Of a DNA stretch of 64,000 nt, positions 1 to 64,000 are shown piece by piece. The stretch is from Pseudomonas fluorescens. GTDB taxonomy: Bacteria; Pseudomonadota; Gammaproteobacteria; Pseudomonadales; Pseudomonadaceae. Made by a program: the position numbers and the translations under genes. The notes beneath the pieces were generated by a model, which saw only the letters and a program-made list of their open reading frames with translations, did no database searches and was not told the origin of the DNA. The DNA lies in NCBI RefSeq assembly GCF_019212185.1, contig NZ_CP078138.1, positions 664,501-728,500 on the forward strand, read 5' to 3'. Position 1 is the first letter of the stretch. Every line of letters starts with the position of its first letter.

Positions 1-2162
1 GCGCTCAACTCGATGCTCATGCGGCAGGCCTGGCGGGCGATCCACTTGCCGATCGGGATAATCAGGCCGGTCTCTTCGGCGACGCTGATGAACTGGTCCG
101 GGCGGATCATGCCCTTTTCCGGGTGATTCCAGCGCAGCAGCGCCTCCATACCCAGCAGGCGGCCGGTGCGCAGGCACAACTTGGGCTGGTAAAACACGTC
201 CAGTTCATTCTGGGTCAGGGCGCGGCGCAGGTTGTTTTCCACGAACAGCTTGTAGCTGGCCTCGGCGTTCAAGGCCTCAGTGAACACCTGGACCTGATGC
301 TTTCCATTGGCCTTGGCCTTGTGCAGCGCCAGGCCGGCATTGCGCATCAGGGTCTGCGGATCGCTGCCGTGCAGCGGCGCACACGCCACGCCCACCGAGG
401 CGGTCACGCTGATCAGCTGGTTGTCGACGAACATTGGCTTGTCCAGCGTCATCAGCAACTGGCTGGCCATTTGCTGGCCGACATGCAGGCTGGCGTCGTC
501 CAGCAGCACGGCGAATTCGTTACTGGCAAACCGCGCCAGGCTGCCGCTCGGGCTCAGGCTGTTACGCAGGCGCCGGGCGAGGCTGATCAACAGCTTGTCG
601 CCGGTCTGGTGGCCGAGGCTGTCGTTAATCCGCTTGAAGTTGTCGATGTCCACCAGCAGCAGGCAGGTCGGGCTGTCGCTGTTGCGGGCGAAGCGCTCGT
701 CGAGGTTGCGGATGAATGCCGGGCGGTTGCCCAGGTTGGTCAGGTTGTCGGTGTAGGCCAGGCGCTCGATACGTTGCTGGGCGAGCTTGGTCTGGGTGAT
801 GTCTTCGTAGATGCCGATGTAATGGGTCAGCTCGCGGTTGTCGCCGTACACCTTGGAGATCGACAACTGGCCCCAGTAGGGCTCCAGGTTTTTGCGCCTA
901 CTCTTGAATTCACCTTGCCAGCTGTTGCTCTTGGCCAGGCTGGAGGGCGCATCGAACAGCAGCTCGCTGAGGTTCTCCAGGGCCGGCAATTCCGACAGCC
1001 GATAGCCGTGGACTTCTTCGGTGCTGTACTGGGTGATCGCAGTGAAGCTCGGGTTGACGTATTCGACCACGCCATCGCAATTGACCAGCAAAAAGGCGTT
1101 GGCGCTTTGCTCGACAGCGCGCTGGAACAGGTGCAGGGCGCTGGTTGCCGTGCGGCGGTTGTGATTGTTGATGACCTGGGCGAACTGGTCGGCCAGTTCA
1201 CCGGCGAAGGCGACTTCATCGGATTGCCAGGCGCGGGTGACACCGGTCTGCTCAAGGCAGAGCACGCCGACCACCTGGCCATCGACGCGGATGCTGGCGT
1301 CGAGCATGGCGTTGACGTCGCGCGGGCGCAGGCTCTCGGCCATGTCCCGGGTGCGCGGGTCGTGCATGGCGTTGTGCGCATCGATGGCCCGGCTGGAGTG
1401 CAGGGCTTCGAGGTAATCGGGGAAGCCGCTGGCATCGATGATCTCCGGCAGGCGGTACTCCTGGGAGGCGCGGTGGTAGGCGGAGATCGGCAGCAGGCGC
1501 TGGCCGTCGAGGTTCCACAGGCTGGCGCTGTCGATTTCGTAGATCTCGCAGGCGCTGCGGGTAATCAGTTTGGCGGCCTCCTGCAAGGAGTTGCCGGAAC
1601 TGTAGCGCTGGCGTGCGAGCAGCAGGATCAGGTCTTGTTGGGCGCGCATGCGCTCAAGATGCTGCAATTGCTCCTGTTGTGCGCGCTGATTCAATTCCAG
1701 GGCAATCTGCAGGCGTGAGTTCTGGGTTTCCAGATCGAGTGCCGGCACCAGCGGATCATTTTCGAACATGCCATCGACCACCAGCAGGTAGCCGCGTAGC
1801 AGGTGACGATTGTGTTGCTTGTAGGCTTCGCCCATTTCCAGCAGGTTCAGGGAGCCTTGGGCTGTGTGCAGGGTATAGCGCACCAGGTAATGCGGGCTTT
1901 CAGTCAGTTGCTGCTGGATTGCGTCGTGCAACTGGTAGCGGGCCTCGGGCTCCATCAGGCTGGCGTAGGGCGAGCCGACCAGAGCGCAGAGTTCGACCGC
2001 TGGCAAGCCAAACTGACGTTCGCAGTTGGGGTCGAGAAACAGCAGGGCCCAGCTTGCTTCATTCAGCCGTTCGAAACGCAACATGCCGAGCCGCGAGGGC
2101 ACAGGCAACTGCGTCACTACCTCGGCCACCATTCGGTTGGCGGCATCGGGATGGCTTTTCAT
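1..2162 (-). CDS. dipA: DipA-like c-di-GMP phosphodiesterase (GAF-PAS-GGDEF-EAL), 3' end cut by window edge
   Basis: About 720 residues are visible; the C-terminus lies beyond position 1. Order of parts: a PAS-like N-terminal region (about 1-130), a helical linker, a GAF domain (about 185-345), a PAS domain (about 350-455), a GGDEF domain opening with LAYTDNLTNLGNR near 464, and the start of an EAL domain with GMEALLRW near residue 670. The signature GGDEF is replaced by ASNEF (near residue 547), so cyclase activity is not expected, while the EAL motif is intact. Position next to aceF and this domain set match P. aeruginosa PA5017 (DipA/Pch), a phosphodiesterase involved in biofilm dispersion. 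Full-length DipA is about 900 residues, which fits the missing part. The ATG at 2162 has no strong Shine-Dalgarno sequence; the frame stays open a little further upstream, so the start is not certain. Confidence 0.85.
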   Translation of the reverse strand, partial: MKSHPDAANRMVAEVVTQLPVPSRLGMLRFERLNEASWALLFLDPNCERQFGLPAVELCALVGSPYASLMEPEARYQLHDAIQQQLTESPHYLVRYTLHTAQGSLNLLEMGEAYKQHNRHLLRGYLLVVDGMFENDPLVPALDLETQNSRLQIALELNQRAQQEQLQHLERMRAQQDLILLLARQRYSSGNSLQEAAKLITRSACEIYEIDSASLWNLDGQRLLPISAYHRASQEYRLPEIIDASGFPDYLEALHSSRAIDAHNAMHDPRTRDMAESLRPRDVNAMLDASIRVDGQVVGVLCLEQTGVTRAWQSDEVAFAGELADQFAQVINNHNRRTATSALHLFQRAVEQSANAFLLVNCDGVVEYVNPSFTAITQYSTEEVHGYRLSELPALENLSELLFDAPSSLAKSNSWQGEFKSRRKNLEPYWGQLSISKVYGDNRELTHYIGIYEDITQTKLAQQRIERLAYTDNLTNLGNRPAFIRNLDERFARNSDSPTCLLLVDIDNFKRINDSLGHQTGDKLLISLARRLRNSLSPSGSLARFASNEFAVLLDDASLHVGQQMASQLLMTLDKPMFVDNQLISVTASVGVACAPLHGSDPQTLMRNAGLALHKAKANGKHQVQVFTEALNAEASYKLFVENNLRRALTQNELDVFYQPKLCLRTGRLLGMEALLRWNHPEKGMIRPDQFISVAEETGLIIPIGKWIARQACRMSIELS

Positions 2163-2334
2163 TGAAGAAACTCGCTTCGGAAATGCTGAGCGCGATGGGC
2201 TCTCGCCCTCTGTTCTGTTGCCTGGCGCAAGGTTGCATGATGCAGCACGGACTGACAATAGAAGATGAAGGCTAAATGCTATAAGCGTTTATCGGCAGGC
2301 CTGCGAATTTCTGTAGGAAAAACTAACAGCTAGA

Positions 2335-2357
2335 AGCCGGCTTGGTGGCAGCCGGCT
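2335..2357. terminator. Hairpin at the 3' side of the PhoD-like gene
   Basis: Two copies of AGCCGGCT (2335-2342 and 2350-2357) separated by 7 bases form a GC-rich stem just past the stop codon of the phosphatase gene. On the minus strand a T-rich stretch follows only after about 15 bases, so this is not a textbook intrinsic terminator. The rest of the 2163-2370 gap shows nothing else recognisable. Confidence 0.3.
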
Positions 2358-2370
2358 CCTGAGATGTTTT

Positions 2371-3780
2371 TTACAGCTGCAGTGGCAGGTTGACCGAGTA
2401 CAAGTGCTCACCGTCGCGGTCGCGGTACTCCACTCGAATATGCTCCCGCTCGACCTCGAGGTAGGCAAAGTTATCCTGGCTGATCACTTTGCTGGTCCAT
2501 TCAAGGTGATAGTCGCCCGATTCGGTCTGCGCCAGAGGCTGGTCGAGGATGAAGGAGGAGGCGCTTGCATAGGGCAGCAGGGCGCTGTTGCAAAAGGGCG
2601 ACGAGACGATGGTCTGGACCTCGAAGTCCGCATCCTCACTGTGTCGCAGGCGCGAAGTCAGCGAGCCGTGGACGTCACCCGTAACGACGATGACGTTCTT
2701 GATTCTGTGCTTGCGAATGGTGTCCAGGATGCGCAGGCGTTGCTCGGGAAAAGCCTTCCAGGCGTCAGTGCCGTTGTCTTTATTGTCGGGAAAGAACATC
2801 ACACTGGTGACCAGAAATTTGACCCGCGCAGGGCTATTGATCAGCCAGGAAATCAGCGCGTCTTCCTGTTCTGCATCGAGGATGCGCCGGTCATTGGCTG
2901 AAAGGTCGCGTCGGGTTCGACTGTCAGTGACAAACCATTCGATATCCCCTTGGGCGAACTGATACCAGTAATGTCCCAGTTTGCGCGCTGGCTGCCCACT
3001 GGGAAGCAGTTCATGGACGGGGCTGTGGCTGGCTTGATAAATCTCATAGGCCGCCATGGCATTGCGGTACAACGCGACGTCATTGTTGGCATTGGCGGGC
3101 CAGTTATCTTCTATTTCGTGGTCATCCAGAATCATGTAGGTCGGCACTGATGCCATGAGCGCCTGGATATGGGGTTGGGAAAAGGCTGCGCGGTATTTGG
3201 CAAGGATCTCCTTGTATTCGCGATCGGGGCTGACAACGTTCATGTCGTCGACGTAGACCTGGTCGCCGGTCATCACTAGCGCGCCGACGGGAATTAATGC
3301 GTTTTTTTTGACGAAGTTATGAATGGCCGAGAAAATCTTATCGCCCTTTGAGGGATATGAAGGGATTCCCAGGGTCATTCGCAAGTAACGGCAGGAGCCA
3401 ACGATGTAACTTCGTGGTGTAGTTACTTCGCTGGAAATCGTGCGGAGTTGATAAATCTGCTTGGGCCACTGTAAGGGCCACTCCAGTAGTGTTTGCTCGC
3501 TCGGCTGCTCTTTGCCGGAACTGAACCAGCCAGCCTGATATTCATAGCGCGTGTCGCTGCCCAGGTTATTCAGGGCGATGACGTTCGAGAAGTCACGGAG
3601 TGCTGAAAGCTCGGCAAACAGGGGGGCAGACCAGTCGGTATCGCCACGACGTCGATAACGTACGGCGGCATATGTCCACTCGTTGTTAATGGATCCACCA
3701 CGAATAAACAGGCGTGTGTGATGGGGCGTTGTATGGCCGACAATAGGGCCGACAGTAGGCTGAAACATATTCGAGTCCAT
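2371..3780 (-). CDS. PhoD-like (alkaline phosphatase D family) metallophosphatase, no signal peptide
   Basis: 469 residues. Metal-binding motifs of PhoD-type phosphatases are all visible: GSCR (128-131), TGDQVYVDD (171-179), DDHEIEDNW (219-227), DSRTRRD (286-292) and TGDVHGS (367-373). These coordinate the metal centre that hydrolyses phosphate mono- or diesters. Classical PhoD is exported by the Tat system, but this protein begins with MDSNMFQPTVGP and has no twin-arginine or hydrophobic leader, so it is probably cytoplasmic; the substrate is unknown. The coding sequence is visibly less GC-rich and uses more A/T-ending codons than its neighbours, which suggests acquisition by transfer. The ATG at 3780 has only a weak ribosome binding site; Met5 is an alternative. 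It stands alone between dipA and aceF. Confidence 0.8.
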   Translation of the reverse strand: MDSNMFQPTVGPIVGHTTPHHTRLFIRGGSINNEWTYAAVRYRRRGDTDWSAPLFAELSALRDFSNVIALNNLGSDTRYEYQAGWFSSGKEQPSEQTLLEWPLQWPKQIYQLRTISSEVTTPRSYIVGSCRYLRMTLGIPSYPSKGDKIFSAIHNFVKKNALIPVGALVMTGDQVYVDDMNVVSPDREYKEILAKYRAAFSQPHIQALMASVPTYMILDDHEIEDNWPANANNDVALYRNAMAAYEIYQASHSPVHELLPSGQPARKLGHYWYQFAQGDIEWFVTDSRTRRDLSANDRRILDAEQEDALISWLINSPARVKFLVTSVMFFPDNKDNGTDAWKAFPEQRLRILDTIRKHRIKNVIVVTGDVHGSLTSRLRHSEDADFEVQTIVSSPFCNSALLPYASASSFILDQPLAQTESGDYHLEWTSKVISQDNFAYLEVEREHIRVEYRDRDGEHLYSVNLPLQL

Positions 3781-3967
3781 TCGAAGTGCATCATTAATTT
3801 GGGGAGTAACCCGTCAGCGTTGCGCTGAACCCGACTTATCGTATGGCGATGGGCGCAATAAATATTGGGGAGGAAGCGGACCCAGAATGTGGTCTGTTTA
3901 AGCGCGAGGGGTGGTATCGAGGTTTGATGCCGGTAGGCGCATTCGCAGTGTTCGTTAAATGGCAGGC

Positions 3968-3995
3968 AAAAAAAGCCCCGCCAAATTGGCGGGGT
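3968..3995 (-). terminator. Intrinsic terminator of the aceEF transcript
   Basis: Read on the minus strand, a stem CCCCGCC/GGCGGGG with a short AATTT loop is followed directly by seven T residues. It lies about 70 bases after the aceF stop codon, as expected for the end of the aceE-aceF operon. Elsewhere in 3781-4065 there is no gene; the phosphatase promoter must lie at its left end but no clear hexamers stand out. Confidence 0.85.
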
Positions 3996-4065
3996 TGAGG
4001 TACGAGCGTGGCGCTCGGAAACGTGGAGCGCGAAGGGCCCTTCGGTGAAGAAGGGCCGTCCGGTC

Positions 4066-5706
4066 TTACAGCAGGATGGTGCGGATGTCGCCCAGCAGGT
4101 CGCTCAGACGCTTGGTGAAACGGGCCGCAGCGGCGCCGTTGATCACGCGGTGGTCGTAGGACAGCGACAACGGCAGCATCAGTTTCGGCTGGAAGGCTTT
4201 ACCGTCCCAGACCGGCTGGATAGTGGCCTTGGAAACACCCAGGATCGCCACTTCCGGCGCGTTGACGATCGGCGTGAAGCCGGTGCCGCCAATGTGGCCG
4301 AGGCTGGAGATGGTGAAGCAGGCGCCTTGCATCTCGTCTGCCGAGAGCTTCTTGGTCCGGGCTTTTTCAGCCAGGGAAGCCGCTTCGGCCGCCAGTTGCA
4401 GCAGGCTCTTCTGGTCGACGTTCTTGATGACCGGCACCAGCAGGCCTTCAGGGGTGTCGACGGCGAAGCCGATGTTGACGTACTTCTTGCGGATGATTGC
4501 CTTGCCGCTTGGCGCCAGCGAGCTGTTGAAGTCCGGCAGTTCCTTGAGCAGGTGCGCGCAGGACTTGAGCAACAGCGGCAGCACGGTCAGCTTGACGCCA
4601 GCCTTCTCGGCCACGGCTTTCTGCGCGATACGGAACGCTTCCAGCTCGGTGATATCCGCCGAGTCGAATTGGGTCACGTGCGGCACGTTCAGCCAGCTGC
4701 GGTGCAGGTTGGCAGCGCCAGCCTGCATCAGGCGGGTCATCGGCACTTCTTCGATTTCACCGAAGCGGCTGAAGTCCACGACCGGGATCGGCGGAATACC
4801 AGCACCACCGGTTGCGCCGGCGGCCGGAGCTTCCTTGGCCTTCTGCATCATCGCCTTGACGTAAACCTGCACGTCTTCCTTGAGGATGCGACCGTGCGGG
4901 CCGGTAGCGCCTACAGCGTTCAGCTCGACGCCGAACTCGCGGGCCAGCTGACGAACCGCCGGGCCTGCGTGAACTTTGCCAGCGCTGGGTGCTGGAGCAG
5001 CGGCCGGGGCTGGAGCAGCCTCGGCTTTGGCCGCAGGAGCAGCAGCTGGCGCTGGCGCAGCTTCAGCCTGGGCCGCAGGAGCGGCGGCAGGTGCAGGAGC
5101 AGCCGGTGCCGCAGCGCCAGTCACTTTCAATTTGAGGATGAAGTCGCCAGTGCCGACTTCGTCTTCGAGCTTGACCGCGATGCTTTCCACGACGCCGGCA
5201 GCCGGCGAAGGGATTTCCATGCTGGCCTTGTCCGATTCCAGGGTGATCAGCGATTGATCAGCCTCAACGGTGTCGCCGACCTTGACCAGTACTTCGATGA
5301 TCTTGGCTTTGCCCGACGAGCCGATGTCCGGAACATGAATGTCCTGGACAGTGGCGGCAGCCGGGGCCGCGGCTGGCGCAGGAGCGGCCGCCGGGGCTGG
5401 CGCAGCAGCAGGTGCCGCCGCAGCGGGTGCAGGAGCCGCTGCCGGAGCCGGAGCCTCGGATGCCGCAGCGGCACCCTCGATTTCCAGTTCCAGCAGTTCG
5501 TCGCCTTCTTTCAGGCGATCGCCCAGCTTCACTTTCAGGCTCTTGATGATGCCGGCCTTCGGAGCTGGAACTTCCATGCTCGCCTTGTCCGATTCCAGCG
5601 TCAGGATGCTCTGTTCGGCTTCGACACGGTCGCCGACCTTCACAAACAGTTCAATTACTTCACCTTCACCGCTGCCGATGTCAGGTACGCGAATGAGTTC
5701 GCTCAC
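4066..5706 (-). CDS. aceF: Pyruvate dehydrogenase E2, dihydrolipoamide acetyltransferase
   Basis: 546 residues; core of the pyruvate dehydrogenase complex that moves the acetyl group from E1 to CoA. Two lipoyl domains with lipoyl-lysines in ESDKASME at K41 and K160 are joined by long Ala/Pro-rich linkers (about 82-118 and 198-242). A peripheral-subunit-binding domain spans about 244-280, followed by the catalytic acyltransferase core with DHRVINGA near 518-525. The Asn in place of the E. coli Asp in this motif is also found in the Azotobacter vinelandii enzyme. E. coli AceF has three lipoyl domains; two is the Pseudomonas form. Translation begins at GTG (5706), preceded by a good GAGGAG site. 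The gene starts only 11 bases after aceE and is co-transcribed with it. Confidence 0.98.
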   Translation of the reverse strand: MSELIRVPDIGSGEGEVIELFVKVGDRVEAEQSILTLESDKASMEVPAPKAGIIKSLKVKLGDRLKEGDELLELEIEGAAAASEAPAPAAAPAPAAAAPAAAPAPAAAPAPAAAPAAATVQDIHVPDIGSSGKAKIIEVLVKVGDTVEADQSLITLESDKASMEIPSPAAGVVESIAVKLEDEVGTGDFILKLKVTGAAAPAAPAPAAAPAAQAEAAPAPAAAPAAKAEAAPAPAAAPAPSAGKVHAGPAVRQLAREFGVELNAVGATGPHGRILKEDVQVYVKAMMQKAKEAPAAGATGGAGIPPIPVVDFSRFGEIEEVPMTRLMQAGAANLHRSWLNVPHVTQFDSADITELEAFRIAQKAVAEKAGVKLTVLPLLLKSCAHLLKELPDFNSSLAPSGKAIIRKKYVNIGFAVDTPEGLLVPVIKNVDQKSLLQLAAEAASLAEKARTKKLSADEMQGACFTISSLGHIGGTGFTPIVNAPEVAILGVSKATIQPVWDGKAFQPKLMLPLSLSYDHRVINGAAAARFTKRLSDLLGDIRTILL

Positions 5707-5717
5707 AGGGGTTCTCC

Positions 5718-8363
5718 TCAGCAGTCCAGTGGGTTGCGTTTTTCCGGGTTGATACCGAACTTGACGATAGCTTCAGCTACCACCTTAGGCTCGATGTCAC
5801 CACGGTCAGCCAGTGCTTCCAGGGCTGCCAACACCACGAAATGACGGTCAACTTCGAAGAAATGACGCAGTTTCTTGCGGCTGTCGCTGCGGCCGAAACC
5901 GTCGGTGCCCAGGACTTTGAATTCCTTGGACGGTACCCACTGACGGATCTGCTCGGCGAACAGCTTCATGTAGTCGGTAGAGGCAATCACCGGACCTTTA
6001 CGGCCGTTCAGGCACTCTTCGACGTAGCTCAGCTTAGGCTTCTGGCCAGGGTGCAGACGGTTGCTGCGTTCTACGGCCAGGCCGTCGCGACGCAGTTCGT
6101 TGAAGCTGGTAACGCTCCACACGTCAGCGCCGACGTTGAACTCTTCACGCAGGATCTTCGCCGCCTCACGGACTTCACGCAGGATGGTGCCGGAGCCCAT
6201 CAGTTGAACGTGGTGCGCCGCTTCGCGGGTGTCTTCCTCGAGCAGGTACATGCCTTTCTTGATGCCTTCTTCGGCACCGGCCGGCATGGCTGGCTGCTGG
6301 TAGGACTCGTTCATCACGGTGATGTAGTAGAAGACGTCCTGTTGCTCTTCGGTCATCTTCTTCATGCCGTCCTGAATGATCACCGCCAGCTCGTAGCCGT
6401 AGGTTGGATCGTAGGTGCGGCAGTTCGGGATGGTGGCAGCCAGCAGGTGGCTGTGACCGTCTTCGTGTTGCAGGCCTTCACCGTTCAGGGTGGTCCGGCC
6501 GGCGGTGCCGCCGATCAGGAAGCCACGGGTACGGCTGTCGCCAGCGGCCCATGCCAGGTCGCCGATACGCTGGAAGCCGAACATCGAGTAGAAGATGTAG
6601 AACGGCAGCATTGGCTGGTTGTGGCTGGAGTACGAAGTACCGGCAGCGATGAAGGAGCTCATGGCGCCCGCTTCGTTGATGCCTTCTTCAAGGATCTGAC
6701 CTTTCTGGTCTTCCTTGTAGAACATCACCTGGTCTTTATCGACTGGCTCGTAGAGCTGGCCGACGGACGAGTAGATGCCCAGTTGGCGGAACATGCCTTC
6801 CATACCGAAGGTACGGGCTTCGTCCGGGATGATCGGTACGATGCGCGGGCCGATTTCCTTGTCCTTGACCAGTTGCGCGAGGATCCGCACGAAGGCCATG
6901 GTGGTGGAGATTTCACGGTCGCCCGAGCCGTCCAGGATCGCCTTGAGGGTGTCCAGTGGCGGAGTCGGGATGTTGAAGCTTTGCGCGCGGCGCTGAGGGA
7001 CAAAGCCACCCAGTGCGGTACGGCGCTCGCTCAGGTAACGGGCTTCGGCGCTGCCTTCTTCCGGTTTGAAGAACGGCAGGTTTTCGAGTTCGTCGTCTTT
7101 GACCGGGATGTCGAAGCGATCGCGGAACAACTTCAGGCTTTCGACATCGACCTTCTTGGTGTTGTGCGCGGTGTTTTTCGCTTCGCCGGCACCGGTGCCA
7201 TAACCCTTGATGGTCTTGGCCAGGATAACGGTAGGTTGTTCTTTGTGGTTGACCGCTTCGTGGTACGCCGCGTAGACCTTGTACGGGTCGTGGCCGCCAC
7301 GGTTGAGCTTCCAGATCTCGTCGTCGGACAGATCGGCAACCATTGCCTTGAGTTCAGGCGTGTTGAAGAAGTGTTCACGAACGAACGCGCCGTCTTTGGC
7401 TTTGTAGTTCTGGTACTCGCCGTCGATGACTTCGTCCATGCGACGTTGCAGGATGCCGTCGACGTCCTTGGCCAGCAGTGGGTCCCAGAAACGGCCCCAG
7501 ATGACTTTGGTCACGTTCCACTGGGCACCGCGGAACACGCCTTCGAGTTCCTGGATGATCTTGCCGTTGCCGCGAACCGGGCCGTCGAGGCGTTGCAGGT
7601 TGCAGTTGATGACGAAGATCAGGTTGTCCAGCTTCTCGCGGCCGGCGAGGGAGATGGCGCCTAGGGATTCCGGCTCGTCGCACTCGCCGTCGCCCAGGAA
7701 GCACCAGACTTTCTGCTTGCCTGGCTGGATGAAGCCACGGTGCTCCAGATACTTCATGAAGCGTGCCTGGTAGATCGCCTGGATCGGACCCAGACCCATG
7801 GATACGGTCGGGAACTGCCAGAAGTCAGGCATCAGCCAAGGGTGCGGGTAGGACGACAGGCCCTGACCGTCGACTTCCTGGCGGAAGTTGTTCATCTGGT
7901 CTTCGGTGATGCGGCCTTCCATGAATGCGCGGGCGTAAACGCCTGGCGAGGTGTGGCCCTGGAAGTAGATCAGGTCGCCGCCGTGTTCGTCGGTCGGGGC
8001 CTGGAAGAAGTAGTTGAAGCCGATGTCATACAGGGTCGCACTGGAAGCGAAGCTGGAGATGTGACCGCCGAGGTCGGAATCTTTCAGGTTCGTACGCATT
8101 ACCATGGCCATCGCGTTCCAGCGGACCAACGAGCGAATGCGGCGTTCCATGAACAGGTCGCCAGGCATGCGTGCTTCGTGGGTAACAGGGATCGTGTTGC
8201 GGTAAGGCGTGGTGATGGCGTATGGCAGTTGCGAGCCGCTGCGGGTCGCAAGTTCACCCATACGGGTCATCAGATAGTGAGCACGGTCTTCGCCTTCTTT
8301 GTCGAGAACCGATTCCAGGGCGTCCAGCCATTCCTGGGTTTCGACGGGATCGAGGTCTTGCAT
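5718..8363 (-). CDS. aceE: Pyruvate dehydrogenase E1 component (homodimeric type)
   Basis: 881 residues, normal length for the single-chain E1 of gammaproteobacteria. It decarboxylates pyruvate with thiamine diphosphate and reductively acetylates the lipoyl groups of AceF. The thiamine-binding motif begins with GDGECDE (224-230) and ends at the VINCN stretch near 251-255. The ATG at 8363 has a GGAG site at proper distance. It is the first gene of the aceE-aceF operon. Upstream, within 200 bases, lie two palindromic operator-like sites (see separate entries). No lpd (E3) gene is in the window. Confidence 0.98.
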   Translation of the reverse strand: MQDLDPVETQEWLDALESVLDKEGEDRAHYLMTRMGELATRSGSQLPYAITTPYRNTIPVTHEARMPGDLFMERRIRSLVRWNAMAMVMRTNLKDSDLGGHISSFASSATLYDIGFNYFFQAPTDEHGGDLIYFQGHTSPGVYARAFMEGRITEDQMNNFRQEVDGQGLSSYPHPWLMPDFWQFPTVSMGLGPIQAIYQARFMKYLEHRGFIQPGKQKVWCFLGDGECDEPESLGAISLAGREKLDNLIFVINCNLQRLDGPVRGNGKIIQELEGVFRGAQWNVTKVIWGRFWDPLLAKDVDGILQRRMDEVIDGEYQNYKAKDGAFVREHFFNTPELKAMVADLSDDEIWKLNRGGHDPYKVYAAYHEAVNHKEQPTVILAKTIKGYGTGAGEAKNTAHNTKKVDVESLKLFRDRFDIPVKDDELENLPFFKPEEGSAEARYLSERRTALGGFVPQRRAQSFNIPTPPLDTLKAILDGSGDREISTTMAFVRILAQLVKDKEIGPRIVPIIPDEARTFGMEGMFRQLGIYSSVGQLYEPVDKDQVMFYKEDQKGQILEEGINEAGAMSSFIAAGTSYSSHNQPMLPFYIFYSMFGFQRIGDLAWAAGDSRTRGFLIGGTAGRTTLNGEGLQHEDGHSHLLAATIPNCRTYDPTYGYELAVIIQDGMKKMTEEQQDVFYYITVMNESYQQPAMPAGAEEGIKKGMYLLEEDTREAAHHVQLMGSGTILREVREAAKILREEFNVGADVWSVTSFNELRRDGLAVERSNRLHPGQKPKLSYVEECLNGRKGPVIASTDYMKLFAEQIRQWVPSKEFKVLGTDGFGRSDSRKKLRHFFEVDRHFVVLAALEALADRGDIEPKVVAEAIVKFGINPEKRNPLDC

Positions 8364-8472
8364 GGCTTGCTCCAGGGCGGAAAGGCTACCAGAATCGGTT
8401 GCCTGAGTTAGCGACTGGCCTTGTGGGCAGACGTTTATGAATTCTTGGATTGCCGGAGGTTATTCGGCGGCG

Positions 8473-8487
8473 TGTAGTTTTACTACA
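8473..8487. promoter_or_regulatory. Operator-like palindrome 1 upstream of aceE
   Basis: A perfect 15-base palindrome, TGTAGTTTTACTACA, with half-sites TGTAGT/ACTACA around a TTT centre. It matches the general HexR operator form (TGTArT-N3-AyTACA) and also contains the FadR-subfamily GntR pattern TNGTNNNACNA. It lies about 110 bases before the aceE start and would be in its 5' leader if the -10 at 8515-8520 is used. The flanking 8364-8745 region (382 bases) carries this pair, the divergent glnE leader and no other gene that can be supported. Confidence 0.6.
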
Positions 8488-8524
8488 AATCTTCGGGCAT
8501 TTCAGCCTTTCGCCTGTATAGACG

Positions 8525-8539
8525 AGTAGTAAAACTACA
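8525..8539. promoter_or_regulatory. Operator-like palindrome 2 upstream of aceE
   Basis: GTAGTAAAACTAC (8526-8538) is a palindrome with an AAA centre; the extended form AGTAGTAAAACTACA differs from the perfect 15-mer at one end base. It is the reverse complement of site 1. The centres are 52 bases apart, almost exactly five helical turns, so two bound dimers would face the same side of the DNA. On the minus strand a TATACA hexamer at 8515-8520 could be the aceE -10 box, in which case this site overlaps the promoter spacer. Confidence 0.55.
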
Positions 8540-8745
8540 GGGGAACGGCTTGTGGCCTCCTGCTGCGTTGTGAGGATAATCGTTAATCTTGGTCTTTCGT
8601 CATTCGCAATAGGGTACAGCTTGATGCTGGCTGCCAAAAAAACCGGAATTTCAGCTATTTCTAACTTTTGTTCGACAGTCATTTGCGTAGTGGATGTGAC
8701 GGGTTCACTACAAACCGCCCTTTCTACGCCGATCAAGGATAGACC

Positions 8746-11685
8746 ATGAGCCTTCCTTCGCTTGCCCCACTGCCTGCCATTCTCCTGCCATTGGTCAGTC
8801 GCGCCGAGCAATCGTTCCGCGCCGCGGTCGCGGCCCTCGACGACGACCATGGCCTGTCCAACTGGACACCTGAGCGTTGGTCCGAATTCGCCCGGGTCAC
8901 CGCCGCCAGCGACTTCGTCATTGAACAGAGCGTGCGTGACCCTTTGATGTTGCTGGGTCTGGTGCAGTCCGGCGAACTCGACCGCAGTTATGCCCCCGGT
9001 GAGTTGTGCACGCAAATCGCCACGGCGGTGCAGGCCGCGACCACCGAGGACGAACTGGCCCGCGCGTTGCGTCGCCAGCGCAATCGGCACCAGGTGCGGA
9101 TCGTCTGGCGCGACCTGACGCGCCAGGCCGACCTGGTGCAGACCTGTCGCGATCTCTCGGACATGGCCGATGCGTCTATCGATCAGGCTTATCAATGGTT
9201 GTACCAGCGCCATTGCCAGCAGTTTGGTACGCCGACCGGCTCGCGCAGTGGCGAGCCGCAGCAGATGGTCATCCTCGGCATGGGCAAACTCGGCGCGGTG
9301 GAGCTCAATCTGTCGTCCGACATCGACCTGATCTTTGCCTACCCCGAGGGCGGTGAGACCGTTGGGGTGAAGCGGGCGTTGGATAACCAGGAGTTCTTTA
9401 TCCGGCTGGGCCAGCGCCTGATCAAGGCGTTGGACCCGATGACTGTCGACGGATTTGTGTTCCGCGTTGACATGCGCCTGCGCCCTTACGGTTCCTCCGG
9501 GGCGCTGGTGCTCAGCTTCAATGCGCTGGAGCAGTACTATCAGGATCAGGGGCGTGACTGGGAACGCTACGCGATGATCAAGGCGCGGGTGGTGGCCGGC
9601 GATCAGGTCAAGGGCGCGCAATTGCTGGAGTTGCTGCGTCCTTTTGTTTATCGGCGCTACCTGGACTTCTCGGCAATCGAAGCACTGCGCACCATGAAGC
9701 AGCTGATTCAGCAGGAAGTGCGGCGCAAGGGCATGGCCGACAACATCAAGCTGGGTGCCGGCGGTATTCGCGAAGTCGAGTTTATTGCCCAGGCCTTCCA
9801 GTTGATTCACGGCGGTCGCGACTTGAGCCTGCAGCAACGGCCTCTATTAAAGGTGCTTGGCACGCTGGAGGGGCAGGGCTATCTGCCGCCGGCGGTGATC
9901 AGCGAGTTGCGTGAAGGCTACGAATTCCTGCGCTACACCGAGCATGCGATCCAGGCGATTGCCGATCGGCAGACGCAAATGCTCCCGGGCAACGAGCAGG
10001 ATCAGGCGCGTATCGCGTTCATGCTGGGCTTTGCCGGCTGGCAGTCGTTCCATGAGCAACTGATGTATTGGCGTGGCCGGGTCGATTGGCATTTCCGCCA
10101 GGTGATCGCCGATCCTGACGAGGAGGAGGGCGAGGAAGGCGAGGTGATCGTGGGTGGCGAGTGGCTGCCACTGTGGGAAGAGGCGCAGAACGAGGAGGCG
10201 GCCTGCCGGCAGTTGCAGGAAGGTGGCTTCGCCGATGCGCCGAAAGCCCTTAAAGCCTTGGCCGGGTTGCGCGGCAGCCCGCAGTTGCGGGCGATGCAGC
10301 GCCTCGGGCGCGAGCGGCTTGATGCTTTTATTCCGCGCCTGCTGGCCCAGGCGGTCGAGCATGCCAATCCGGACCTGGTGCTGGAGCGCGTGTTGCCGCT
10401 GGTCGAAGCCGTGGCCCGGCGCTCGGCCTACCTGGTACTGCTCACGGAGAATCCCGGGGCGCTGCGCCGCTTGCTGACCTTGTGCGCAGCCAGTCCGTGG
10501 ATTGCCGAGCAGATCACCCGCTTTCCGCTGCTGCTCGACGAGTTGCTGAACGAGGGGCGCCTGTTCAAGCCGCCGTTGGCGCCGGAATTGGCCGCTGAAC
10601 TGCGCGAGCGCCTGACGCGGATTCCCGAGGACGATCTCGAGCAGCAAATGGAAGCCCTGCGCCATTTCAAGCTGGCCCATCGCTTGCGCGTGGCCGCTTC
10701 GGAAATTGCCGGCAGCCTGCCGTTGATGAAGGTCAGCGATTACCTGACCTGGCTTGCCGAAGCGATTCTCGAGCAAGTGCTGGCCCTGGCCTGGCGCCAG
10801 ACGGCGGCCAAGTACGGTTCACCGCAGCGCCCAGACGGCACCTTGTGCGATCCGGGGTTTATCATTGTCGGTTACGGCAAGGTCGGTGGGCTGGAGTTTG
10901 GCCATGGCTCTGACCTGGACCTGGTGTTTATCCATGACGGCGACCCGCAGGCGGAAACCGATGGGCCCAAGCCTATCGACGGCGCGCAGTTCTTCACGCG
11001 CCTCGGGCAGCGGATTATCCATTTGCTGACGACCCAGACCAACTCCGGGCAGTTGTACGAAGTCGATATGCGCCTCCGGCCTTCGGGGGCTTCGGGCCTG
11101 CTGGTCAGTTCGCTGGGGGCGTTCGAGCGATATCAGGAGAATGAGGCCTGGACCTGGGAGCATCAGGCGCTGGTCCGTGCGCGTGTGCTGGTGGGCAGCG
11201 AGGATGTCGGCCAGGCATTCGAGAAAGTCCGCGCCAAAGTACTTGCCCGGGAGCGGGATTTGCCCAAGCTGCGCCAGGAAGTCAGCGAGATGCGCGCCAA
11301 GATGCGCGACAATCTGGGGACCAAGAGCACGACCGCCGGCAAGGCTGCCAATGCCTTTGAAGCGACATCGCCGTTCGACCTCAAGCAGGACGCCGGTGGT
11401 ATCGTCGATATTGAATTTATGGTGCAATACGCGGCTTTGGCTTGGTCGCATAGCCATCCGCCATTGCTGCGCTGGACTGACAATATCCGCATTTCTGAGG
11501 AGCTGGAGCACGAAGGGCTGATGTCGGTTGAAGACGCCAGCCTGCTGCGCGAGGTGTATAAAGCCTACCGTGCGGCGGCCCATCGGCAGGCCTTGCAAAA
11601 TGAGGCCGGGGTGGTTCCTGGCGATCAGTTTGTGCAGGAGCGCCGGCAGGTGATGCGGATCTGGCAGGAACTGGGGCTAAGCTGA
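8746..11685 (+). CDS. glnE: Bifunctional glutamine synthetase adenylyltransferase/adenylyl-removing enzyme
   Basis: 979 residues, usual length. GlnE adds AMP to, or phosphorolytically removes it from, glutamine synthetase in answer to PII state and glutamine. Both nucleotidyltransferase domains are present: the N-terminal adenylyl-removing one with GMGKLGAVELN and SSDIDL near 177-195, and the C-terminal adenylyltransferase one with GYGKVGGLEF and SDLDLVF near 707-727. The ATG at 8746 is preceded by AAGGA. It is divergent from aceE. A hairpin terminator follows 167 bases downstream, immediately before waaF. Confidence 0.97.
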   Translation: MSLPSLAPLPAILLPLVSRAEQSFRAAVAALDDDHGLSNWTPERWSEFARVTAASDFVIEQSVRDPLMLLGLVQSGELDRSYAPGELCTQIATAVQAATTEDELARALRRQRNRHQVRIVWRDLTRQADLVQTCRDLSDMADASIDQAYQWLYQRHCQQFGTPTGSRSGEPQQMVILGMGKLGAVELNLSSDIDLIFAYPEGGETVGVKRALDNQEFFIRLGQRLIKALDPMTVDGFVFRVDMRLRPYGSSGALVLSFNALEQYYQDQGRDWERYAMIKARVVAGDQVKGAQLLELLRPFVYRRYLDFSAIEALRTMKQLIQQEVRRKGMADNIKLGAGGIREVEFIAQAFQLIHGGRDLSLQQRPLLKVLGTLEGQGYLPPAVISELREGYEFLRYTEHAIQAIADRQTQMLPGNEQDQARIAFMLGFAGWQSFHEQLMYWRGRVDWHFRQVIADPDEEEGEEGEVIVGGEWLPLWEEAQNEEAACRQLQEGGFADAPKALKALAGLRGSPQLRAMQRLGRERLDAFIPRLLAQAVEHANPDLVLERVLPLVEAVARRSAYLVLLTENPGALRRLLTLCAASPWIAEQITRFPLLLDELLNEGRLFKPPLAPELAAELRERLTRIPEDDLEQQMEALRHFKLAHRLRVAASEIAGSLPLMKVSDYLTWLAEAILEQVLALAWRQTAAKYGSPQRPDGTLCDPGFIIVGYGKVGGLEFGHGSDLDLVFIHDGDPQAETDGPKPIDGAQFFTRLGQRIIHLLTTQTNSGQLYEVDMRLRPSGASGLLVSSLGAFERYQENEAWTWEHQALVRARVLVGSEDVGQAFEKVRAKVLARERDLPKLRQEVSEMRAKMRDNLGTKSTTAGKAANAFEATSPFDLKQDAGGIVDIEFMVQYAALAWSHSHPPLLRWTDNIRISEELEHEGLMSVEDASLLREVYKAYRAAAHRQALQNEAGVVPGDQFVQERRQVMRIWQELGLS

Positions 11686-11719
11686 TAGCGAATGCATCAC
11701 CCAATGTGGTAGCGGGCAA

Positions 11720-11838
11720 TGTGGGAGCGGGCTCGCCCGCGATGTCAGGCACCGACAATGTTGACGGTGCCGGCCTCATCGCCAGCAGGCTGGCTCCCAC
11801 AGGTATGCGACACCTAATGTGGCAGGCTGGCCCCCACA
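11720..11838. repeat. REP/REPIN element between glnE and waaF
   Basis: Two REP arms face each other: GTGGGAGCGGGCTCGCC at 11721 onward and its inverted counterpart GGCTGGCTCCCACA ending at 11801. A third degenerate arm (GGCTGGCCCCCACAG) ends at 11838. This is the standard intergenic Pseudomonas REP family, mobilised in trans by RAYT transposases; no RAYT gene is in the window. In P. aeruginosa this gap holds ilvE; here it holds only the repeat, as in P. putida. Confidence 0.8.
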
Positions 11839-11851
11839 GTGATTCTCGAGG

Positions 11852-11884
11852 CGGGGAGGCATAAGGCCTCCCCGGTTCGTTTTT
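11852..11884 (+). terminator. Intrinsic terminator abutting waaF
   Basis: A perfect 9-bp stem (CGGGGAGGC 11852-11860 and GCCTCCCCG 11866-11874) with an ATAAG loop is followed by GTTCGTTTTT. It fits a terminator for glnE, but the T run ends only 9 bases before the waaF ATG and touches its ribosome binding site GGAAGG (11885-11890). Confidence 0.75.
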
Positions 11885-11893
11885 GGAAGGCAC

Positions 11894-12928
11894 ATGAAAA
11901 TTCTGATCGTTGGGCCCAGTTGGGTCGGTGACATGGTGATGGCGCAGACACTGTTCCAGTGCCTGAAGCAGCGTCATCCGCAGTGCGAAATCGACGTCCT
12001 GGCCCCGGAGTGGAGTCGGCCGATTCTTGAGCGCATGCCCGAAGTACGCCAGGCCTTGAGCTTCCCGCTCGGCCACGGCGCGCTTGAGCTGGCGACGCGC
12101 CGGCGCATCGGCAAGTCCCTGGCAGGTGAGTACGATCAGGCGATCTTGCTGCCCAATTCATTGAAATCGGCGCTGGTGCCGTTTTTTGCCGGCATTCCCA
12201 AGCGCACGGGCTGGCGTGGCGAGTTCCGCTATGGCCTGCTCAACGACGTGCGCACCCTCGACAAGGCGCGTTACCCGCTGATGATCGAGCGCTTCATGGC
12301 ACTGGCCTACGAACCAGGTGTCGCGTTGCCCACGCCGTACCCGAGACCAAGCCTGCAGATCGATCCGGTGACCCGCGAGGCCGCGCTGGCCAAATTCGGT
12401 TTGACCCTCGATCGCCCGGTGCTGGCGCTGTGCCCGGGCGCCGAGTTCGGTGAAGCCAAGCGCTGGCCGTCCGAGCACTATGCCAAGGTCGCCGAGGCGA
12501 AAATCCGTGATGGCTGGCAGGTCTGGCTGTTTGGCTCGAAAAACGATCATGCGGTGGGTGAAGACATTCGCTCGCGACTGATACCCGGCCTGCGCGAAGA
12601 AGCGGTCAATCTCAGTGGCGGCACTTCGCTGGCAGAAGCCATCGATCTGTTGTCCTGCGCCGACGCCGTGGTCTCCAACGATTCCGGCTTGATGCACGTG
12701 GCGGCGGCGCTGAATCGTCCGCTGGTGGCGGTCTACGGCTCGACCTCGCCGGGCTTCACCCCGCCGCTGGCCGAACACGTCGAGATCGTGCGCCTGGGTA
12801 TCGAGTGCAGTCCGTGCTTCGATCGCACCTGCCGCTTCGGTCATTACAACTGCCTGCGTCAATTGCTGCCGCAACCAGTGAACGAAGCCCTGCAGCGGTT
12901 GCAGGGCGCCGTGGTCGAGGTTCAATAA
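11894..12928 (+). CDS. waaF: ADP-heptose--LPS heptosyltransferase II
   Basis: 344 residues, GT9 family. It transfers the second L-glycero-D-manno-heptose to the inner core at the cytoplasmic face of the inner membrane. The N-terminus MKILIVGPSWVGDMVMAQ is the WaaF signature, and the C-terminal half has the nucleotide-sugar motif around VSNDSGLMHVAAAL. The start has a GGAAGG site. The next gene, waaC, begins one base after its stop. This is the first gene of the LPS core operon here. Confidence 0.96.
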   Translation: MKILIVGPSWVGDMVMAQTLFQCLKQRHPQCEIDVLAPEWSRPILERMPEVRQALSFPLGHGALELATRRRIGKSLAGEYDQAILLPNSLKSALVPFFAGIPKRTGWRGEFRYGLLNDVRTLDKARYPLMIERFMALAYEPGVALPTPYPRPSLQIDPVTREAALAKFGLTLDRPVLALCPGAEFGEAKRWPSEHYAKVAEAKIRDGWQVWLFGSKNDHAVGEDIRSRLIPGLREEAVNLSGGTSLAEAIDLLSCADAVVSNDSGLMHVAAALNRPLVAVYGSTSPGFTPPLAEHVEIVRLGIECSPCFDRTCRFGHYNCLRQLLPQPVNEALQRLQGAVVEVQ

Positions 12929-12929
12929 G

Positions 12930-13991
12930 TTGCGGGTATTGCTGATCAAGACCTCTTCGCTGGGCGACGTGATTCATGCGTTGCCGGCGCTGACTGATGC
13001 TGCACGGGCGATCCCGGGGATCCAGTTCGACTGGGTAGTCGAGGAAGGCTTCGCCGAGATCCCGACCTGGCATCCGGCGGTGGGCAAGGTGATCCCGGTG
13101 GCGATCCGCCGCTGGCGCAAGAATATCTGGCAGACCATCAAGAGCGGCGAGTTCAAGCGCTTCAAGCAAAGTGTGCGCGCCAGTCGCTACGACCTGGTGA
13201 TCGACGCCCAAGGCCTGCTCAAGAGTGCCTGGCTGACGCGCTACGTGCGCGCACCGGTGGCTGGGCTGGATAAAAACTCGGCCCGTGAGCCGCTGGCCGC
13301 GCACTTTTACTCGCGGCGCCTGGCCGTGGCCCGTGGACAGCATGCCGTGGAGCGTCTGCGCCAGTTGTTTGCCGTGGCCTTGGGTTATGACCTGCCACAG
13401 GGGGTGGGCGATTACGGGCTGAACGTCGAGCGCCTGGTCGAACTGCCGCGCAAAAATCCCTACGTGTTGTTCCTGCATGGCACCACCTGGGACACCAAGC
13501 ACTGGCCGGAAGCGTACTGGCGGGAGTTGGCCGAGCGCATGGGACGCCTCGGCATGGCGGTTAAATTGCCGTGGGGCAACCCGGCGGAGAAAGCCCGCGC
13601 CGAGCGGATCGCCCAAGGCCTGCGCAATGCCGAAGTGCTGCCCAAACTGAACCTGGCCGGCGTGGCCAAGGTCCTGGCCAGTGCCCAGGCCTGTGTCGCG
13701 GTGGATACCGGTCTCGGTCACCTGGCTGCAGCGCTGGACGTGCCGACCATCTCCCTGTTCGGCCCGACCAATCCCGGCCTGACCGGTGCCTATGGCCGCG
13801 GCCAGGTGCACCTGGGGAGCGACTTCCCCTGCGCCCCCTGCCTGCAGAAAAAATGTACCTACCAACCGACGGCTGAAGACCAGCGTCGGTTCGATCTCAA
13901 GCGCGAGTGGCCGTTGTGCTTCACTCGCCTGAACCCCGAGCGTGTCGCGAGCCGACTGAGCACGTTGTTAATGGCTGAGGAGCTGCGTTGA
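12930..13991 (+). CDS. waaC: LPS heptosyltransferase I (TTG start)
   Basis: 353 residues, GT9 family; adds the first heptose to Kdo2-lipid A. The sequence RVLLIKTSSLGDVIHALPAL at the N-terminus is diagnostic for WaaC, and DTGLGHLAAAL marks the donor-binding site. No ATG precedes this conserved start; the codon is TTG at 12930, with GAGG at 12917-12920 as ribosome binding site inside the end of waaF. Its stop codon overlaps the waaG ATG (ATGA), so translation is probably coupled. Confidence 0.96.
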   Translation: MRVLLIKTSSLGDVIHALPALTDAARAIPGIQFDWVVEEGFAEIPTWHPAVGKVIPVAIRRWRKNIWQTIKSGEFKRFKQSVRASRYDLVIDAQGLLKSAWLTRYVRAPVAGLDKNSAREPLAAHFYSRRLAVARGQHAVERLRQLFAVALGYDLPQGVGDYGLNVERLVELPRKNPYVLFLHGTTWDTKHWPEAYWRELAERMGRLGMAVKLPWGNPAEKARAERIAQGLRNAEVLPKLNLAGVAKVLASAQACVAVDTGLGHLAAALDVPTISLFGPTNPGLTGAYGRGQVHLGSDFPCAPCLQKKCTYQPTAEDQRRFDLKREWPLCFTRLNPERVASRLSTLLMAEELR

Positions 13992-15112
13992 TGCAATTGG
14001 CTTTTGTGCTGTACAAATATTTCCCGTTTGGCGGCCTGCAGCGCGACTTCATGCGCATTGCCCTCGAATGCCAGCAGCGCGGGCATCAGATTCGCGTTTA
14101 CACGCTGATTTGGGAAGGCGACATCCCGCCCGGTTTCGAAGTGCTGGTTGCGCCGGTCAAGGCCATCTTCAACCATCGGCGCAACGAAAAACTCAGCGCC
14201 TGGATGGCTGCCGACCTGGCCAAGCGTCCGGTGGATCGCCTGATCGGCTTCAACAAAATGCCCGGCCTGGATGTGTATTACGCCGCCGACGGTTGTTTCG
14301 AAGACAAGGCGCAGAACCTGCGCAACTCGCTGTACCGGCGCTGGGGCCGCTACCGCCACTTCGCCGAGTACGAGCGGGCGGTGTTCGCCAAGGACGCGAA
14401 AACCGAAGTGCTGATGATCTCCGAAGTCCAGCAGCCGCTGTTCATCAAGCATTACGACACGCCCCTGGAACGCTTCCACTTGCTGCCGCCGGGCATTGCC
14501 CAAGATCGCCGGGCGCCGCCGAACGCAGCCGAGATTCGCGCGGATTTCCGTCGTGAATTCGCCCTCGCCGATGATGACTTGCTGCTGGTGCAGATCGGTT
14601 CCGGGTTCAAGACCAAGGGCGTCGATCGCAGCCTCAAGGCCCTGGCCGCATTGCCTGCCGAGCTGCGCAAACGCACCCGGCTATTTGTAATTGGCCAGGA
14701 CGACCCCAAAGTATTCCAATTGCAGAGTGCCGCATTGGGCTTGGGCGACAACGTGCAGTTTCTCAAGGGGCGCAGTGATATCCCGCGTTTCCTGTTGGGC
14801 GCCGACCTGTTGATCCACCCGGCGTACAACGAAAACACCGGCACCGTACTGCTCGAGGCCCTGGTCGCTGGTCTGCCGGTGCTGGTGAGTGCGGTGTGCG
14901 GCTACGCGCATTACATCGCCGAGGCCGACAGCGGCCTGGTGCTGGACGAGCCGTTCGACCAGGCGCAACTCACGCAGTACCTGACGACCATGTTGAGCGA
15001 TGACGCCGCACGTGCGGCCTGGAGCCGAAATGGCCTGGCATTCGCCGACACGGCCGACCTTTACAGCATGCCGCAGCACGCGGCGGATGTAATTCTGGCG
15101 GAGCACCATTGA
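13991..15112 (+). CDS. waaG: LPS core glucosyltransferase I
   Basis: 373 residues, GT4 family (GT-B fold). It transfers the next hexose onto heptose II; in Pseudomonas this sugar is a galactosamine derivative rather than glucose, so the substrate named for E. coli may not apply. The N-terminus MQLAFVLYKYFPFGGLQRDF is typical of WaaG, and the GT4 donor motif ENTGTVLLEAL is present near residue 280. The ATG at 13991 overlaps the waaC TGA; a TTG one codon earlier is not needed. Confidence 0.95.
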   Translation: MQLAFVLYKYFPFGGLQRDFMRIALECQQRGHQIRVYTLIWEGDIPPGFEVLVAPVKAIFNHRRNEKLSAWMAADLAKRPVDRLIGFNKMPGLDVYYAADGCFEDKAQNLRNSLYRRWGRYRHFAEYERAVFAKDAKTEVLMISEVQQPLFIKHYDTPLERFHLLPPGIAQDRRAPPNAAEIRADFRREFALADDDLLLVQIGSGFKTKGVDRSLKALAALPAELRKRTRLFVIGQDDPKVFQLQSAALGLGDNVQFLKGRSDIPRFLLGADLLIHPAYNENTGTVLLEALVAGLPVLVSAVCGYAHYIAEADSGLVLDEPFDQAQLTQYLTTMLSDDAARAAWSRNGLAFADTADLYSMPQHAADVILAEHH

Positions 15113-15918
15113 TGAAGCTGATTCTGGCCGAGCCCTTCAAGAGCCTGTGGGCTGGACGCGATGCGTTCCACGAAGTCGAAGGCCTGCAGGGCGAGGTCTA
15201 CCGCGAGCTGGAAGCGCGCCGCACCTTGCGCACCGAGGTGGCCGGCAACGGTTTCTTCGTGAAAATTCACCGCGGTATCGGCTGGGGCGAGATCTTCAAG
15301 AACCTGCTCACGGCGAAACTCCCTGTGCTTGGCGCAGGTCAGGAGTGGCGGGCGATTCAGCGCTTGCAGCAGGCCGGCGTACCGACCATGACGGCGGTCG
15401 CCTATGGCGAGAAAGGGCGCAATCCGGCTGACCAGCACTCCTTCATCATTACCGAGGAATTGGCGCCCACCGTCAGCCTCGAAGATTTCAGCATCAACTG
15501 GCGCATGCAGCCGCCGGAGCCCCGACTCAAGCGTGCGTTGATCGACGAAGTGGCGCGCATGACCGGCATGATGCATCGCGCCGGGGTCAACCATCGTGAC
15601 TGCTACATCTGTCACTTCCTGCTGCACACCGACAAACCGGTGACGGCGGACGATTTCAAATTGTCGGTCATCGACCTGCACCGCGCTCAGACCCGTCCGG
15701 CGATTACCAAGCGCTGGCGCAACAAGGATTTGGCCGCGCTGTACTTTTCAGCCTTGGACATCGGCCTGACCCGACGCGACAAACTGCGCTTTCTCAAGGG
15801 CTACTTCATGCAGCCGCTACGCCAGATCCTGCGCGAGGAAGCGTCGTTGCTGGCCTGGCTGGAAGGCAAGGCGAACAAACTGTACGAGCGCAAACAGCGC
15901 TATGGGGATGCGCTCTGA
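15112..15918 (+). CDS. waaP: LPS core heptose(I) kinase
   Basis: 268 residues, the usual length for WaaP, which phosphorylates heptose I and is essential in P. aeruginosa. The kinase fold is visible: FFVKIHRGIGWGEIFKNL with Lys51, the catalytic loop HRDCYICHFLL (H161-D163) and IDLHRAQ as metal-binding segment. The ATG overlaps the waaG stop (ATGA) and its own stop overlaps the next kinase gene. All catalytic residues are present, in contrast to the following gene. Confidence 0.96.
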   Translation: MKLILAEPFKSLWAGRDAFHEVEGLQGEVYRELEARRTLRTEVAGNGFFVKIHRGIGWGEIFKNLLTAKLPVLGAGQEWRAIQRLQQAGVPTMTAVAYGEKGRNPADQHSFIITEELAPTVSLEDFSINWRMQPPEPRLKRALIDEVARMTGMMHRAGVNHRDCYICHFLLHTDKPVTADDFKLSVIDLHRAQTRPAITKRWRNKDLAALYFSALDIGLTRRDKLRFLKGYFMQPLRQILREEASLLAWLEGKANKLYERKQRYGDAL

Positions 15919-16670
15919 TGACTGATTTCCTCGCAGCGCAGGATCGCGAACTGTTCGAACGTCATGGCCTGAACAGCTTTGATGCCCTGTGGGAGCGACA
16001 GCTTGAAGCCGTCGACGAACCCAATACCGATGGCGGTGGCTGGAGCAGTGTGTTCCGCCTTGATCTTGATGGCCGCGGCTACTACCTCAAGCGTCAGAGC
16101 AACTACCTCACCCGGACACTGCATCGACCGTTCGGCGAACCGAGCTTCGCCCGTGAGTTCCGTAATATCAGCCGTTACCGGCAGTTGGGTATTCCTGCTC
16201 TGGAAGCGGTGTTTTTTGGTGAACGCAAAGTGGCCGGCGAAGTCCGGGCGATCCTGCTGACGCGGGCTCTCGATGGCTGGAGCGACCTCGATGCGCTGCT
16301 GCAAGATTGGCCGCAGCTCAGTGCGGCGCAACAGACTGCGATCCTGCAGGCCTGTGGTGCGCTCGCCCGGCAGTTGCACGGGGTGCGTCAGGTGCACGGC
16401 TGCTTTTATCCCAAGCACATTTTTCTGCAGGCCGACGGCGAGCGCTATCGGGCGCAACTGATCGACCTGGAAAAAACTCGGCCCCTGCTGTTTGGCCAGC
16501 GTGACCGGGTGAAGGACCTCGAGCCGTTGCTGCGCCGTGCGCCCGTGTGGAGCGCCGACAACGTGCGCACCTTGTTGGCGACCTATCTGGATCAGCCCGC
16601 CGACAGTTCGCTGGTGGATGCCTGGCTTGGGCGCCTGTCGGCCCGGCGCAGTCACAAGGGAGCGCGTTGA
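15918..16670 (+). CDS. WaaP/InaA-like LPS kinase-fold protein lacking the catalytic Asp
   Basis: 250 residues, InaA/Kdo-kinase type fold, in the place of the small LPS kinases of the P. aeruginosa core operon (PA5007/PA5008 region). The nucleotide-binding Lys is in GYYLKRQ (K58) and the metal-binding Asp in LIDLEKTR (D183). In the catalytic loop the sequence is VHGCFYPKHIFL: compared with HRDCYICHFLL of WaaP, the base Asp is Cys162. It may be a pseudokinase or use another residue. Start ATG overlaps the waaP stop; stop overlaps the next start, so it is translationally coupled. Confidence 0.85.
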   Translation: MTDFLAAQDRELFERHGLNSFDALWERQLEAVDEPNTDGGGWSSVFRLDLDGRGYYLKRQSNYLTRTLHRPFGEPSFAREFRNISRYRQLGIPALEAVFFGERKVAGEVRAILLTRALDGWSDLDALLQDWPQLSAAQQTAILQACGALARQLHGVRQVHGCFYPKHIFLQADGERYRAQLIDLEKTRPLLFGQRDRVKDLEPLLRRAPVWSADNVRTLLATYLDQPADSSLVDAWLGRLSARRSHKGAR

Positions 16671-18106
16671 TGCGTTTGTCTGAATTGAAAAACGCCGGGC
16701 GCACACCGTCTCTGCCGTTGAGCCTGGAATTGGCTGATGCGGCGGGTCCTGCTCAGTTGCAACTGCTCAGCCTGCTGCGGGTGCTTCCCGGTCAGCGTTA
16801 TGTCGGCGCGGGCGTTTGGCGCGGTCGTCCGGTGCTGGCCAAACTGTTAGCCGGTGGCAAGGCGGCGCGGCACTTTCAGCGTGAACTGGACGGTGTGCGC
16901 CTGCTCGCAGCGCAGAACCTGACCACGCCCTTGTTGCTCGCCGATGGCTTGAAAGAGGGTGAGGGCGGCTGGTTGCTGTTCGAGCTGCTGGAAGGTGCGC
17001 AAAGCCTGGGCGATGCCTGGAAGCAGGTCGAGACCCTGCCGGTGCTGGCGGATGAGCAGAGCGCAGTGTTGGCCGAAGCGCTAACCGCCGTCGCGCAGAT
17101 GCACAGCAAGGGCCTGTGGCAGTCCGACCTGCACTTGGACAACCTGCTGCGTCATGGCGGCAAACTGTATTTGATCGACGGCGCCGGGATTCATGCCGAA
17201 ACCGCCGGCCAGCCGTTGTCGCGAGATAAGGTCCTGGAAAACCTCGGGGTGTTTTTTGCCCAGTTGCCCAAGTCGCTGGAGCCGTTCACTGAAGAGCTGC
17301 TGGTGTATTACCTGCTGAGCAACGCTGAGCATGCGCTGCCGCTGGAAGCCCTGCAAAAGCAGGTGGATAAGGTGCGCAGTTGGCGCCTGAAAGACTTTCT
17401 AATCAAAGTCGGCCGCGAGTGCTCGCTGTTCAGCGTGCAGCGCACCGCCTTTGTCCTGCGGGCGATTCGTCGCGAAGAGCAGGCGGCCATGCTACCCGTG
17501 CTGGAACAGGCCGATGCCCTGCTGGACCAAGGTCATCTGTACAAAACCGGTGGTGCGGCGAGTGTTGGCAAGGTCGAGGTGGCGGGGCGCACGCTGGTGG
17601 TCAAGCGCTACAACATCAAGGGCTTCGCCCATTGGCTCAAGCGCTTCTGGCGCCCGAGTCGCGCCTGGCATTCGTGGCGCGAAGGCAATCGCCTGACCTT
17701 CCTCGGTATCGCTACGCCCAAGCCGCTGGCATTGCTGGAAAAGCGTTTTTTCTGGCTGCGCAGCCGCGCCTACCTGATCACCGAATACCTGCCGGGGCCG
17801 GACATCATCGAGCGCTTCGCGCCCTACGTTGAGCGGGGCGACGCGCCGGAAGCCGAACTGCAGGCGCTGGACCGACTGTTCGCCGAACTGATCGCCGAGC
17901 GCATCAGCCATGGCGACTTTAAGGGCCACAACCTGTTCTGGGATCAGGATCGCTGGTCGCTGATCGACCTCGACTCGATGTGCCAGCATCGGACCCAAGG
18001 CAGCTTTGCGCCCGCCTACGCACGGGATCGGGCGCGGTTCATGCGCAACTGGGCCGAGGATTCGGCGCTGTACCGAGTGATCGATCAGCGCTTGCCGCGG
18101 TTGTAG
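16670..18106 (+). CDS. Tandem LPS kinase-fold protein (two kinase domains in one chain)
   Basis: 478 residues, matching the size of P. aeruginosa PA5006. Two kinase folds follow one another. Domain 1 (about 45-175) has VLAKLL (K58), the loop QSDLHLDNLL (D153, N158) and YLIDG (D170). Domain 2 (about 295-440) has LVVKRYN (K312), SHGDFKGHNLFW (D416, N421) and LIDLDSM (D433). Both halves keep the residues needed for phosphotransfer. Likely role: phosphorylation of inner-core heptose together with WaaP. It starts at the ATG overlapping the preceding stop; an in-frame extension upstream overlaps the previous gene and is not used. Confidence 0.85.
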   Translation: MRLSELKNAGRTPSLPLSLELADAAGPAQLQLLSLLRVLPGQRYVGAGVWRGRPVLAKLLAGGKAARHFQRELDGVRLLAAQNLTTPLLLADGLKEGEGGWLLFELLEGAQSLGDAWKQVETLPVLADEQSAVLAEALTAVAQMHSKGLWQSDLHLDNLLRHGGKLYLIDGAGIHAETAGQPLSRDKVLENLGVFFAQLPKSLEPFTEELLVYYLLSNAEHALPLEALQKQVDKVRSWRLKDFLIKVGRECSLFSVQRTAFVLRAIRREEQAAMLPVLEQADALLDQGHLYKTGGAASVGKVEVAGRTLVVKRYNIKGFAHWLKRFWRPSRAWHSWREGNRLTFLGIATPKPLALLEKRFFWLRSRAYLITEYLPGPDIIERFAPYVERGDAPEAELQALDRLFAELIAERISHGDFKGHNLFWDQDRWSLIDLDSMCQHRTQGSFAPAYARDRARFMRNWAEDSALYRVIDQRLPRL

Positions 18107-18150
18107 GGCTGCGCCAAACAACCGCTGGGTCATTCTCGTCATCTTTACGC

Positions 18151-18156
18151 TATAAT
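18151..18156 (+). promoter_or_regulatory. Possible internal promoter (-10 TATAAT) before the carbamoyltransferase
   Basis: A perfect TATAAT lies 93 bases before the carbamoyltransferase start, in a 142-base gap that is unusual for this otherwise overlapping operon. The -35 region (GGTCAT at 17 bases) is weak. A hairpin with arms CAGGCGCC/GGCGCCTG (18204-18221) follows in the leader. Confidence 0.5.
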
Positions 18157-18248
18157 CTCGCCCTTTAGCTGTTTCTCGCCCTGGTGCGGAGACACACAAT
18201 TTCCAGGCGCCCCGGCGCCTGCATGCAGACTAAAGAGGCTAGACCCCT

Positions 18249-20006
18249 GTGGCATTGACGATTCTTGGCCTGTCCGGCGCCCTTAGCCATGATCCTTCCG
18301 CAGCGCTGTACATCGACGGCAAGCTGGTCGCGGCTGCTGAAGAAGAGCGCTTCGTACGCGATAAACATGCAAAGAACCGCATGCCTTACGAGTCGGCGAA
18401 GTTCTGCCTGGAACAGGCCGGTATCAAGCCGTCCGACGTTGACGTGGTCGCGATCCCGTTCGCTCCGATCAGTATCTTCGGCAAAGCCCGCTGGCAGTAC
18501 GCCAAGCGTTACTGGTATGCCCCGGATCGCGCCCTCGATGCGATCCTGATGGGCAACCGTCGCTACAAGCGCTACCGCAACAAGATCGTCTGGTGCCTGG
18601 AACAACTGGGTTTTGATCCGAAGAAGATCAAGATCGAGCCAGTCGAACACCACCTGGCCCACGCTTCCAGCGCCTACCACTGCTCCGGTTTCAAAGAGAA
18701 GACCGCGATCCTCGGTATCGACGGCAAGGGCGAGTACGCCACGACCTTCTTCGGCTACGGCGAAAACGGCAAGATCCACAAGATCAAGGAATTCTTCGAT
18801 CCGGACTCCCTCGGCGGCCTATACGGCGCGATCACCGAGTTCCTCGGTTTCGACATGCTCGACGGTGAGTTCAAGGTCATGGGCATGGCGCCGTATGGCG
18901 ATGCCAGCAAATACGATTTCTCGCGCCTGGCTTCGTTCGAAAATGGCGAGTTGGTGATCAACACCGACTATGCCAACGTCATCGGCCTGCGCCGCTACAA
19001 AGAGAAGGGCAAGGGTTACTACTTCTCGCCGAAGCTGATCGAGTGGCTGGGTCCAAAGCGTGAAGGCGATATCGCCGACGAGCCTTACATCCACTACGCC
19101 GCCAGCATTCAAGCGCTGTTCGAAAAGATTGCGCTGCAGATGATCGACCACTACCTGGGCGACGTGCTCAAGGAAACCGGCAAGCTGGCGTATGCCGGTG
19201 GCTGTGCGTTGAACGTCAAGCTGAACCAGAAAATCATCGCCCGCGATGACGTCAAGGAACTGTTCGTCCAGCCGGCATCCGGCGACGCCGGTACTGCTGT
19301 TGGCGCCGCTGCCTATGTGTCCAACGCCCGTGGCGTGCCGGTCGAGAAGATGGAACACGTCTACCTCGGCCCGTCGTACAGCAACGAAGACGTGATCGCC
19401 GCGTGCGCCCGTCACGAGAACAAGCCGACGTGGCGCAAGCTCGACAACATGCCGGAGCAGATCGCCAAAATCATGGTCGATGGCAACCCGGTGGCCTGGT
19501 TCCAGGGACGCATGGAGTTCGGTCCCCGTGCACTGGGTGGTCGCTCGATCATCGGTTGCCCGAGCGTGGCCGGCGTGGCTGATCGGATCAACCACCAGAT
19601 CAAGTTCCGCGAGCGCTGGAGGCCTTTCTGCCCGTCGATGCTCGACACCGTAGCGCCACAGATGATCAAGATCGATCACCCGGCGCCGTTCATGACCTTC
19701 ACCTTCGAAGTGGCTGAAGAGTGGAAGACCCGTGTTCCGGAAGTGGTCCACGAAGACGGTACGTCCCGTGCCCAGGTGCTCAAGCGCGAATACAACCCGC
19801 GCTACTACGACATGATGAAAGCCCTGGAAGTGCTTACGGGTAACGGCGTGTCGCTGAACACCTCGCTGAACCGTCGTGGCGAACCGATGATCTGCTCGCC
19901 GACGGACGCGCTGAACATGTTCTTCGGTTCCGATCTACAGTACTTGATCATGGAAGACATTCTGGTGGTCAAAGACGGCGCAGACGCTTATGACTCGCTC
20001 GGCTGA
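18249..20006 (+). CDS. NodU-family carbamoyltransferase (LPS core heptose O-carbamoylation)
   Basis: 585 residues. N-terminal TsaD-like domain with the HHLAHASSAY motif, and a C-terminal carbamoyltransferase part with GRMEFGPRALGGRSI. The family transfers the carbamoyl group of carbamoyl phosphate to a hydroxyl; in this operon the likely acceptor is heptose II of the LPS core, which carries 7-O-carbamoyl in Pseudomonas. It corresponds to PA5005. The start is GTG at 18249 with AAGAGG somewhat upstream (18232-18237). The next gene begins inside its last codons. Confidence 0.9.
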   Translation: MALTILGLSGALSHDPSAALYIDGKLVAAAEEERFVRDKHAKNRMPYESAKFCLEQAGIKPSDVDVVAIPFAPISIFGKARWQYAKRYWYAPDRALDAILMGNRRYKRYRNKIVWCLEQLGFDPKKIKIEPVEHHLAHASSAYHCSGFKEKTAILGIDGKGEYATTFFGYGENGKIHKIKEFFDPDSLGGLYGAITEFLGFDMLDGEFKVMGMAPYGDASKYDFSRLASFENGELVINTDYANVIGLRRYKEKGKGYYFSPKLIEWLGPKREGDIADEPYIHYAASIQALFEKIALQMIDHYLGDVLKETGKLAYAGGCALNVKLNQKIIARDDVKELFVQPASGDAGTAVGAAAYVSNARGVPVEKMEHVYLGPSYSNEDVIAACARHENKPTWRKLDNMPEQIAKIMVDGNPVAWFQGRMEFGPRALGGRSIIGCPSVAGVADRINHQIKFRERWRPFCPSMLDTVAPQMIKIDHPAPFMTFTFEVAEEWKTRVPEVVHEDGTSRAQVLKREYNPRYYDMMKALEVLTGNGVSLNTSLNRRGEPMICSPTDALNMFFGSDLQYLIMEDILVVKDGADAYDSLG

Positions 20007-21120
20007 GCGTCATGTGCTGCAGTTCTGCCACGGCTATGACGGGCCGTTCCTGGACTGCGCCCGACAGTACGCCAGCCTGTTCGCAGGCTCCGGCTATCGC
20101 GTGACCACGGTGTTTCTCACCGGGGTTGCCGATACCGACGTCGCCGCCGGTTGTGCGTCTGATGAAGTACTGTTCATGGAATACAGCTCCAAGGCCATTC
20201 GTGGCCTGAAGCTGGGGGCGATTGCCGATCTGCGCAAGATCGCCCAATCGCGCCAGTTCAGTTTCTGTATCGCCCACCGCTTCAAGCCGATCTACATCGC
20301 CTTGCTCGGTACGGCGTTGCCGGTTATTGGCGTGCATCACGCCTTTGGTGACTACCAGCGCCGCTCGCGCAAGCTGTTCGCGCAGATTTTCCGCAAGCGC
20401 CTGAGCCTGCTCGGGGTCTCCGATGCGGTGCGTGATGACATGCGCCGCTGCCTGCCGAAGTGGCCGGCGGCACGCATTCAAACCCTCTACAACCGCATCG
20501 ATGTCGAGGCGCTGCGAGCCAGTCAGGTGTCCTTTGCCGAGGCGCGGGACGCCTTGGGTCTGTCGCCGGATGCCTGGGTGGTTGGTAACGTGGGTCGCCT
20601 GCACCCAGACAAGGACCAGGCGACCCTGCTCCACGGTTTCGCCCAGGCCTTGCCACGTTTGCCTGCCAACAGTCAGTTGGCGATCCTTGGCACTGGTCGC
20701 CTGGAGCAGGACCTCAAGGAACTGGCCCGCGAACTGGGTATCGGTGATCGCGTGCTGTTCCTCGGCCAGGTCCCCGAAGCCCGTCGCTACTTCCGTGCCT
20801 TCGATGTATTTGCCTTGAGTTCCGATCATGAACCTTTCGGCATGGTGCTACTCGAAGCCATGGCGGCGGGTGTGCCGCTGCTGGCCACGGCCTGTGGCGG
20901 GGCGAAGGAAGTGGTCGAAGGCGTGGGCATTCTCTTTCCGCTGGGCGATGCCGAGCACCTGGCCCAGGGCCTGCAACACCTGGCGGCCATGGATCAGCAT
21001 CAGCGCCAGGTGTGCGCCGAGCTGATGCTTGAACGCCTGCACAAGCACTTTTCCGATCGCGCGGTAGGCGATGCATTCTGGCGTTTGCCGGCGGTCATTG
21101 ATCTGACGACGAGGGCTTGA
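19990..21120 (+). CDS. GT4 glycosyltransferase of the LPS core (PA5004/WapH-like)
   Basis: 376 residues. GT-B fold with N-terminal acceptor part (HVLQFCHGYDGPFLDCARQY) and C-terminal GT4 part: VGNVGRLHPDKDQ, then SSDHEPFGMVLLEAMAAG, the acidic E-x7-E donor motif. It corresponds by position to PA5004 (wapH), a core glycosyltransferase; the sugar cannot be read from the sequence. The ATG at 19990 overlaps the previous gene by 17 bases; a GTG eleven codons on is an alternative. The stop overlaps the next ATG. Confidence 0.88.
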   Translation: MTRSAERHVLQFCHGYDGPFLDCARQYASLFAGSGYRVTTVFLTGVADTDVAAGCASDEVLFMEYSSKAIRGLKLGAIADLRKIAQSRQFSFCIAHRFKPIYIALLGTALPVIGVHHAFGDYQRRSRKLFAQIFRKRLSLLGVSDAVRDDMRRCLPKWPAARIQTLYNRIDVEALRASQVSFAEARDALGLSPDAWVVGNVGRLHPDKDQATLLHGFAQALPRLPANSQLAILGTGRLEQDLKELARELGIGDRVLFLGQVPEARRYFRAFDVFALSSDHEPFGMVLLEAMAAGVPLLATACGGAKEVVEGVGILFPLGDAEHLAQGLQHLAAMDQHQRQVCAELMLERLHKHFSDRAVGDAFWRLPAVIDLTTRA

Positions 21121-22016
21121 TGCTCAACCGATTCCAAGGCTGGCGCGAACGCGGCTGGTCCGTTGTCGACGCGTCGACCTATGCCGATGCCTGGCAGCGA
21201 TGGGGCGGCAGCGTGGCCACTCACCCACTGGTGGTCGAACGCCTGGCCCAACTGGCCGGCATCCCGGTGCGCTACCTGGCCTGGGAACGGTCGGGAGAGC
21301 TGAAGGCAGCTATTCCGACCTGGGGCCGCGACCTGGCCCTGTCCAAGGACGTGCTCAAGCGCCACGGCAAGAAAGGCTTGTTCGACCTCGGCAACGCCGA
21401 ACTGATCCTGCCAGCCGCTGCTGATGCCCAGGCTCCATTGCGCCACCGCGCACGTTATCTCTCGGCGCTCAACGAAGGGCGCCTGGTCGGCCTCAAGCTG
21501 CAAGCCGAGCAGTTGGCCATGGCGCGCACCCCGGAAGAGCTGTCAAAGAAGTTTCGCTATAACCAGCGCCGCGAACTGCGTTTGCTGGAAGAGGCGGGTG
21601 GTGTGGTGCGTCCGGTCAGCGACTTCAGCAGTCAGGAACTGGCAGCGATCTACTGCGATCTGTTCCAGCGTCGCTGGGGCTTCCCGGCCACTGGTGCGGC
21701 GCGCATGGGCGAAGTGCTGGAGTTGCTGCGCGAACTGTTGATCGGCTCGGTGATCTTCCTTAACGACGCGCCGATCGCGATCCAACTGGTGTACCGGGTC
21801 GAGGCGCCGCAGTGGATCAGCGTTGAATACATCAACGGCGGCGTCGATCCTGAAACCCGCGAGTTCAGTCCTGGCAGCGTGCTGAGTTTCCTCAACACGC
21901 AAAGTGCCTGGGAGCAGGCGCGGGCGCTCGACAAGCCACTGCGCTTCTCGTTTGGCCGCGCCGATCGTGAGTACAAGGACCGTTGGTGCAATCCTGTGCC
22001 GGTCTTCACCGTATGA
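21120..22016 (+). CDS. Mig-14-like GNAT-fold protein (antimicrobial peptide resistance family)
   Basis: 298 residues. It resembles Mig-14 of Salmonella and its Pseudomonas homologue PA5003, which are linked to polymyxin/antimicrobial peptide resistance; the fold is of the FemAB/GNAT acyltransferase kind. Visible features: a basic patch KFRYNQRRELRLLEEAGG (about 142-160) and the C-terminal LRFSFGRADREYKDRWCN typical of GNAT-like Mig-14 proteins. Biochemical activity is not established. Start and stop overlap neighbouring genes (ATGA at both ends), so it belongs to the operon. Confidence 0.85.
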   Translation: MLNRFQGWRERGWSVVDASTYADAWQRWGGSVATHPLVVERLAQLAGIPVRYLAWERSGELKAAIPTWGRDLALSKDVLKRHGKKGLFDLGNAELILPAAADAQAPLRHRARYLSALNEGRLVGLKLQAEQLAMARTPEELSKKFRYNQRRELRLLEEAGGVVRPVSDFSSQELAAIYCDLFQRRWGFPATGAARMGEVLELLRELLIGSVIFLNDAPIAIQLVYRVEAPQWISVEYINGGVDPETREFSPGSVLSFLNTQSAWEQARALDKPLRFSFGRADREYKDRWCNPVPVFTV

Positions 22017-23428
22017 GTGCGCCCATGAGTCGCAAACAGCAATTGCTCAAGCGGCATCGCCGCAATAAACGAATCGGCCTGCTGATCGCCCTCGCGCTGT
22101 TGATCAGCCTGGGCGTGCTGGTGGCATGGTGGCTGCCGCTGATAGTGGCAGTCTTGGCTTGGGTGGCCCACGAGGCCTGGTTCGCCGACCACCTGTTCTA
22201 CTCCCCGCGCGACGATTACCAGTGCAGTTTTCCGCCTTACACGCCGCAGCCGAAGATCCGCCTCGACGGTGAGCGTTTGCTGCTTGACGACGGTGTGATG
22301 CTGGCCGACGACACCACGCTGATCCTCGCGTTGCGGGTGAAAAGCGGCTGGTTGGGGCGCTTTCTCGATCCGGCAGTCGAGCTGTTGGGCGGTGATAACC
22401 CGGATCGACAAGTCTTCGAGCGTGGCGTCAACGGTTTGCGCTACCTCAACCTCAGCGGTCAGGCGCAGGCGCTTTCGGCGGGTCAGTTGCGCGTGCGCGG
22501 ACGTCATTGCCAGGTGCACGGCGAACCTTTGCTGTGGTCAGTCGAACAGCCGGACTACCGGCGCCAGCGGGTGATGGTGATCGCGCCGCACGCCGATGAT
22601 GCCGAGCTGGCGGCGTACGGGCTGTACAGCCAGGCCGATGAAACCTGGATTGTCACCCTGACCGCCGGTGAAATCGAAGCCGAGCACTATCAGCAGATGG
22701 GCTTGAGCAGCGTCGAGGCCTCGCGACTCAAGGGGCGTTTGCGTGCCTGGGACAGCATTGCCGTGCCGCGCTGGGCCGGGGTGCCGGCGGCACACTGCGT
22801 GCAGTTGGGCTATTTCTGCCTGCAGTTGCCCGCCATGCAAGCTGCGCCGAACCAGCCAATGCCTTCGCGCGAAGCCGGGCTCGATGACATCCGCGGGTTC
22901 CGTCAGCTCAATCCGTTCGCCTTGCCGGGCGATCAGGATGGTCGGCCGACCTGGAACAACCTGCTGGCCGACCTGCGTGAAGTGCTGCTCAAGGCGCGAC
23001 CGCAGGTGATCGTCCTGCCGCACCCTTCGCTTGATCCGCACCCCGACCACATCTGCGCCCAGCAAGCGGTGCTGGAGGCGTTGAAGGGTCTCGAATGGCA
23101 GCCCACGACATTGCTCGGCTACGCTAATCACTTGCATGACAATGATCGCTGGCCAATGGGCGATTCCGGGGCTGGCATTGCCTTGCCGCCGGTCTTTGAT
23201 CCGGCGCAAGTGTTGCAGCCGTACTGTCTGGCATTGTCACCGCAGCAGCAAATCGACAAGGCCATGGCCTTGGGCATGATGCATGACCTGCAGCCCCGCG
23301 CGCCGTTCAAGCGGCGTCTGCGTCGGTGCTTGCAACGCTGGTTGGCAGGGCGGCGCGGTTCGCCTTATGGGGAGAATGAATTCTTCCGCAAGGCCGTGCG
23401 CCGTCATGAGTTGTTCTGGCGTTTGTAA
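22013..23428 (+). CDS. PIG-L family deacetylase, membrane-anchored
   Basis: 471 residues from the ATG at 22013 that overlaps the previous stop. A basic N-terminus is followed by one or two hydrophobic segments (about 20-52). The PIG-L zinc motif appears as APHADDAEL (191-199), and PHPSLDPHPDH supplies later ligands. This family removes N-acetyl groups from sugars such as GlcNAc; here a core or O-antigen amino sugar is the likely substrate. It corresponds to PA5002. The region between residues 60 and 185 has no family I recognise. The upstream in-frame extension inside the mig-14-like gene is unlikely. Confidence 0.85.
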   Translation: MSAPMSRKQQLLKRHRRNKRIGLLIALALLISLGVLVAWWLPLIVAVLAWVAHEAWFADHLFYSPRDDYQCSFPPYTPQPKIRLDGERLLLDDGVMLADDTTLILALRVKSGWLGRFLDPAVELLGGDNPDRQVFERGVNGLRYLNLSGQAQALSAGQLRVRGRHCQVHGEPLLWSVEQPDYRRQRVMVIAPHADDAELAAYGLYSQADETWIVTLTAGEIEAEHYQQMGLSSVEASRLKGRLRAWDSIAVPRWAGVPAAHCVQLGYFCLQLPAMQAAPNQPMPSREAGLDDIRGFRQLNPFALPGDQDGRPTWNNLLADLREVLLKARPQVIVLPHPSLDPHPDHICAQQAVLEALKGLEWQPTTLLGYANHLHDNDRWPMGDSGAGIALPPVFDPAQVLQPYCLALSPQQQIDKAMALGMMHDLQPRAPFKRRLRRCLQRWLAGRRGSPYGENEFFRKAVRRHELFWRL

Positions 23429-23513
23429 ACATGTATTTCGTGAAATATTTCTGCCGCTACTCTGGGTTAATCTCTGCACTTTTTTGGGGCTGCCGGGCCT
23501 CGCAAGGAACACG

Positions 23514-24470
23514 ATGAAGGTTTTATTTCTGGTGCAGAAAGAACAGCGGGCGATCCTCGACCGTCTGTATGAGGGCGTGGCCGCGCATTGCGACTGTGAC
23601 CTGCGCTGGCTCAGCAGTGACGAGCAGCGCAACCTGCGCGGCTATTTCCGTCGTGAAGTCGATGTATCGCGCTATGACCGGATCATTTTTTTCCTGCGCT
23701 TCAAGCAGGAGATTCGCCAAGCCAGTTTCATTCGCACCCTCCCCAATCTGGTGATCCTCGAGCACGACGCCTATCAGAACTACATCCCGTGCAAGTACAC
23801 CGGCAAGTTCAGCGCGCACTATCGCCGGCTGCCGTGGGCGCGAGTGATCAGTTCGGGTTTTGTGGTTGCCGAGCGCTTGCGTGAAGAGGGTTTCGACGCG
23901 GTGTTCGTGCCCAAGGGCTACGACCAGGCCCTGTTGCAGGATCAGGGGCGTGAGCGCGATATCGAACTGGCCTTTGTCGGCAGCACCAACAGCGTCGCCT
24001 ACAGTGGGCGCAAGGCGTTGCTCGACGAACTGGCGAGTGTTGAACCATTGGTGGTGACCCGTACCAAGTCGGGTGACGAATACCGCGATACCCTCAACCG
24101 CATCCGTTTTTTCGTCAGTGCCGACGTCGGCATGGGCGAATTCATGATCAAGAACTTCGAAGCCATGGCCTGCGGCTGCGTGTTGTTTGCCTTCGATCAG
24201 GGCGAGGCGGAGAGTCGCGCGCTGGGGCTGCAGGACATGCACAACATCGTGTTCTATCGCGACATTGCGCAATTGCAGGAAAAACTGGCGCAATTGCGCG
24301 CTAATCCCGAATTGGCGGCAAGCATCGCCCGCAATGGTCGGGATCTGGCCGTAAACCACTTCAGTTTTGCCCGTGTCGGCGAGCGCATCGTCGAAGAGCT
24401 CAAGCCGCCGTTGCGGCCGCGTGCAGACCTGAGTCTGATTGAGCGGTTGCGCTTGAAATTCGGCATTTGA
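23514..24470 (+). CDS. ssg: Cell-surface sugar glycosyltransferase (PA5001/Ssg-like)
   Basis: 318 residues from the ATG at 23514 with AAGGA eight bases before. The protein has a C-terminal glycosyl-transferase-1-like domain (GEFMIKNFEAMACGCVLFAF) of the type found in PA5001, called Ssg in P. alkylphenolica, which affects O-antigen and colony surface. The N-terminal part (MKVLFLVQKEQRAILDRLYE) is the acceptor half. There are 85 bases between the PIG-L stop and this start, the second gap in the operon; no convincing promoter hexamers were found there. Confidence 0.85.
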   Translation: MKVLFLVQKEQRAILDRLYEGVAAHCDCDLRWLSSDEQRNLRGYFRREVDVSRYDRIIFFLRFKQEIRQASFIRTLPNLVILEHDAYQNYIPCKYTGKFSAHYRRLPWARVISSGFVVAERLREEGFDAVFVPKGYDQALLQDQGRERDIELAFVGSTNSVAYSGRKALLDELASVEPLVVTRTKSGDEYRDTLNRIRFFVSADVGMGEFMIKNFEAMACGCVLFAFDQGEAESRALGLQDMHNIVFYRDIAQLQEKLAQLRANPELAASIARNGRDLAVNHFSFARVGERIVEELKPPLRPRADLSLIERLRLKFGI

Positions 24471-24579
24471 CCAAGCGTTCAAGGCATTTGAACGTATTGG
24501 CAACTATAACTGGCAAGGATCTGGCACTGTTGAGGTTCAGCAGTGCCGAAAGCCGATGTGTACAAGGGCGTCTCGCTCA

Positions 24580-25680
24580 ATGAGTATCCTCAATGTCATG
24601 TGGTCCGGCGGCTCTGCCTTTGCCTCCATCCACAAGGTTCATCGGCAGTTGCTTGACCAGGTGGAGCCGTCCACCGCGATCAATACCTGGCTGCTGTGCG
24701 GCGATGCGCAAGGTTGTGCCGCCGCCTTCGGCGAGACCCGTGAGTGGCGCCTGTCTTCCAGCCGGCTCAAGGGTAAGCACCTGTGGAAATTTCTGGTGCC
24801 GAGCATGCAGGCCCGCTTCTACCAGGCCCTCAAAGGCAGTGATGTGCAGGTGGTCTTGCTCGACGGCCTGGGCACGGCGCGGGCGCTGTTGCCCGCTTTG
24901 GGAAAAATCCCGCACCTGCGTGCCGTGGTGATGTTCCATGGGGAAACCCGCATTCGCCCGGCCGATCTTACGCTGCTCGGACAATTTGATCCCTCCCGAC
25001 TGACCCTCGCCGCCGTTTCGCAAACCCTGGCTGATTCGCTGCACCGCGATCTGCGGATGCCTGTGGTGGCAGTGCGCGGCGCGCTTGATCCGGTGGATTT
25101 CCGTTCGCGACTGTTGACACGCGAACAGGCAAGAAGCCGCCTTGCGTTGCCAGCCGGAGCGCCGGTAGTGGGGGCGGTGGGGCGCCTGGTCGACAACAAG
25201 GGCTTTGGTTGTCTGATCGAAGCCTTTGCCACCGCCCGACAACAGCAGCCGCAACTGCGCTTGGTGATTGTCGGCGAGGGGCGTGCGCGACCCGCGCTGC
25301 AAGCTCGCATCGATCAGCTTGAGCTGGGCGACGCCATCACGCTGCCGGGTCATCTGGATGATGTCGCCACTCTTTACCCGGCGTTCGACTGGGTGGCGAT
25401 CCCCTCGCTTGAAGAAGGGTTGGGGCTGATCCTGCAAGAGGCCGTGCTGGCGGGCGTTCCGGTGCTGACCACGGATCTTGCGGTGTTCCGCGAGCAACTG
25501 GCGGACGCCGGATGGTACGTTCCCGCGCAAGATGAACGTGCCTGGAGTGCGGCGTTGATCAAGGCGTTAAGTGTCGCACCCGGGCAGATCGCGATGGCCC
25601 AGTCCGCGGTACTTTCGGCGCAAAGCGCCTGGCTGGAATTTAGTCAGGCTGCCCGTGAATTATTGTCAGGCCGCCAATAG
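24580..25680 (+). CDS. GT4 glycosyltransferase of the LPS outer core (WapR position)
   Basis: 366 residues from the ATG at 24580; an in-frame ATG at 24556 gives eight more residues, neither with a strong ribosome binding site. GT-B fold with VGAVGRLVDNKG and the donor motif PSLEEGLGLILQEAVLAG. Its place before the kinase and waaL matches PA5000 (WapR, an alpha-1,3-rhamnosyltransferase in P. aeruginosa), but the specificity may differ. The 3' end overlaps by 15 bases the convergent kinase-like gene on the other strand. Confidence 0.85.
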   Translation: MSILNVMWSGGSAFASIHKVHRQLLDQVEPSTAINTWLLCGDAQGCAAAFGETREWRLSSSRLKGKHLWKFLVPSMQARFYQALKGSDVQVVLLDGLGTARALLPALGKIPHLRAVVMFHGETRIRPADLTLLGQFDPSRLTLAAVSQTLADSLHRDLRMPVVAVRGALDPVDFRSRLLTREQARSRLALPAGAPVVGAVGRLVDNKGFGCLIEAFATARQQQPQLRLVIVGEGRARPALQARIDQLELGDAITLPGHLDDVATLYPAFDWVAIPSLEEGLGLILQEAVLAGVPVLTTDLAVFREQLADAGWYVPAQDERAWSAALIKALSVAPGQIAMAQSAVLSAQSAWLEFSQAARELLSGRQ

Positions 25681-26271
25681 GGATTTCGCCAATGCTTGCA
25701 TTGGAAAGCTGTCGTTCAGCTTTTCCCGCTCAATATATCGCGCGAAGTGTTGCAGGTTGCGCTTGACTAGATGAGGGGGCAGCGGCCCGCGAGTGAAGCG
25801 CATGTCGGCGACATCAATCAGACCGTATTGGTTATCGGGCGTTACCACGATGTTGCCCAGGTGCAGGGAGCGGAAGTAGACCCCGGCGGTGTGCAGCTCA
25901 CGAATGAATTTGCTCAACGCAGGCAATGCCTGTTGCCAGTCGAAACCTTCTTTGTTGGCAATCTGGCGCAGGGTCTCGCCGGGCAGGGGACGGTACAGCA
26001 CCGCCGTCATTCCGGGCGTTTCCAGTCGATGAAACTTGAGGGCCTGAAGGGTCGGGATACCGCGTTTTTCCAGCTGCAGGGCGTTATCGATGAAGCGTTT
26101 GGAATACGGGCGAAATAGTGCCGAAGACAGCAGGCGCTTGCGGCGAAACAGCTTGAGAATGTTACCGTCCGGCAGCAGGAAGACTTTCGGGCCGAAGCTG
26201 TCGGCTTCAAGTACTCTGGCGCCTTCAACCATCTGATTTAACGCGGCATGGGAAAGCCGGAAGCATTGCAT
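25666..26271 (-). CDS. Small kinase-fold protein ('toluene tolerance' type) lacking the catalytic Asp
   Basis: 201 residues from the ATG at 26271, chosen because AAGG lies eight bases upstream; an upstream ATG at 26304 would add 11 residues but has no such site. It is the counterpart of PA4998 and of proteins annotated as toluene-tolerance or LPS kinase. K40 (ILKLF) and the metal-binding D153 (LIDVADM) are kept, but the catalytic loop reads YFRSLHLGN: aligned with QSDLHLDN of the tandem kinase, the base Asp is Ser135. It is the only gene in this locus on the opposite strand, divergent from waaL. Confidence 0.82.
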   Translation of the reverse strand: MQCFRLSHAALNQMVEGARVLEADSFGPKVFLLPDGNILKLFRRKRLLSSALFRPYSKRFIDNALQLEKRGIPTLQALKFHRLETPGMTAVLYRPLPGETLRQIANKEGFDWQQALPALSKFIRELHTAGVYFRSLHLGNIVVTPDNQYGLIDVADMRFTRGPLPPHLVKRNLQHFARYIEREKLNDSFPMQALAKSLLAA

Positions 26272-26380
26272 GTAGGGAGCCTTGTAGAAAAATGGGGCGT
26301 GCATGCGATCAATGATGCCGAAAAGTTGTTGTTTTAACCATGCCGTGATGGCAGTCGGATTTTTCAGCGGGAGCGGTTAG

Positions 26381-27553
26381 ATGCAGGAAACGCGCTGGGC
26401 GCAGGTTTGGATGACGACAGGACTGTTATGGTTTTTGCTCGCCATTGCATTTGCTCCGACCAACAAGATTTATCAGCAAGGCCTGGTGGCGTTTCTCTGG
26501 TTGCCGACTCTGTTACTGGCCTGGCCTGCACGACAGCGTTTTGTTGAGCTCTGGCGTGGCCAGCGACTGGTATGCCTGGCGGTCATGGGTTTGGGTGTCT
26601 GGGCGATGATTACGCTGCTCTGGACCCAGGATCCCGACCCCTCGCGCGGCGCCAAGCGCGCCCTGTATATCATCGTCTTTCTGTTGTTCTTCCCGATTTT
26701 GGCCAATGCCCGCCCTGAACGGGTGATCCGCATCATGCAATGGGGCGGGCTTGGGCTGGCAGTGACCGCGTTGCTGGCGGCCATCGAGTTCTACGGGGTA
26801 GACGGCAATCACTGGATGGCGCGCCTGGTCGGCCTCGGACAGTTGGCGCATCCGATCCTCGGCGGCTACGTACTTGGCTTGGCCGCGGTATGGCTGGCGC
26901 ACTGGATTCCGCCAACCCGCGGCAAGCAACTGCTGTGGCTGGTGGCGCTGGCATTTCTCAGCGGTTTTGTCGTGCTCTCGCAAAGCCGTGGCGCCGCGCT
27001 GGCCTTGTTGCTGACGTTCGTGACCATGCCTGTCTGGTGCCGCGATCGGCACAGTCGGCTCATCGCGCTGGGCGCGTTGTTGCTGGCGATGCTGGCGTTC
27101 TGGTTGCTGGAGCCGCTGGTATTGGCTCGCGGCACCTCTTTCCGGCCCGAAATCCTGAGGTCCAGTCTGGACATGATTGCCCAGCGCCCTTGGACCGGCC
27201 TGGGCATGGGCTCTGGTTATACGGTGTTTGCCGAGGGCATACAGTTCGATCATGCACACAACCTGTTTACCCATATCGCCATCGAACTCGGCTTGCCAGG
27301 TTTGCTGTTGTGGTGCGTGCTCTGGTTCGCCGTGCTGCGCGAAGCCTGGCGCGCCCGTGATACGTTGTATGGCCGTGGCATCCTGGGGATCTGGATGTTT
27401 TCGTTCCTGGCCATGCAGTTCGATGCGGCAAGCATCAGCGGCACGCCGCGCGCCGAATGGTTCATCAGTTGGCTGCCTGTGGGACTGGCCACCGTGTTGG
27501 TTTGGACACAGGCCAAATTCCAAGGCTGTGATAAAATTCCGCGTTCTACCTAA
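26381..27553 (+). CDS. waaL: O-antigen ligase
   Basis: 390 residues with about ten to twelve membrane segments, Wzy_C/O-antigen ligase family. It joins undecaprenyl-linked O antigen to the lipid A-core at the periplasmic face. The conserved periplasmic region with SQSRGAAL (near 203) and the essential His in DHAHNLFTHIAIELG (near 290) are present. The ATG at 26381 has GGGAG 10 bases upstream. It is followed directly by msbA, three bases after the stop codon. Confidence 0.92.
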   Translation: MQETRWAQVWMTTGLLWFLLAIAFAPTNKIYQQGLVAFLWLPTLLLAWPARQRFVELWRGQRLVCLAVMGLGVWAMITLLWTQDPDPSRGAKRALYIIVFLLFFPILANARPERVIRIMQWGGLGLAVTALLAAIEFYGVDGNHWMARLVGLGQLAHPILGGYVLGLAAVWLAHWIPPTRGKQLLWLVALAFLSGFVVLSQSRGAALALLLTFVTMPVWCRDRHSRLIALGALLLAMLAFWLLEPLVLARGTSFRPEILRSSLDMIAQRPWTGLGMGSGYTVFAEGIQFDHAHNLFTHIAIELGLPGLLLWCVLWFAVLREAWRARDTLYGRGILGIWMFSFLAMQFDAASISGTPRAEWFISWLPVGLATVLVWTQAKFQGCDKIPRST

Positions 27554-27568
27554 GAAGTGAGCTCTACG

Positions 27569-29377
27569 ATGAGTGCAGCACCGCCCAAAGCGGAACAGGA
27601 TTCGAGCCTGAAAATCTATTTTCGGCTGCTGGGGTACGTAAAACCCTACGTGGGCATTTTCCTGTTGAGTATCCTGGGCTTCGTGATATTTGCCTCCACC
27701 CAGCCCATGCTGGCCGGGATCCTCAAGTACTTCGTCGACGGTTTGAGCAACCCGGACGCGGTGCTGTTCCCCCATATACCGGTCCTGCGGGATTTGAAGT
27801 TACTGGTCGCCGTGCCCCTGCTGATCATCCTGATTGCGGCGTGGCAGGGCCTGGGCTCGTTCCTGAGTAACTACTACCTGGCCAAGGTTTCGCTGGGATT
27901 GGTGCACGACCTGCGAGTCGAGTTGTTTAACAAGCTGCTGGTACTGCCCAATCGCTATTTCGATACCCACAACTCCGGGCATCTGATTTCGCGGATTACC
28001 TTCAACGTAACCATGGTCACCGGCGCAGCCACCGATGCGATCAAAGTGGTGATACGCGAAGGCCTGACCGTTATTTTCCTGTTTGCCTACCTGCTGTGGA
28101 TGAACTGGAAGCTGACGCTGGTGATGCTGGCAATTCTGCCGCTGATTTCGTTCATGGTCGGCAACACCAGTAAGAAATTCCGCAAGCAAAGCAAGCGCAT
28201 CCAGGTGGCGATGGGCGATGTGACGCACGTCGCATCGGAAACCATCCAGGGTTATCGCGTGGTGCGCAGCTTCGGCGGCGAGACCTATGAGCAGAAGCGT
28301 TTCGCCCGCGCCAGCCAGAGCAATACCGACAAGCAACTGCGCATGACCCGCACCAGTGCCATCTACACCCCGGCGCTGCAGTTGGTGATTTACACCGCCA
28401 TGGCCTCGTTGATGTTCCTGGTGCTGTTCTTGCGCGGTGATGCTACGGCCGGTGATCTGGTGGCCTACATCACGGCCGCAGGCTTGTTGCCCAAGCCTAT
28501 CCGCCAACTGTCGGAAGTCAGCTCGACCATCCAAAAAGGTGTGGCGGGTGCCGAGAGTATTTTCGAACAGTTGGATGTCGAGCCGGAAGTCGATAACGGC
28601 ACGGTCGAACGCGAGCGCATCAGCGGCCGCCTGGACGTGCACAACCTGAGCTTCACCTACCCCGGCACTGATCGCGAGGTGTTGAAAAACATCAGCTTCA
28701 CCGCGACGCCTGGGCAGATGATCGCGTTGGTGGGGCGCTCCGGCAGTGGCAAGTCGACGCTGGCCAGCCTGATTCCACGCTTCTACCACCATGAAAGTGG
28801 CAAGATTCTGCTCGATGAAATCGAGATCGAAGACTATCGCCTGCGTAACTTGCGCAAGCATGTGTCCCAGGTCACTCAGCACGTGACGCTGTTCAACGAT
28901 ACGGTTGCCAACAACATCGCCTATGGCGACCTCGCGGGTGCGCCGCGTGAAGACATCGAGAAAGCGGCAGAAGATGCCTATGCGATGGACTTCATTTCCG
29001 AGTTGCCGCAAGGGTTGGACACAGAGGTCGGGGAGAACGGCGTTCTGCTCTCCGGCGGACAGCGCCAGCGTCTGGCAATTGCCCGCGCGCTGCTGAAAAA
29101 TGCCCCGCTGCTGATTCTCGACGAAGCGACCTCGGCCCTCGACACCGAGTCCGAACGCCACATTCAAGCGGCGCTGGATAAAGTCATGAAGGGCCGTACC
29201 ACCCTGGTAATCGCCCATCGCCTGTCGACCATCGAAAAGGCCGACTTGATCCTGGTCATGGATCACGGTGAGATTGTCGAGCGCGGCACCCACGCCCAAC
29301 TGTTGGCTCAAGGTGGGTACTATTCCCGCCTGCACGCCATGGGCCTGGATGAGCCGACCTCGGCGGGCATCGCCTGA
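27569..29377 (+). CDS. msbA: Lipid A-core ABC exporter MsbA
   Basis: 602 residues from the ATG at 27569; a GTG at 27557 in the same frame is possible. An ABC half-transporter: six membrane helices in the first 330 residues, then an ATPase domain with Walker A GRSGSGKST (near 389), signature LSGGQ (near 494) and Walker B LLILDEATS (near 513). It flips lipid A-core across the inner membrane as a homodimer. Position between waaL and hldE fits PA4997. Confidence 0.95.
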   Translation: MSAAPPKAEQDSSLKIYFRLLGYVKPYVGIFLLSILGFVIFASTQPMLAGILKYFVDGLSNPDAVLFPHIPVLRDLKLLVAVPLLIILIAAWQGLGSFLSNYYLAKVSLGLVHDLRVELFNKLLVLPNRYFDTHNSGHLISRITFNVTMVTGAATDAIKVVIREGLTVIFLFAYLLWMNWKLTLVMLAILPLISFMVGNTSKKFRKQSKRIQVAMGDVTHVASETIQGYRVVRSFGGETYEQKRFARASQSNTDKQLRMTRTSAIYTPALQLVIYTAMASLMFLVLFLRGDATAGDLVAYITAAGLLPKPIRQLSEVSSTIQKGVAGAESIFEQLDVEPEVDNGTVERERISGRLDVHNLSFTYPGTDREVLKNISFTATPGQMIALVGRSGSGKSTLASLIPRFYHHESGKILLDEIEIEDYRLRNLRKHVSQVTQHVTLFNDTVANNIAYGDLAGAPREDIEKAAEDAYAMDFISELPQGLDTEVGENGVLLSGGQRQRLAIARALLKNAPLLILDEATSALDTESERHIQAALDKVMKGRTTLVIAHRLSTIEKADLILVMDHGEIVERGTHAQLLAQGGYYSRLHAMGLDEPTSAGIA

Positions 29378-29396
29378 TCCGTTCCTGGACGGGTTG

Positions 29397-29425
29397 TTCG
29401 CCGGACACGCAAAGTGCCCGGCGAA
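29397..29425. terminator. Hairpin after msbA
   Basis: A 12-bp stem with a single mismatch (TTCGCCGGACAC and GTGCCCGGCGAA) and a GCAAA loop lies 20 bases after the msbA stop codon. There is no T run behind it, so termination would be weak or need another factor. The rest of the 217-base gap before hldE holds no further recognisable signal. Confidence 0.5.
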
Positions 29426-29594
29426 TGATTTATCAGGCTGCGATGCATGCCTCAAAACTTCCGTCATCTGGCAGTTTTGCTCAAGAATTAACCAAATCAA
29501 CAGCGTGTATTAGCGCGGATGAACCCGGCGAACTAGCCGGCGTTCACCCTGTGTTAATATCGCGCCCCTGTTCATTTTGTATGTGGGTTGCACC

Positions 29595-31019
29595 ATGAAG
29601 TTGTCCATGCCGCGATTCGATCAGGCCCCTGTCTTGGTGGTCGGCGATGTCATGCTCGACCGTTACTGGCATGGTGGTACCTCACGGATTTCTCCTGAGG
29701 CACCCGTGCCGGTGGTCAAGGTCGATCAAATCGAAGACCGCCCGGGCGGTGCCGCCAACGTTGCCTTGAACATTGCAGCGCTCGGTGCGCCAGCCTCGCT
29801 GGTCGGTGTGACTGGTGATGACGAGGCCGCCGACAGCCTGGCCAACAGTCTCAAGGGGGCTGGCGTTCGTGCCCTGTTCCAGCGCATCGCGCACCAGCCG
29901 ACCATCGTCAAGCTGCGGGTCATGAGTCGTCACCAGCAATTGCTGCGTATCGATTTCGAACAGCCCTTCGCCACCGACGCCCTCGCCCTTGCTGCTGAAG
30001 TCGACAGCCTGCTCGAAGGCATCAAGGTGCTGGTGCTGTCCGATTACGGCAAGGGTGCACTGAAGAACCATCAGGCGCTGATCGAGGCCGCCCGTACCAA
30101 GGGTATTCCGGTATTGGCGGACCCCAAGGGCAAGGACTTCTCGATCTACCGTGGTGCCAGTCTGATTACCCCGAATCTCAGCGAGTTCGAAGCCATCGTC
30201 GGCGGTTGTGTCGATGAGCACGACCTGGTGAGCAAGGGCGCGAAGCTGATGCACGATCTGGAGCTCGGCGCCCTGCTGGTGACCCGTGGCGAGCACGGCA
30301 TGACCCTGCTGCGCCCGGAGCATCCGCCGCTGCACTTACCGGCACGGGCTCGTGAAGTGTTCGACGTGACCGGTGCCGGCGATACGGTGATTTCGACCCT
30401 GGCCGCAGCCATTGCTGCCGGCGAGGAACTGCCGCATGCGGTGGCCCTGGCCAACCTGGCGGCGAGCATTGTGGTGGGCAAGTTGGGTACCGCGTCCATC
30501 AGCGCTCCGGAACTGCGTCGTGCGATCCAGCGCGAAGAGGGCTCCGAACGCGGCGTGTTGGGGATTGAGCAGTTGCTGCAGGCGGTCGAGGATGCGCGTG
30601 CGCACAACGAATCGATTGTGTTCACCAACGGCTGCTTCGACATCCTCCACGCCGGTCACGTGACCTACCTGGAGCAAGCGCGCGCCCAAGGCGACCGCTT
30701 GATCGTCGCGATCAACGATGATGCCTCGGTAAGTCGTTTGAAAGGGCCGGGTCGGCCGATCAATAGCGTCGATCGCCGCATGGCCGTGCTGGCGGGCCTG
30801 GGCGCTGTGGATTGGGTGATCAGCTTCCCGGAAGGAACGCCGGAAAACCTGCTGTCCCAGGTCAAGCCGGACGTGTTGGTCAAGGGTGGCGACTACGGGA
30901 TCGATCAGGTCGTGGGTGCCGACATCGTCAAGGCCTACGGCGGGACGGTGAAGGTGCTGGGACTGGTAGAAAACAGCTCGACCACCGCGATCGTCGAGAA
31001 GATCCGCAAGACCGAGTAA
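29595..31019 (+). CDS. hldE: Bifunctional heptose-7-phosphate kinase / heptose-1-phosphate adenylyltransferase
   Basis: 474 residues, exactly the usual HldE length, from the ATG at 29595 (a TTG six codons upstream is rejected). The N-terminal ribokinase-type domain (about 1-320) has GGAANVALN and the catalytic VTGAGDT (near 258); the C-terminal domain has the nucleotidyltransferase motif NGCFDILHAGH (near 344). It makes ADP-heptose for WaaC and WaaF, so precursor supply and use are encoded in the same locus. Confidence 0.96.
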   Translation: MKLSMPRFDQAPVLVVGDVMLDRYWHGGTSRISPEAPVPVVKVDQIEDRPGGAANVALNIAALGAPASLVGVTGDDEAADSLANSLKGAGVRALFQRIAHQPTIVKLRVMSRHQQLLRIDFEQPFATDALALAAEVDSLLEGIKVLVLSDYGKGALKNHQALIEAARTKGIPVLADPKGKDFSIYRGASLITPNLSEFEAIVGGCVDEHDLVSKGAKLMHDLELGALLVTRGEHGMTLLRPEHPPLHLPARAREVFDVTGAGDTVISTLAAAIAAGEELPHAVALANLAASIVVGKLGTASISAPELRRAIQREEGSERGVLGIEQLLQAVEDARAHNESIVFTNGCFDILHAGHVTYLEQARAQGDRLIVAINDDASVSRLKGPGRPINSVDRRMAVLAGLGAVDWVISFPEGTPENLLSQVKPDVLVKGGDYGIDQVVGADIVKAYGGTVKVLGLVENSSTTAIVEKIRKTE

Positions 31020-31033
31020 CGCCATCCATTGCC

Positions 31034-31057
31034 GCACTGCAGGCTTGCCTGCAGTGC
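31034..31057. terminator. Bidirectional hairpin between hldE and the convergent gene
   Basis: A perfect 10-bp stem, GCACTGCAGG/CCTGCAGTGC, with a CTTG loop lies between two converging genes (15 bases after the hldE stop). There is no strong T run on either side. Confidence 0.55.
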
Positions 31058-31067
31058 GCTTGAGCCT

Positions 31068-32033
31068 TCAGCGATTGGCTTTTTTCGGCACCATCTTGCG
31101 CAGTATCTGCCGCGCCTTGCCGGTCAATTGGCGCAGTTTCGAATCCTTGCTCGGGGCGACCAGCCCCTGCTGCTTGAGCCAGTCCTTCCAGCGAATCCGT
31201 TCATCCCTGACCAGCCAACCCTCCTGTTGGGCGAAGCTTTCCGCCAGATACAGGCCGCGGGTGCTCGCCGGATGCAACTGGTCTTTTTTCAGGGTGTAGA
31301 GCTCGGGTAGCGGTTGCCCGTCCTTGAGCGGCATCAGGTACAGGTCCGGGCGCTTGCGGTCGAGACGAGCGACCAGTTGATCACCTTCCAGGCGTTCATC
31401 GACGTGGAACAGGCTCAAGGACTTGGCTTCCTTGGGCACGTCGAGGCGCAAATCGTAAATCAACTGCAATGAGGCGGTGGGCAGGTGCACATAGGCCCGT
31501 GGCCGCTCGATCAACTGCAGGTTGGCGCAACGCACCGGGCGCGCGGCGCCGGACTCCGGGCTCAGGCGAAACGGCATGGCTTCGCGGTAATGCAGCGCAG
31601 AGGCGTAGGGTGCTGGCAGCCAGGTGTCATTGAAGCGCCCGCCGAGCCAGCCCTCCGGGGTTTCCAGCAGGCACTCTTCGGCGATCTCCTGAATGGCGGT
31701 GTGCAGCGGCAGGTTCAGTTCGTGGGCCGGAACGTAACCTGAAATCAACTTGAGCACCACGTCACCGCGATCCTGGCGGCGTTGGCGAACCAGTACCCAA
31801 TAGTCGCGATGTTGCCAGCGCAGGGTCAGGCGCACCGAGACGCCCAGGTTGGCCAGCTCCAGAGCAAAACGCTCGGCATCGGCCACATTCACCGGCCGCC
31901 GGCGTTGCAGGGTTTGCGCGAAGTTCAGCGGCATCCCGACGCTTTGATAGCTCAAACCTTCGGGAGTCGCTTCGACGTACAGGGGCAGGGTCTTGAAGTT
32001 GCTGGGGTTCTTGCGGATCAGCGTTCGCGGCAT
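31068..32033 (-). CDS. Conserved Pseudomonas protein of unknown function (PA4993 position)
   Basis: 321 residues, soluble, basic C-terminus. Gene order (aldo/keto reductase, FAD enzyme, SMR protein, LysR, waaA) places it at PA4993. I do not recognise the family firmly. Around residues 110-135 the segment TAIQEIAEECLLE resembles the second half of a Nudix box (REUxEExGU) with Arg replaced by Gln, and the region has the general look of a Nudix-like hydrolase fold, but the G-x5-E half is not in register. No function is claimed. Confidence 0.75.
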   Translation of the reverse strand: MPRTLIRKNPSNFKTLPLYVEATPEGLSYQSVGMPLNFAQTLQRRRPVNVADAERFALELANLGVSVRLTLRWQHRDYWVLVRQRRQDRGDVVLKLISGYVPAHELNLPLHTAIQEIAEECLLETPEGWLGGRFNDTWLPAPYASALHYREAMPFRLSPESGAARPVRCANLQLIERPRAYVHLPTASLQLIYDLRLDVPKEAKSLSLFHVDERLEGDQLVARLDRKRPDLYLMPLKDGQPLPELYTLKKDQLHPASTRGLYLAESFAQQEGWLVRDERIRWKDWLKQQGLVAPSKDSKLRQLTGKARQILRKMVPKKANR

Positions 32034-32076
32034 GTCGGCTCCTTCTTGCGTCGGGGGCGGCCGCCTCGACGGCGGT

Positions 32077-32889
32077 TCAACGACTGGCTAGGACTTGAGC
32101 AACGGTCGCCACATTGTGGGCGAGGTGCAGCGGATTAATGGTGCCGACAATAGCACTGGCAACCCCGGGTTGGGCGAACAACAACTCGAAACTGGCGCGC
32201 ACCGGATCGACCCCCGGACTCAGGCATACGTGACCACTGGCCAAGGCCTTTTTCACCAGGATCGCCTTGCCGTGGGCAGCAGCGTAGTCGATCACGGGGC
32301 GCTCGGCCTGCTCATTGAGATTGTAAGTGACCATGGCGCAGTCGCCTTGCTCCAGGGCCTTGAGGCCGCCTTCGAGGGTCTTCCCGGAAAAACCGAAGCC
32401 GCGAATCTTGCCTTCGGCCTTGAGTGCGGCAAGGGTCTGGTAGACCTCGCTGTCGTTGAGAATCGCCAAGTCGTTGCCGTCCGAGTGCACCAGCACCAGG
32501 TCGATAAAATCCGTTTCCAGACGTTGCAGGCTGCGCTCGATGGAGAACCGCGTGTGTGCCGCCGTGAAATCGTGGCGGGACAGGCCATCGGCAAATTCCT
32601 CGCCGACCTTGCTGACAATCACCCAGTCCTGACGCTGGCCGCGAAGCAGCGGCCCGAGGCGTTCTTCGCTGCGCCCATAGGCCGGTGCGGTGTCGATCAG
32701 GTTGATGCCCAGGTCCCGGGTCAGCTTGAGCAGCATGCGCGCTTCATCATCGTCGGGAATCTGAAAGCCGTTGGGGTACTTGACCCCTTGGTCGCGGCCG
32801 AGCTTGACCGTGCCCAGGCCCAGGGGCGAAACCCGCAGGCCGGTGCTGCCCAGCGGGCGATGCAGATCGTGCAGGGTTGCCTGGCTCAT
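32077..32889 (-). CDS. Aldo/keto reductase family protein
   Basis: 270 residues, TIM-barrel NADPH-dependent oxidoreductase family. The catalytic tetrad is visible: D66 and Y71 in DTAPAYGRSEERLG, K94 in IVSKVGEEF and H135 in LVHSDG. The substrate is unknown. Its start overlaps the stop of the FAD-dependent enzyme by four bases (ATGA), so the two are translated as a unit; this pairing also occurs in P. aeruginosa (PA4991-PA4992). Confidence 0.9.
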   Translation of the reverse strand: MSQATLHDLHRPLGSTGLRVSPLGLGTVKLGRDQGVKYPNGFQIPDDDEARMLLKLTRDLGINLIDTAPAYGRSEERLGPLLRGQRQDWVIVSKVGEEFADGLSRHDFTAAHTRFSIERSLQRLETDFIDLVLVHSDGNDLAILNDSEVYQTLAALKAEGKIRGFGFSGKTLEGGLKALEQGDCAMVTYNLNEQAERPVIDYAAAHGKAILVKKALASGHVCLSPGVDPVRASFELLFAQPGVASAIVGTINPLHLAHNVATVAQVLASR

Positions 32890-34061
32890 GGCAGCAGTTG
32901 CTCCCAGGCCGGTACGGCCAACGGCGGTTTTGGCAGGGCCGGCAGGGCGCTCGCAGGGCCGGGCTGGATACCGTCGCGTTGCAGTGCGGCGATCACCCGG
33001 TCGGCGAAGTCGGGGGCCAGCGCCAGCTTGGTCGGCCAGCCCACCAGCAGGCGGTCTTGCTCGGCGAGGAAGGCGTTGTCGGGACGGATCAGGCCCGATT
33101 GCTGGGGTTCTGCACGGTCAACTCGCAAGGTGGCCCACTGGGCCTGGCTGAGATCAATCCATGGCAGCAGCTGCGCCAGTTCTTTTTGCGCGGTGGCAAT
33201 CTGCTCGGCTGGCTCGCGAGCCACACCTTCGGCTTCAGCGATGTCGCCGCCGACATACCAAACCCAGTCCCCGTTGGCCGCTGGATGTGTAGTGACAGTT
33301 ATCCGTGGTTTCGGGCCGCCACCCAGGCAGTGGGCGTACAACGGCTTGAGGCTCGGCCCTTTGACCAGGACCATGTGCAGCGGACGCAACTGCATCGCCG
33401 GCTGGCTCAAGCCCAACGCGGCGAGCAGTTCGGCAGTGCCGGCACCGGCACTGAGGACGATGCGTTGTGCGCGGATTTCTCGCTCGTCGACCCGCAGGCC
33501 CACCAGGTTACCGTTTTCCATCAAGGGCTGGATCTGCTGCGCGGCCAGCAGGCCGTCTCCGGCCAGTTGCGCCAGACGCTCGATCAGACTGGGTATGTCG
33601 ACCACCAACTCGGCCAGGCGATAGACCTTGCCCTTGAAGCGTTTGTCTTGCAGGGCGGGTGGCAATTGCTCGCCCTTGACCTGATCGACGCGTCCGCGCA
33701 CCGCCTTACTGGCAAAGAAGCTGGTGAGGTTGCCGGCCAGGGTGCCGGGTGACCACAAGTAATGGGCGTCGGAGAGCAGGCGCACACCGGACAGGTCCAG
33801 TTCGCCATCGCCCGCCAGTGCTTCACGCCAGCGCCGCGGCATGTCGGCAATCGCCTCCGAGGCGCCCGTCAGCGCGCCATGCAATGCGTACTTGGCGCCA
33901 CCATGGATGATGCCCTGGGATTTGACACTCTGCCCGCCACCGAGGCTGGCACTTTCCACCAGTACCGTCGAAAAACCCTGGCGACGCAGGCGTGCATTGA
34001 GCCAGAGCCCGGCAACTCCGGCGCCGACAATCAGGACGTCGGTGGAAATATCGGTGGGCAT
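32886..34061 (-). CDS. FAD-dependent oxidoreductase (DAO family)
   Basis: 391 residues. N-terminal Rossmann motif VLIVGAGVAGLWLNARLRR (about 9-27) binds FAD, and LSAGAGTAELLAALG near 203 is the second conserved glycine-rich turn of D-amino-acid oxidase-like enzymes. The substrate cannot be deduced. It is the first gene of the two-gene unit with the aldo/keto reductase. Confidence 0.88.
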   Translation of the reverse strand: MPTDISTDVLIVGAGVAGLWLNARLRRQGFSTVLVESASLGGGQSVKSQGIIHGGAKYALHGALTGASEAIADMPRRWREALAGDGELDLSGVRLLSDAHYLWSPGTLAGNLTSFFASKAVRGRVDQVKGEQLPPALQDKRFKGKVYRLAELVVDIPSLIERLAQLAGDGLLAAQQIQPLMENGNLVGLRVDEREIRAQRIVLSAGAGTAELLAALGLSQPAMQLRPLHMVLVKGPSLKPLYAHCLGGGPKPRITVTTHPAANGDWVWYVGGDIAEAEGVAREPAEQIATAQKELAQLLPWIDLSQAQWATLRVDRAEPQQSGLIRPDNAFLAEQDRLLVGWPTKLALAPDFADRVIAALQRDGIQPGPASALPALPKPPLAVPAWEQLLP

Positions 34062-34151
34062 GGGGCGACCTCAGTGTTCAAGACTAGGGGCGCAGTATAC
34101 AGGCTCAATGTGCAGTGCAAGCGCTGAGCGCACATCCTCTCGGGCGTTGGA

Positions 34152-34484
34152 TTAATGCCCTGCGGTTTTCGAGAACAACTGAATCACCACCACGCCAAGC
34201 ACAATCAGCGCCATGCCGAGCATCGCCGGTACGTCGAGTTTCTGCCCATAGATGAACAGCGCCGCGACGCTGACCATGACAATCCCCATGCCGGCCCACA
34301 CTGCATAGGCCACACCCACCGGCACGCTGCGTACCACCAGGGTCAGCATCCAGAAGGCAATGCCGTAGCCGCAGATCACCAGCAGCAACGGCAGGGGGGT
34401 GCTGAAACCCTTGACGGCTTTCATCGAGACAGTGGCGATCACTTCGGCACAGATGGCGATGGCCAGGTAGTAGTAAGCGCTCAT
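34152..34484 (-). CDS. Small multidrug resistance (SMR/EmrE-type) transporter
   Basis: 110 residues with four membrane helices. The essential proton/substrate-coupling Glu is at position 14 (AICAEVIAT), as in EmrE, and the W63-region motif AYAVWAGMGIV is present. It works as an antiparallel dimer that exchanges protons for cationic compounds; with these motifs a quaternary-cation exporter (Qac/EmrE) is more likely than a Gdx guanidinium exporter. Divergent from the LysR gene. Confidence 0.92.
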   Translation of the reverse strand: MSAYYYLAIAICAEVIATVSMKAVKGFSTPLPLLLVICGYGIAFWMLTLVVRSVPVGVAYAVWAGMGIVMVSVAALFIYGQKLDVPAMLGMALIVLGVVVIQLFSKTAGH

Positions 34485-34528
34485 TGATCAATCCTCGTAT
34501 GAAATAGTGGCGGGCTCCCCCTTTCTGA

Positions 34529-34624
34529 AGGAGCAAGCTTGCTCGCGAAAACTTAAGGACACCGCGTTCATTCAAGATATTCGCGTCATCGTTAACGTTC
34601 TTCGCGAGCAACCTCGCTCCTGCA
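34529..34624. repeat. REP/REPIN element between the SMR and LysR genes
   Basis: Arms AGGAGCAAGCTTGCTCGCG (34529 onward) and CGCGAGCAACCTCGCTCCT (ending near 34622) face each other across about 50 bases. Typical Pseudomonas REP pair. Confidence 0.8.
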
Positions 34625-34667
34625 TAGGGCGGCATTTTAGAGATTCAACAGATGCGGTAAAGTCATT

Positions 34668-34690
34668 ACCTATCTGAATCAAAGATAGGT
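34668..34690. promoter_or_regulatory. Perfect inverted repeat next to the LysR start, likely LysR-type operator
   Basis: Arms ACCTATCT (34668-34675) and AGATAGGT (34683-34690) are separated by GAATCAA. The inner part ATCT-N7-AGAT has the T-N11-A form of LysR-type recognition boxes. The right arm reaches into the ribosome binding site of the regulator gene, so binding could repress its own expression. Confidence 0.55.
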
Positions 34691-34696
34691 TGAGCC

Positions 34697-35587
34697 ATGA
34701 GCATCCAATGGAATCTCGAACAGATGCAGCTGTTCGTCAGCGTCGCCGAACAGCGTTCCTTTTCCGCCGTCGCGCGCGACCAGCGCAAGGCGCAATCGGC
34801 GATCAGCACCGCGATTGCGCTGTTGGAGGAAGACTTGGGCGTCTGCCTGTTCGAGCGTAGCAGCGGTCGCCAGCCGCGACTGACCGAAGCCGGCAGTGCG
34901 TTGCTGGAGGAGGCGCGGGAAGTGTTGCGTCAGTGCGAGCGCCTCAATGGTCGTGCGCAGGCGTTGATGCGAGGGCAAGAGGCGCGTATTCGTCTGGCTC
35001 AGGACGAGGCGATGCCCTATCAGCCGGTGATTGAAAGTCTCGAAGCGCTCGCCGAGCAATTCCCCAGCCTGGAGGTGCAGTTGGCCAGCGCTGCGCAGGG
35101 CGATGTGGCGCGCAAATTGGTGCAGCGCCAGGCTGACCTTGGCCTGCTGTTCTACCACGAGCAGATCCCCGAGGCGCTTGAGCGCCGAGTGCTGGGCAGT
35201 ATCGAGATGGTTACCGTGTGCGGGGTGGGACATCCGTTGGCGCTGACGGGCCAGGTCAACTGCCAGCAGATGGCCCAGCATCGGCAGTTGCTGATGGCCA
35301 CTCATTCCAGCGTGTATCCGGGCAGCGAGCAGGCCAGCCCGCAGGTCTGGCGTGCCGACAGTTTCTACGTGCTGGCGGAATGGCTGATGCGCGGCCTGGG
35401 TTGGGGCTGGCTGCCGCGACACGTGGTGCAATATCCGGCCTATCACGGGCAGATCGTCGAGCTGGTCAGTGAATGGACGCCGCCGGCATTGGTAGTGGAG
35501 CTGGTCTGGCGCCGTGATGAAACCCTGGGCCCGGCGGCGCGCTGGCTGGCCGAGCGGTTTGCCGTGCAGTTGCGGGCGATCGGCTGA
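34697..35587 (+). CDS. LysR-family transcriptional regulator
   Basis: 296 residues. N-terminal winged helix-turn-helix (about 5-65) with the family pattern MQLFVSVAEQRSFSAVARDQ and AISTAIALLEEDLGV, then a periplasmic-binding-protein-like effector domain. It corresponds to PA4989. Divergent from the SMR transporter, which it may regulate; waaA follows 23 bases downstream in the same direction. Confidence 0.92.
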   Translation: MSIQWNLEQMQLFVSVAEQRSFSAVARDQRKAQSAISTAIALLEEDLGVCLFERSSGRQPRLTEAGSALLEEAREVLRQCERLNGRAQALMRGQEARIRLAQDEAMPYQPVIESLEALAEQFPSLEVQLASAAQGDVARKLVQRQADLGLLFYHEQIPEALERRVLGSIEMVTVCGVGHPLALTGQVNCQQMAQHRQLLMATHSSVYPGSEQASPQVWRADSFYVLAEWLMRGLGWGWLPRHVVQYPAYHGQIVELVSEWTPPALVVELVWRRDETLGPAARWLAERFAVQLRAIG

Positions 35588-35610
35588 AAAAGCCGATAAA
35601 CTCCGCCTCC

Positions 35611-36891
35611 ATGAATAGAACCCTGTACACCGCACTGTTTTACCTGGGGCTGCCGCTGGTAGCGATTCGGTTGTGGCTGCGTTCGCGCAAGGCACCGGCC
35701 TACGCCAAGCGGATTGGCGAGCGATTCTCCATCGGTTTGCCGGCCATGCAGCCGGGCGGGATCTGGGTGCATGCGGTGTCGGTTGGCGAGAGCATCGCCG
35801 CCGCACCGATGATTCGTGCGCTGTTGCTGCGTTATCCACAACTGCCGATCACCATCACCTGCATGACCCCGACCGGCTCCGAGCGGATCCACGCGCTGTT
35901 CGCCAACGAGCCGCGGATCCAGCATTGCTACCTGCCATACGACTTGCCCTGCGCGGCGGCAAGGTTTCTCGACCGGGTCCGGCCAAAGCTGGCAGTGATC
36001 ATGGAAACCGAGTTGTGGCCCAATCACATTCACCAGTGTGCCAAGCGCGGGATTCCGGTGGCGCTGGCGAATGCCCGGTTGTCCGAACGCTCGGCCAGAG
36101 GCTACGGACGCTTTCGCAAACTGACCCAGCCGATGCTCGCCGAGATGAGCCTGTTCGCCGTGCAGACCGCAGCCGAAGCCGAGCGTTTTCGCGCTTTGGG
36201 TGCCCGTCCGGAGACCGTCGAGGTGACGGGTTCGATCAAGTTTGATCTGAACATCGATCCACAGTTACTGACCCGTGCCACGGCCCTGCGTAAGCAATGG
36301 CAAGCCCAACAGCGGCCGGTGTGGATTGCCGCCAGTACTCATGAAGGCGAGGATGAGGTGGTGCTGGCAGCCCATCGACAACTGCTTGCCAGCCACCCGG
36401 ACGCGCTGCTGATCCTGGTGCCGCGCCATCCGGAGCGCTTCAATTCGGTGTTTTCCCTCTGCCAGCAGCAAGGCTTCGCCACGGTACGCCGCTCAACCGG
36501 TGAGGCCGTCGGTGCCGGCACCTCGGTATTGCTCGGCGACACCATGGGCGAGCTGCTGTTTCTCTATGCCCTGGCGGACAGTGCGTTTGTCGGCGGCAGC
36601 TTGGTACCGAACGGCGGGCACAACCTGCTGGAGCCGGCGGCGCTGGGCAAACCGGTGCTCAGCGGTCCGCACTTGTTCAACTTCCTCGAGATCGCCGCGT
36701 TGATGCGCAATGCCAGCGCCCTGCAGGAAGTGGATGACGCCCATGGCCTGGCTGTGGCCGTGCAGCGATTGTTCGAGTTGCCCCGTGATGCGCAGCAAAT
36801 GGCCGAGGCCGGATTGCGCGTGATGCGCGCCAATCAGGGCGCGCTGCAGCGTTTGCTGGACGGGTTGGGGCGGTTGATCGACAGAGCGTGA
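35611..36891 (+). CDS. waaA: 3-deoxy-D-manno-octulosonic acid transferase
   Basis: 426 residues, GT30 family. It adds Kdo residues from CMP-Kdo to lipid IVA, the step before WaaC. An N-terminal hydrophobic anchor (about 5-22) is followed by GT-B folds; HAVSVGES (near 51) and METELWPN (near 132) are typical. The gene is separated from the main core operon by about 4.6 kb, as in P. aeruginosa (PA4988). Confidence 0.95.
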   Translation: MNRTLYTALFYLGLPLVAIRLWLRSRKAPAYAKRIGERFSIGLPAMQPGGIWVHAVSVGESIAAAPMIRALLLRYPQLPITITCMTPTGSERIHALFANEPRIQHCYLPYDLPCAAARFLDRVRPKLAVIMETELWPNHIHQCAKRGIPVALANARLSERSARGYGRFRKLTQPMLAEMSLFAVQTAAEAERFRALGARPETVEVTGSIKFDLNIDPQLLTRATALRKQWQAQQRPVWIAASTHEGEDEVVLAAHRQLLASHPDALLILVPRHPERFNSVFSLCQQQGFATVRRSTGEAVGAGTSVLLGDTMGELLFLYALADSAFVGGSLVPNGGHNLLEPAALGKPVLSGPHLFNFLEIAALMRNASALQEVDDAHGLAVAVQRLFELPRDAQQMAEAGLRVMRANQGALQRLLDGLGRLIDRA

Positions 36892-36893
36892 AT

Positions 36894-36915
36894 GTGGCGA
36901 GGGAGCCCTCGCCAC
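36894..36915. terminator. Shared hairpin between convergent waaA and tolC
   Basis: A perfect 10-bp inverted repeat, GTGGCGAGGG/CCCTCGCCAC, fills the short gap between the two converging genes, starting two bases after the waaA stop codon. A GTTTTC stretch follows on the plus strand. Confidence 0.55.
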
Positions 36916-36924
36916 TGACCGTTT

Positions 36925-38358
36925 TCAAGGGCGGGCTTTGAGCTGCTCGGCCGCTGCCTTCGCCAGGTCTGGCGGCAGGAAGTCCTTGTCCGGGTTGTAG
37001 TTGGGATTGAGCCAGCGTGCCAGGTCCTGCAGATCCCCCGGGTTCAAGGTGCCGGCTTGTTGCTTGAGCTTCAGGTTGTCGATGATGTAGTCGTAGCGGG
37101 TGTTGTTGTAGTCGCGTACCGACGTGTACAGCGAGCGCTGGGCATCCAGCACGTCGACGATGTTGCGAGTACCCACCTGGTAACCGATTTCGGTCGCGTC
37201 CAGCGCACTCTGGTTGGAAATGATCGACTGCTTGCGCGCCTGGACCTGTTCGACGTCGGTGTTCACCGCGCGGTGCAGGTCGCGGGTGTTTTCGACGATC
37301 TGCCGGCGCAGGGATTCGCGTTGCTGCTCGGTCTGGTCCAGTTGGGCGTAGGACTGGCGGACTTGCGAGTTGATCAGGCCGCCGCTGTAGATCGGAATAT
37401 TCAACTGCAGGCCGATGGTCGTCTGCTGGACGTCGCCGCCATAGGGTTGACCCGTGGCGTTCGGATTGCTGAAGCCCAGCGCATCGTTGTCGCCTTTCTC
37501 ATAGCGGGCGATGGCGTCAACGGTCGGAGCGTGGCCGGCCTTGCGCTGCTTGAGTGTTTGTTCGGCGGCGCTGACCGCGTAGTTGCTGGCCAGCAGATTG
37601 AGGTTCTGCCGAGCCGCAGTTTCAACCCAGGCCTTGGCGTCATTCGGTGCCGGCGGCAGGATCGGCAGGTTGTGGCTGATGCCCTGGACCGAGTTGTAGC
37701 GCCGGTTGGTCAGGGTCACCAGGGCTTCGAAGGCATCGTCGACCTGACGCTGAGCGACGATCCGATTGGCCCGCGCCGTGTCATAGCTGGCTTGCGATTG
37801 CAGCACGTCGGTCTTGTCCGACAGGCCGACGTCAAAGCGTTCGTTGGACTGGTCGAGCTGGCGCTTGAAGGCCGCTTCTTCGGCTTTGGTCGACGCCAGG
37901 TTGTCCTGGGTGCGCAGCACATTGAAGTAGCTGTTGGCGGTTTGCAGGATCAGGTTCTGCTCGGTCGCCGAGAGTTGCAGGGCGGCCTGTTCGTTGACTT
38001 CCTTGGCAGCCTGGAACTGGAACCAGCGATCGGCGCGGAACAGTGGTTGTGCCAGAGTCGCCTGGTAAGAGTGGGCATTGCGGTTGAAGGTGGCCGACGG
38101 TTGATCGAGCGACGTGCGCACGTTGTTCACATCGGCACCGCCCGAGAGATTGGGCAGCAGGCCGGCGCGGGCCTGGGGCACTACTTCTTTCTGCGCGCCA
38201 TACTGGGCGACGGCGGCGGCCAGGTCGGCGTTGTTATCCACGGCTTCCTGATACACGCTGACCAGATCCGTCTTGGTCGATGCGGGCGCTTCTGCTGCCC
38301 AGGCCATTCCATTGGACGCACAAGACACGGCGAGGGCCAGTGAGAGTTTGCGCAGCAT
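36925..38358 (-). CDS. tolC: TolC-family outer membrane efflux protein
   Basis: 477 residues, similar in size to TolC. Signal peptide with cleavage after AWA (about residue 21). Two repeats of the outer-membrane-efflux-protein family follow, with the long coiled-coil helices that form the periplasmic tunnel. It acts as the outer-membrane channel for type I secretion and efflux systems; no pump genes are adjacent. The gene is divergent from thiC with a 453-base gap that holds the thiC promoter and riboswitch and, presumably, the tolC promoter, which I could not place. Confidence 0.93.
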   Translation of the reverse strand: MLRKLSLALAVSCASNGMAWAAEAPASTKTDLVSVYQEAVDNNADLAAAVAQYGAQKEVVPQARAGLLPNLSGGADVNNVRTSLDQPSATFNRNAHSYQATLAQPLFRADRWFQFQAAKEVNEQAALQLSATEQNLILQTANSYFNVLRTQDNLASTKAEEAAFKRQLDQSNERFDVGLSDKTDVLQSQASYDTARANRIVAQRQVDDAFEALVTLTNRRYNSVQGISHNLPILPPAPNDAKAWVETAARQNLNLLASNYAVSAAEQTLKQRKAGHAPTVDAIARYEKGDNDALGFSNPNATGQPYGGDVQQTTIGLQLNIPIYSGGLINSQVRQSYAQLDQTEQQRESLRRQIVENTRDLHRAVNTDVEQVQARKQSIISNQSALDATEIGYQVGTRNIVDVLDAQRSLYTSVRDYNNTRYDYIIDNLKLKQQAGTLNPGDLQDLARWLNPNYNPDKDFLPPDLAKAAAEQLKARP

Positions 38359-38529
38359 AAGCGTTCCCTAAATTTGATATTACACGGGTAATTTGACGGC
38401 CAAGGCTAAGGCGCCGCGAATGCAGCGTCAATGCGTGACGTGGCGTAGCGAGTGTAGTTGTGCAATAGGGCGCCAACAATCCTTCTACTGCGCGCAAATA
38501 CGCCATTCATCACGCTGTTTGATCCGGTG

Positions 38530-38559
38530 TTGGCGTTCTCTTGCAGTTGTGTCTAGACT
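38530..38559 (+). promoter_or_regulatory. Sigma-70 type promoter of thiC
   Basis: TTGGCG (38530-38535) and TAGACT (38554-38559) are separated by 18 bases. The predicted start, about 38566, falls just before the 5' strand of the riboswitch P1 helix. Confidence 0.55.
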
Positions 38560-38568
38560 GGCCGGGTT

Positions 38569-40701
<2,133 letters not shown>

Positions 40702-40712
40702 TCTGACAAGTC

Positions 40713-40730
40713 GGCGGTGTTCGCACCGCC
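40713..40730 (+). terminator. UUCG hairpin after thiC
   Basis: Stem GGCGGTG/CACCGCC closed by a TTCG tetraloop, 12 bases after the thiC stop codon. Only a short CTCTTC follows, so termination may be partial and allow read-through to cytX. Confidence 0.55.
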
Positions 40731-40732
40731 CT

Positions 40733-40812
40733 CTTCGCGAGCAGGCTCGCTCCCACACTGGATCTGTGGCACTTACAAAATCCCTGTAGGAGCTGGCTTG
40801 CCAGCGATAGCG
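40733..40812. repeat. REP/REPIN element between thiC and cytX
   Basis: Arms TTCGCGAGCAGGCTCGCTCC (from 40734) and TAGGAGCTGGCTTGCCAGCG (to about 40806) are in inverted orientation about 30 bases apart. Confidence 0.75.
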
Positions 40813-40850
40813 ATCAAGAAAACTACAAATGTCCCTCTGAGATAACACCC

Positions 40851-42143
40851 TTGAGCATTCAACCCAGCACCTACTCCCCCGATATCGCGGTCCCGTTGGA
40901 CAAACGTGTGTTCGGCGGTCGCGACCTGTTTTCCCTGTGGTTCTCCCTCGGTATCGGCCTGATGGTTTTGCAGACCGGGGCCTTGTTGGCGCCTGGTCTG
41001 GGCTTGTCGGGTTCGTTGCTGGCGATTTTTCTCGGCACGCTGGTCGGCGTATTGCTGCTGGCCTGCGTCGGCGTGATTGGCAGTGACACCGGCTTGTCGT
41101 CGATGGCCGCGCTGAAACTCACCCTCGGCGCACGGGGCGCCAGCTTGCCAGCGTTGCTCAACCTGCTGCAGTTGGTGGGTTGGGGATCATTCGAAATCAT
41201 CGTTATGCGCGATGCCGCCAGCCTGCTGGGTGCGCGAGCTTTTGACGAGGCCAGCCTGATGGCCAATCCATTGGTCTGGACCCTGTTCTTCGGTGCCCTG
41301 GCGACGCTGCTGGCCGTTAGCGGTCCGTTGACCTTCGTCCGGCAGATCCTGCGCAAGTGGGGCATCTGGCTGCTGCTGGCCGCGTGTATCTGGCTGACCT
41401 GGAATCTGTTTGCCAAGGCCGATCTGGCCGCATTGTGGGCGCAGGCGGGCGATGGTTCGCTGCCGTTCGCCGTCGGTTTCGACATTGCGATCGCCATGCC
41501 GTTGTCCTGGCTGCCGCTGATCGCCGACTACTCGCGTTTCGGCAAGCGTGCGAAAAATGTGTTTGGCGGCACTGCGCTGGGCTTCTTCATCGGTAATTTC
41601 TGGCTGATGAGCCTGGGCGTAGCCTACACCCTGGCGTTTGCCCCGAGCGGCGAGGTCAATGCCTTGCTGTTGGCACTGGCCGGTGCAGGCTTGGGCATCC
41701 CGTTGCTGCTGATCCTGCTCGACGAGTCGGAAAACGCCTTCGCCGATATCCACTCGGCGGCGGTGTCCAGTGCGACCCTGTCGCGCTTGAAAGTCGAGCA
41801 TCTGGCGCTGGCCATCGGCGTGATCTGCACCCTGATTGCCTTGCTCGCACCCTTGGCGCAGTACCAGAACTTCCTGCTGCTGATTGGTTCGGTGTTCGCG
41901 CCGTTGTTCGGCGTGGTGCTGGTGGATCACTTCATTCTGCGCAAGCGCAGTGCCGTGGCGGGCTCAGCCGCGTTGCGCGGTTCGGCGCTGATCGCCTGGC
42001 TGGGTGGGGTGGTGACCTATCATGTGCTGGCCAATCTCTATCCCGAGTTGGGCGCAACCCTGCCGGCGCTGATTCTGGCAGGGCTGCTGCAACTGGTGCT
42101 GGGCCGGATCGTTACTTTTGGGCGGGAAACAGCTCAGGCTTGA
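40851..42143 (+). CDS. cytX: Putative hydroxymethylpyrimidine transporter CytX
   Basis: 430 residues with about twelve membrane helices, NCS1 (cytosine/purine permease) family. CytX is found by comparative genomics next to or under the same TPP riboswitch as thiamine genes and is thought to import hydroxymethylpyrimidine, the product made by ThiC. The only start matching the conserved N-terminus (SIQPSTYSPDIAVPLDKRVFG) is TTG at 40851, with a weak GAG-containing site. The 3' end overlaps the convergent lipoprotein gene by 32 bases. Confidence 0.85.
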   Translation: MSIQPSTYSPDIAVPLDKRVFGGRDLFSLWFSLGIGLMVLQTGALLAPGLGLSGSLLAIFLGTLVGVLLLACVGVIGSDTGLSSMAALKLTLGARGASLPALLNLLQLVGWGSFEIIVMRDAASLLGARAFDEASLMANPLVWTLFFGALATLLAVSGPLTFVRQILRKWGIWLLLAACIWLTWNLFAKADLAALWAQAGDGSLPFAVGFDIAIAMPLSWLPLIADYSRFGKRAKNVFGGTALGFFIGNFWLMSLGVAYTLAFAPSGEVNALLLALAGAGLGIPLLLILLDESENAFADIHSAAVSSATLSRLKVEHLALAIGVICTLIALLAPLAQYQNFLLLIGSVFAPLFGVVLVDHFILRKRSAVAGSAALRGSALIAWLGGVVTYHVLANLYPELGATLPALILAGLLQLVLGRIVTFGRETAQA

Positions 42144-42858
42144 GGATACCGCCCAGGCGCGAGTAAGGGATCTTCAACTCGACGTGGCCCAGCGCGTACG
42201 GCGCAATGGTGGTCACGTCGTACTTGAGCATCACCCCGGCCGTGGTCAGTGCCACGTTAGGGGTCTGCTTGAAGGGCCAGGCCTTGAGGAACTCCGGCTC
42301 CTGATCGAGCCGGGTGCTGATCAGCCAACTGTTGTGCGCCACCTGGGCGGCTTTCCAGAACGCCGTTTCTTCACCCGGTTTCAGCATGTCGGCCAGGGTC
42401 AGCACTTTGTGCTCCTGGCGCGAATAGTTGATGAAACCGCGGCCCGGCACGCCATGGGCAGTGCCGTTATCGAAGTAGCTCGACAATTCAATGATCACCA
42501 GTCCGTCATGCTGCTCGCGTACCTTGGCTTGCAGGTAGCTGCTGGTGCGTGGGCCGGCAGTGCGCAGGAACTCATCGCGATAGGCCGCGAGCGACGCGGG
42601 CAGCGGCGCGTCGGGTGAGGTGCGAGTCATTTGCAGCAGGCGTTTTTCGATGATGCCATCGAGTTGCGGCTCACCGGGGAAGCGCACGGTGTCGATGTTC
42701 ACCAATGGACAATCGGCGGCGGTGCAGCCCGGCTTGATGGTTTCGGCGGTGTCGCGCAGGGTTTCCAGCGGCGCCTTGAAGCTGGGTTGAAACAGGCTTT
42801 GGCAGGCGCCCAGCGTCAGGGCGATACAGGCCACGGAGGCGATTTTCAAAAGTGACAT
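42112..42858 (-). CDS. DUF3298/DUF4163-type lipoprotein (RsiV-like C-terminal domain)
   Basis: 248 residues. N-terminal lipobox LTLGAC with lipidated Cys19. The rest looks like the DUF4163 + DUF3298 arrangement: ISSYFDNGTAHG-like segment (ELSSYFDNGTAHGVPG), then LTLADMLKPGEE. RsiV, which shares this domain, binds lysozyme, but no function is known for this protein. Position matches PA4972. Its 3' end overlaps cytX tail to tail. Confidence 0.85.
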   Translation of the reverse strand: MSLLKIASVACIALTLGACQSLFQPSFKAPLETLRDTAETIKPGCTAADCPLVNIDTVRFPGEPQLDGIIEKRLLQMTRTSPDAPLPASLAAYRDEFLRTAGPRTSSYLQAKVREQHDGLVIIELSSYFDNGTAHGVPGRGFINYSRQEHKVLTLADMLKPGEETAFWKAAQVAHNSWLISTRLDQEPEFLKAWPFKQTPNVALTTAGVMLKYDVTTIAPYALGHVELKIPYSRLGGILKPELFPAQK

Positions 42859-43072
42859 GGGCGTCCTTCAAGGATCGAGGGGAGGCAAAAGTTACCGGCT
42901 TCGACTACCGGCGGGGCAGTCAGTTCGCCACTAAGCTAATTAGAGTGGTTTACAGCCCTGCCGTCTATCCCACTGGTGGCAAAGGGGCTGCATCCAACAC
43001 CGCGAGCGCGTTAGGATGGCGCGATGTCGAGGTCGGAGCCTCGTACCGGTTTTGCAGCAGACGAGGATAACC

Positions 43073-43690
43073 ATGACTGATTTCGCCAACGCCATCCCGA
43101 CTCAAGTAGAGGTTGTGCGCACGGAAAACTGCCACAAGGGTTTCTACCAGCTCGATCGCGTGCACTTGCGCCACGAGCTGTTTGCCGGGGGCATGAGCCG
43201 GGAAATCAATCGTGAATTGTTTGTGCGCCATGATGCGGTCTGTGTCCTGCCCTACGATCCGGTGCGCGATACCGTGGTGTTGATCGAGCAGTTCCGGGTC
43301 GGCGCCTATGGCAAGGTTGAGAATCCGTGGCTGATCGAATTGGTCGCTGGTCTGATCGACAAGCAGGAACAGCCGGAAGAAGTTGCTCGCCGGGAAGCGC
43401 AGGAGGAAGCTGGACTGGAAATCACGGCATTGTGGCCGATGCTCAATTATTTCCCGTCGCCGGGCGGTAGCACCGAATACGTGCACCTGTACCTGGGACG
43501 TTGCGATAGCACGGGGGCTGGCGGCCTGCATGGGTTGCTGGAGGAAGCGGAAGATATTCGCGTGACGGTCTGGGATTATGAAGATGCCCTGCAGGCCGTA
43601 CGTGACGGACGGATTTCCAACGCGGCGAGCATTATTGCCATGCAATGGCTGGCTTTGAACCGCGCTGAAGTGAGGGGGCTATGGTCGTAA
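43073..43690 (+). CDS. nudF: ADP-ribose pyrophosphatase
   Basis: 205 residues. A complete Nudix box runs from GLIDKQE through REAQEEAGL (about 105-127), matching G-x5-E-x7-REUxEExGU. Length and flanking ISNAASIIAMQWL tail fit NudF/AspP, which hydrolyses ADP-ribose to AMP and ribose 5-phosphate. Start ATG at 43073 with GAGG before it; upstream in-frame extension rejected. The stop overlaps the next gene by 10 bases. As in E. coli, it leads a nudF-yqiB-cpdA-yqiA-parE order. Confidence 0.93.
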   Translation: MTDFANAIPTQVEVVRTENCHKGFYQLDRVHLRHELFAGGMSREINRELFVRHDAVCVLPYDPVRDTVVLIEQFRVGAYGKVENPWLIELVAGLIDKQEQPEEVARREAQEEAGLEITALWPMLNYFPSPGGSTEYVHLYLGRCDSTGAGGLHGLLEEAEDIRVTVWDYEDALQAVRDGRISNAASIIAMQWLALNRAEVRGLWS

Positions 43691-44133
43691 ACAAACAACG
43701 CGACCGCTATCGGGTCGATCTTGCGGGGCTGCAAAGCGCCTGCGAAGCCAACTATGCCCGGCTGCTGCGGCTGCTGCCGGACATGCGCGACACGCCAGCC
43801 GCCCGACGCATCGCCATGACCCAGGGCGATCAGATGCTTGGCGTCCTGACCCTGGAAGTGCTGCTGACCTGTCCCTACACCACCACCTTGCGCGTACGCC
43901 AGGAGCACAGCTTGCCCTGGCTGCCGGTGCCGCAACTGGAAGTGCAGGTCTACCATGACGCGCGCATGGCCGAAGTCATCAGTGCCGAGCATGCGCGGCG
44001 CTTTCGTGGCATCTACCCTTATCCCAATGCGTTCATGCACCAGCCTGACGAAAAGTCCCAGCTCAACGTGTTCCTCGGTGAATGGCTGAGCCATTGCCTG
44101 GCCTGCGGGCATGAATATGAAGTGGTGCGTTAA
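43681..44133 (+). CDS. yqiB: DUF1249 (YqiB-like) protein
   Basis: 150 residues, soluble. Recognised by NYARLLRLLPDM near the N-terminus and EVQVYHDARMAEVI in the centre, features of DUF1249. Function unknown. It overlaps nudF by 10 bases and precedes cpdA; this order is the same in E. coli, which suggests a conserved role. Confidence 0.9.
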   Translation: MVVNKQRDRYRVDLAGLQSACEANYARLLRLLPDMRDTPAARRIAMTQGDQMLGVLTLEVLLTCPYTTTLRVRQEHSLPWLPVPQLEVQVYHDARMAEVISAEHARRFRGIYPYPNAFMHQPDEKSQLNVFLGEWLSHCLACGHEYEVVR

Positions 44134-44238
44134 GCGCCAGATGTGAACTGAGTCCGTTTCCACACTTTGCTCTTTTTCCCTGCCCCAGCATAATTGCGCC
44201 ATTCATCCGCCCGCGTGATCACGCCCTGGGAGAACGCC

Positions 44239-45054
44239 TTGCCGAGCGTAGCCACTCTTTCCGTCAACGACCCAGTCATGCTGGTGCAACTGTCCGACAG
44301 CCATCTGTTCGCCGACACGCACGGGACCTTGTTGGGCATGAATACCCGCGACAGCCTGCAAAAGGTCATCGACCTGGTGCTCGCCCAGCAACCGCAGATC
44401 GATCTGCTGGTTGCCAGCGGCGACCTGTCCCAGGACGGCAGCCTTGAGTCCTATCAGCAGTTTCGGCAGTTAAGCGCGCAATTGGCGGCGCCGGCGCGCT
44501 GGATCCCGGGCAATCACGATGAGCCGATGGTGATGGAGCAGGCGGCGACCCAGAGTTCGCTGCTCGAACCGGTGGTGGATATCGGCAACTGGCGCATCAC
44601 CTTGCTCGACTCGGCCGTACCGGGTTCAGTGCCCGGCTTTCTGGCGGATGAGCAACTGCAATTGCTCGCCCGCGCCTTGAGCGAGGCGCCGCAGCGTCAT
44701 CATCTGGTGTGCTTCCATCACCATCCGGTGTCCATCGGCTGCCCGTGGATGGAGCCGATCGGCTTGCGTAACCCTGAGGCGCTGTTTGCCGTGCTGGATC
44801 GTTTTCCACAGGTGCGTGCCGTGTTGTGGGGGCATGTCCACCAGGAAATCGACCGGATGCGTAATGACGTGCGCCTGCTCGCATCGCCTTCGACCTGCAT
44901 TCAGTTCGCGCCGGGCAGCGAGGACTTCAAGGTCGACACTCTGGCGCCGGGCTATCGCTGGCTGCGTCTGCTACCGGACGGACAACTGGAAACCGGTGTG
45001 GAGCGGGTCAGCGGCTTTGTTTTCGAAGTCGATTACGGTTCCAGCGGCTACTGA
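44239..45054 (+). CDS. cpdA: 3',5'-cyclic AMP phosphodiesterase (TTG start)
   Basis: 271 residues from TTG at 44239, with GGGAG seven bases before. The frame is open 15 codons further upstream, but the expected start of CpdA lies here. Class III cAMP phosphodiesterase with all metallophosphoesterase motifs: QLSDSHLF, GDLSQDG, GNHDE, HHHP and GHVHQE. It lowers cAMP and so tunes Vfr/Crp-dependent genes. Confidence 0.92.
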   Translation: MPSVATLSVNDPVMLVQLSDSHLFADTHGTLLGMNTRDSLQKVIDLVLAQQPQIDLLVASGDLSQDGSLESYQQFRQLSAQLAAPARWIPGNHDEPMVMEQAATQSSLLEPVVDIGNWRITLLDSAVPGSVPGFLADEQLQLLARALSEAPQRHHLVCFHHHPVSIGCPWMEPIGLRNPEALFAVLDRFPQVRAVLWGHVHQEIDRMRNDVRLLASPSTCIQFAPGSEDFKVDTLAPGYRWLRLLPDGQLETGVERVSGFVFEVDYGSSGY

Positions 45055-45144
45055 TTTCGAAATGGACCGTTTTGTGTCAGGGCAAGTCAAGCGCCCGGAC
45101 TCCCTGTAAACTGCCGCTCTTTGTCTCAGGTGCAGGGAGCTTGC

Positions 45145-45753
45145 ATGTCCGGTTCGATCCTCTATATCCACGGTTTCAACAGCGCGCCTTCGTCGAAGAA
45201 GGCCTGCCAGCTGGTCGGCGTGATGGAGCGTCTGGGCCTGGGCGAGCAACTGCGGGTGCCGGCCTTGCACCACCACCCACGCGAGGCCATCGGTCAGTTG
45301 CAGCAGGCGATTGCCGAGCTGGGACGGCCGCTGCTGGTCGGCAGCTCACTCGGCGGCTACTATGCCACTCACTTGGCCGAACAGCATGGCCTCAAGGCGT
45401 TGCTGATCAACCCGGCGGTCGCTCCGCACCGGATGTTCGACGGGTATCTGGGGACGCAGCAGAACCTGTATACCGAAGAGACATGGGAATTGACCCTCGA
45501 CCACGTTGCGGCCCTCGCCGAACTGGAAGTGCCGGCGCCCCAGGATTCACAGCGTTATCAAGTGTGGCTGCAGACCGGCGACGAAACGCTGGACTATCGC
45601 CTCGCCCAACAGTATTACCGAGCCTGTGCCTTGCGCATTCAGGCGGGCGGCGACCATAGTTTCCAAGGGTTCGCCGAGCGCATGCCGGCGTTATTGAGTT
45701 TTGCCGGCATTGGCGCAGATGTTTACCAGGCAATCGATTTCACCGCAGTGTGA
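45145..45753 (+). CDS. yqiA: YqiA-type alpha/beta-hydrolase (esterase)
   Basis: 202 residues from the ATG at 45145 with AGGGAGC upstream. Short alpha/beta hydrolase: ILYIHGFNSAPSSKK at the N-terminus, nucleophile Ser68 in GSSLGGYYA, and the His in GGDHSFQGF near the end. The E. coli homologue has esterase activity on short acyl chains. Located directly before parE, as in E. coli. Confidence 0.9.
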   Translation: MSGSILYIHGFNSAPSSKKACQLVGVMERLGLGEQLRVPALHHHPREAIGQLQQAIAELGRPLLVGSSLGGYYATHLAEQHGLKALLINPAVAPHRMFDGYLGTQQNLYTEETWELTLDHVAALAELEVPAPQDSQRYQVWLQTGDETLDYRLAQQYYRACALRIQAGGDHSFQGFAERMPALLSFAGIGADVYQAIDFTAV

Positions 45754-45796
45754 ACACCTGGCTCCTATTTTCATGAATGACTGACGACGAGACCCC

Positions 45797-47701
45797 ATGG
45801 CCACTCCCAGCGCTAGCTCTTATAACGCAGACGCCATCGAAGTCCTCTCGGGCCTCGACCCGGTGCGCAAGCGCCCTGGCATGTACACCGACACCAGTCG
45901 GCCGAACCACCTCGCCCAGGAAGTCATCGACAACAGTGTCGACGAAGCCCTGGCTGGCCACGCCAAATCGGTTCAGGTCATCCTCCACGCCGATCACTCG
46001 CTGGAAGTTTGCGATGACGGTCGCGGCATGCCGGTGGATATCCACCCGGAAGAGGGCGTCAGCGGCGTCGAGCTGATCCTCACCAAGCTTCACGCCGGCG
46101 GCAAGTTTTCCAACAAGAACTACCAGTTCTCCGGCGGTTTGCACGGGGTGGGTATTTCGGTGGTCAATGCCCTGTCGACCGAAGTGCGGGTGCGGGTCAA
46201 GCGTGACGGCAATGAATACCAGATGACCTTTGCCGACGGTTTCAAGAAAACCGAGCTGGAAGTCGTCGGGACTGTCGGTAAGCGCAACACCGGCACCAGC
46301 GTGTTCTTTGCCCCGGACCCGAAATACTTCGATTCGCCGAAATTCTCCATCAGCCGCCTCAAACACGTGCTCAAGGCCAAGGCCGTGCTGTGCCCGGGGC
46401 TGCTGGTCAGCTTTGAAGACAAGGCCAGCGGCGAGAAAGTCGAGTGGCATTACGAAGACGGCCTGCGCTCCTATCTGGTAGACGCCGTCAGCGAATTCGA
46501 ACGCCTGCCCGACGAGCCGTTCTGCGGCAGCCTGGCGGGTAATAAAGAAGCGGTCGACTGGGCGCTGTTGTGGCTGCCCGAAGGTGGCGACAGTGTCCAG
46601 GAAAGCTACGTCAACCTGATCCCGACGGCGCAGGGCGGCACCCACGTCAACGGCCTGCGCCAGGGCTTGCTCGATGCCATGCGCGAGTTCTGCGAGTTCC
46701 GCAGCCTGTTGCCGCGCGGCGTCAAGCTGGCACCGGAAGACGTCTGGGAGCGAATTGCCTTCGTTCTGTCGATGAAGATGCAGGAGCCGCAGTTCTCCGG
46801 CCAGACCAAAGAGCGCCTGTCGTCCCGTGAAGCGGCGGCGTTCGTGTCCGGGGTGGTCAAGGATGCGTTCAGCCTGTGGCTTAATGCGAACCCGGAAACC
46901 GGGATGCTGCTGGCCGAGCTGGCGATCAACAACGCCGGGCGTCGCCTCAAGGCGAGCAAGAAGGTCGAGCGCAAGCGCATCACTCAAGGGCCGGCGCTGC
47001 CGGGCAAACTCGCTGACTGCGCCGGGCAGGACCCGATGCGTTCCGAGCTGTTCCTGGTCGAAGGTGATTCCGCCGGTGGTTCGGCCAAGCAGGCGCGAGA
47101 CAAGGAATTCCAGGCGATCCTGCCGTTGCGCGGCAAGATCCTCAACACCTGGGAAGTCGATGGCAGCGAAGTCCTGGCCAGCCAGGAAGTGCACAACATT
47201 GCCGTGGCCATCGGCGTCGATCCGGGTGCCACGGACATCAGCCAGCTGCGCTACGGCAAGATCTGCATCCTTGCCGACGCCGACTCCGACGGCCTGCACA
47301 TCGCTACCTTGCTGTGTGCCTTGTTCGTCCAGCATTTCCGTACCCTGGTGGATGCCGGTCACGTCTACGTGGCCATGCCACCGCTGTATCGCATCGATTT
47401 GGGCAAGGAGATTTTCTACGCCCTCGACGAAGCCGAGCGCGATGGCATCCTCGACCGCCTGGTGGCCGAGAAAAAACGCGGCAAGCCACAGGTCACCCGA
47501 TTCAAGGGCCTGGGTGAAATGAACCCGCCGCAGTTGCGTGAAACCACCATGGATCCGAACACCCGGCGCCTGGTCCAACTGACCCTCGATGATTTCGAGG
47601 CGACGGCGGAAATCATGGACATGCTGCTGGCGAAGAAACGCGCGGGTGATCGCAAGTCCTGGCTGGAATCCAAAGGCAATCTGGCCGAGGTTCTGGCCTG
47701 A
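45797..47701 (+). CDS. parE: DNA topoisomerase IV subunit B
   Basis: 634 residues. GHKL ATPase domain (NSVDEALAGHAK, DDGRGMPVDIHPEEG, GLHGVG) followed by a transducer domain and the TOPRIM domain with EGDSAGGSAKQARD. It pairs with ParC to unlink replicated chromosomes. The stop overlaps the start of the next gene by one base. parC is 1.5 kb downstream with two small genes between. Confidence 0.97.
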   Translation: MATPSASSYNADAIEVLSGLDPVRKRPGMYTDTSRPNHLAQEVIDNSVDEALAGHAKSVQVILHADHSLEVCDDGRGMPVDIHPEEGVSGVELILTKLHAGGKFSNKNYQFSGGLHGVGISVVNALSTEVRVRVKRDGNEYQMTFADGFKKTELEVVGTVGKRNTGTSVFFAPDPKYFDSPKFSISRLKHVLKAKAVLCPGLLVSFEDKASGEKVEWHYEDGLRSYLVDAVSEFERLPDEPFCGSLAGNKEAVDWALLWLPEGGDSVQESYVNLIPTAQGGTHVNGLRQGLLDAMREFCEFRSLLPRGVKLAPEDVWERIAFVLSMKMQEPQFSGQTKERLSSREAAAFVSGVVKDAFSLWLNANPETGMLLAELAINNAGRRLKASKKVERKRITQGPALPGKLADCAGQDPMRSELFLVEGDSAGGSAKQARDKEFQAILPLRGKILNTWEVDGSEVLASQEVHNIAVAIGVDPGATDISQLRYGKICILADADSDGLHIATLLCALFVQHFRTLVDAGHVYVAMPPLYRIDLGKEIFYALDEAERDGILDRLVAEKKRGKPQVTRFKGLGEMNPPQLRETTMDPNTRRLVQLTLDDFEATAEIMDMLLAKKRAGDRKSWLESKGNLAEVLA

Positions 47702-48684
47702 TGCGGAGCGGTTTCGCCCTCGCAATGCTGTTGTTTGCCGGAACTGCCATCGCGCAGCCGGCAGAGCCATTGCGCCTGCTGTCCGAACATGCCGTAGAAG
47801 GCATGCGCGGAGGCAACCTGTCTGGGTTGGCGCAGTGCGGTGACGACCTGTTGACGATATCCGACCGTGACGATGACCGGCTGTATCGGCTCGATACTCG
47901 CGACAGCACTTGGCGGGCCGAGGCGATCCATATCGACGTGCCGCCAGTGCCTGACAGTGGCTTGCCCTGGGGCTTGACGTCGCGGACCTGGGCTGCGTCG
48001 GTGGTGCGAGGCGGGGAGCTGGATTACGAAGGCATCAGCTGCGACCAGGCCGGTAACCGTTTTGTCGTCAGTGAGGCGCACGCGGCTGTGCTGCAGGTGT
48101 CGCCGACAGGGTCCGCGCAGTGGCTGAAAATCTCGCCGAGCCTGGTTCGCGAAGCGCGCGCCAGTGGCATGTTGCTGCACTTCAATGCGCTGTTCGAAGG
48201 CTTGGCGGTCAACCCTGAAGGCAATCGACTGTGGCTCGCGGCCGAGCGCGAGGGGCGTGGCTTGCTGCGCATCAAGCGCCAGCAAAGCGCTTGGGATTGT
48301 GACGGTGGTTGCGTGTTGCTCAGCGAGGGCGGCACGCAGATGCAGCCGGCACAGTTCCCCGGCGCTAGAGCGGTTTCCCGGGACTTTGCCGACCTGGCAT
48401 GGTTTGCCGGCAAACTCTTTACGCTCGAGCGCAGTGCCTACGAGATCTGCCGTCGCGATGCCGAGAGTGCCAAGGTCGAGCGTTGCTGGTCATTCGCCGC
48501 TGAGGCCTTGCAGGCGTCGCGGCGTTATCCACAGCCTTACGGTCTCGCCGAAGCCCTGGTGATCGACGCCGAAGGTGCCTGGGTCGGTATCGATAACAAC
48601 AACGGTGCGCGTGCCGATGGCGAAGTCAGGCCGGTGGTCTGGCGTTTCGCCGCGCCGCTGGCAGGCTGGAGTGACAAATCGTGA
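47701..48684 (+). CDS. Exported esterase-like/phytase-like beta-propeller protein
   Basis: 327 residues. Signal peptide (MRSGFALAMLLFAGTAIAQ, cleavage after AIA). The remainder fits the 'esterase-like activity of phytase' family: DYEGISCD, FEGLAVNPEGNRLWLAAERE and GLAEALVIDAEGAWVGIDNN look like propeller blades. It corresponds to PA4966. Activity is unproven. Coupled to parE by a one-base overlap and to the next gene by four bases. Confidence 0.8.
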   Translation: MRSGFALAMLLFAGTAIAQPAEPLRLLSEHAVEGMRGGNLSGLAQCGDDLLTISDRDDDRLYRLDTRDSTWRAEAIHIDVPPVPDSGLPWGLTSRTWAASVVRGGELDYEGISCDQAGNRFVVSEAHAAVLQVSPTGSAQWLKISPSLVREARASGMLLHFNALFEGLAVNPEGNRLWLAAEREGRGLLRIKRQQSAWDCDGGCVLLSEGGTQMQPAQFPGARAVSRDFADLAWFAGKLFTLERSAYEICRRDAESAKVERCWSFAAEALQASRRYPQPYGLAEALVIDAEGAWVGIDNNNGARADGEVRPVVWRFAAPLAGWSDKS

Positions 48685-49202
48685 GTCAGCCGGTGCCGGG
48701 CAAGCGCGCCGGGCGCATCCTATTGGTGCTTGCCTGGTGTGCTGGGCTGTTCCTGGCCACGCGTTTTTTCGGCGAGTGGGAACAGCGTCGAGAAAACCCC
48801 AATACCCAAGTCAGCTCGCAGCAGGTCGACGGCTACATCGAGGTCAAACTGGTGGGCAATGGTCAGGGGCATTTTGTGGCCGATGGTCAGATCAATGGCC
48901 AGCCAGTGAACTTCATGCTCGATACCGGGGCCACCGATGTGTCGATCCCGGCGGGCCTGGCCGAGCGGCTGAGTCTGGAGAAGGGTGCGCCCGTCACCCT
49001 GAGTACCGCGAACGGACGCAGCCAGGGCTATCGCACCCGGCTGGAACAATTGAAACTGGGCGACATTGTCTTGCACGACGTGCGCGCCCTGGTGGCGCCA
49101 GGCTTGAGCGGCAACCAAGTGCTGCTGGGCATGAGCGCCCTGAAACAACTCGAATTTACCCAGCGCGGCGGCACCTTGCTGCTGCGCCAGTCAACAAATT
49201 GA
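48681..49202 (+). CDS. Membrane-anchored retropepsin-like aspartic protease (clan AA, TIGR02281 type)
   Basis: 173 residues, GTG start overlapping the previous stop. One N-terminal membrane helix (about 12-28) and a single retropepsin domain with catalytic motif LDTGATDVS (D81) and the later LLGMSAL. It would act as a dimer in the periplasm. Family members are common in proteobacteria, without known substrates. It lies in the parE-parC operon; parC starts 10 bases downstream. Confidence 0.88.
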
Positions 49203-49212
49203 TGAGGCCCGC

Positions 49213-51477
49213 ATGAGCGATATCCTTGCAGACAGCTTAGATGGCGTAGAACGCCGGTCGCTGGCTGACTTCACCGAAAACGCCTACCTCAACTACTCCA
49301 TGTACGTGATCATGGACCGTGCCTTGCCGCACATCGGCGACGGTCTGAAGCCCGTGCAACGGCGTATCGTCTACGCGATGAGCGAGTTGGGGCTGGACGC
49401 CGACTCCAAGCACAAGAAATCCGCGCGTACCGTCGGTGACGTGCTCGGCAAATTCCACCCCCACGGTGACTCGGCCTGCTACGAAGCCATGGTGCTGATG
49501 GCGCAGCCGTTCAGCTACCGCTACACGCTGGTGGACGGGCAGGGTAACTGGGGTGCGCCGGATGACCCGAAATCCTTCGCGGCGATGCGTTACACCGAGG
49601 CGCGCCTGTCGCGCTATTCCGAAGTGCTGCTCAGCGAGTTGGGCCAGGGCACGGCGGACTGGGGGCCGAACTTCGACGGTACACTCGACGAACCGCTGGT
49701 ATTGCCCGCGCGTTTGCCGAACATCCTGCTCAACGGCACCACCGGTATCGCCGTCGGCATGGCCACCGATGTGCCGCCGCACAACCTGCGTGAAGTCGCT
49801 ACCGCCTGCGTGCGTCTGCTCGATGAGCCCAAGGCGACGGTCGAGCAACTCTGTGAGCACATTCAGGGCCCGGACTACCCCACCGAAGCGGAAATCATCA
49901 CACCGCGCGCTGACCTGCTGAAAATCTACGAAACCGGTCGTGGTTCGGTGCGAATGCGTGCCGTGTACAACGTCGAGGACGGCGACATCATCGTCACCGC
50001 GCTGCCCCACCAGGTTTCCGGCGCCAAGGTGCTGGAGCAAATCGCCGCGATGATGCAGGCCAAGCCGTCCAAGGCGCCGCAAATCGCTGACCTGCGTGAT
50101 GAGTCCGACCATGAGAACCCGTGCCGGATCGTGATTATTCCGGTCAACAGCCGGGTCGACCATGAAGCCCTGATGCAGCACCTGTTCGCCAGCACCGAGC
50201 TGGAATCCACCTACCGGGTCAACATCAACATCATCGGCCTCGACGGCAAGCCGCAACTGAAGAACCTGCGGGCGCTGCTGGTGGAATGGCTGGAATTCCG
50301 GGTGCGCACGGTGCGTCGCCGCTTGCAGTTCCGCCTGGACAAGGTCGAGCGCCGTCTGCACCTGTTGGACGGCTTGCTGATTGCCTACCTCAACCTCGAC
50401 GAAGTGATCCATATCATTCGCACCGAGGAGCATCCGAAGGCCAAGCTGATCGAGCGCTTCGCCCTGAGCGAAATCCAGGCGGATTACATCCTCGACACCC
50501 GCTTGCGTCAGTTGGCCCGTCTCGAAGAAATGAAGCTGCGCGACGAGCAGGACGAACTACTCAAGGAGCAGGCCAAGCTGCAAGCCCTGCTCAGCAGCGA
50601 ATCCAAACTCAAGAAGCTGGTGCGCAGCGAATTGATCAAGGACGCTGAAACCTATGGCGACGACCGTCGGTCACCGATTGTCGAACGTGCGGAAGCCAAG
50701 GCACTGACCGAGCACGATCTGCTGCCTAACGAGAAAGTCACGGTAGTGCTGTCGGAAAAAGGCTGGGTGCGCTCGGCCAAGGGCCATGACATCGACGCTA
50801 CCGGTCTTTCCTACAAGGCGGGTGATGGGTTCAAGGCACTGGCGGCGGGGCGTTCCAACCAATTCGCGGTGTTCATCGACTCCACCGGGCGCAGCTATTC
50901 GGTTGCGGCGCATACCTTGCCGTCTGCGCGGGGCCAGGGCGAACCCTTGACCGGTCGTCTGACGCCGCCACCGGGTGCGACCTTCGAATGCGTGCTGATG
51001 CCTGAAGATGAAGGGCTGTACGTCATCGCTTCCGACGCGGGCTACGGCTTCGTGGTCAAGGGCGAGGACCTGCAGGCCAAGAACAAGGCGGGCAAGGCGT
51101 TGTTGAGCCTGCCAAACAACGCCAAGGTGATCCTGCCGCGTCCGGTTGCCGATAGGGATGAGAACTGGTTGGCCTCGGTCACCACCGAAGGGCGCCTGCT
51201 GATCTTCAAAATCAGCGACCTGCCGCAGCTGGGCAAGGGCAAGGGCAACAAAATCATCGGCATCCCCGGCGAACGTGTGGCCAACCGCGAGGAATACGTC
51301 ACCGATATCGCTGTGCTGCCAGACGGTGCGACCTTGGTACTGCAAGCCGGCAAACGCACCCTGTCGCTCAAGGCCGATGACCTGGAGCACTACAAAGGTG
51401 AGCGTGGGCGACGGGGCAATAAGCTGCCGCGTGGCTTCCAGCGTGTGGATGCACTATTGGTAGAAACTCTCAATTAA
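49213..51477 (+). CDS. parC: DNA topoisomerase IV subunit A
   Basis: 754 residues. Breakage-reunion domain with active-site Tyr127 in [10 protein letters not shown] and C-terminal beta-pinwheel repeats. The quinolone-resistance region reads [10 protein letters not shown], giving Ser87 and Glu91, the susceptible residues. Together with ParE it decatenates daughter chromosomes. Confidence 0.97.
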
Positions 51478-51491
51478 GCCGTCTAGAGCCC

Positions 51492-51519
51492 TCGATCTAC
51501 GATTTAACCCGTAGATCGA
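51492..51519. terminator. Hairpin after parC
   Basis: Perfect 10-bp stem TCGATCTACG/CGTAGATCGA with an 8-base loop, 14 bases after the parC stop. AT-richer than usual terminators here and with no T run behind it. The remaining bases up to the lipoprotein start at 51654 hold nothing I can name. Confidence 0.45.
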
Positions 51520-51653
51520 CGCTTTCGCGCTGGAGTCGCAAGGCATATTCACGGATGATATGGCCTTTCAAGCGCCGGCGTGGTCGAGCGTTCTTCATAT
51601 TTTTTGAGTATTTTCACAGTGATCGGTCTTATGGCCGTCACCTGGATGGGATG

Positions 51654-52367
51654 ATGACTGTTCTGCGCTTTCCCCTAATTTTTTTGCTCGCTGGCGTTCT
51701 TGGCCTGGCGGGTTGTAGTACGCACCAGCCGGTGTCGCTGTATCAGCTGGACAGCGGTAGCCCGGCGCAACCTGCGCAAAGCGCGGGCATGGCGGTTTTG
51801 CTGGGCCCAGTGTTGATTGCCGATTACCTGCAACGCGAGACCCTGTTGCAACGCCAGCCGGACGGCAGCCTGCAGGCTTCCACCGACGGTCGCTGGGCGG
51901 GCAGTCTGTCCTCGGACATCAATCAATTGCTGCTGCGTCAGGTCGCCGGTCAATTGGACAGCCAGCGCGTCGTGCTGGCTCCGGCGACCCTGGGTTTCGC
52001 CCCGGACGTTCAGGTGTTGTTGTCGATTACCCGCCTGGACTCCGGCGAGTCGCAACCTGCGGTCCTCGATGCTCAGTGGCGCTTGATCGACCGTCGTGGC
52101 CAGGTTCGCGATAACCGCATCATTCACCTGCAGGAGCAGCATGCCGGCGGTACTGCCGCGCAGGTTCAGGCTCAAGGCATCTTGCTGCAGCGTCTAGCCG
52201 AACAACTTTCGGTCGCCTTGAAGCCATTGGCCAACCAGCCCGCTATCGTCGAAGCCCCGCGCAAGCCGGCAGCGGTCAAGCCAACGGCTCCAGCGGAGCG
52301 GGAGAAACAGCCGAAGATCCCGATGGCCGCACCGGTGCGAACCGATATGGAAGTGTTCCGCTTCTGA
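51654..52367 (+). CDS. PqiC-family (ABC-type transport auxiliary) lipoprotein
   Basis: 237 residues from the second of two adjacent ATGs (51651/51654), the one better spaced from GGATGGG. Signal peptide with lipobox LAGC (Cys20-21). The mature part SLYQLDSG...AVLLGPVLIADYLQRE matches the DUF330/PqiC domain, which in E. coli is an outer-membrane lipoprotein partner of the PqiAB lipid-transport tunnel. No pqiA or pqiB is next to it here, so its partner lies elsewhere. A Pro/Lys-rich tail (about 205-237) is predicted to be disordered. Confidence 0.82.
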   Translation: MTVLRFPLIFLLAGVLGLAGCSTHQPVSLYQLDSGSPAQPAQSAGMAVLLGPVLIADYLQRETLLQRQPDGSLQASTDGRWAGSLSSDINQLLLRQVAGQLDSQRVVLAPATLGFAPDVQVLLSITRLDSGESQPAVLDAQWRLIDRRGQVRDNRIIHLQEQHAGGTAAQVQAQGILLQRLAEQLSVALKPLANQPAIVEAPRKPAAVKPTAPAEREKQPKIPMAAPVRTDMEVFRF

Positions 52368-52375
52368 TTGGGTCT

Positions 52376-52468
52376 TGTGGGGGTGGGCTCGACTTGCCCG
52401 CGATTATGATGGTGGTCGTGACGCCGTCATCGCGAGCAAGTCGAGTCGTCGCACCGCCGCCCCCCACA
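52376..52468. repeat. REP/REPIN-like element after the PqiC-like gene
   Basis: Arms TGTGGGGGTGGGCTCGACTT (from 52376) and the inverted counterpart ending in GCCGCCCCCCACA (to 52468) face each other; the second arm is slightly longer. Confidence 0.65.
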
Positions 52469-52481
52469 GGTTCGACCCAGT

Positions 52482-52514
52482 AACAAAAAGCCCGCGAATG
52501 CGGGCTTTTTGTTA
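52482..52514. terminator. Bidirectional intrinsic terminator
   Basis: AAAAAGCCCGC (52485-52495), loop GAAT, GCGGGCTTTTT (52500-52510). T runs lie on both strands, so it can end the lipoprotein transcript on plus and the ytjB-like transcript on minus, the two genes being convergent. Confidence 0.92.
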
Positions 52515-52526
52515 TCTCTGATTGGC

Positions 52527-54071
52527 TCAGTCCTTGGCGCTGGTCTCGTGCATGCGGGCCAGTTGGCGTTCCAGCATCGACGGATAAGGCTCCATCAGGC
52601 GTTCGACGCAGCAGGCGCCTTCCGGGCTGGCAATCGGGCGGATACGGGCGCGTTGGCGGATCAGCGCATCGTCGTTGATCTTGCGCTCCACCAGCAGCAG
52701 ATTGCGGCTGTGTTGGGACAGGGCGAGAGCGTCCTGGGCGGTTTCGGTCAGCAGCAGGTCGATCTGGCTCAGGCCGTAGAGTTCGTCGCCCAGGGTCAGG
52801 CCGAGTTGCAGTTGCAGGGTAATGCCGCTGTCGGCGACTTCGATCTGCAATTGATGGCCGAGTGCGCGCAGCAGTTCGCCGCAGCAAATGGCATTGGTCA
52901 GGTAATCCTCACCGCTGTCCTGGGTGTGGAACAGCATCAGCGTGCTGCCGTCATTGAGCGTGTGCAGTTCGCTTTCATACAGCGAGGCGGCCTGGTCGAG
53001 GCAGTCGCGGTAGCGGTCGAGCAGCTCGGTCAGGCGTGCCCGCGGCAGGCGTCGCAATTGTTCCTGGGCGCCCAGTTGCACCGCCAGTACAGCGCTGAAC
53101 TGAGGCTGGGTGGAGGCAGCGACTTTGGCTTGCGGCTTGACGACCACCGGGTCAGTGGCGCTGTCGCGAAGATCAGCGAACGGGTCTTCGTCATCTTCGT
53201 CCGACTCATCCTCAGTCGCCTTGATCACGTGCCGAGGCGCCGCTTTAGGGGTCGCAACCGGTGCGCTTTCATCGAAGCTCGGGTCACGCAGGTTACGCAC
53301 TTCAAAGGCTGGCTCGTCGTCTTCGGTGTCGTCCAGTTCGTCGATTTCCGGCTCTGCGACCGGCTCGGGGATGACCGGCTCTGGCGCGAAACTGGCGTGC
53401 AGTTGGCGAGCCAGGTCGCCAATTTCGTCCTGGCGCTGGGTGCCAGGCGTGTGTTCGTCGATATCACGCAACCACACGCGCAACTGCAGCAACGGTGTGG
53501 AGATGTGCCGGCCAAGGCGCAGGCTCAAAGCCAAAGCCAAAGCCAGCAGGATAGCGCTGAGGATGCCCATGCTTTGCAGGCTGATGGTCATCGGCTGTTC
53601 GAATTGATCCATATCCAGGCTGATACGCAATTGACCGGCGGTCACGTCCTGGAAGGTGATCTTGCTCTCGTACATGCCCTGGGTTTCACCCAGCAGGCTT
53701 TGCTTGGGGCGCTGCCCGGCCTCGGCGAGAATCCGGTTGTCGACGCTATAGATAGCAGCGTGGGCCACCAACGGATTCTTCGTCAGGTTATTCAGCAGGA
53801 CATTGAGGCTGAGGATGTCATTGGACACCAATAGCTCGGTCGCTGACGTCGCCGTCTGGGTGGTCAGGCTCTGGCCAAGGGCATCGGCCTGCTCGTGCAT
53901 CGCCTGCTTGAACTGCAGACCCATCACGCAGGCGTAGATCACCAGGGCCAAGGCGACCAGGATCACGTTATGGCTGGCGATGCGCAATGCGATCGGTACA
54001 CGGCGGTGGCGCAGTGCACGGAAGATCAGCAGGAAGAAGTTATCGGGTTTGACTGGCGTGGGCCGGTTCAC
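52527..54071 (-). CDS. AhpA/YtjB-family membrane protein with HAMP-like and degenerate cyclase-like C-terminal domain
   Basis: 514 residues from GTG at 54071; the longer frame to 54308 runs through the serB promoter and is rejected. TM1 about 31-52, an extracytoplasmic sensor-like region about 53-160, TM2 about 165-184, a HAMP-like segment about 185-225, a strongly acidic linker (about 240-305), then a folded domain (about 325-490). E. coli YtjB (Smp), also divergent from serB, stops after the second helix. The last domain, with YRDCLDQ, LNDGSTLMLF and LQLGLTLGDELYG, resembles class III nucleotide cyclases, but the first metal-binding Asp is absent, so catalysis is unlikely. Function unknown. 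Confidence 0.8.
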   Translation of the reverse strand: MNRPTPVKPDNFFLLIFRALRHRRVPIALRIASHNVILVALALVIYACVMGLQFKQAMHEQADALGQSLTTQTATSATELLVSNDILSLNVLLNNLTKNPLVAHAAIYSVDNRILAEAGQRPKQSLLGETQGMYESKITFQDVTAGQLRISLDMDQFEQPMTISLQSMGILSAILLALALALSLRLGRHISTPLLQLRVWLRDIDEHTPGTQRQDEIGDLARQLHASFAPEPVIPEPVAEPEIDELDDTEDDEPAFEVRNLRDPSFDESAPVATPKAAPRHVIKATEDESDEDDEDPFADLRDSATDPVVVKPQAKVAASTQPQFSAVLAVQLGAQEQLRRLPRARLTELLDRYRDCLDQAASLYESELHTLNDGSTLMLFHTQDSGEDYLTNAICCGELLRALGHQLQIEVADSGITLQLQLGLTLGDELYGLSQIDLLLTETAQDALALSQHSRNLLLVERKINDDALIRQRARIRPIASPEGACCVERLMEPYPSMLERQLARMHETSAKD

Positions 54072-54168
54072 TGAGCTCGGCTCTTTGTCCGTGGAGTTGG
54101 AGCGCAGTATAGCGATAGCCCCCAGACCGGCAAAGCGCTCGCTGTGCCCGATGGTCACTGAATGTGGG

Positions 54169-54174
54169 TAGAAT
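54169..54174 (+). promoter_or_regulatory. Possible -10 box of the serB promoter
   Basis: TAGAAT lies 31 bases before the serB start and just ahead of a T run; the -35 region is poor. Tentative. Confidence 0.35.
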
Positions 54175-54204
54175 GCGGTTTTTTTCCACTTGCGGGGGTG
54201 CGCC

Positions 54205-55419
54205 TTGCGCGAAATCGTCCTGATAAACATCACGGGAGTCGACCGTCCGGGTCTGACTGCGGCCATTACCGGTGTACTGGCCCAGGGTGGTGTGAACATT
54301 CTCGACATCGGTCAGGCGGTGATCCACGACACGCTGTCGTTCGGCATCCTGGTTGAAATTCCCGACACCGAGCAAGGCAAGTCGGTGCTCAAGGACATCC
54401 TGTTCACCGCTTATAAGCTCGACCAGCAGGTGCGTTTCACGCCGGTGTCCGAAGAGGATTACCAGCAGTGGGTCGGTAACCAGGGTAAAAAGCGTCACAT
54501 CGTCACCCTGTTGACCCGCAAAGTGACCGCCGAGCAGTTGCAGAGCGTGAGTTCGATCACTGCCAAGTACGGCTTGAACATCGATCACATCGATCGTCTG
54601 TCCGGGCGCATGCCGCTGGACACCCCGGCCGATAAGGGTAAGGGCTGCATCGAGTTTTCCGTGCGTGGCGAAGCGGCCGATCCGCAGGCCCTGCGAGCCG
54701 AATTCCTCAGTGTTGCCCAGGAATTGAACGTCGACATCGCCTTTCAGGAAGATTCGCTGTTCCGTCGTAACCGTCGCCTGGCGGTGTTCGACATGGACTC
54801 GACACTGATCGAGGCAGAAGTCATCGACGAATTGGCCAAGGCCGCCGGTGTCGGTGATCAGGTCTCGGAAATCACTGAGCGGGCGATGGCTGGCGAGCTG
54901 GATTTCCGTGCCAGCTTCAAGGAACGCCTGGCCTTGCTCAAGGGGCTGGACGTCAGCGTGCTCGACTCCATCGGCGCCTCGCTGCGCCTGACCGAAGGCG
55001 CCGAAACCCTGTTCGCCGAGCTCAAGCGCCTGGGTTACAAGACGGCGATTCTGTCGGGTGGTTTCACCTACTTCGCCAAGCAACTGCAAGCCAAGCTGGG
55101 CATCGACTACGTGTTTGCCAACGAGCTTGAAGTGCTCGACGGCAAGGTCACCGGTGTGGCGGTGGAGCCGATTGTCGACGCGCAACGCAAGGCTGATCTG
55201 CTGCGAGAGCTGGCACACAAGGAAGGATTGCGACTGGAGCAGACCATTGCGGTCGGTGACGGTGCCAACGATCTGCCGATGCTGGCGATTGCCGGATTGG
55301 GCGTGGCGTTTCGTGCCAAACCGCTGGTGAAACAGTCGGCCAAGCAGGCGATCTCCACCCTTGGGCTCGATGGCGTGTTGTACCTGCTGGGCTTCCGCGA
55401 TCGCGACGGCCAGCTCTAA
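54205..55419 (+). CDS. serB: Phosphoserine phosphatase (TTG start)
   Basis: 404 residues from TTG at 54205, with GGGGGTG upstream; the conserved N-terminus REIVLINITGVDRPG starts here. Two ACT-like regulatory domains occupy the first 180 residues, followed by a HAD phosphatase with nucleophile motif DMDST (196-200) and GDGANDLPML. It makes L-serine, the last step of the phosphorylated pathway. Divergent from the ytjB-like gene, as in E. coli. Confidence 0.95.
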   Translation: MREIVLINITGVDRPGLTAAITGVLAQGGVNILDIGQAVIHDTLSFGILVEIPDTEQGKSVLKDILFTAYKLDQQVRFTPVSEEDYQQWVGNQGKKRHIVTLLTRKVTAEQLQSVSSITAKYGLNIDHIDRLSGRMPLDTPADKGKGCIEFSVRGEAADPQALRAEFLSVAQELNVDIAFQEDSLFRRNRRLAVFDMDSTLIEAEVIDELAKAAGVGDQVSEITERAMAGELDFRASFKERLALLKGLDVSVLDSIGASLRLTEGAETLFAELKRLGYKTAILSGGFTYFAKQLQAKLGIDYVFANELEVLDGKVTGVAVEPIVDAQRKADLLRELAHKEGLRLEQTIAVGDGANDLPMLAIAGLGVAFRAKPLVKQSAKQAISTLGLDGVLYLLGFRDRDGQL

Positions 55420-55429
55420 CGCTGATCCC

Positions 55430-55535
55430 TTGTAGGAGCGGGCGCCCGCTTGCGGCTTGCTCGCGAAAGCGGCATCACATTCAACATCTATGTTGACTGA
55501 CACCGCGCTTTCGCGAGCAGGCTCGCTCTTACAGG
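55430..55535. repeat. REP/REPIN element between serB and psd
   Basis: Arms TTGTAGGAGCGGGC...TTGCTCGCGAAAGC (55430-55470) and GCTTTCGCGAGCAGGCTCGC (from 55507) are inverted across about 35 bases. It fills the gap between two converging genes; no separate terminator was seen. Confidence 0.8.
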
Positions 55536-55551
55536 TTTATCTCGGTGCTAA

Positions 55552-56412
55552 TCAGGCCTTCGGCGAACCCAGCCCCTGGCCCATCACCACTGGCGAACCT
55601 GCCGCCAGCTCCTGCGCCCACTGCACTTGATCCGGGCCAAACAGCACGACAGCCGTCGAACCCAATTTGAAGCGACCCAACTCCGCGCCTTTTTCCAGGT
55701 GGATTGGCGCGCGGGCGGCTTCGTCGTAGCGGAAGGTTTTCAGTTCGCGCTTGGGTGGCGTGACCAGACCAGCCCAGACGGTTTCGATCGAGGCGACGAT
55801 CATGGCGCCCACCAGTACCACGGCCATCGGCCCGCGCTCGGTGTCGAAAATGCACGCCACGCGTTCGTTGCGGGCAAACAGTTCCGGAACGTTTTCTGCG
55901 GTGGTCTGGTTGACCGAAAAGATCCGGCCCGGGATGTAGACCATCTCGCGCAGGGTGCCGGCCAGCGGCATGTGCACGCGGTGGTAGTCCTTCGGCGACA
56001 GGTAGATGGTGGCAAAATCACCGCCCATGAACGGCGCCGCATTGGCTGCGTCACCGCCGAGCAGTTCCAGCACGCTGAAGCTGTGGCCCTTGGCCTGGAA
56101 GACCCGGCCGTGTTCGATCGGACCCAGTTGGCTGACCGCGCCGTCGGCCGGGCTGAGGATCGCGCCCGGGGTTTGATCCAGCGGGCGAGCGCCGTCTTTC
56201 AATGCGCGGGTGAAGAAGGCGTTGAAGTGCTCATAGGCGGTCAGGTCTTCGACCAGGGCCTGGGACATGTCCACCTGATAGCGCTTGGCGAACCAGGCGG
56301 TGAAGGCATTCTTGAACCAGCGCACGCGGCATTCGGCAATGCAGCCGGCCAGGCGTGACAACAGGTGGTGGGGCAGCAGGTACTGACTGATGATGAACAA
56401 GCGATTTTTCAT
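55552..56412 (-). CDS. psd: Phosphatidylserine decarboxylase proenzyme
   Basis: 286 residues, typical length. It forms phosphatidylethanolamine at the inner membrane. The self-cleavage site LGST (Ser252) near the C-terminus yields the pyruvoyl cofactor of the alpha chain. N-terminal hydrophobic stretch [18 protein letters not shown] contacts the membrane. rhdA lies 18 bases upstream in the same direction, so the two are probably co-transcribed. Confidence 0.95.
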
Positions 56413-56430
56413 TGGGTGTCCTTAAAAACC

Positions 56431-57246
56431 TTAAATCTCAACGGGCGTATCAGGGTGGTTGCCCCATTCGCCCCATGAACCGGCGTAGCCTTTGACCCGC
56501 GGATAACCGAGTGCCTTGGCCACCAGATAAGTGAAGCCAGAGCGGTGGTGGGTCTGGCAGTGAGTAATGATTTCCTTGTCGGCGGTGATGCCGAGCTGTT
56601 CGAGGATCTGCGGCATGTCGCGGCGGATCCGCAGATTGCGCGCCGGATCCATGCCGGCGGTCCACTCGAAATTGATCGCGCCGGGGATGTGTCCGGCTTT
56701 GGCGGCCAGGACTTTTTCACCGGAGTATTCCAGCGGGCCACGGGCGTCCCAGATCGCCAGGTCGGCGGCACCGAGGCGGCTTTGCAGGTACTCGCGAGTG
56801 GCCGTGGGCGCCTCGTGCAGGGTCAGCGCGACCGAACCGTCTACGGCCGCCGGCACCTCGGTGGACGTTGGCAGACCCTCGGCCAGCCAGGCCAGCAGCC
56901 CGCCGTCGAGGTAGTGGTAGCGCGTGTGGCCGATGACATCCAGCAGCCAGATGAAGCGTCCGGCCCAGCCGCCGCCTTCGTCGTCGTACACCACGTAGAC
57001 CGCATCCGGGTTGTGCCCCAGTTCGCCGAACAGCGCTTCGAGTGCCGCTTGCGGCGGCATCAGGCCGGGTGCCGGTGGCTGGCCCAATTGGGTGCGCTTG
57101 GGATCGACAAACCGTGCGCCAGGGATATGCCCCTCGGCGTAGCGGGCGCTGCTGGTCAGGTCGACCAGGATCAATTCGCGGGCATCGAGACGGGCGCTCA
57201 GGTCGCTCGGTTCGATGACCAGCGCCAAGCCAGAGAAGTCAGACAT
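56431..57246 (-). CDS. rhdA: Thiosulfate:cyanide sulfurtransferase (rhodanese)
   Basis: 271 residues from the ATG at 57246, with GGAG eight bases before; an upstream ATG adding six residues is rejected. Two rhodanese domains; the active loop of the second is CQTHHRS with Cys230, identical in position to A. vinelandii RhdA. It transfers sulfane sulfur to cyanide or other acceptors. Next to psd, as in P. aeruginosa (PA4956-PA4957). Confidence 0.94.
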   Translation of the reverse strand: MSDFSGLALVIEPSDLSARLDARELILVDLTSSARYAEGHIPGARFVDPKRTQLGQPPAPGLMPPQAALEALFGELGHNPDAVYVVYDDEGGGWAGRFIWLLDVIGHTRYHYLDGGLLAWLAEGLPTSTEVPAAVDGSVALTLHEAPTATREYLQSRLGAADLAIWDARGPLEYSGEKVLAAKAGHIPGAINFEWTAGMDPARNLRIRRDMPQILEQLGITADKEIITHCQTHHRSGFTYLVAKALGYPRVKGYAGSWGEWGNHPDTPVEI

Positions 57247-57288
57247 GCGAGGTCTCCAGAGCACAAAGGGGAGGATTGTAGCGCAGCG

Positions 57289-58815
57289 TCACTGGCCGCG
57301 GTGGCTAAAGCTGTGCAGGGCTTTTTCGATGCATTGCGCGGTTTTGCCGAAGGCTTGCACGGTAATGTCGGAAAAGTCCCCGCCGCCCTGATCCGCCACC
57401 AGCACCATGAGCACCTTGCCATTGATTGCCAGTGATCGCAGCAGCAGGTGCTGGCCGCTGAACAGGCTGCGCAGGGCGGCCGGCAGGTGGGCGCTGAACT
57501 GCCCATGATTGGCGGGTGTCAGGCGCAATTGTGCCGGTTGTGCCAGCAGGCGTTGCAGGATGCTGCTCTGGCTGACCACCAGATTCAGTGCGGCGGCGTC
57601 CGGACCGAGGCCGAGAGTCTGGTGGGCGCGCAATTGGCTGTGGCTGCGATCGGCCATCAGCAGTACGGCGCGGCGCAGGCCGCAGGCCGCCAGGGCGTCG
57701 CGGGCGCAGGTGGTCAGGTGCAGGGCGTTGCTGAATGGGCTGGGTTCGGTCAGCAGCTGTGCGCAGTGCTTGCGCCACTGTGCCAGGTCTTCGGCTGTCG
57801 GGCCGGCAGGCGAGCGGTCGCGTTGTGCGTCGGCGCTGCCCCAAGGCCACAGCAGCGCCTCGGCCGGATGCCAGATGTCTGGCATAGCGTGGTTGCGGGC
57901 GCTTTGTGCGGCCTGTTGGTGCTGCTGTTGTTGCACGTCATCCATGGGGATTTGCAGGTACAGACTGGTCAGGTATTGCCAGCGCAGTGTGTGCGGGCTA
58001 ACCCAGGAGCGTTGCGCCGACAGCGCCAGGCCATTGGCCAGTAGCACTGTGTTGGCGGGCTGGTTGAGCCAGCGGCGCAGGGTCGGGTCGTCATCCAGGC
58101 GATTCTGTTGGCGCAACGGATGGTCGGCATCTCGCGCAATCAGCAGGACCTTGGCCAGTTCGCGCTGTTCGCTGATCAGCAGTCGATAACCCTGTGCGAC
58201 CCAGTAAGGCAGACGCCACAGCTCCACCAGGGTCTGGCAAAGTTCGAGCAGGTGCACGCCGAACAGCTCTTTTTCAACCTTGTGCGCCGCTTCACCGTTG
58301 TGAATAACCCGGCGTTCCCAGTCTTCCAGGCGTTGTGGATCGCTGAGCGCCAGCGGCCACAGTGGCGCCAGGAACAGCAGGCTGCCCCAGTGGATGTCCT
58401 GCCACAAGCGCGCCAGCCGGCTGGCAAAAAAGCCGTTGGCCTGTTGCGAGGCGTGCTGGCTGATCATCTGCAGCTTGCGCAGCGCTGGCGGGATTTCGTT
58501 TTGTGGGACGGCAGGCAGGCGAGCGAGCAGTTGTGCGGTGCGCTTGAGGCCCAGGCGGCTGATTGCCACCTCGAGGTTTTCGCAGGGCTCGGTCAAGCTG
58601 CTGCTGACATGCCGATTGGCTTCGCGAATCACGCTCAGGGCCAGCGCCGGACTGCCCTGGATCAAGTCGGCAATCTCGCGCAACGAGCTGCGAGAGTTGT
58701 TCAGCGCCCGGCTAACCCGGTCATGACTGGCCAGCGGTACGGGCAAGATCACGCTATCGAGACGCTTGACCCAATCCTGGAGTGTGGCAGGTGTGGAGTT
58801 GGTTGCATTAGCCAT
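57289..58815 (-). CDS. HDOD domain protein with C-terminal GAF-like region
   Basis: 508 residues. N-terminal HDOD domain (about 13-215): SRSSLREIADLIQGSPALALSVIREANR and SRLGLKRTAQLLARLP are typical; HDOD lacks HD-domain catalysis and serves signalling. The C-terminal part (about 340-500) reads like a GAF domain. It corresponds to PA4955. Divergent from motA, whose promoter lies in the 167-base gap. Confidence 0.85.
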   Translation of the reverse strand: MANATNSTPATLQDWVKRLDSVILPVPLASHDRVSRALNNSRSSLREIADLIQGSPALALSVIREANRHVSSSLTEPCENLEVAISRLGLKRTAQLLARLPAVPQNEIPPALRKLQMISQHASQQANGFFASRLARLWQDIHWGSLLFLAPLWPLALSDPQRLEDWERRVIHNGEAAHKVEKELFGVHLLELCQTLVELWRLPYWVAQGYRLLISEQRELAKVLLIARDADHPLRQQNRLDDDPTLRRWLNQPANTVLLANGLALSAQRSWVSPHTLRWQYLTSLYLQIPMDDVQQQQHQQAAQSARNHAMPDIWHPAEALLWPWGSADAQRDRSPAGPTAEDLAQWRKHCAQLLTEPSPFSNALHLTTCARDALAACGLRRAVLLMADRSHSQLRAHQTLGLGPDAAALNLVVSQSSILQRLLAQPAQLRLTPANHGQFSAHLPAALRSLFSGQHLLLRSLAINGKVLMVLVADQGGGDFSDITVQAFGKTAQCIEKALHSFSHRGQ

Positions 58816-58886
58816 GGTCGGGCGCGGTCACCGTTGACTTCAAACACGCCCGGATGGGGGCAAATTGGCTTTTCGCCATAACTGGC

Positions 58887-58913
58887 TATAGTCTGGCGCA
58901 GTTTTGCCGATAA
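58887..58913 (+). promoter_or_regulatory. Sigma-28 (FliA) promoter of motAB
   Basis: GCCGATAA at 58906-58913 equals the sigma-28 -10 consensus, and TATA (consensus TAAA) lies exactly 15 bases before it at 58887-58890. The predicted start near 58920 gives a leader of about 60 bases to motA. Confidence 0.8.
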
Positions 58914-58982
58914 GTAGAAGAAGAGATTTTTTAACTTCCGAATATGACCTTGAACCCGACTTAAGTAAGTACCTTCCTACCT

Positions 58983-59834
58983 ATGGCTAAAATTATCGGC
59001 ATCATCGTCGTATTCGCGAGCGTGCTCGGCGGATACGTGCTTTCCCACGGCAAGATTGCCGCCCTCATTCAGCCCTTTGAGGTGATGATCATCGGTGGTG
59101 CGGCGCTGGGTGCATTCCTCCAGGCGAACCCCGGCTACATGACCAAGCACGTGCTCAAGAAGTCCCTGAGCATGTTCGGTACGCGCTTCACCCATGCTTT
59201 CTACCTGGAAGTGCTGGGCCTGATCTACGAGATCCTCAACAAAAGCCGCCGCGAAGGCATGATGGCGATCGAGGCGGATATCGAGGACGCGGCCGCGAGT
59301 CCGATTTTTGCCAAGTACCCGACTGTTCTCAAGGACGAGCGCATGACCGCTTTCGTCTGCGATTACCTGCGCATCATGTCCTCCGGCAACATGGCGCCCC
59401 ATGAGCTCGAAGGTCTGTTCGACATGGAGCTCTACAGCCTCAAGGAAGATCTGGAGCACCCGTCTCACGCGGTGAACGGCATCGCCGATGGCATGCCCGG
59501 TTTCGGTATCGTTGCCGCGGTACTGGGTATCGTGGTGACCATGGCGTCCCTGGGCGAGGGCGACCAGGCGTCCATTGGCCTGCACGTCGGCGCTGCGCTG
59601 GTAGGTACCTTCTTCGGTATTCTTGCGGCCTACGGCTTCTTCGGTCCCCTGGCTCACTCCCTGGCCCACGATGCCAAGGAGGAGCTGAACACCTACGAAG
59701 CAATCAAGGCCTCGCTGGTAGCCTCGGCCTCAGGCATGCCGCCATCGCTGGCGGTGGAGTTCGGGCGCAAGGTGTTGTACCCGGCGCACCGTCCGAGCTT
59801 CTCCGAGCTGGAGCAAGCGGTTCGCGGTCGCTAA
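58983..59834 (+). CDS. motA: Flagellar motor stator protein MotA
   Basis: 283 residues, four membrane helices with a large cytoplasmic loop. The first helix is in MAKIIGIIVVFASVLGGYVL; the last two lie around MPGFGIVAAVLGIVVTMASLG and GAALVGTFFGILAAYGFFGP, with the conserved Pro-Gly positions of the proton channel. Forms the stator with MotB. No strong ribosome binding site precedes the ATG. motB starts four bases after the stop. Confidence 0.96.
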   Translation: MAKIIGIIVVFASVLGGYVLSHGKIAALIQPFEVMIIGGAALGAFLQANPGYMTKHVLKKSLSMFGTRFTHAFYLEVLGLIYEILNKSRREGMMAIEADIEDAAASPIFAKYPTVLKDERMTAFVCDYLRIMSSGNMAPHELEGLFDMELYSLKEDLEHPSHAVNGIADGMPGFGIVAAVLGIVVTMASLGEGDQASIGLHVGAALVGTFFGILAAYGFFGPLAHSLAHDAKEELNTYEAIKASLVASASGMPPSLAVEFGRKVLYPAHRPSFSELEQAVRGR

Positions 59835-59837
59835 GTC

Positions 59838-60857
59838 ATGGAAAATAATCAGCCGATAATCATCAAGCGCGTCAAGCGCATTGCTGGCGGGCATCACGGG
59901 GGCGCATGGAAAATCGCCTTCGCTGACTTCGCCACGGCGATGATGGCGTTCTTCCTGGTGTTGTGGCTGTTATCCACAGCCACGCCGGAACAGAAGATCG
60001 CTATCGCCGGTTACTTCAAGGATCCGATCGGCTTTACCGAGAGCGGCACGCCCTACGTCATCGATCTGGGTGGCTCGCCTGAACTGGCGCCGGACCAGAC
60101 GCTCAACCCGGAAGCCAAGTTCCAGCCGCAGCCGGACAAGGTCACGGTTGATACCGATCAGGTTGAAGGCATGGCCGAGCAGGTCGAGCAGGAGCGCCTC
60201 GAGCTGTTACTGCAGGAACTGCAGAACAAGGTTGAAGAGAATCCGCAGCTACAGAAGTTCAAGGACCAGATCCTGTTCGAGATTACTCCGGATGGCCTGC
60301 GCATTCAGATCATCGATTCGGAGAACCGGCCGATGTTCGACTCCGGTAGCGCGCGCTTGAAGCCTTACTTCGAAGACATTCTGCTGGCCATGGCTGACAC
60401 CATCAAGGCGGTGCCGAACAAGATCAGCATCAGCGGCCACACCGATGCCAAGCCGTACACCGGCAGCGGCGATTTCGGTAACTGGGAGCTGTCGTCCAAC
60501 CGCGCCAACGCTGCCCGTCGAGCGCTGGTTGCGGGTAGTTATCCGGAAGCCCAGGTGGCGCGGGTAGTGGGCTATGCCTCGTCGGCTCTGTTTGACCGGG
60601 AGAATCCGTTCAATCCGGTCAATCGGCGCATCGACATTGTGGTATTGACCAAGAAAGCCCAGCGCGCCATCGAAGGTGAGCAAGGTGCCGAGCCTGCCCC
60701 TGCGCCGACCCAGGGTCAGGGAGCGCCAGGCGAGGTGCCGGCGGATCCCCATGCCCTGCCGGCCGACCAGCAACCTTTGCCGGCCCATGAGTTGCGCGAG
60801 CGTTTGAACCTTTTCGACGATCCGGCGCCCAAGCCGGCCGAACCGCCGAAGCAGTGA
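59838..60857 (+). CDS. motB: Flagellar motor stator protein MotB
   Basis: 339 residues. A basic N-terminus, one membrane helix with the proton-carrying Asp30 in IAFADFATAMMAFF, then a periplasmic OmpA-type peptidoglycan-binding domain with ISISGHTDAKPY (near 197) and NRRIDIVV. The Pro/Ala-rich tail (about 285-339) is low-complexity. Partner of MotA in the same two-gene operon. Confidence 0.96.
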   Translation: MENNQPIIIKRVKRIAGGHHGGAWKIAFADFATAMMAFFLVLWLLSTATPEQKIAIAGYFKDPIGFTESGTPYVIDLGGSPELAPDQTLNPEAKFQPQPDKVTVDTDQVEGMAEQVEQERLELLLQELQNKVEENPQLQKFKDQILFEITPDGLRIQIIDSENRPMFDSGSARLKPYFEDILLAMADTIKAVPNKISISGHTDAKPYTGSGDFGNWELSSNRANAARRALVAGSYPEAQVARVVGYASSALFDRENPFNPVNRRIDIVVLTKKAQRAIEGEQGAEPAPAPTQGQGAPGEVPADPHALPADQQPLPAHELRERLNLFDDPAPKPAEPPKQ

Positions 60858-60858
60858 G

Positions 60859-60889
60859 AAAAAGCCGACACCAATGTCGGTTTTTTTTT
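60859..60889 (+). terminator. Intrinsic terminator of motAB
   Basis: Stem CCGACA/TGTCGG extended by flanking A/T pairs, CCAA loop, followed by nine T residues (60881-60889). Starts right after the motB stop codon. The A run on the other side also makes it usable for the convergent TIR gene. Confidence 0.92.
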
Positions 60890-60901
60890 GCGCGCTTGAC
60901 C

Positions 60902-61393
60902 TTAAAAGCCGCGGCGGATGCGTGCCTTGAGTTCGTTGTGAAAGCGTTCGGCATTGGTTTTGTTACTGGTGTGCAGCCACTCGTTGCTGGTATCCGTGTC
61001 CAGATTCATCGAGCGTCTGAGTGTTTGCTCGTTGCGGTAGGCATCGATGAAGAAGTCGATGTCGGCGATTTTTGCCAGCCTGGGCCATTTGTCGAGGTAG
61101 TCCGGCAATTCGCTGGCGCCGGTCTTAAAGGTGCAAATGCGTCGATTGCAGATCGTCGCCTCGCCGAGCTGGAACGGTACCCACCAGGCCAGCGCCGATT
61201 TGTCGCTGACCAGTGCCAGCAAGTGACTGTTCTCGCCGACGTTGCGGGTTATCAGGCCGCTGATGTCGTCGGTGGTCTGGGATTCGGGATCCAGAACCTC
61301 CAGGCAGGTCCTGATGTTCGCCTGCATCAGGCGATTGTGAATGAGGATCGCGTGTGGGCGATCCATGTGACGGTAGCTGATGAATACAGGCAT
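60902..61393 (-). CDS. Stand-alone TIR-domain protein with Gln at the usual catalytic Glu position
   Basis: 163 residues from the ATG at 61393 (an open frame to 61468 has no homology-like sequence). A single TIR domain fills about 1-125: MPVFISYRHMDRPHA is box 1, and LLALVSDKSALAWWVPFQLGEA holds the helix where TIR NADases have W-V-x-x-E. Here that position is Gln75; a Glu occurs three residues later (E78). A short charged helix ends the protein. No signal or membrane segment. It sits between motB and rsgA, which are adjacent in P. aeruginosa, so it is a lineage-specific insertion. No partner effector or sensor gene adjoins it. Confidence 0.82.
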   Translation of the reverse strand: MPVFISYRHMDRPHAILIHNRLMQANIRTCLEVLDPESQTTDDISGLITRNVGENSHLLALVSDKSALAWWVPFQLGEATICNRRICTFKTGASELPDYLDKWPRLAKIADIDFFIDAYRNEQTLRRSMNLDTDTSNEWLHTSNKTNAERFHNELKARIRRGF

Positions 61394-61518
61394 TGAGCGT
61401 GTCCCTTGTGCACGAAGTGGGACTGACTGTAGGAGAGGGGGTCGGGGCAGCAAGGCGGCCGAGCACAAAGAGACACGTCCTTCGCTAGAAGGAAAAAATT
61501 CTTACGGATGTTTTTTAC

Positions 61519-61546
61519 CTGGCACGGACATCTGCGTCCGTGCCAG
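61519..61546. other. Strong inverted repeat between rsgA and the TIR gene
   Basis: A perfect 11-bp inverted repeat, CTGGCACGGAC/GTCCGTGCCAG, with ATCTGC loop. It lies behind the rsgA stop. The nearby homopolymer run is on the wrong side for an intrinsic terminator on either strand; it may still act as a barrier or as an operator for the TIR gene. Confidence 0.5.
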
Positions 61547-61555
61547 ATCGTCTGA

Positions 61556-62587
61556 TCAGTAGCTGGTTTCAGGCAGGCTGGCGATGATCGAGCGATAGCT
61601 GTTCATGCGCTGTTGCTGCACGCGGCCATCTTCCAGGGCCTTGAGCAGGGCGCAACCCGGCTCGCGGTCGTGCTTGCAGTCGCGGAAGCGGCACGTCCCG
61701 ATCAAGTCATTGAACTCGATGAAGCCGGCCTCGACGTCGTAGCGGCTGACGTGCCCGAGGCCGAATTCGCGGATACCCGGGGAGTCGATCAGCTCACCGC
61801 CACCGGGAAAGTGGAACAGGCGAGCGGTGGTCGTGGTATGAGTGCCCTGGCCAGACAGCTCGGACAGCGGGCCGACGCGGGTTTCGACATCCGGCAGCAA
61901 GCTGTTAACCAGCGACGATTTGCCGACACCGGACTGGCCGACGAACACGCTGATGCGCCCGTCCAGTTGTTCCTGCAGGGTTTGCATGCCATTGCCGTGA
62001 TGCGCCGAAACTTCCAGCACCGGGTAGCCGAGGGTGCGGTACACCTCCAGCAGGGCATTCAGTGCGGGCGCGTTGTGCTCGTCGATTAGGTCGAACTTGT
62101 TGAGCAGCAGCAACGGGCGAATACCGGCGTGTTCGGCGGCCACCAGGTAGCGGTCGATCAGGTTGGCGTGGGGCTCGGGCAGTGGAGCGAAGACGATGAC
62201 GATCATGTCGACGTTGGCGGCGACCGGCTTGAGCTGGCCACGGCTGTCCGGGCGGCACAGTTCGGTCTTGCGCGGCAGTTGCGCGACGATCACGCCGATC
62301 CCCTGGTTGCCGGCACGCCAGACCACCTGGTCGCCAGTGACCAGCGCTGGCAGGTTGGCGCGCAAGTGGCAGCGGAATACCTGGCCGGCCAATTCGCCGT
62401 CACGGGCTTCGACTTCGACCTGCACGCCGAAGTGCGCAATCACCAGGCCCGTCTGTTCGGGGCCCAGGTCCCCACCTTCCAGCGCTTCGACGGCGGAGGA
62501 TTCGCGTTTGGCGGCGCGGGCTGCGCGCTCGCCCTGAATCTTTTCGATGCGCCAGTTTTGACGACGATTGAGTTGGCGTTTGGCCAT
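61556..62587 (-). CDS. rsgA: Small ribosomal subunit biogenesis GTPase RsgA
   Basis: 343 residues. N-terminal OB fold, then a circularly permuted GTPase: G4 NKFD (near 164) precedes G1 GQSGVGKSS (near 217) and G3 DSPG. A zinc knuckle follows with [14 protein letters not shown]. It checks late 30S subunit maturation. Divergent from orn, the arrangement seen in E. coli and P. aeruginosa. Confidence 0.95.
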
Positions 62588-62646
62588 GGGTGTTCCGTGT
62601 TGATAATGCAGCGATTAGGTAAAACGGTCGCGAGTTTAGCACGCCC

Positions 62647-62672
62647 GCGCAGTTGCCTAGGCTAAACTGCGC
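62647..62672. promoter_or_regulatory. Inverted repeat in the rsgA-orn intergenic region
   Basis: GCGCAGTT (62647-62654) and AACTGCGC (62665-62672) flank a small palindrome GCCTAGGC. It lies 22 bases before the orn start; role unknown, perhaps a leader hairpin or an operator. Confidence 0.35.
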
Positions 62673-62694
62673 AACTACGCCGAGGAGCCGACAC

Positions 62695-63237
62695 ATGCAA
62701 AACCCGCAGAATCTGATCTGGATCGACCTGGAAATGACCGGTCTAAACCCGGACACCGACGTCATCATCGAGATGGCGACCATCGTCACCGACAGCAACC
62801 TCAACACCCTGGCCGAAGGTCCGGTGATCGCCATCCATCACAGCGACGCGATCCTCGCCGGCATGGACGAGTGGAACACCCGTCAACATGGCGGTTCCGG
62901 ACTGACCCAGCGCGTGCGCGAGAGCAAAATCAGCATGGCCGAGGCCGAGGCCCAGACCATCGCGTTTCTCGAGCAGTGGGTGCCCAAGGGCAAGTCGCCC
63001 ATCTGTGGCAACAGCATCTGCCAGGATCGCCGATTCCTTTATACCCACATGAAATCCCTGGAAAGCTATTTCCACTACCGCAACCTTGATGTCTCGACGC
63101 TCAAGGAGCTGGCGGCTCGCTGGGCGCCCGACGTTCGCGACAGTTTCAAGAAGGGCAGCACGCACCTGGCGCTGGACGACATCCGTGAGTCGATCGCCGA
63201 ATTGCAGCACTACCGCAAGCATTTCATCAAGGCTTGA
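62695..63237 (+). CDS. orn: Oligoribonuclease
   Basis: 180 residues from the ATG at 62695 with GAGGAG upstream. DEDDh exonuclease: DLEMTG (D11, E13), then a conserved HxxxxD end in [12 protein letters not shown]. It degrades 2-5 base RNAs and also pGpG, thereby finishing c-di-GMP breakdown; it links to the EAL protein at the left end of the window. Confidence 0.96.
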
Positions 63238-63250
63238 TCCGCTTATATAA

Positions 63251-63284
63251 AGAAGGGCGGCTATTTCACGCGCCGCCCCCTTTT
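63251..63284 (+). terminator. Intrinsic terminator of orn
   Basis: Stem GGGCGGC (63255-63261) and GCCGCCC (63272-63278) with a 10-base loop, followed by CCTTTT, 18 bases after the orn stop. Confidence 0.75.
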
Positions 63285-63336
63285 GGTGCTCGGGTGTTCT
63301 GAGTAGACTGCGCGCCTTCCTGCAAGGACCGCCGCC

Positions 63337-63948
63337 ATGTTGTTGATGCTTTACCTGATTGCCATTACTGCTGAAGCCATGACCGGCGCGCTGTCTGCCG
63401 GGCGTCGCGGGATGGATTGGTTTGGTGTGGTGTTGATCGCCTGCATCACGGCGCTGGGCGGTGGTTCGGTGCGTGACGTGTTGTTGGGGCACTACCCGCT
63501 GACCTGGGTCAAGCACCCGGAGTACCTGGTGCTGACATCAGTGGCGGCGATGATCACGGTGTTCACCGCACGCTGGATGCGCCACCTGCGCTCATTGTTC
63601 CTGGTGCTGGATGCCGTGGGGCTGGTGGCGTTTACCCTGATCGGCTGCATGACGGCGCTGGAGATGGGCCATGGCATGCTGGTGGCCTCCGTCAGCGGGG
63701 TGATCACCGGGGTGTTCGGCGGGATCCTGCGCGACATCTTCTGCAACGACATTCCCTTGATCTTCCGGCGCGAGCTGTACGCCAGCGTCTCGTTTGCCGC
63801 TGCCTGGTGCTACATGTTCTGCATTTACCTGCAGTTGCCGGGCGAGCAAGCCATCCTGATCACCCTGTTTGGCGGTTTTCTGCTGCGCTTGCTGGCCATC
63901 CGCTTCCACTGGGAAATGCCCAAGTTCGTCTACAACGACCAGGCCTGA
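63337..63948 (+). CDS. TRIC-family (UPF0126/YadS-type) membrane protein
   Basis: 203 residues with seven membrane helices in a two-fold repeated arrangement. The paired glycine motifs GGGSVRDVL (near 46) and GGILRDIF (near 128) are the signatures of bacterial trimeric intracellular cation channel homologues. Expected to conduct K+ or similar monovalent cations in the inner membrane. The ATG at 63337 was chosen by the hydrophobic start; a GGA-containing site precedes it. Confidence 0.88.
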   Translation: MLLMLYLIAITAEAMTGALSAGRRGMDWFGVVLIACITALGGGSVRDVLLGHYPLTWVKHPEYLVLTSVAAMITVFTARWMRHLRSLFLVLDAVGLVAFTLIGCMTALEMGHGMLVASVSGVITGVFGGILRDIFCNDIPLIFRRELYASVSFAAAWCYMFCIYLQLPGEQAILITLFGGFLLRLLAIRFHWEMPKFVYNDQA

Positions 63949-63960
63949 CGGACGCTCGCG

Positions 63961-64000
63961 TTACTGGATGCCGTGCTGCTTGAGGGCCCAGGCTACATGC
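63961..64000 (-). CDS. queG: 3' end of probable queG (epoxyqueuosine reductase), cut by window edge
   Basis: Only the last twelve codons are visible on the minus strand, reading HVAWALKQHGIQ and a TAA stop. The HVAWAL ending resembles the C-terminus of QueG, and queG follows orn on the opposite strand in E. coli and related genomes. Too short for certainty. Confidence 0.5.
   Translation of the reverse strand, partial: HVAWALKQHGIQ

Follow-up and report, generated by a model that had tools for sequence, protein, structure and literature searches.

Our results indicate that the cysteine at position 162 of WapQ, a 250-residue protein encoded in the core lipopolysaccharide (LPS) cluster of Pseudomonas fluorescens, is a real, family-wide feature, and that interpreting it as the mark of a local helper is misleading. 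We give about an even chance to the reading that WapQ, as a member of the InaA branch of the Kdo/WaaP family, would be a core transferase using Mg-ATP without the aspartate of the HRD motif, and not an obligate activator of other kinases. Both WapQ and InaA are known genes that carry LPS-kinase annotations. In the literature searched, which consisted mostly of journals free of subscription, we found no mention of their missing Asp, no paper dealing with InaA together with pseudokinases and, among the matches listed, none combining WaaP with pseudokinases.

The window analysed here, a stretch of 64,000 nucleotides, belongs to a genome assembled as one contig of 6.34 Mb with a completeness rating of 100%. 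The order waaF, waaC, waaG, waaP, 250-residue gene, 478-residue gene and carbamoyltransferase corresponds to the Pseudomonas core-LPS cluster (Table 1). The waaG–waaP, waaP–wapQ and wapQ–478-residue gene junctions are all one-base TGATG overlaps; the ATGA overlaps given in the first-pass annotation do not apply to them, ATGA being the wapP–wapQ overlap of five other loci. The same annotation had included the PA4998-type gene in the coupled locus, a proposal that fails because this gene lies 7.5 kb downstream of the operon, on the opposite strand, behind six other ORFs, which Pfam assigns to a carbamoyltransferase, three glycosyltransferases, a Mig-14 family protein and a PIG-L deacetylase. The 3′ ends of the PA4998-type gene and a convergent glycosyltransferase gene overlap by 15 bases (25666-25680), and an in-frame ATG occurs upstream of the PA4998-type start, at 26304.

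Table 1. Kinase-related features of the window, with the basis of each assignment
Feature	Position	Strand	Basis or remark
waaP, core heptose(I) kinase, 268 aa	15112..15918	+	RfaP model, 454.3 bits (cut-off 170)
wapQ-type gene, 250 aa, InaA branch of the Kdo/WaaP family	15918..16670	+	gene order; gene table in the accessible part of PMC8005017
waaP–wapQ junction, usual wapP site	15916..15920	+	TGATG overlap
PA5006-type tandem kinase, 478 aa	16670..18106	+	type assigned by gene order
PA4998-type kinase-like protein, 201 aa	25666..26271	-	adjoins waaL/msbA; name 'toluene tolerance protein' common to PSPTO_4985

In 100 other Pseudomonas loci, the usual order is waaP, a 244-residue WapP (95/100, and not 96, after removal of a wrong-frame ORF in L061), the 250-residue gene (92/100) and the 478-residue gene (100/100). 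The 250-residue gene was identified as the wapQ orthologue by gene order, as it follows wapP (or waaP) and precedes the PA5006-type gene. Seven Pseudomonas loci (L060, L078, L093, L100, L101, L103 and L104) present an extra ORF of ~320-340 aa, heptosyltransferase-like by eye, between waaP and wapP, the frame of L060 being longer (598 aa). In L035 wapQ falls into two frames and in L097 it is shortened, and L074 has a split waaP; these may be sequencing errors or genuine breaks.

WaaP retains the HRD motif, as initially described (H161-R162-D163), and D163 was found in 100/100 WaaP proteins. Residues K51, E78, H161, D163, Y165, H168, D188, H190, R191 and D206 are kept in 99-100/100 loci. Substitution D163A in WaaP leads to no growth, so losing the HRD Asp disables this enzyme. 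WaaP was present in 149/149 genomes, and both WaaP and the tandem kinase in 100/100 loci. The proposal that the 478-residue protein holds two complete kinase domains stands in part: D153/D170 and D416/D433 are present, with motif residues conserved in both halves (D153 and D170 in 100/100, D416 and D433 in 99/100, with one gap). In profile searches, however, the best Kdo/WaaP match covers residues 308-445, a second one was counted with its placement not given, and residues 68-170 matched Pkinase under the cut-off. D435, the acid two residues past the DFG-type Asp, is kept in 99/100.

The 250-residue protein does carry H160-G161-C162, with Cys in place of the HRD Asp as first noticed, and the family alignment suggested in the first-pass annotation for this position and for Ser135 of the PA4998-type protein showed conservation at both. 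C162 occurs in 91/92 Pseudomonas WapQ proteins from loci and, among the matches listed, in 120/120 closest homologues and 119/119 InaA homologues; we infer that the single row without Cys is the split wapQ of L035. In E. coli K-12 InaA the motif reads HGCCYVRH, with Cys kept at this position, and the InaA gene of the source genome, located at a separate chromosomal site, reads HSCLYIKH. Such family-wide conservation rules out a local quirk or a sequencing error. A scan of genome contigs, in which 80 of 580 confirmed matches were taken, all of them from Pseudomonas, is no evidence on Cys conservation since the search pattern itself included the Cys.

Beyond the genus, an InaA-type profile search matched 17/274 genomes drawn from the class, the source genome among them. 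The distant set, in which the source genome is not counted, comprises 18 InaA-like ORFs from 17 regions of 16 genomes, one of which (L272), having 24% of columns filled, aligns poorly and is possibly not an InaA. Position 162 is occupied in this set by Cys (14), Ala (2), Ser (1) or Lys (1) and never by Asp, a sample that leans to Cys because both the profile and the ORF calling were built on Cys-bearing rows. The occurrence of Ala, Ser and Lys rules out that Cys itself is a required replacement.

Most of the remaining active site is retained. WapQ contains K58, E80, H160, Y164, H167, D183, E185, K186 and D200, and all 18 distant ORFs keep K58, E80, H167, D183 and E185, the acid two residues past D183, with Y164 in 13/18 and H160 in 16/18. 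Position 166 is Lys or Arg in 91/92 WapQ, in 119/119 InaA among the matches listed and in 16/18 distant ORFs. Six further catalytic-site positions are invariant across 63 rows and, apart from the HRD Asp, the nucleotide, metal and substrate residues essential to WaaP have counterparts in WapQ. Relative to WaaP, whose P. aeruginosa structure is 6DFL, Asp163, His190 and Arg191 correspond to Cys162, Glu185 and Lys186 of WapQ, which also shows, ahead of the glycine loop, a (D/E)xPN stretch with no match in WaaP. An acid at position 33 and Asn at 36, likewise ahead of this loop, are conserved throughout the InaA branch.

WapQ scored 199.3 bits against the Pfam Kdo/WaaP model PF06293 (cut-off 21.3) and 79.6 bits against the NCBI InaA equivalog NF007383, under its cut-off of 235; judged from its sequence, WapQ is a relative of InaA and not InaA itself. 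It shares the HxCxYx(K/R)H and DxEK motifs with the InaA branch and groups with E. coli InaA (b2237, 'putative lipopolysaccharide kinase'), which bears HGCCYVRH and DLEK. In a tree of 75 rows, WapQ and InaA formed a clade with support 96/98, adjoined by WaaP (96/73) through a join that the tree program flags as one of long branches, possibly false. Since WapQ and InaA group together, the Asp was probably lost once. Unlike wapQ, the E. coli inaA gene is located outside the core-LPS cluster; its regulation by the mar and sox systems is described in the accessible text of PMC9301823. WapP (PA5008 type) shares with WapQ the operon and the match to PF06293 (e.g. in G097) but has the Asp, with D158 in 96/96 rows, one of them a wrong-frame ORF. 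In another gammaproteobacterial core cluster (L268, 7766-9400), waaP, wapP and the tandem kinase have two adjacent InaA-like genes beside them, of which one shows a divergent HGCLHDYH loop.

The PA4998-type protein seems to be a separate case. Its ORF (minus strand) contains Y-F-R-S135-L-H-x-x-N, in accordance with the initial description of Ser135 in place of Asp, and Ser was found in 67/67 and 120/120 aligned proteins. A pattern-based reading of the position in 10 of 15 PA4998-type loci gave Ser in six, Asp in three and Gly in one, the other five, including the source locus, being left out as the pattern matched elsewhere. K40, H137, N140 and D153 are invariant, and the helix of residues 56-69 lacks an invariant acid. 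The protein scored 14.9 bits against PF06293, under the cut-off of 21.3, and was assigned to the Bud32/PRPK fold. Bud32/PRPK proteins carry a catalytic Asp in the catalytic loop. The PA4998 type differs from them in lacking both this Asp and a conserved helix-C acid. A single event behind both Asp losses was rejected, WapQ and the PA4998 type being far apart on the tree, albeit on long branches; the latter would thus represent a Bud32-like fold with an independent loss. Most likely, the PA4998-type protein is a nucleotide binder acting in the same core-LPS pathway.

A second peculiarity of the source genome is the absence of wapP, the kinase gene normally located between waaP and wapQ and found in 383/398 Pseudomonas genomes. 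A whole-genome search returned three known relatives plus two matches at E 0.09 and 0.29 and no such gene, so its relocation was rejected. When compared with five wapP-bearing loci and the P. kielensis locus L141, the end of waaP runs straight into the start of wapQ, an arrangement consistent with precise removal of wapP from ATG to ATG. L141 has this junction in common with the source locus, with waaP abutting wapQ, and the genomes of the two closest WapQ proteins, G297 (91%) and G251 (89%), are also without WapP. A wapP motif was detected upstream of wapQ in 78 of the 80 loci of the contig scan; L141 is a real exception, and the other, L173, was discarded as a fixed-offset slice. According to the accessible parts of two articles, WapP is essential in P. 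aeruginosa (PMC6147952) and three heptose kinases are said to occur in all Pseudomonas genomes (PMC8005017). Against the latter statement, WapP, WapQ or both are lacking in 20/398 genomes, and the absence of WapP in 15/398, one of them 73% complete, indicates that its reported essentiality in P. aeruginosa is no rule for the genus. No report of a natural loss of WapP was found in the literature searched.

The accessible text of PMC12599244 defines pseudokinases by the loss of at least one of the β3 Lys, the HRD Asp and the DFG Asp, so that both WapQ and the PA4998-type protein fall under this term by sequence, their HRD Asp being absent. To this extent the initial proposal of inactive partners that activate or scaffold their neighbours is borne out, but the helper role itself found no support. 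The possibility that WapQ is a true pseudokinase, binding nucleotide and aiding another core kinase or a core-assembly complex, appears rather doubtful to us. Besides the missing Asp, this explanation draws on the translational coupling of wapQ to waaP and the tandem kinase, and on two-hybrid contacts of P. aeruginosa PA5006 with itself, a membrane transporter and a lipoprotein, described in the available portion of PMC8707732. It also draws on co-occurrence: WapQ was found in 384/398 genomes, and WapP alone is missing in six, WapQ alone in five and both in nine, one of the nine being 73% complete, an association with a Fisher p of 1.5e-11 among genomes that are not independent. Nevertheless, such shared losses may reflect either a common pathway or single deletions of neighbouring genes, and the four loci devoid of both genes form one clade. 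Conversely, the four WapQ-only loss loci are separate on the tree, each with close kin keeping WapQ, and retain WaaP, WapP and the tandem kinase, which makes WapQ dispensable to all three. WapQ is absent from 8/100 loci, all eight with WaaP and the tandem kinase, so it is not always present with its clients as an obligate activator would be, a comparison that covers obligate pairing only. Outside the genus, 12/17 regions (one of 4.5 kb) showed no other modelled kinase near the InaA-like gene. An obligate activator is not supported by these separate losses of WapQ and WapP, nor by an Asp loss that spans the whole InaA/WapQ clade, including the stand-alone E. coli inaA. A pure scaffold is also less fitting, because the six invariant catalytic-site positions are more than a scaffold needs. 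Six near-complete genomes (G006, G070, G079, G141, G169 and G334) have neither WapP, WapQ nor the PA4998 type, nor any InaA-type match; of this set they retain WaaP and the tandem kinase. Four of the six were placed on the tree, where they form one clade.

A family-wide loss of the Asp with most of the other active site kept makes an unusual enzyme more likely than a dead helper. According to the transferase reading, a single loss of the HRD Asp would have occurred in the ancestor common to the InaA/WapQ branch. WapQ would still bind Mg-ATP and, through an Asp-free mechanism, modify the nascent core with a phosphoryl (or nucleotidyl) group, acting alongside WaaP, WapP and the tandem kinase among several core modifiers. 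E185, within the D-x-E motif, and the acid at position 33 are candidate stand-ins for the Asp, although an acid like E185 is not confined to Asp-less members, as D435 of the Asp-bearing tandem kinase shows. Precedents in the available part of PMC10211241 are POMK, a sugar kinase with migrated catalytic motifs, and the AMPylase SelO. Against this reading, D163A kills the function of WaaP, the closest active relative, the effects of wapQ deletion are relatively minor as far as the accessible text of PMC8982409 describes them, and neither Y164 nor H160 is constant among the distant members. We found no report of activity, ATP binding or acceptor for InaA or WapQ in the literature searched. The same D163A result weighs against WapQ as an ordinary hydroxyl kinase of core heptose, Asp-free and with no replacement residue, which we judge unlikely; E. 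coli InaA, moreover, lies outside a core cluster where WaaP and WaaY already sit. Such a kinase would agree with the core phosphates of P. syringae pv. phaseolicola at HepI 2 and 4 and HepII 6, and with the inclusion of wapQ among core-LPS kinase genes in the accessible parts of PMC6147952 and PMC8005017, one of which counts it as a heptose kinase.

Two further explanations would change the acceptor or the group transferred. WapQ and InaA might be phosphate-on-phosphate kinases extending the monophosphates that WaaP and WapP place on the Pseudomonas core into di- and triphosphates, a proposal based on sequence features that has, in our opinion, a small chance of being right. A phosphate acceptor is already ionised and a catalytic base is not needed. 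This would explain why the Asp was dropped while the ATP/metal site and Lys/Arg at 166 were kept. Di- and triphosphates do occur in the Pseudomonas core, as stated in the accessible text of PMC8005017, and no enzyme making them was named in the literature searched; the WaaP D163A result, the minor wapQ phenotype and the location of E. coli inaA speak against it. Alternatively, the fold could have been repurposed to move a non-phosphate group such as AMP, which strikes us as very improbable. SelO, a pseudokinase that AMPylates with inverted ATP (PMC10211241, as far as accessible) and lacks the classic catalytic Asp (PMC3281104, likewise), resembles WapQ in having no HRD Asp, as do other HRD-less kinase folds, a likeness drawn from descriptions only, and the conserved acid and Asn before the glycine loop might favour this explanation. 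Sugar kinases are, however, the closest kin and fold of WapQ, and the WaaP-type substrate residues are retained.

Overall, these data describe a family annotated as 'lipopolysaccharide kinase', present in 17/274 genomes of the class and in E. coli, that lacks the Asp that WaaP needs while its ATP/metal site remains constant. Such a family would have arrived either at a new way of catalysis within the kinase fold or at a conserved role in core-LPS biosynthesis that is not enzymatic.
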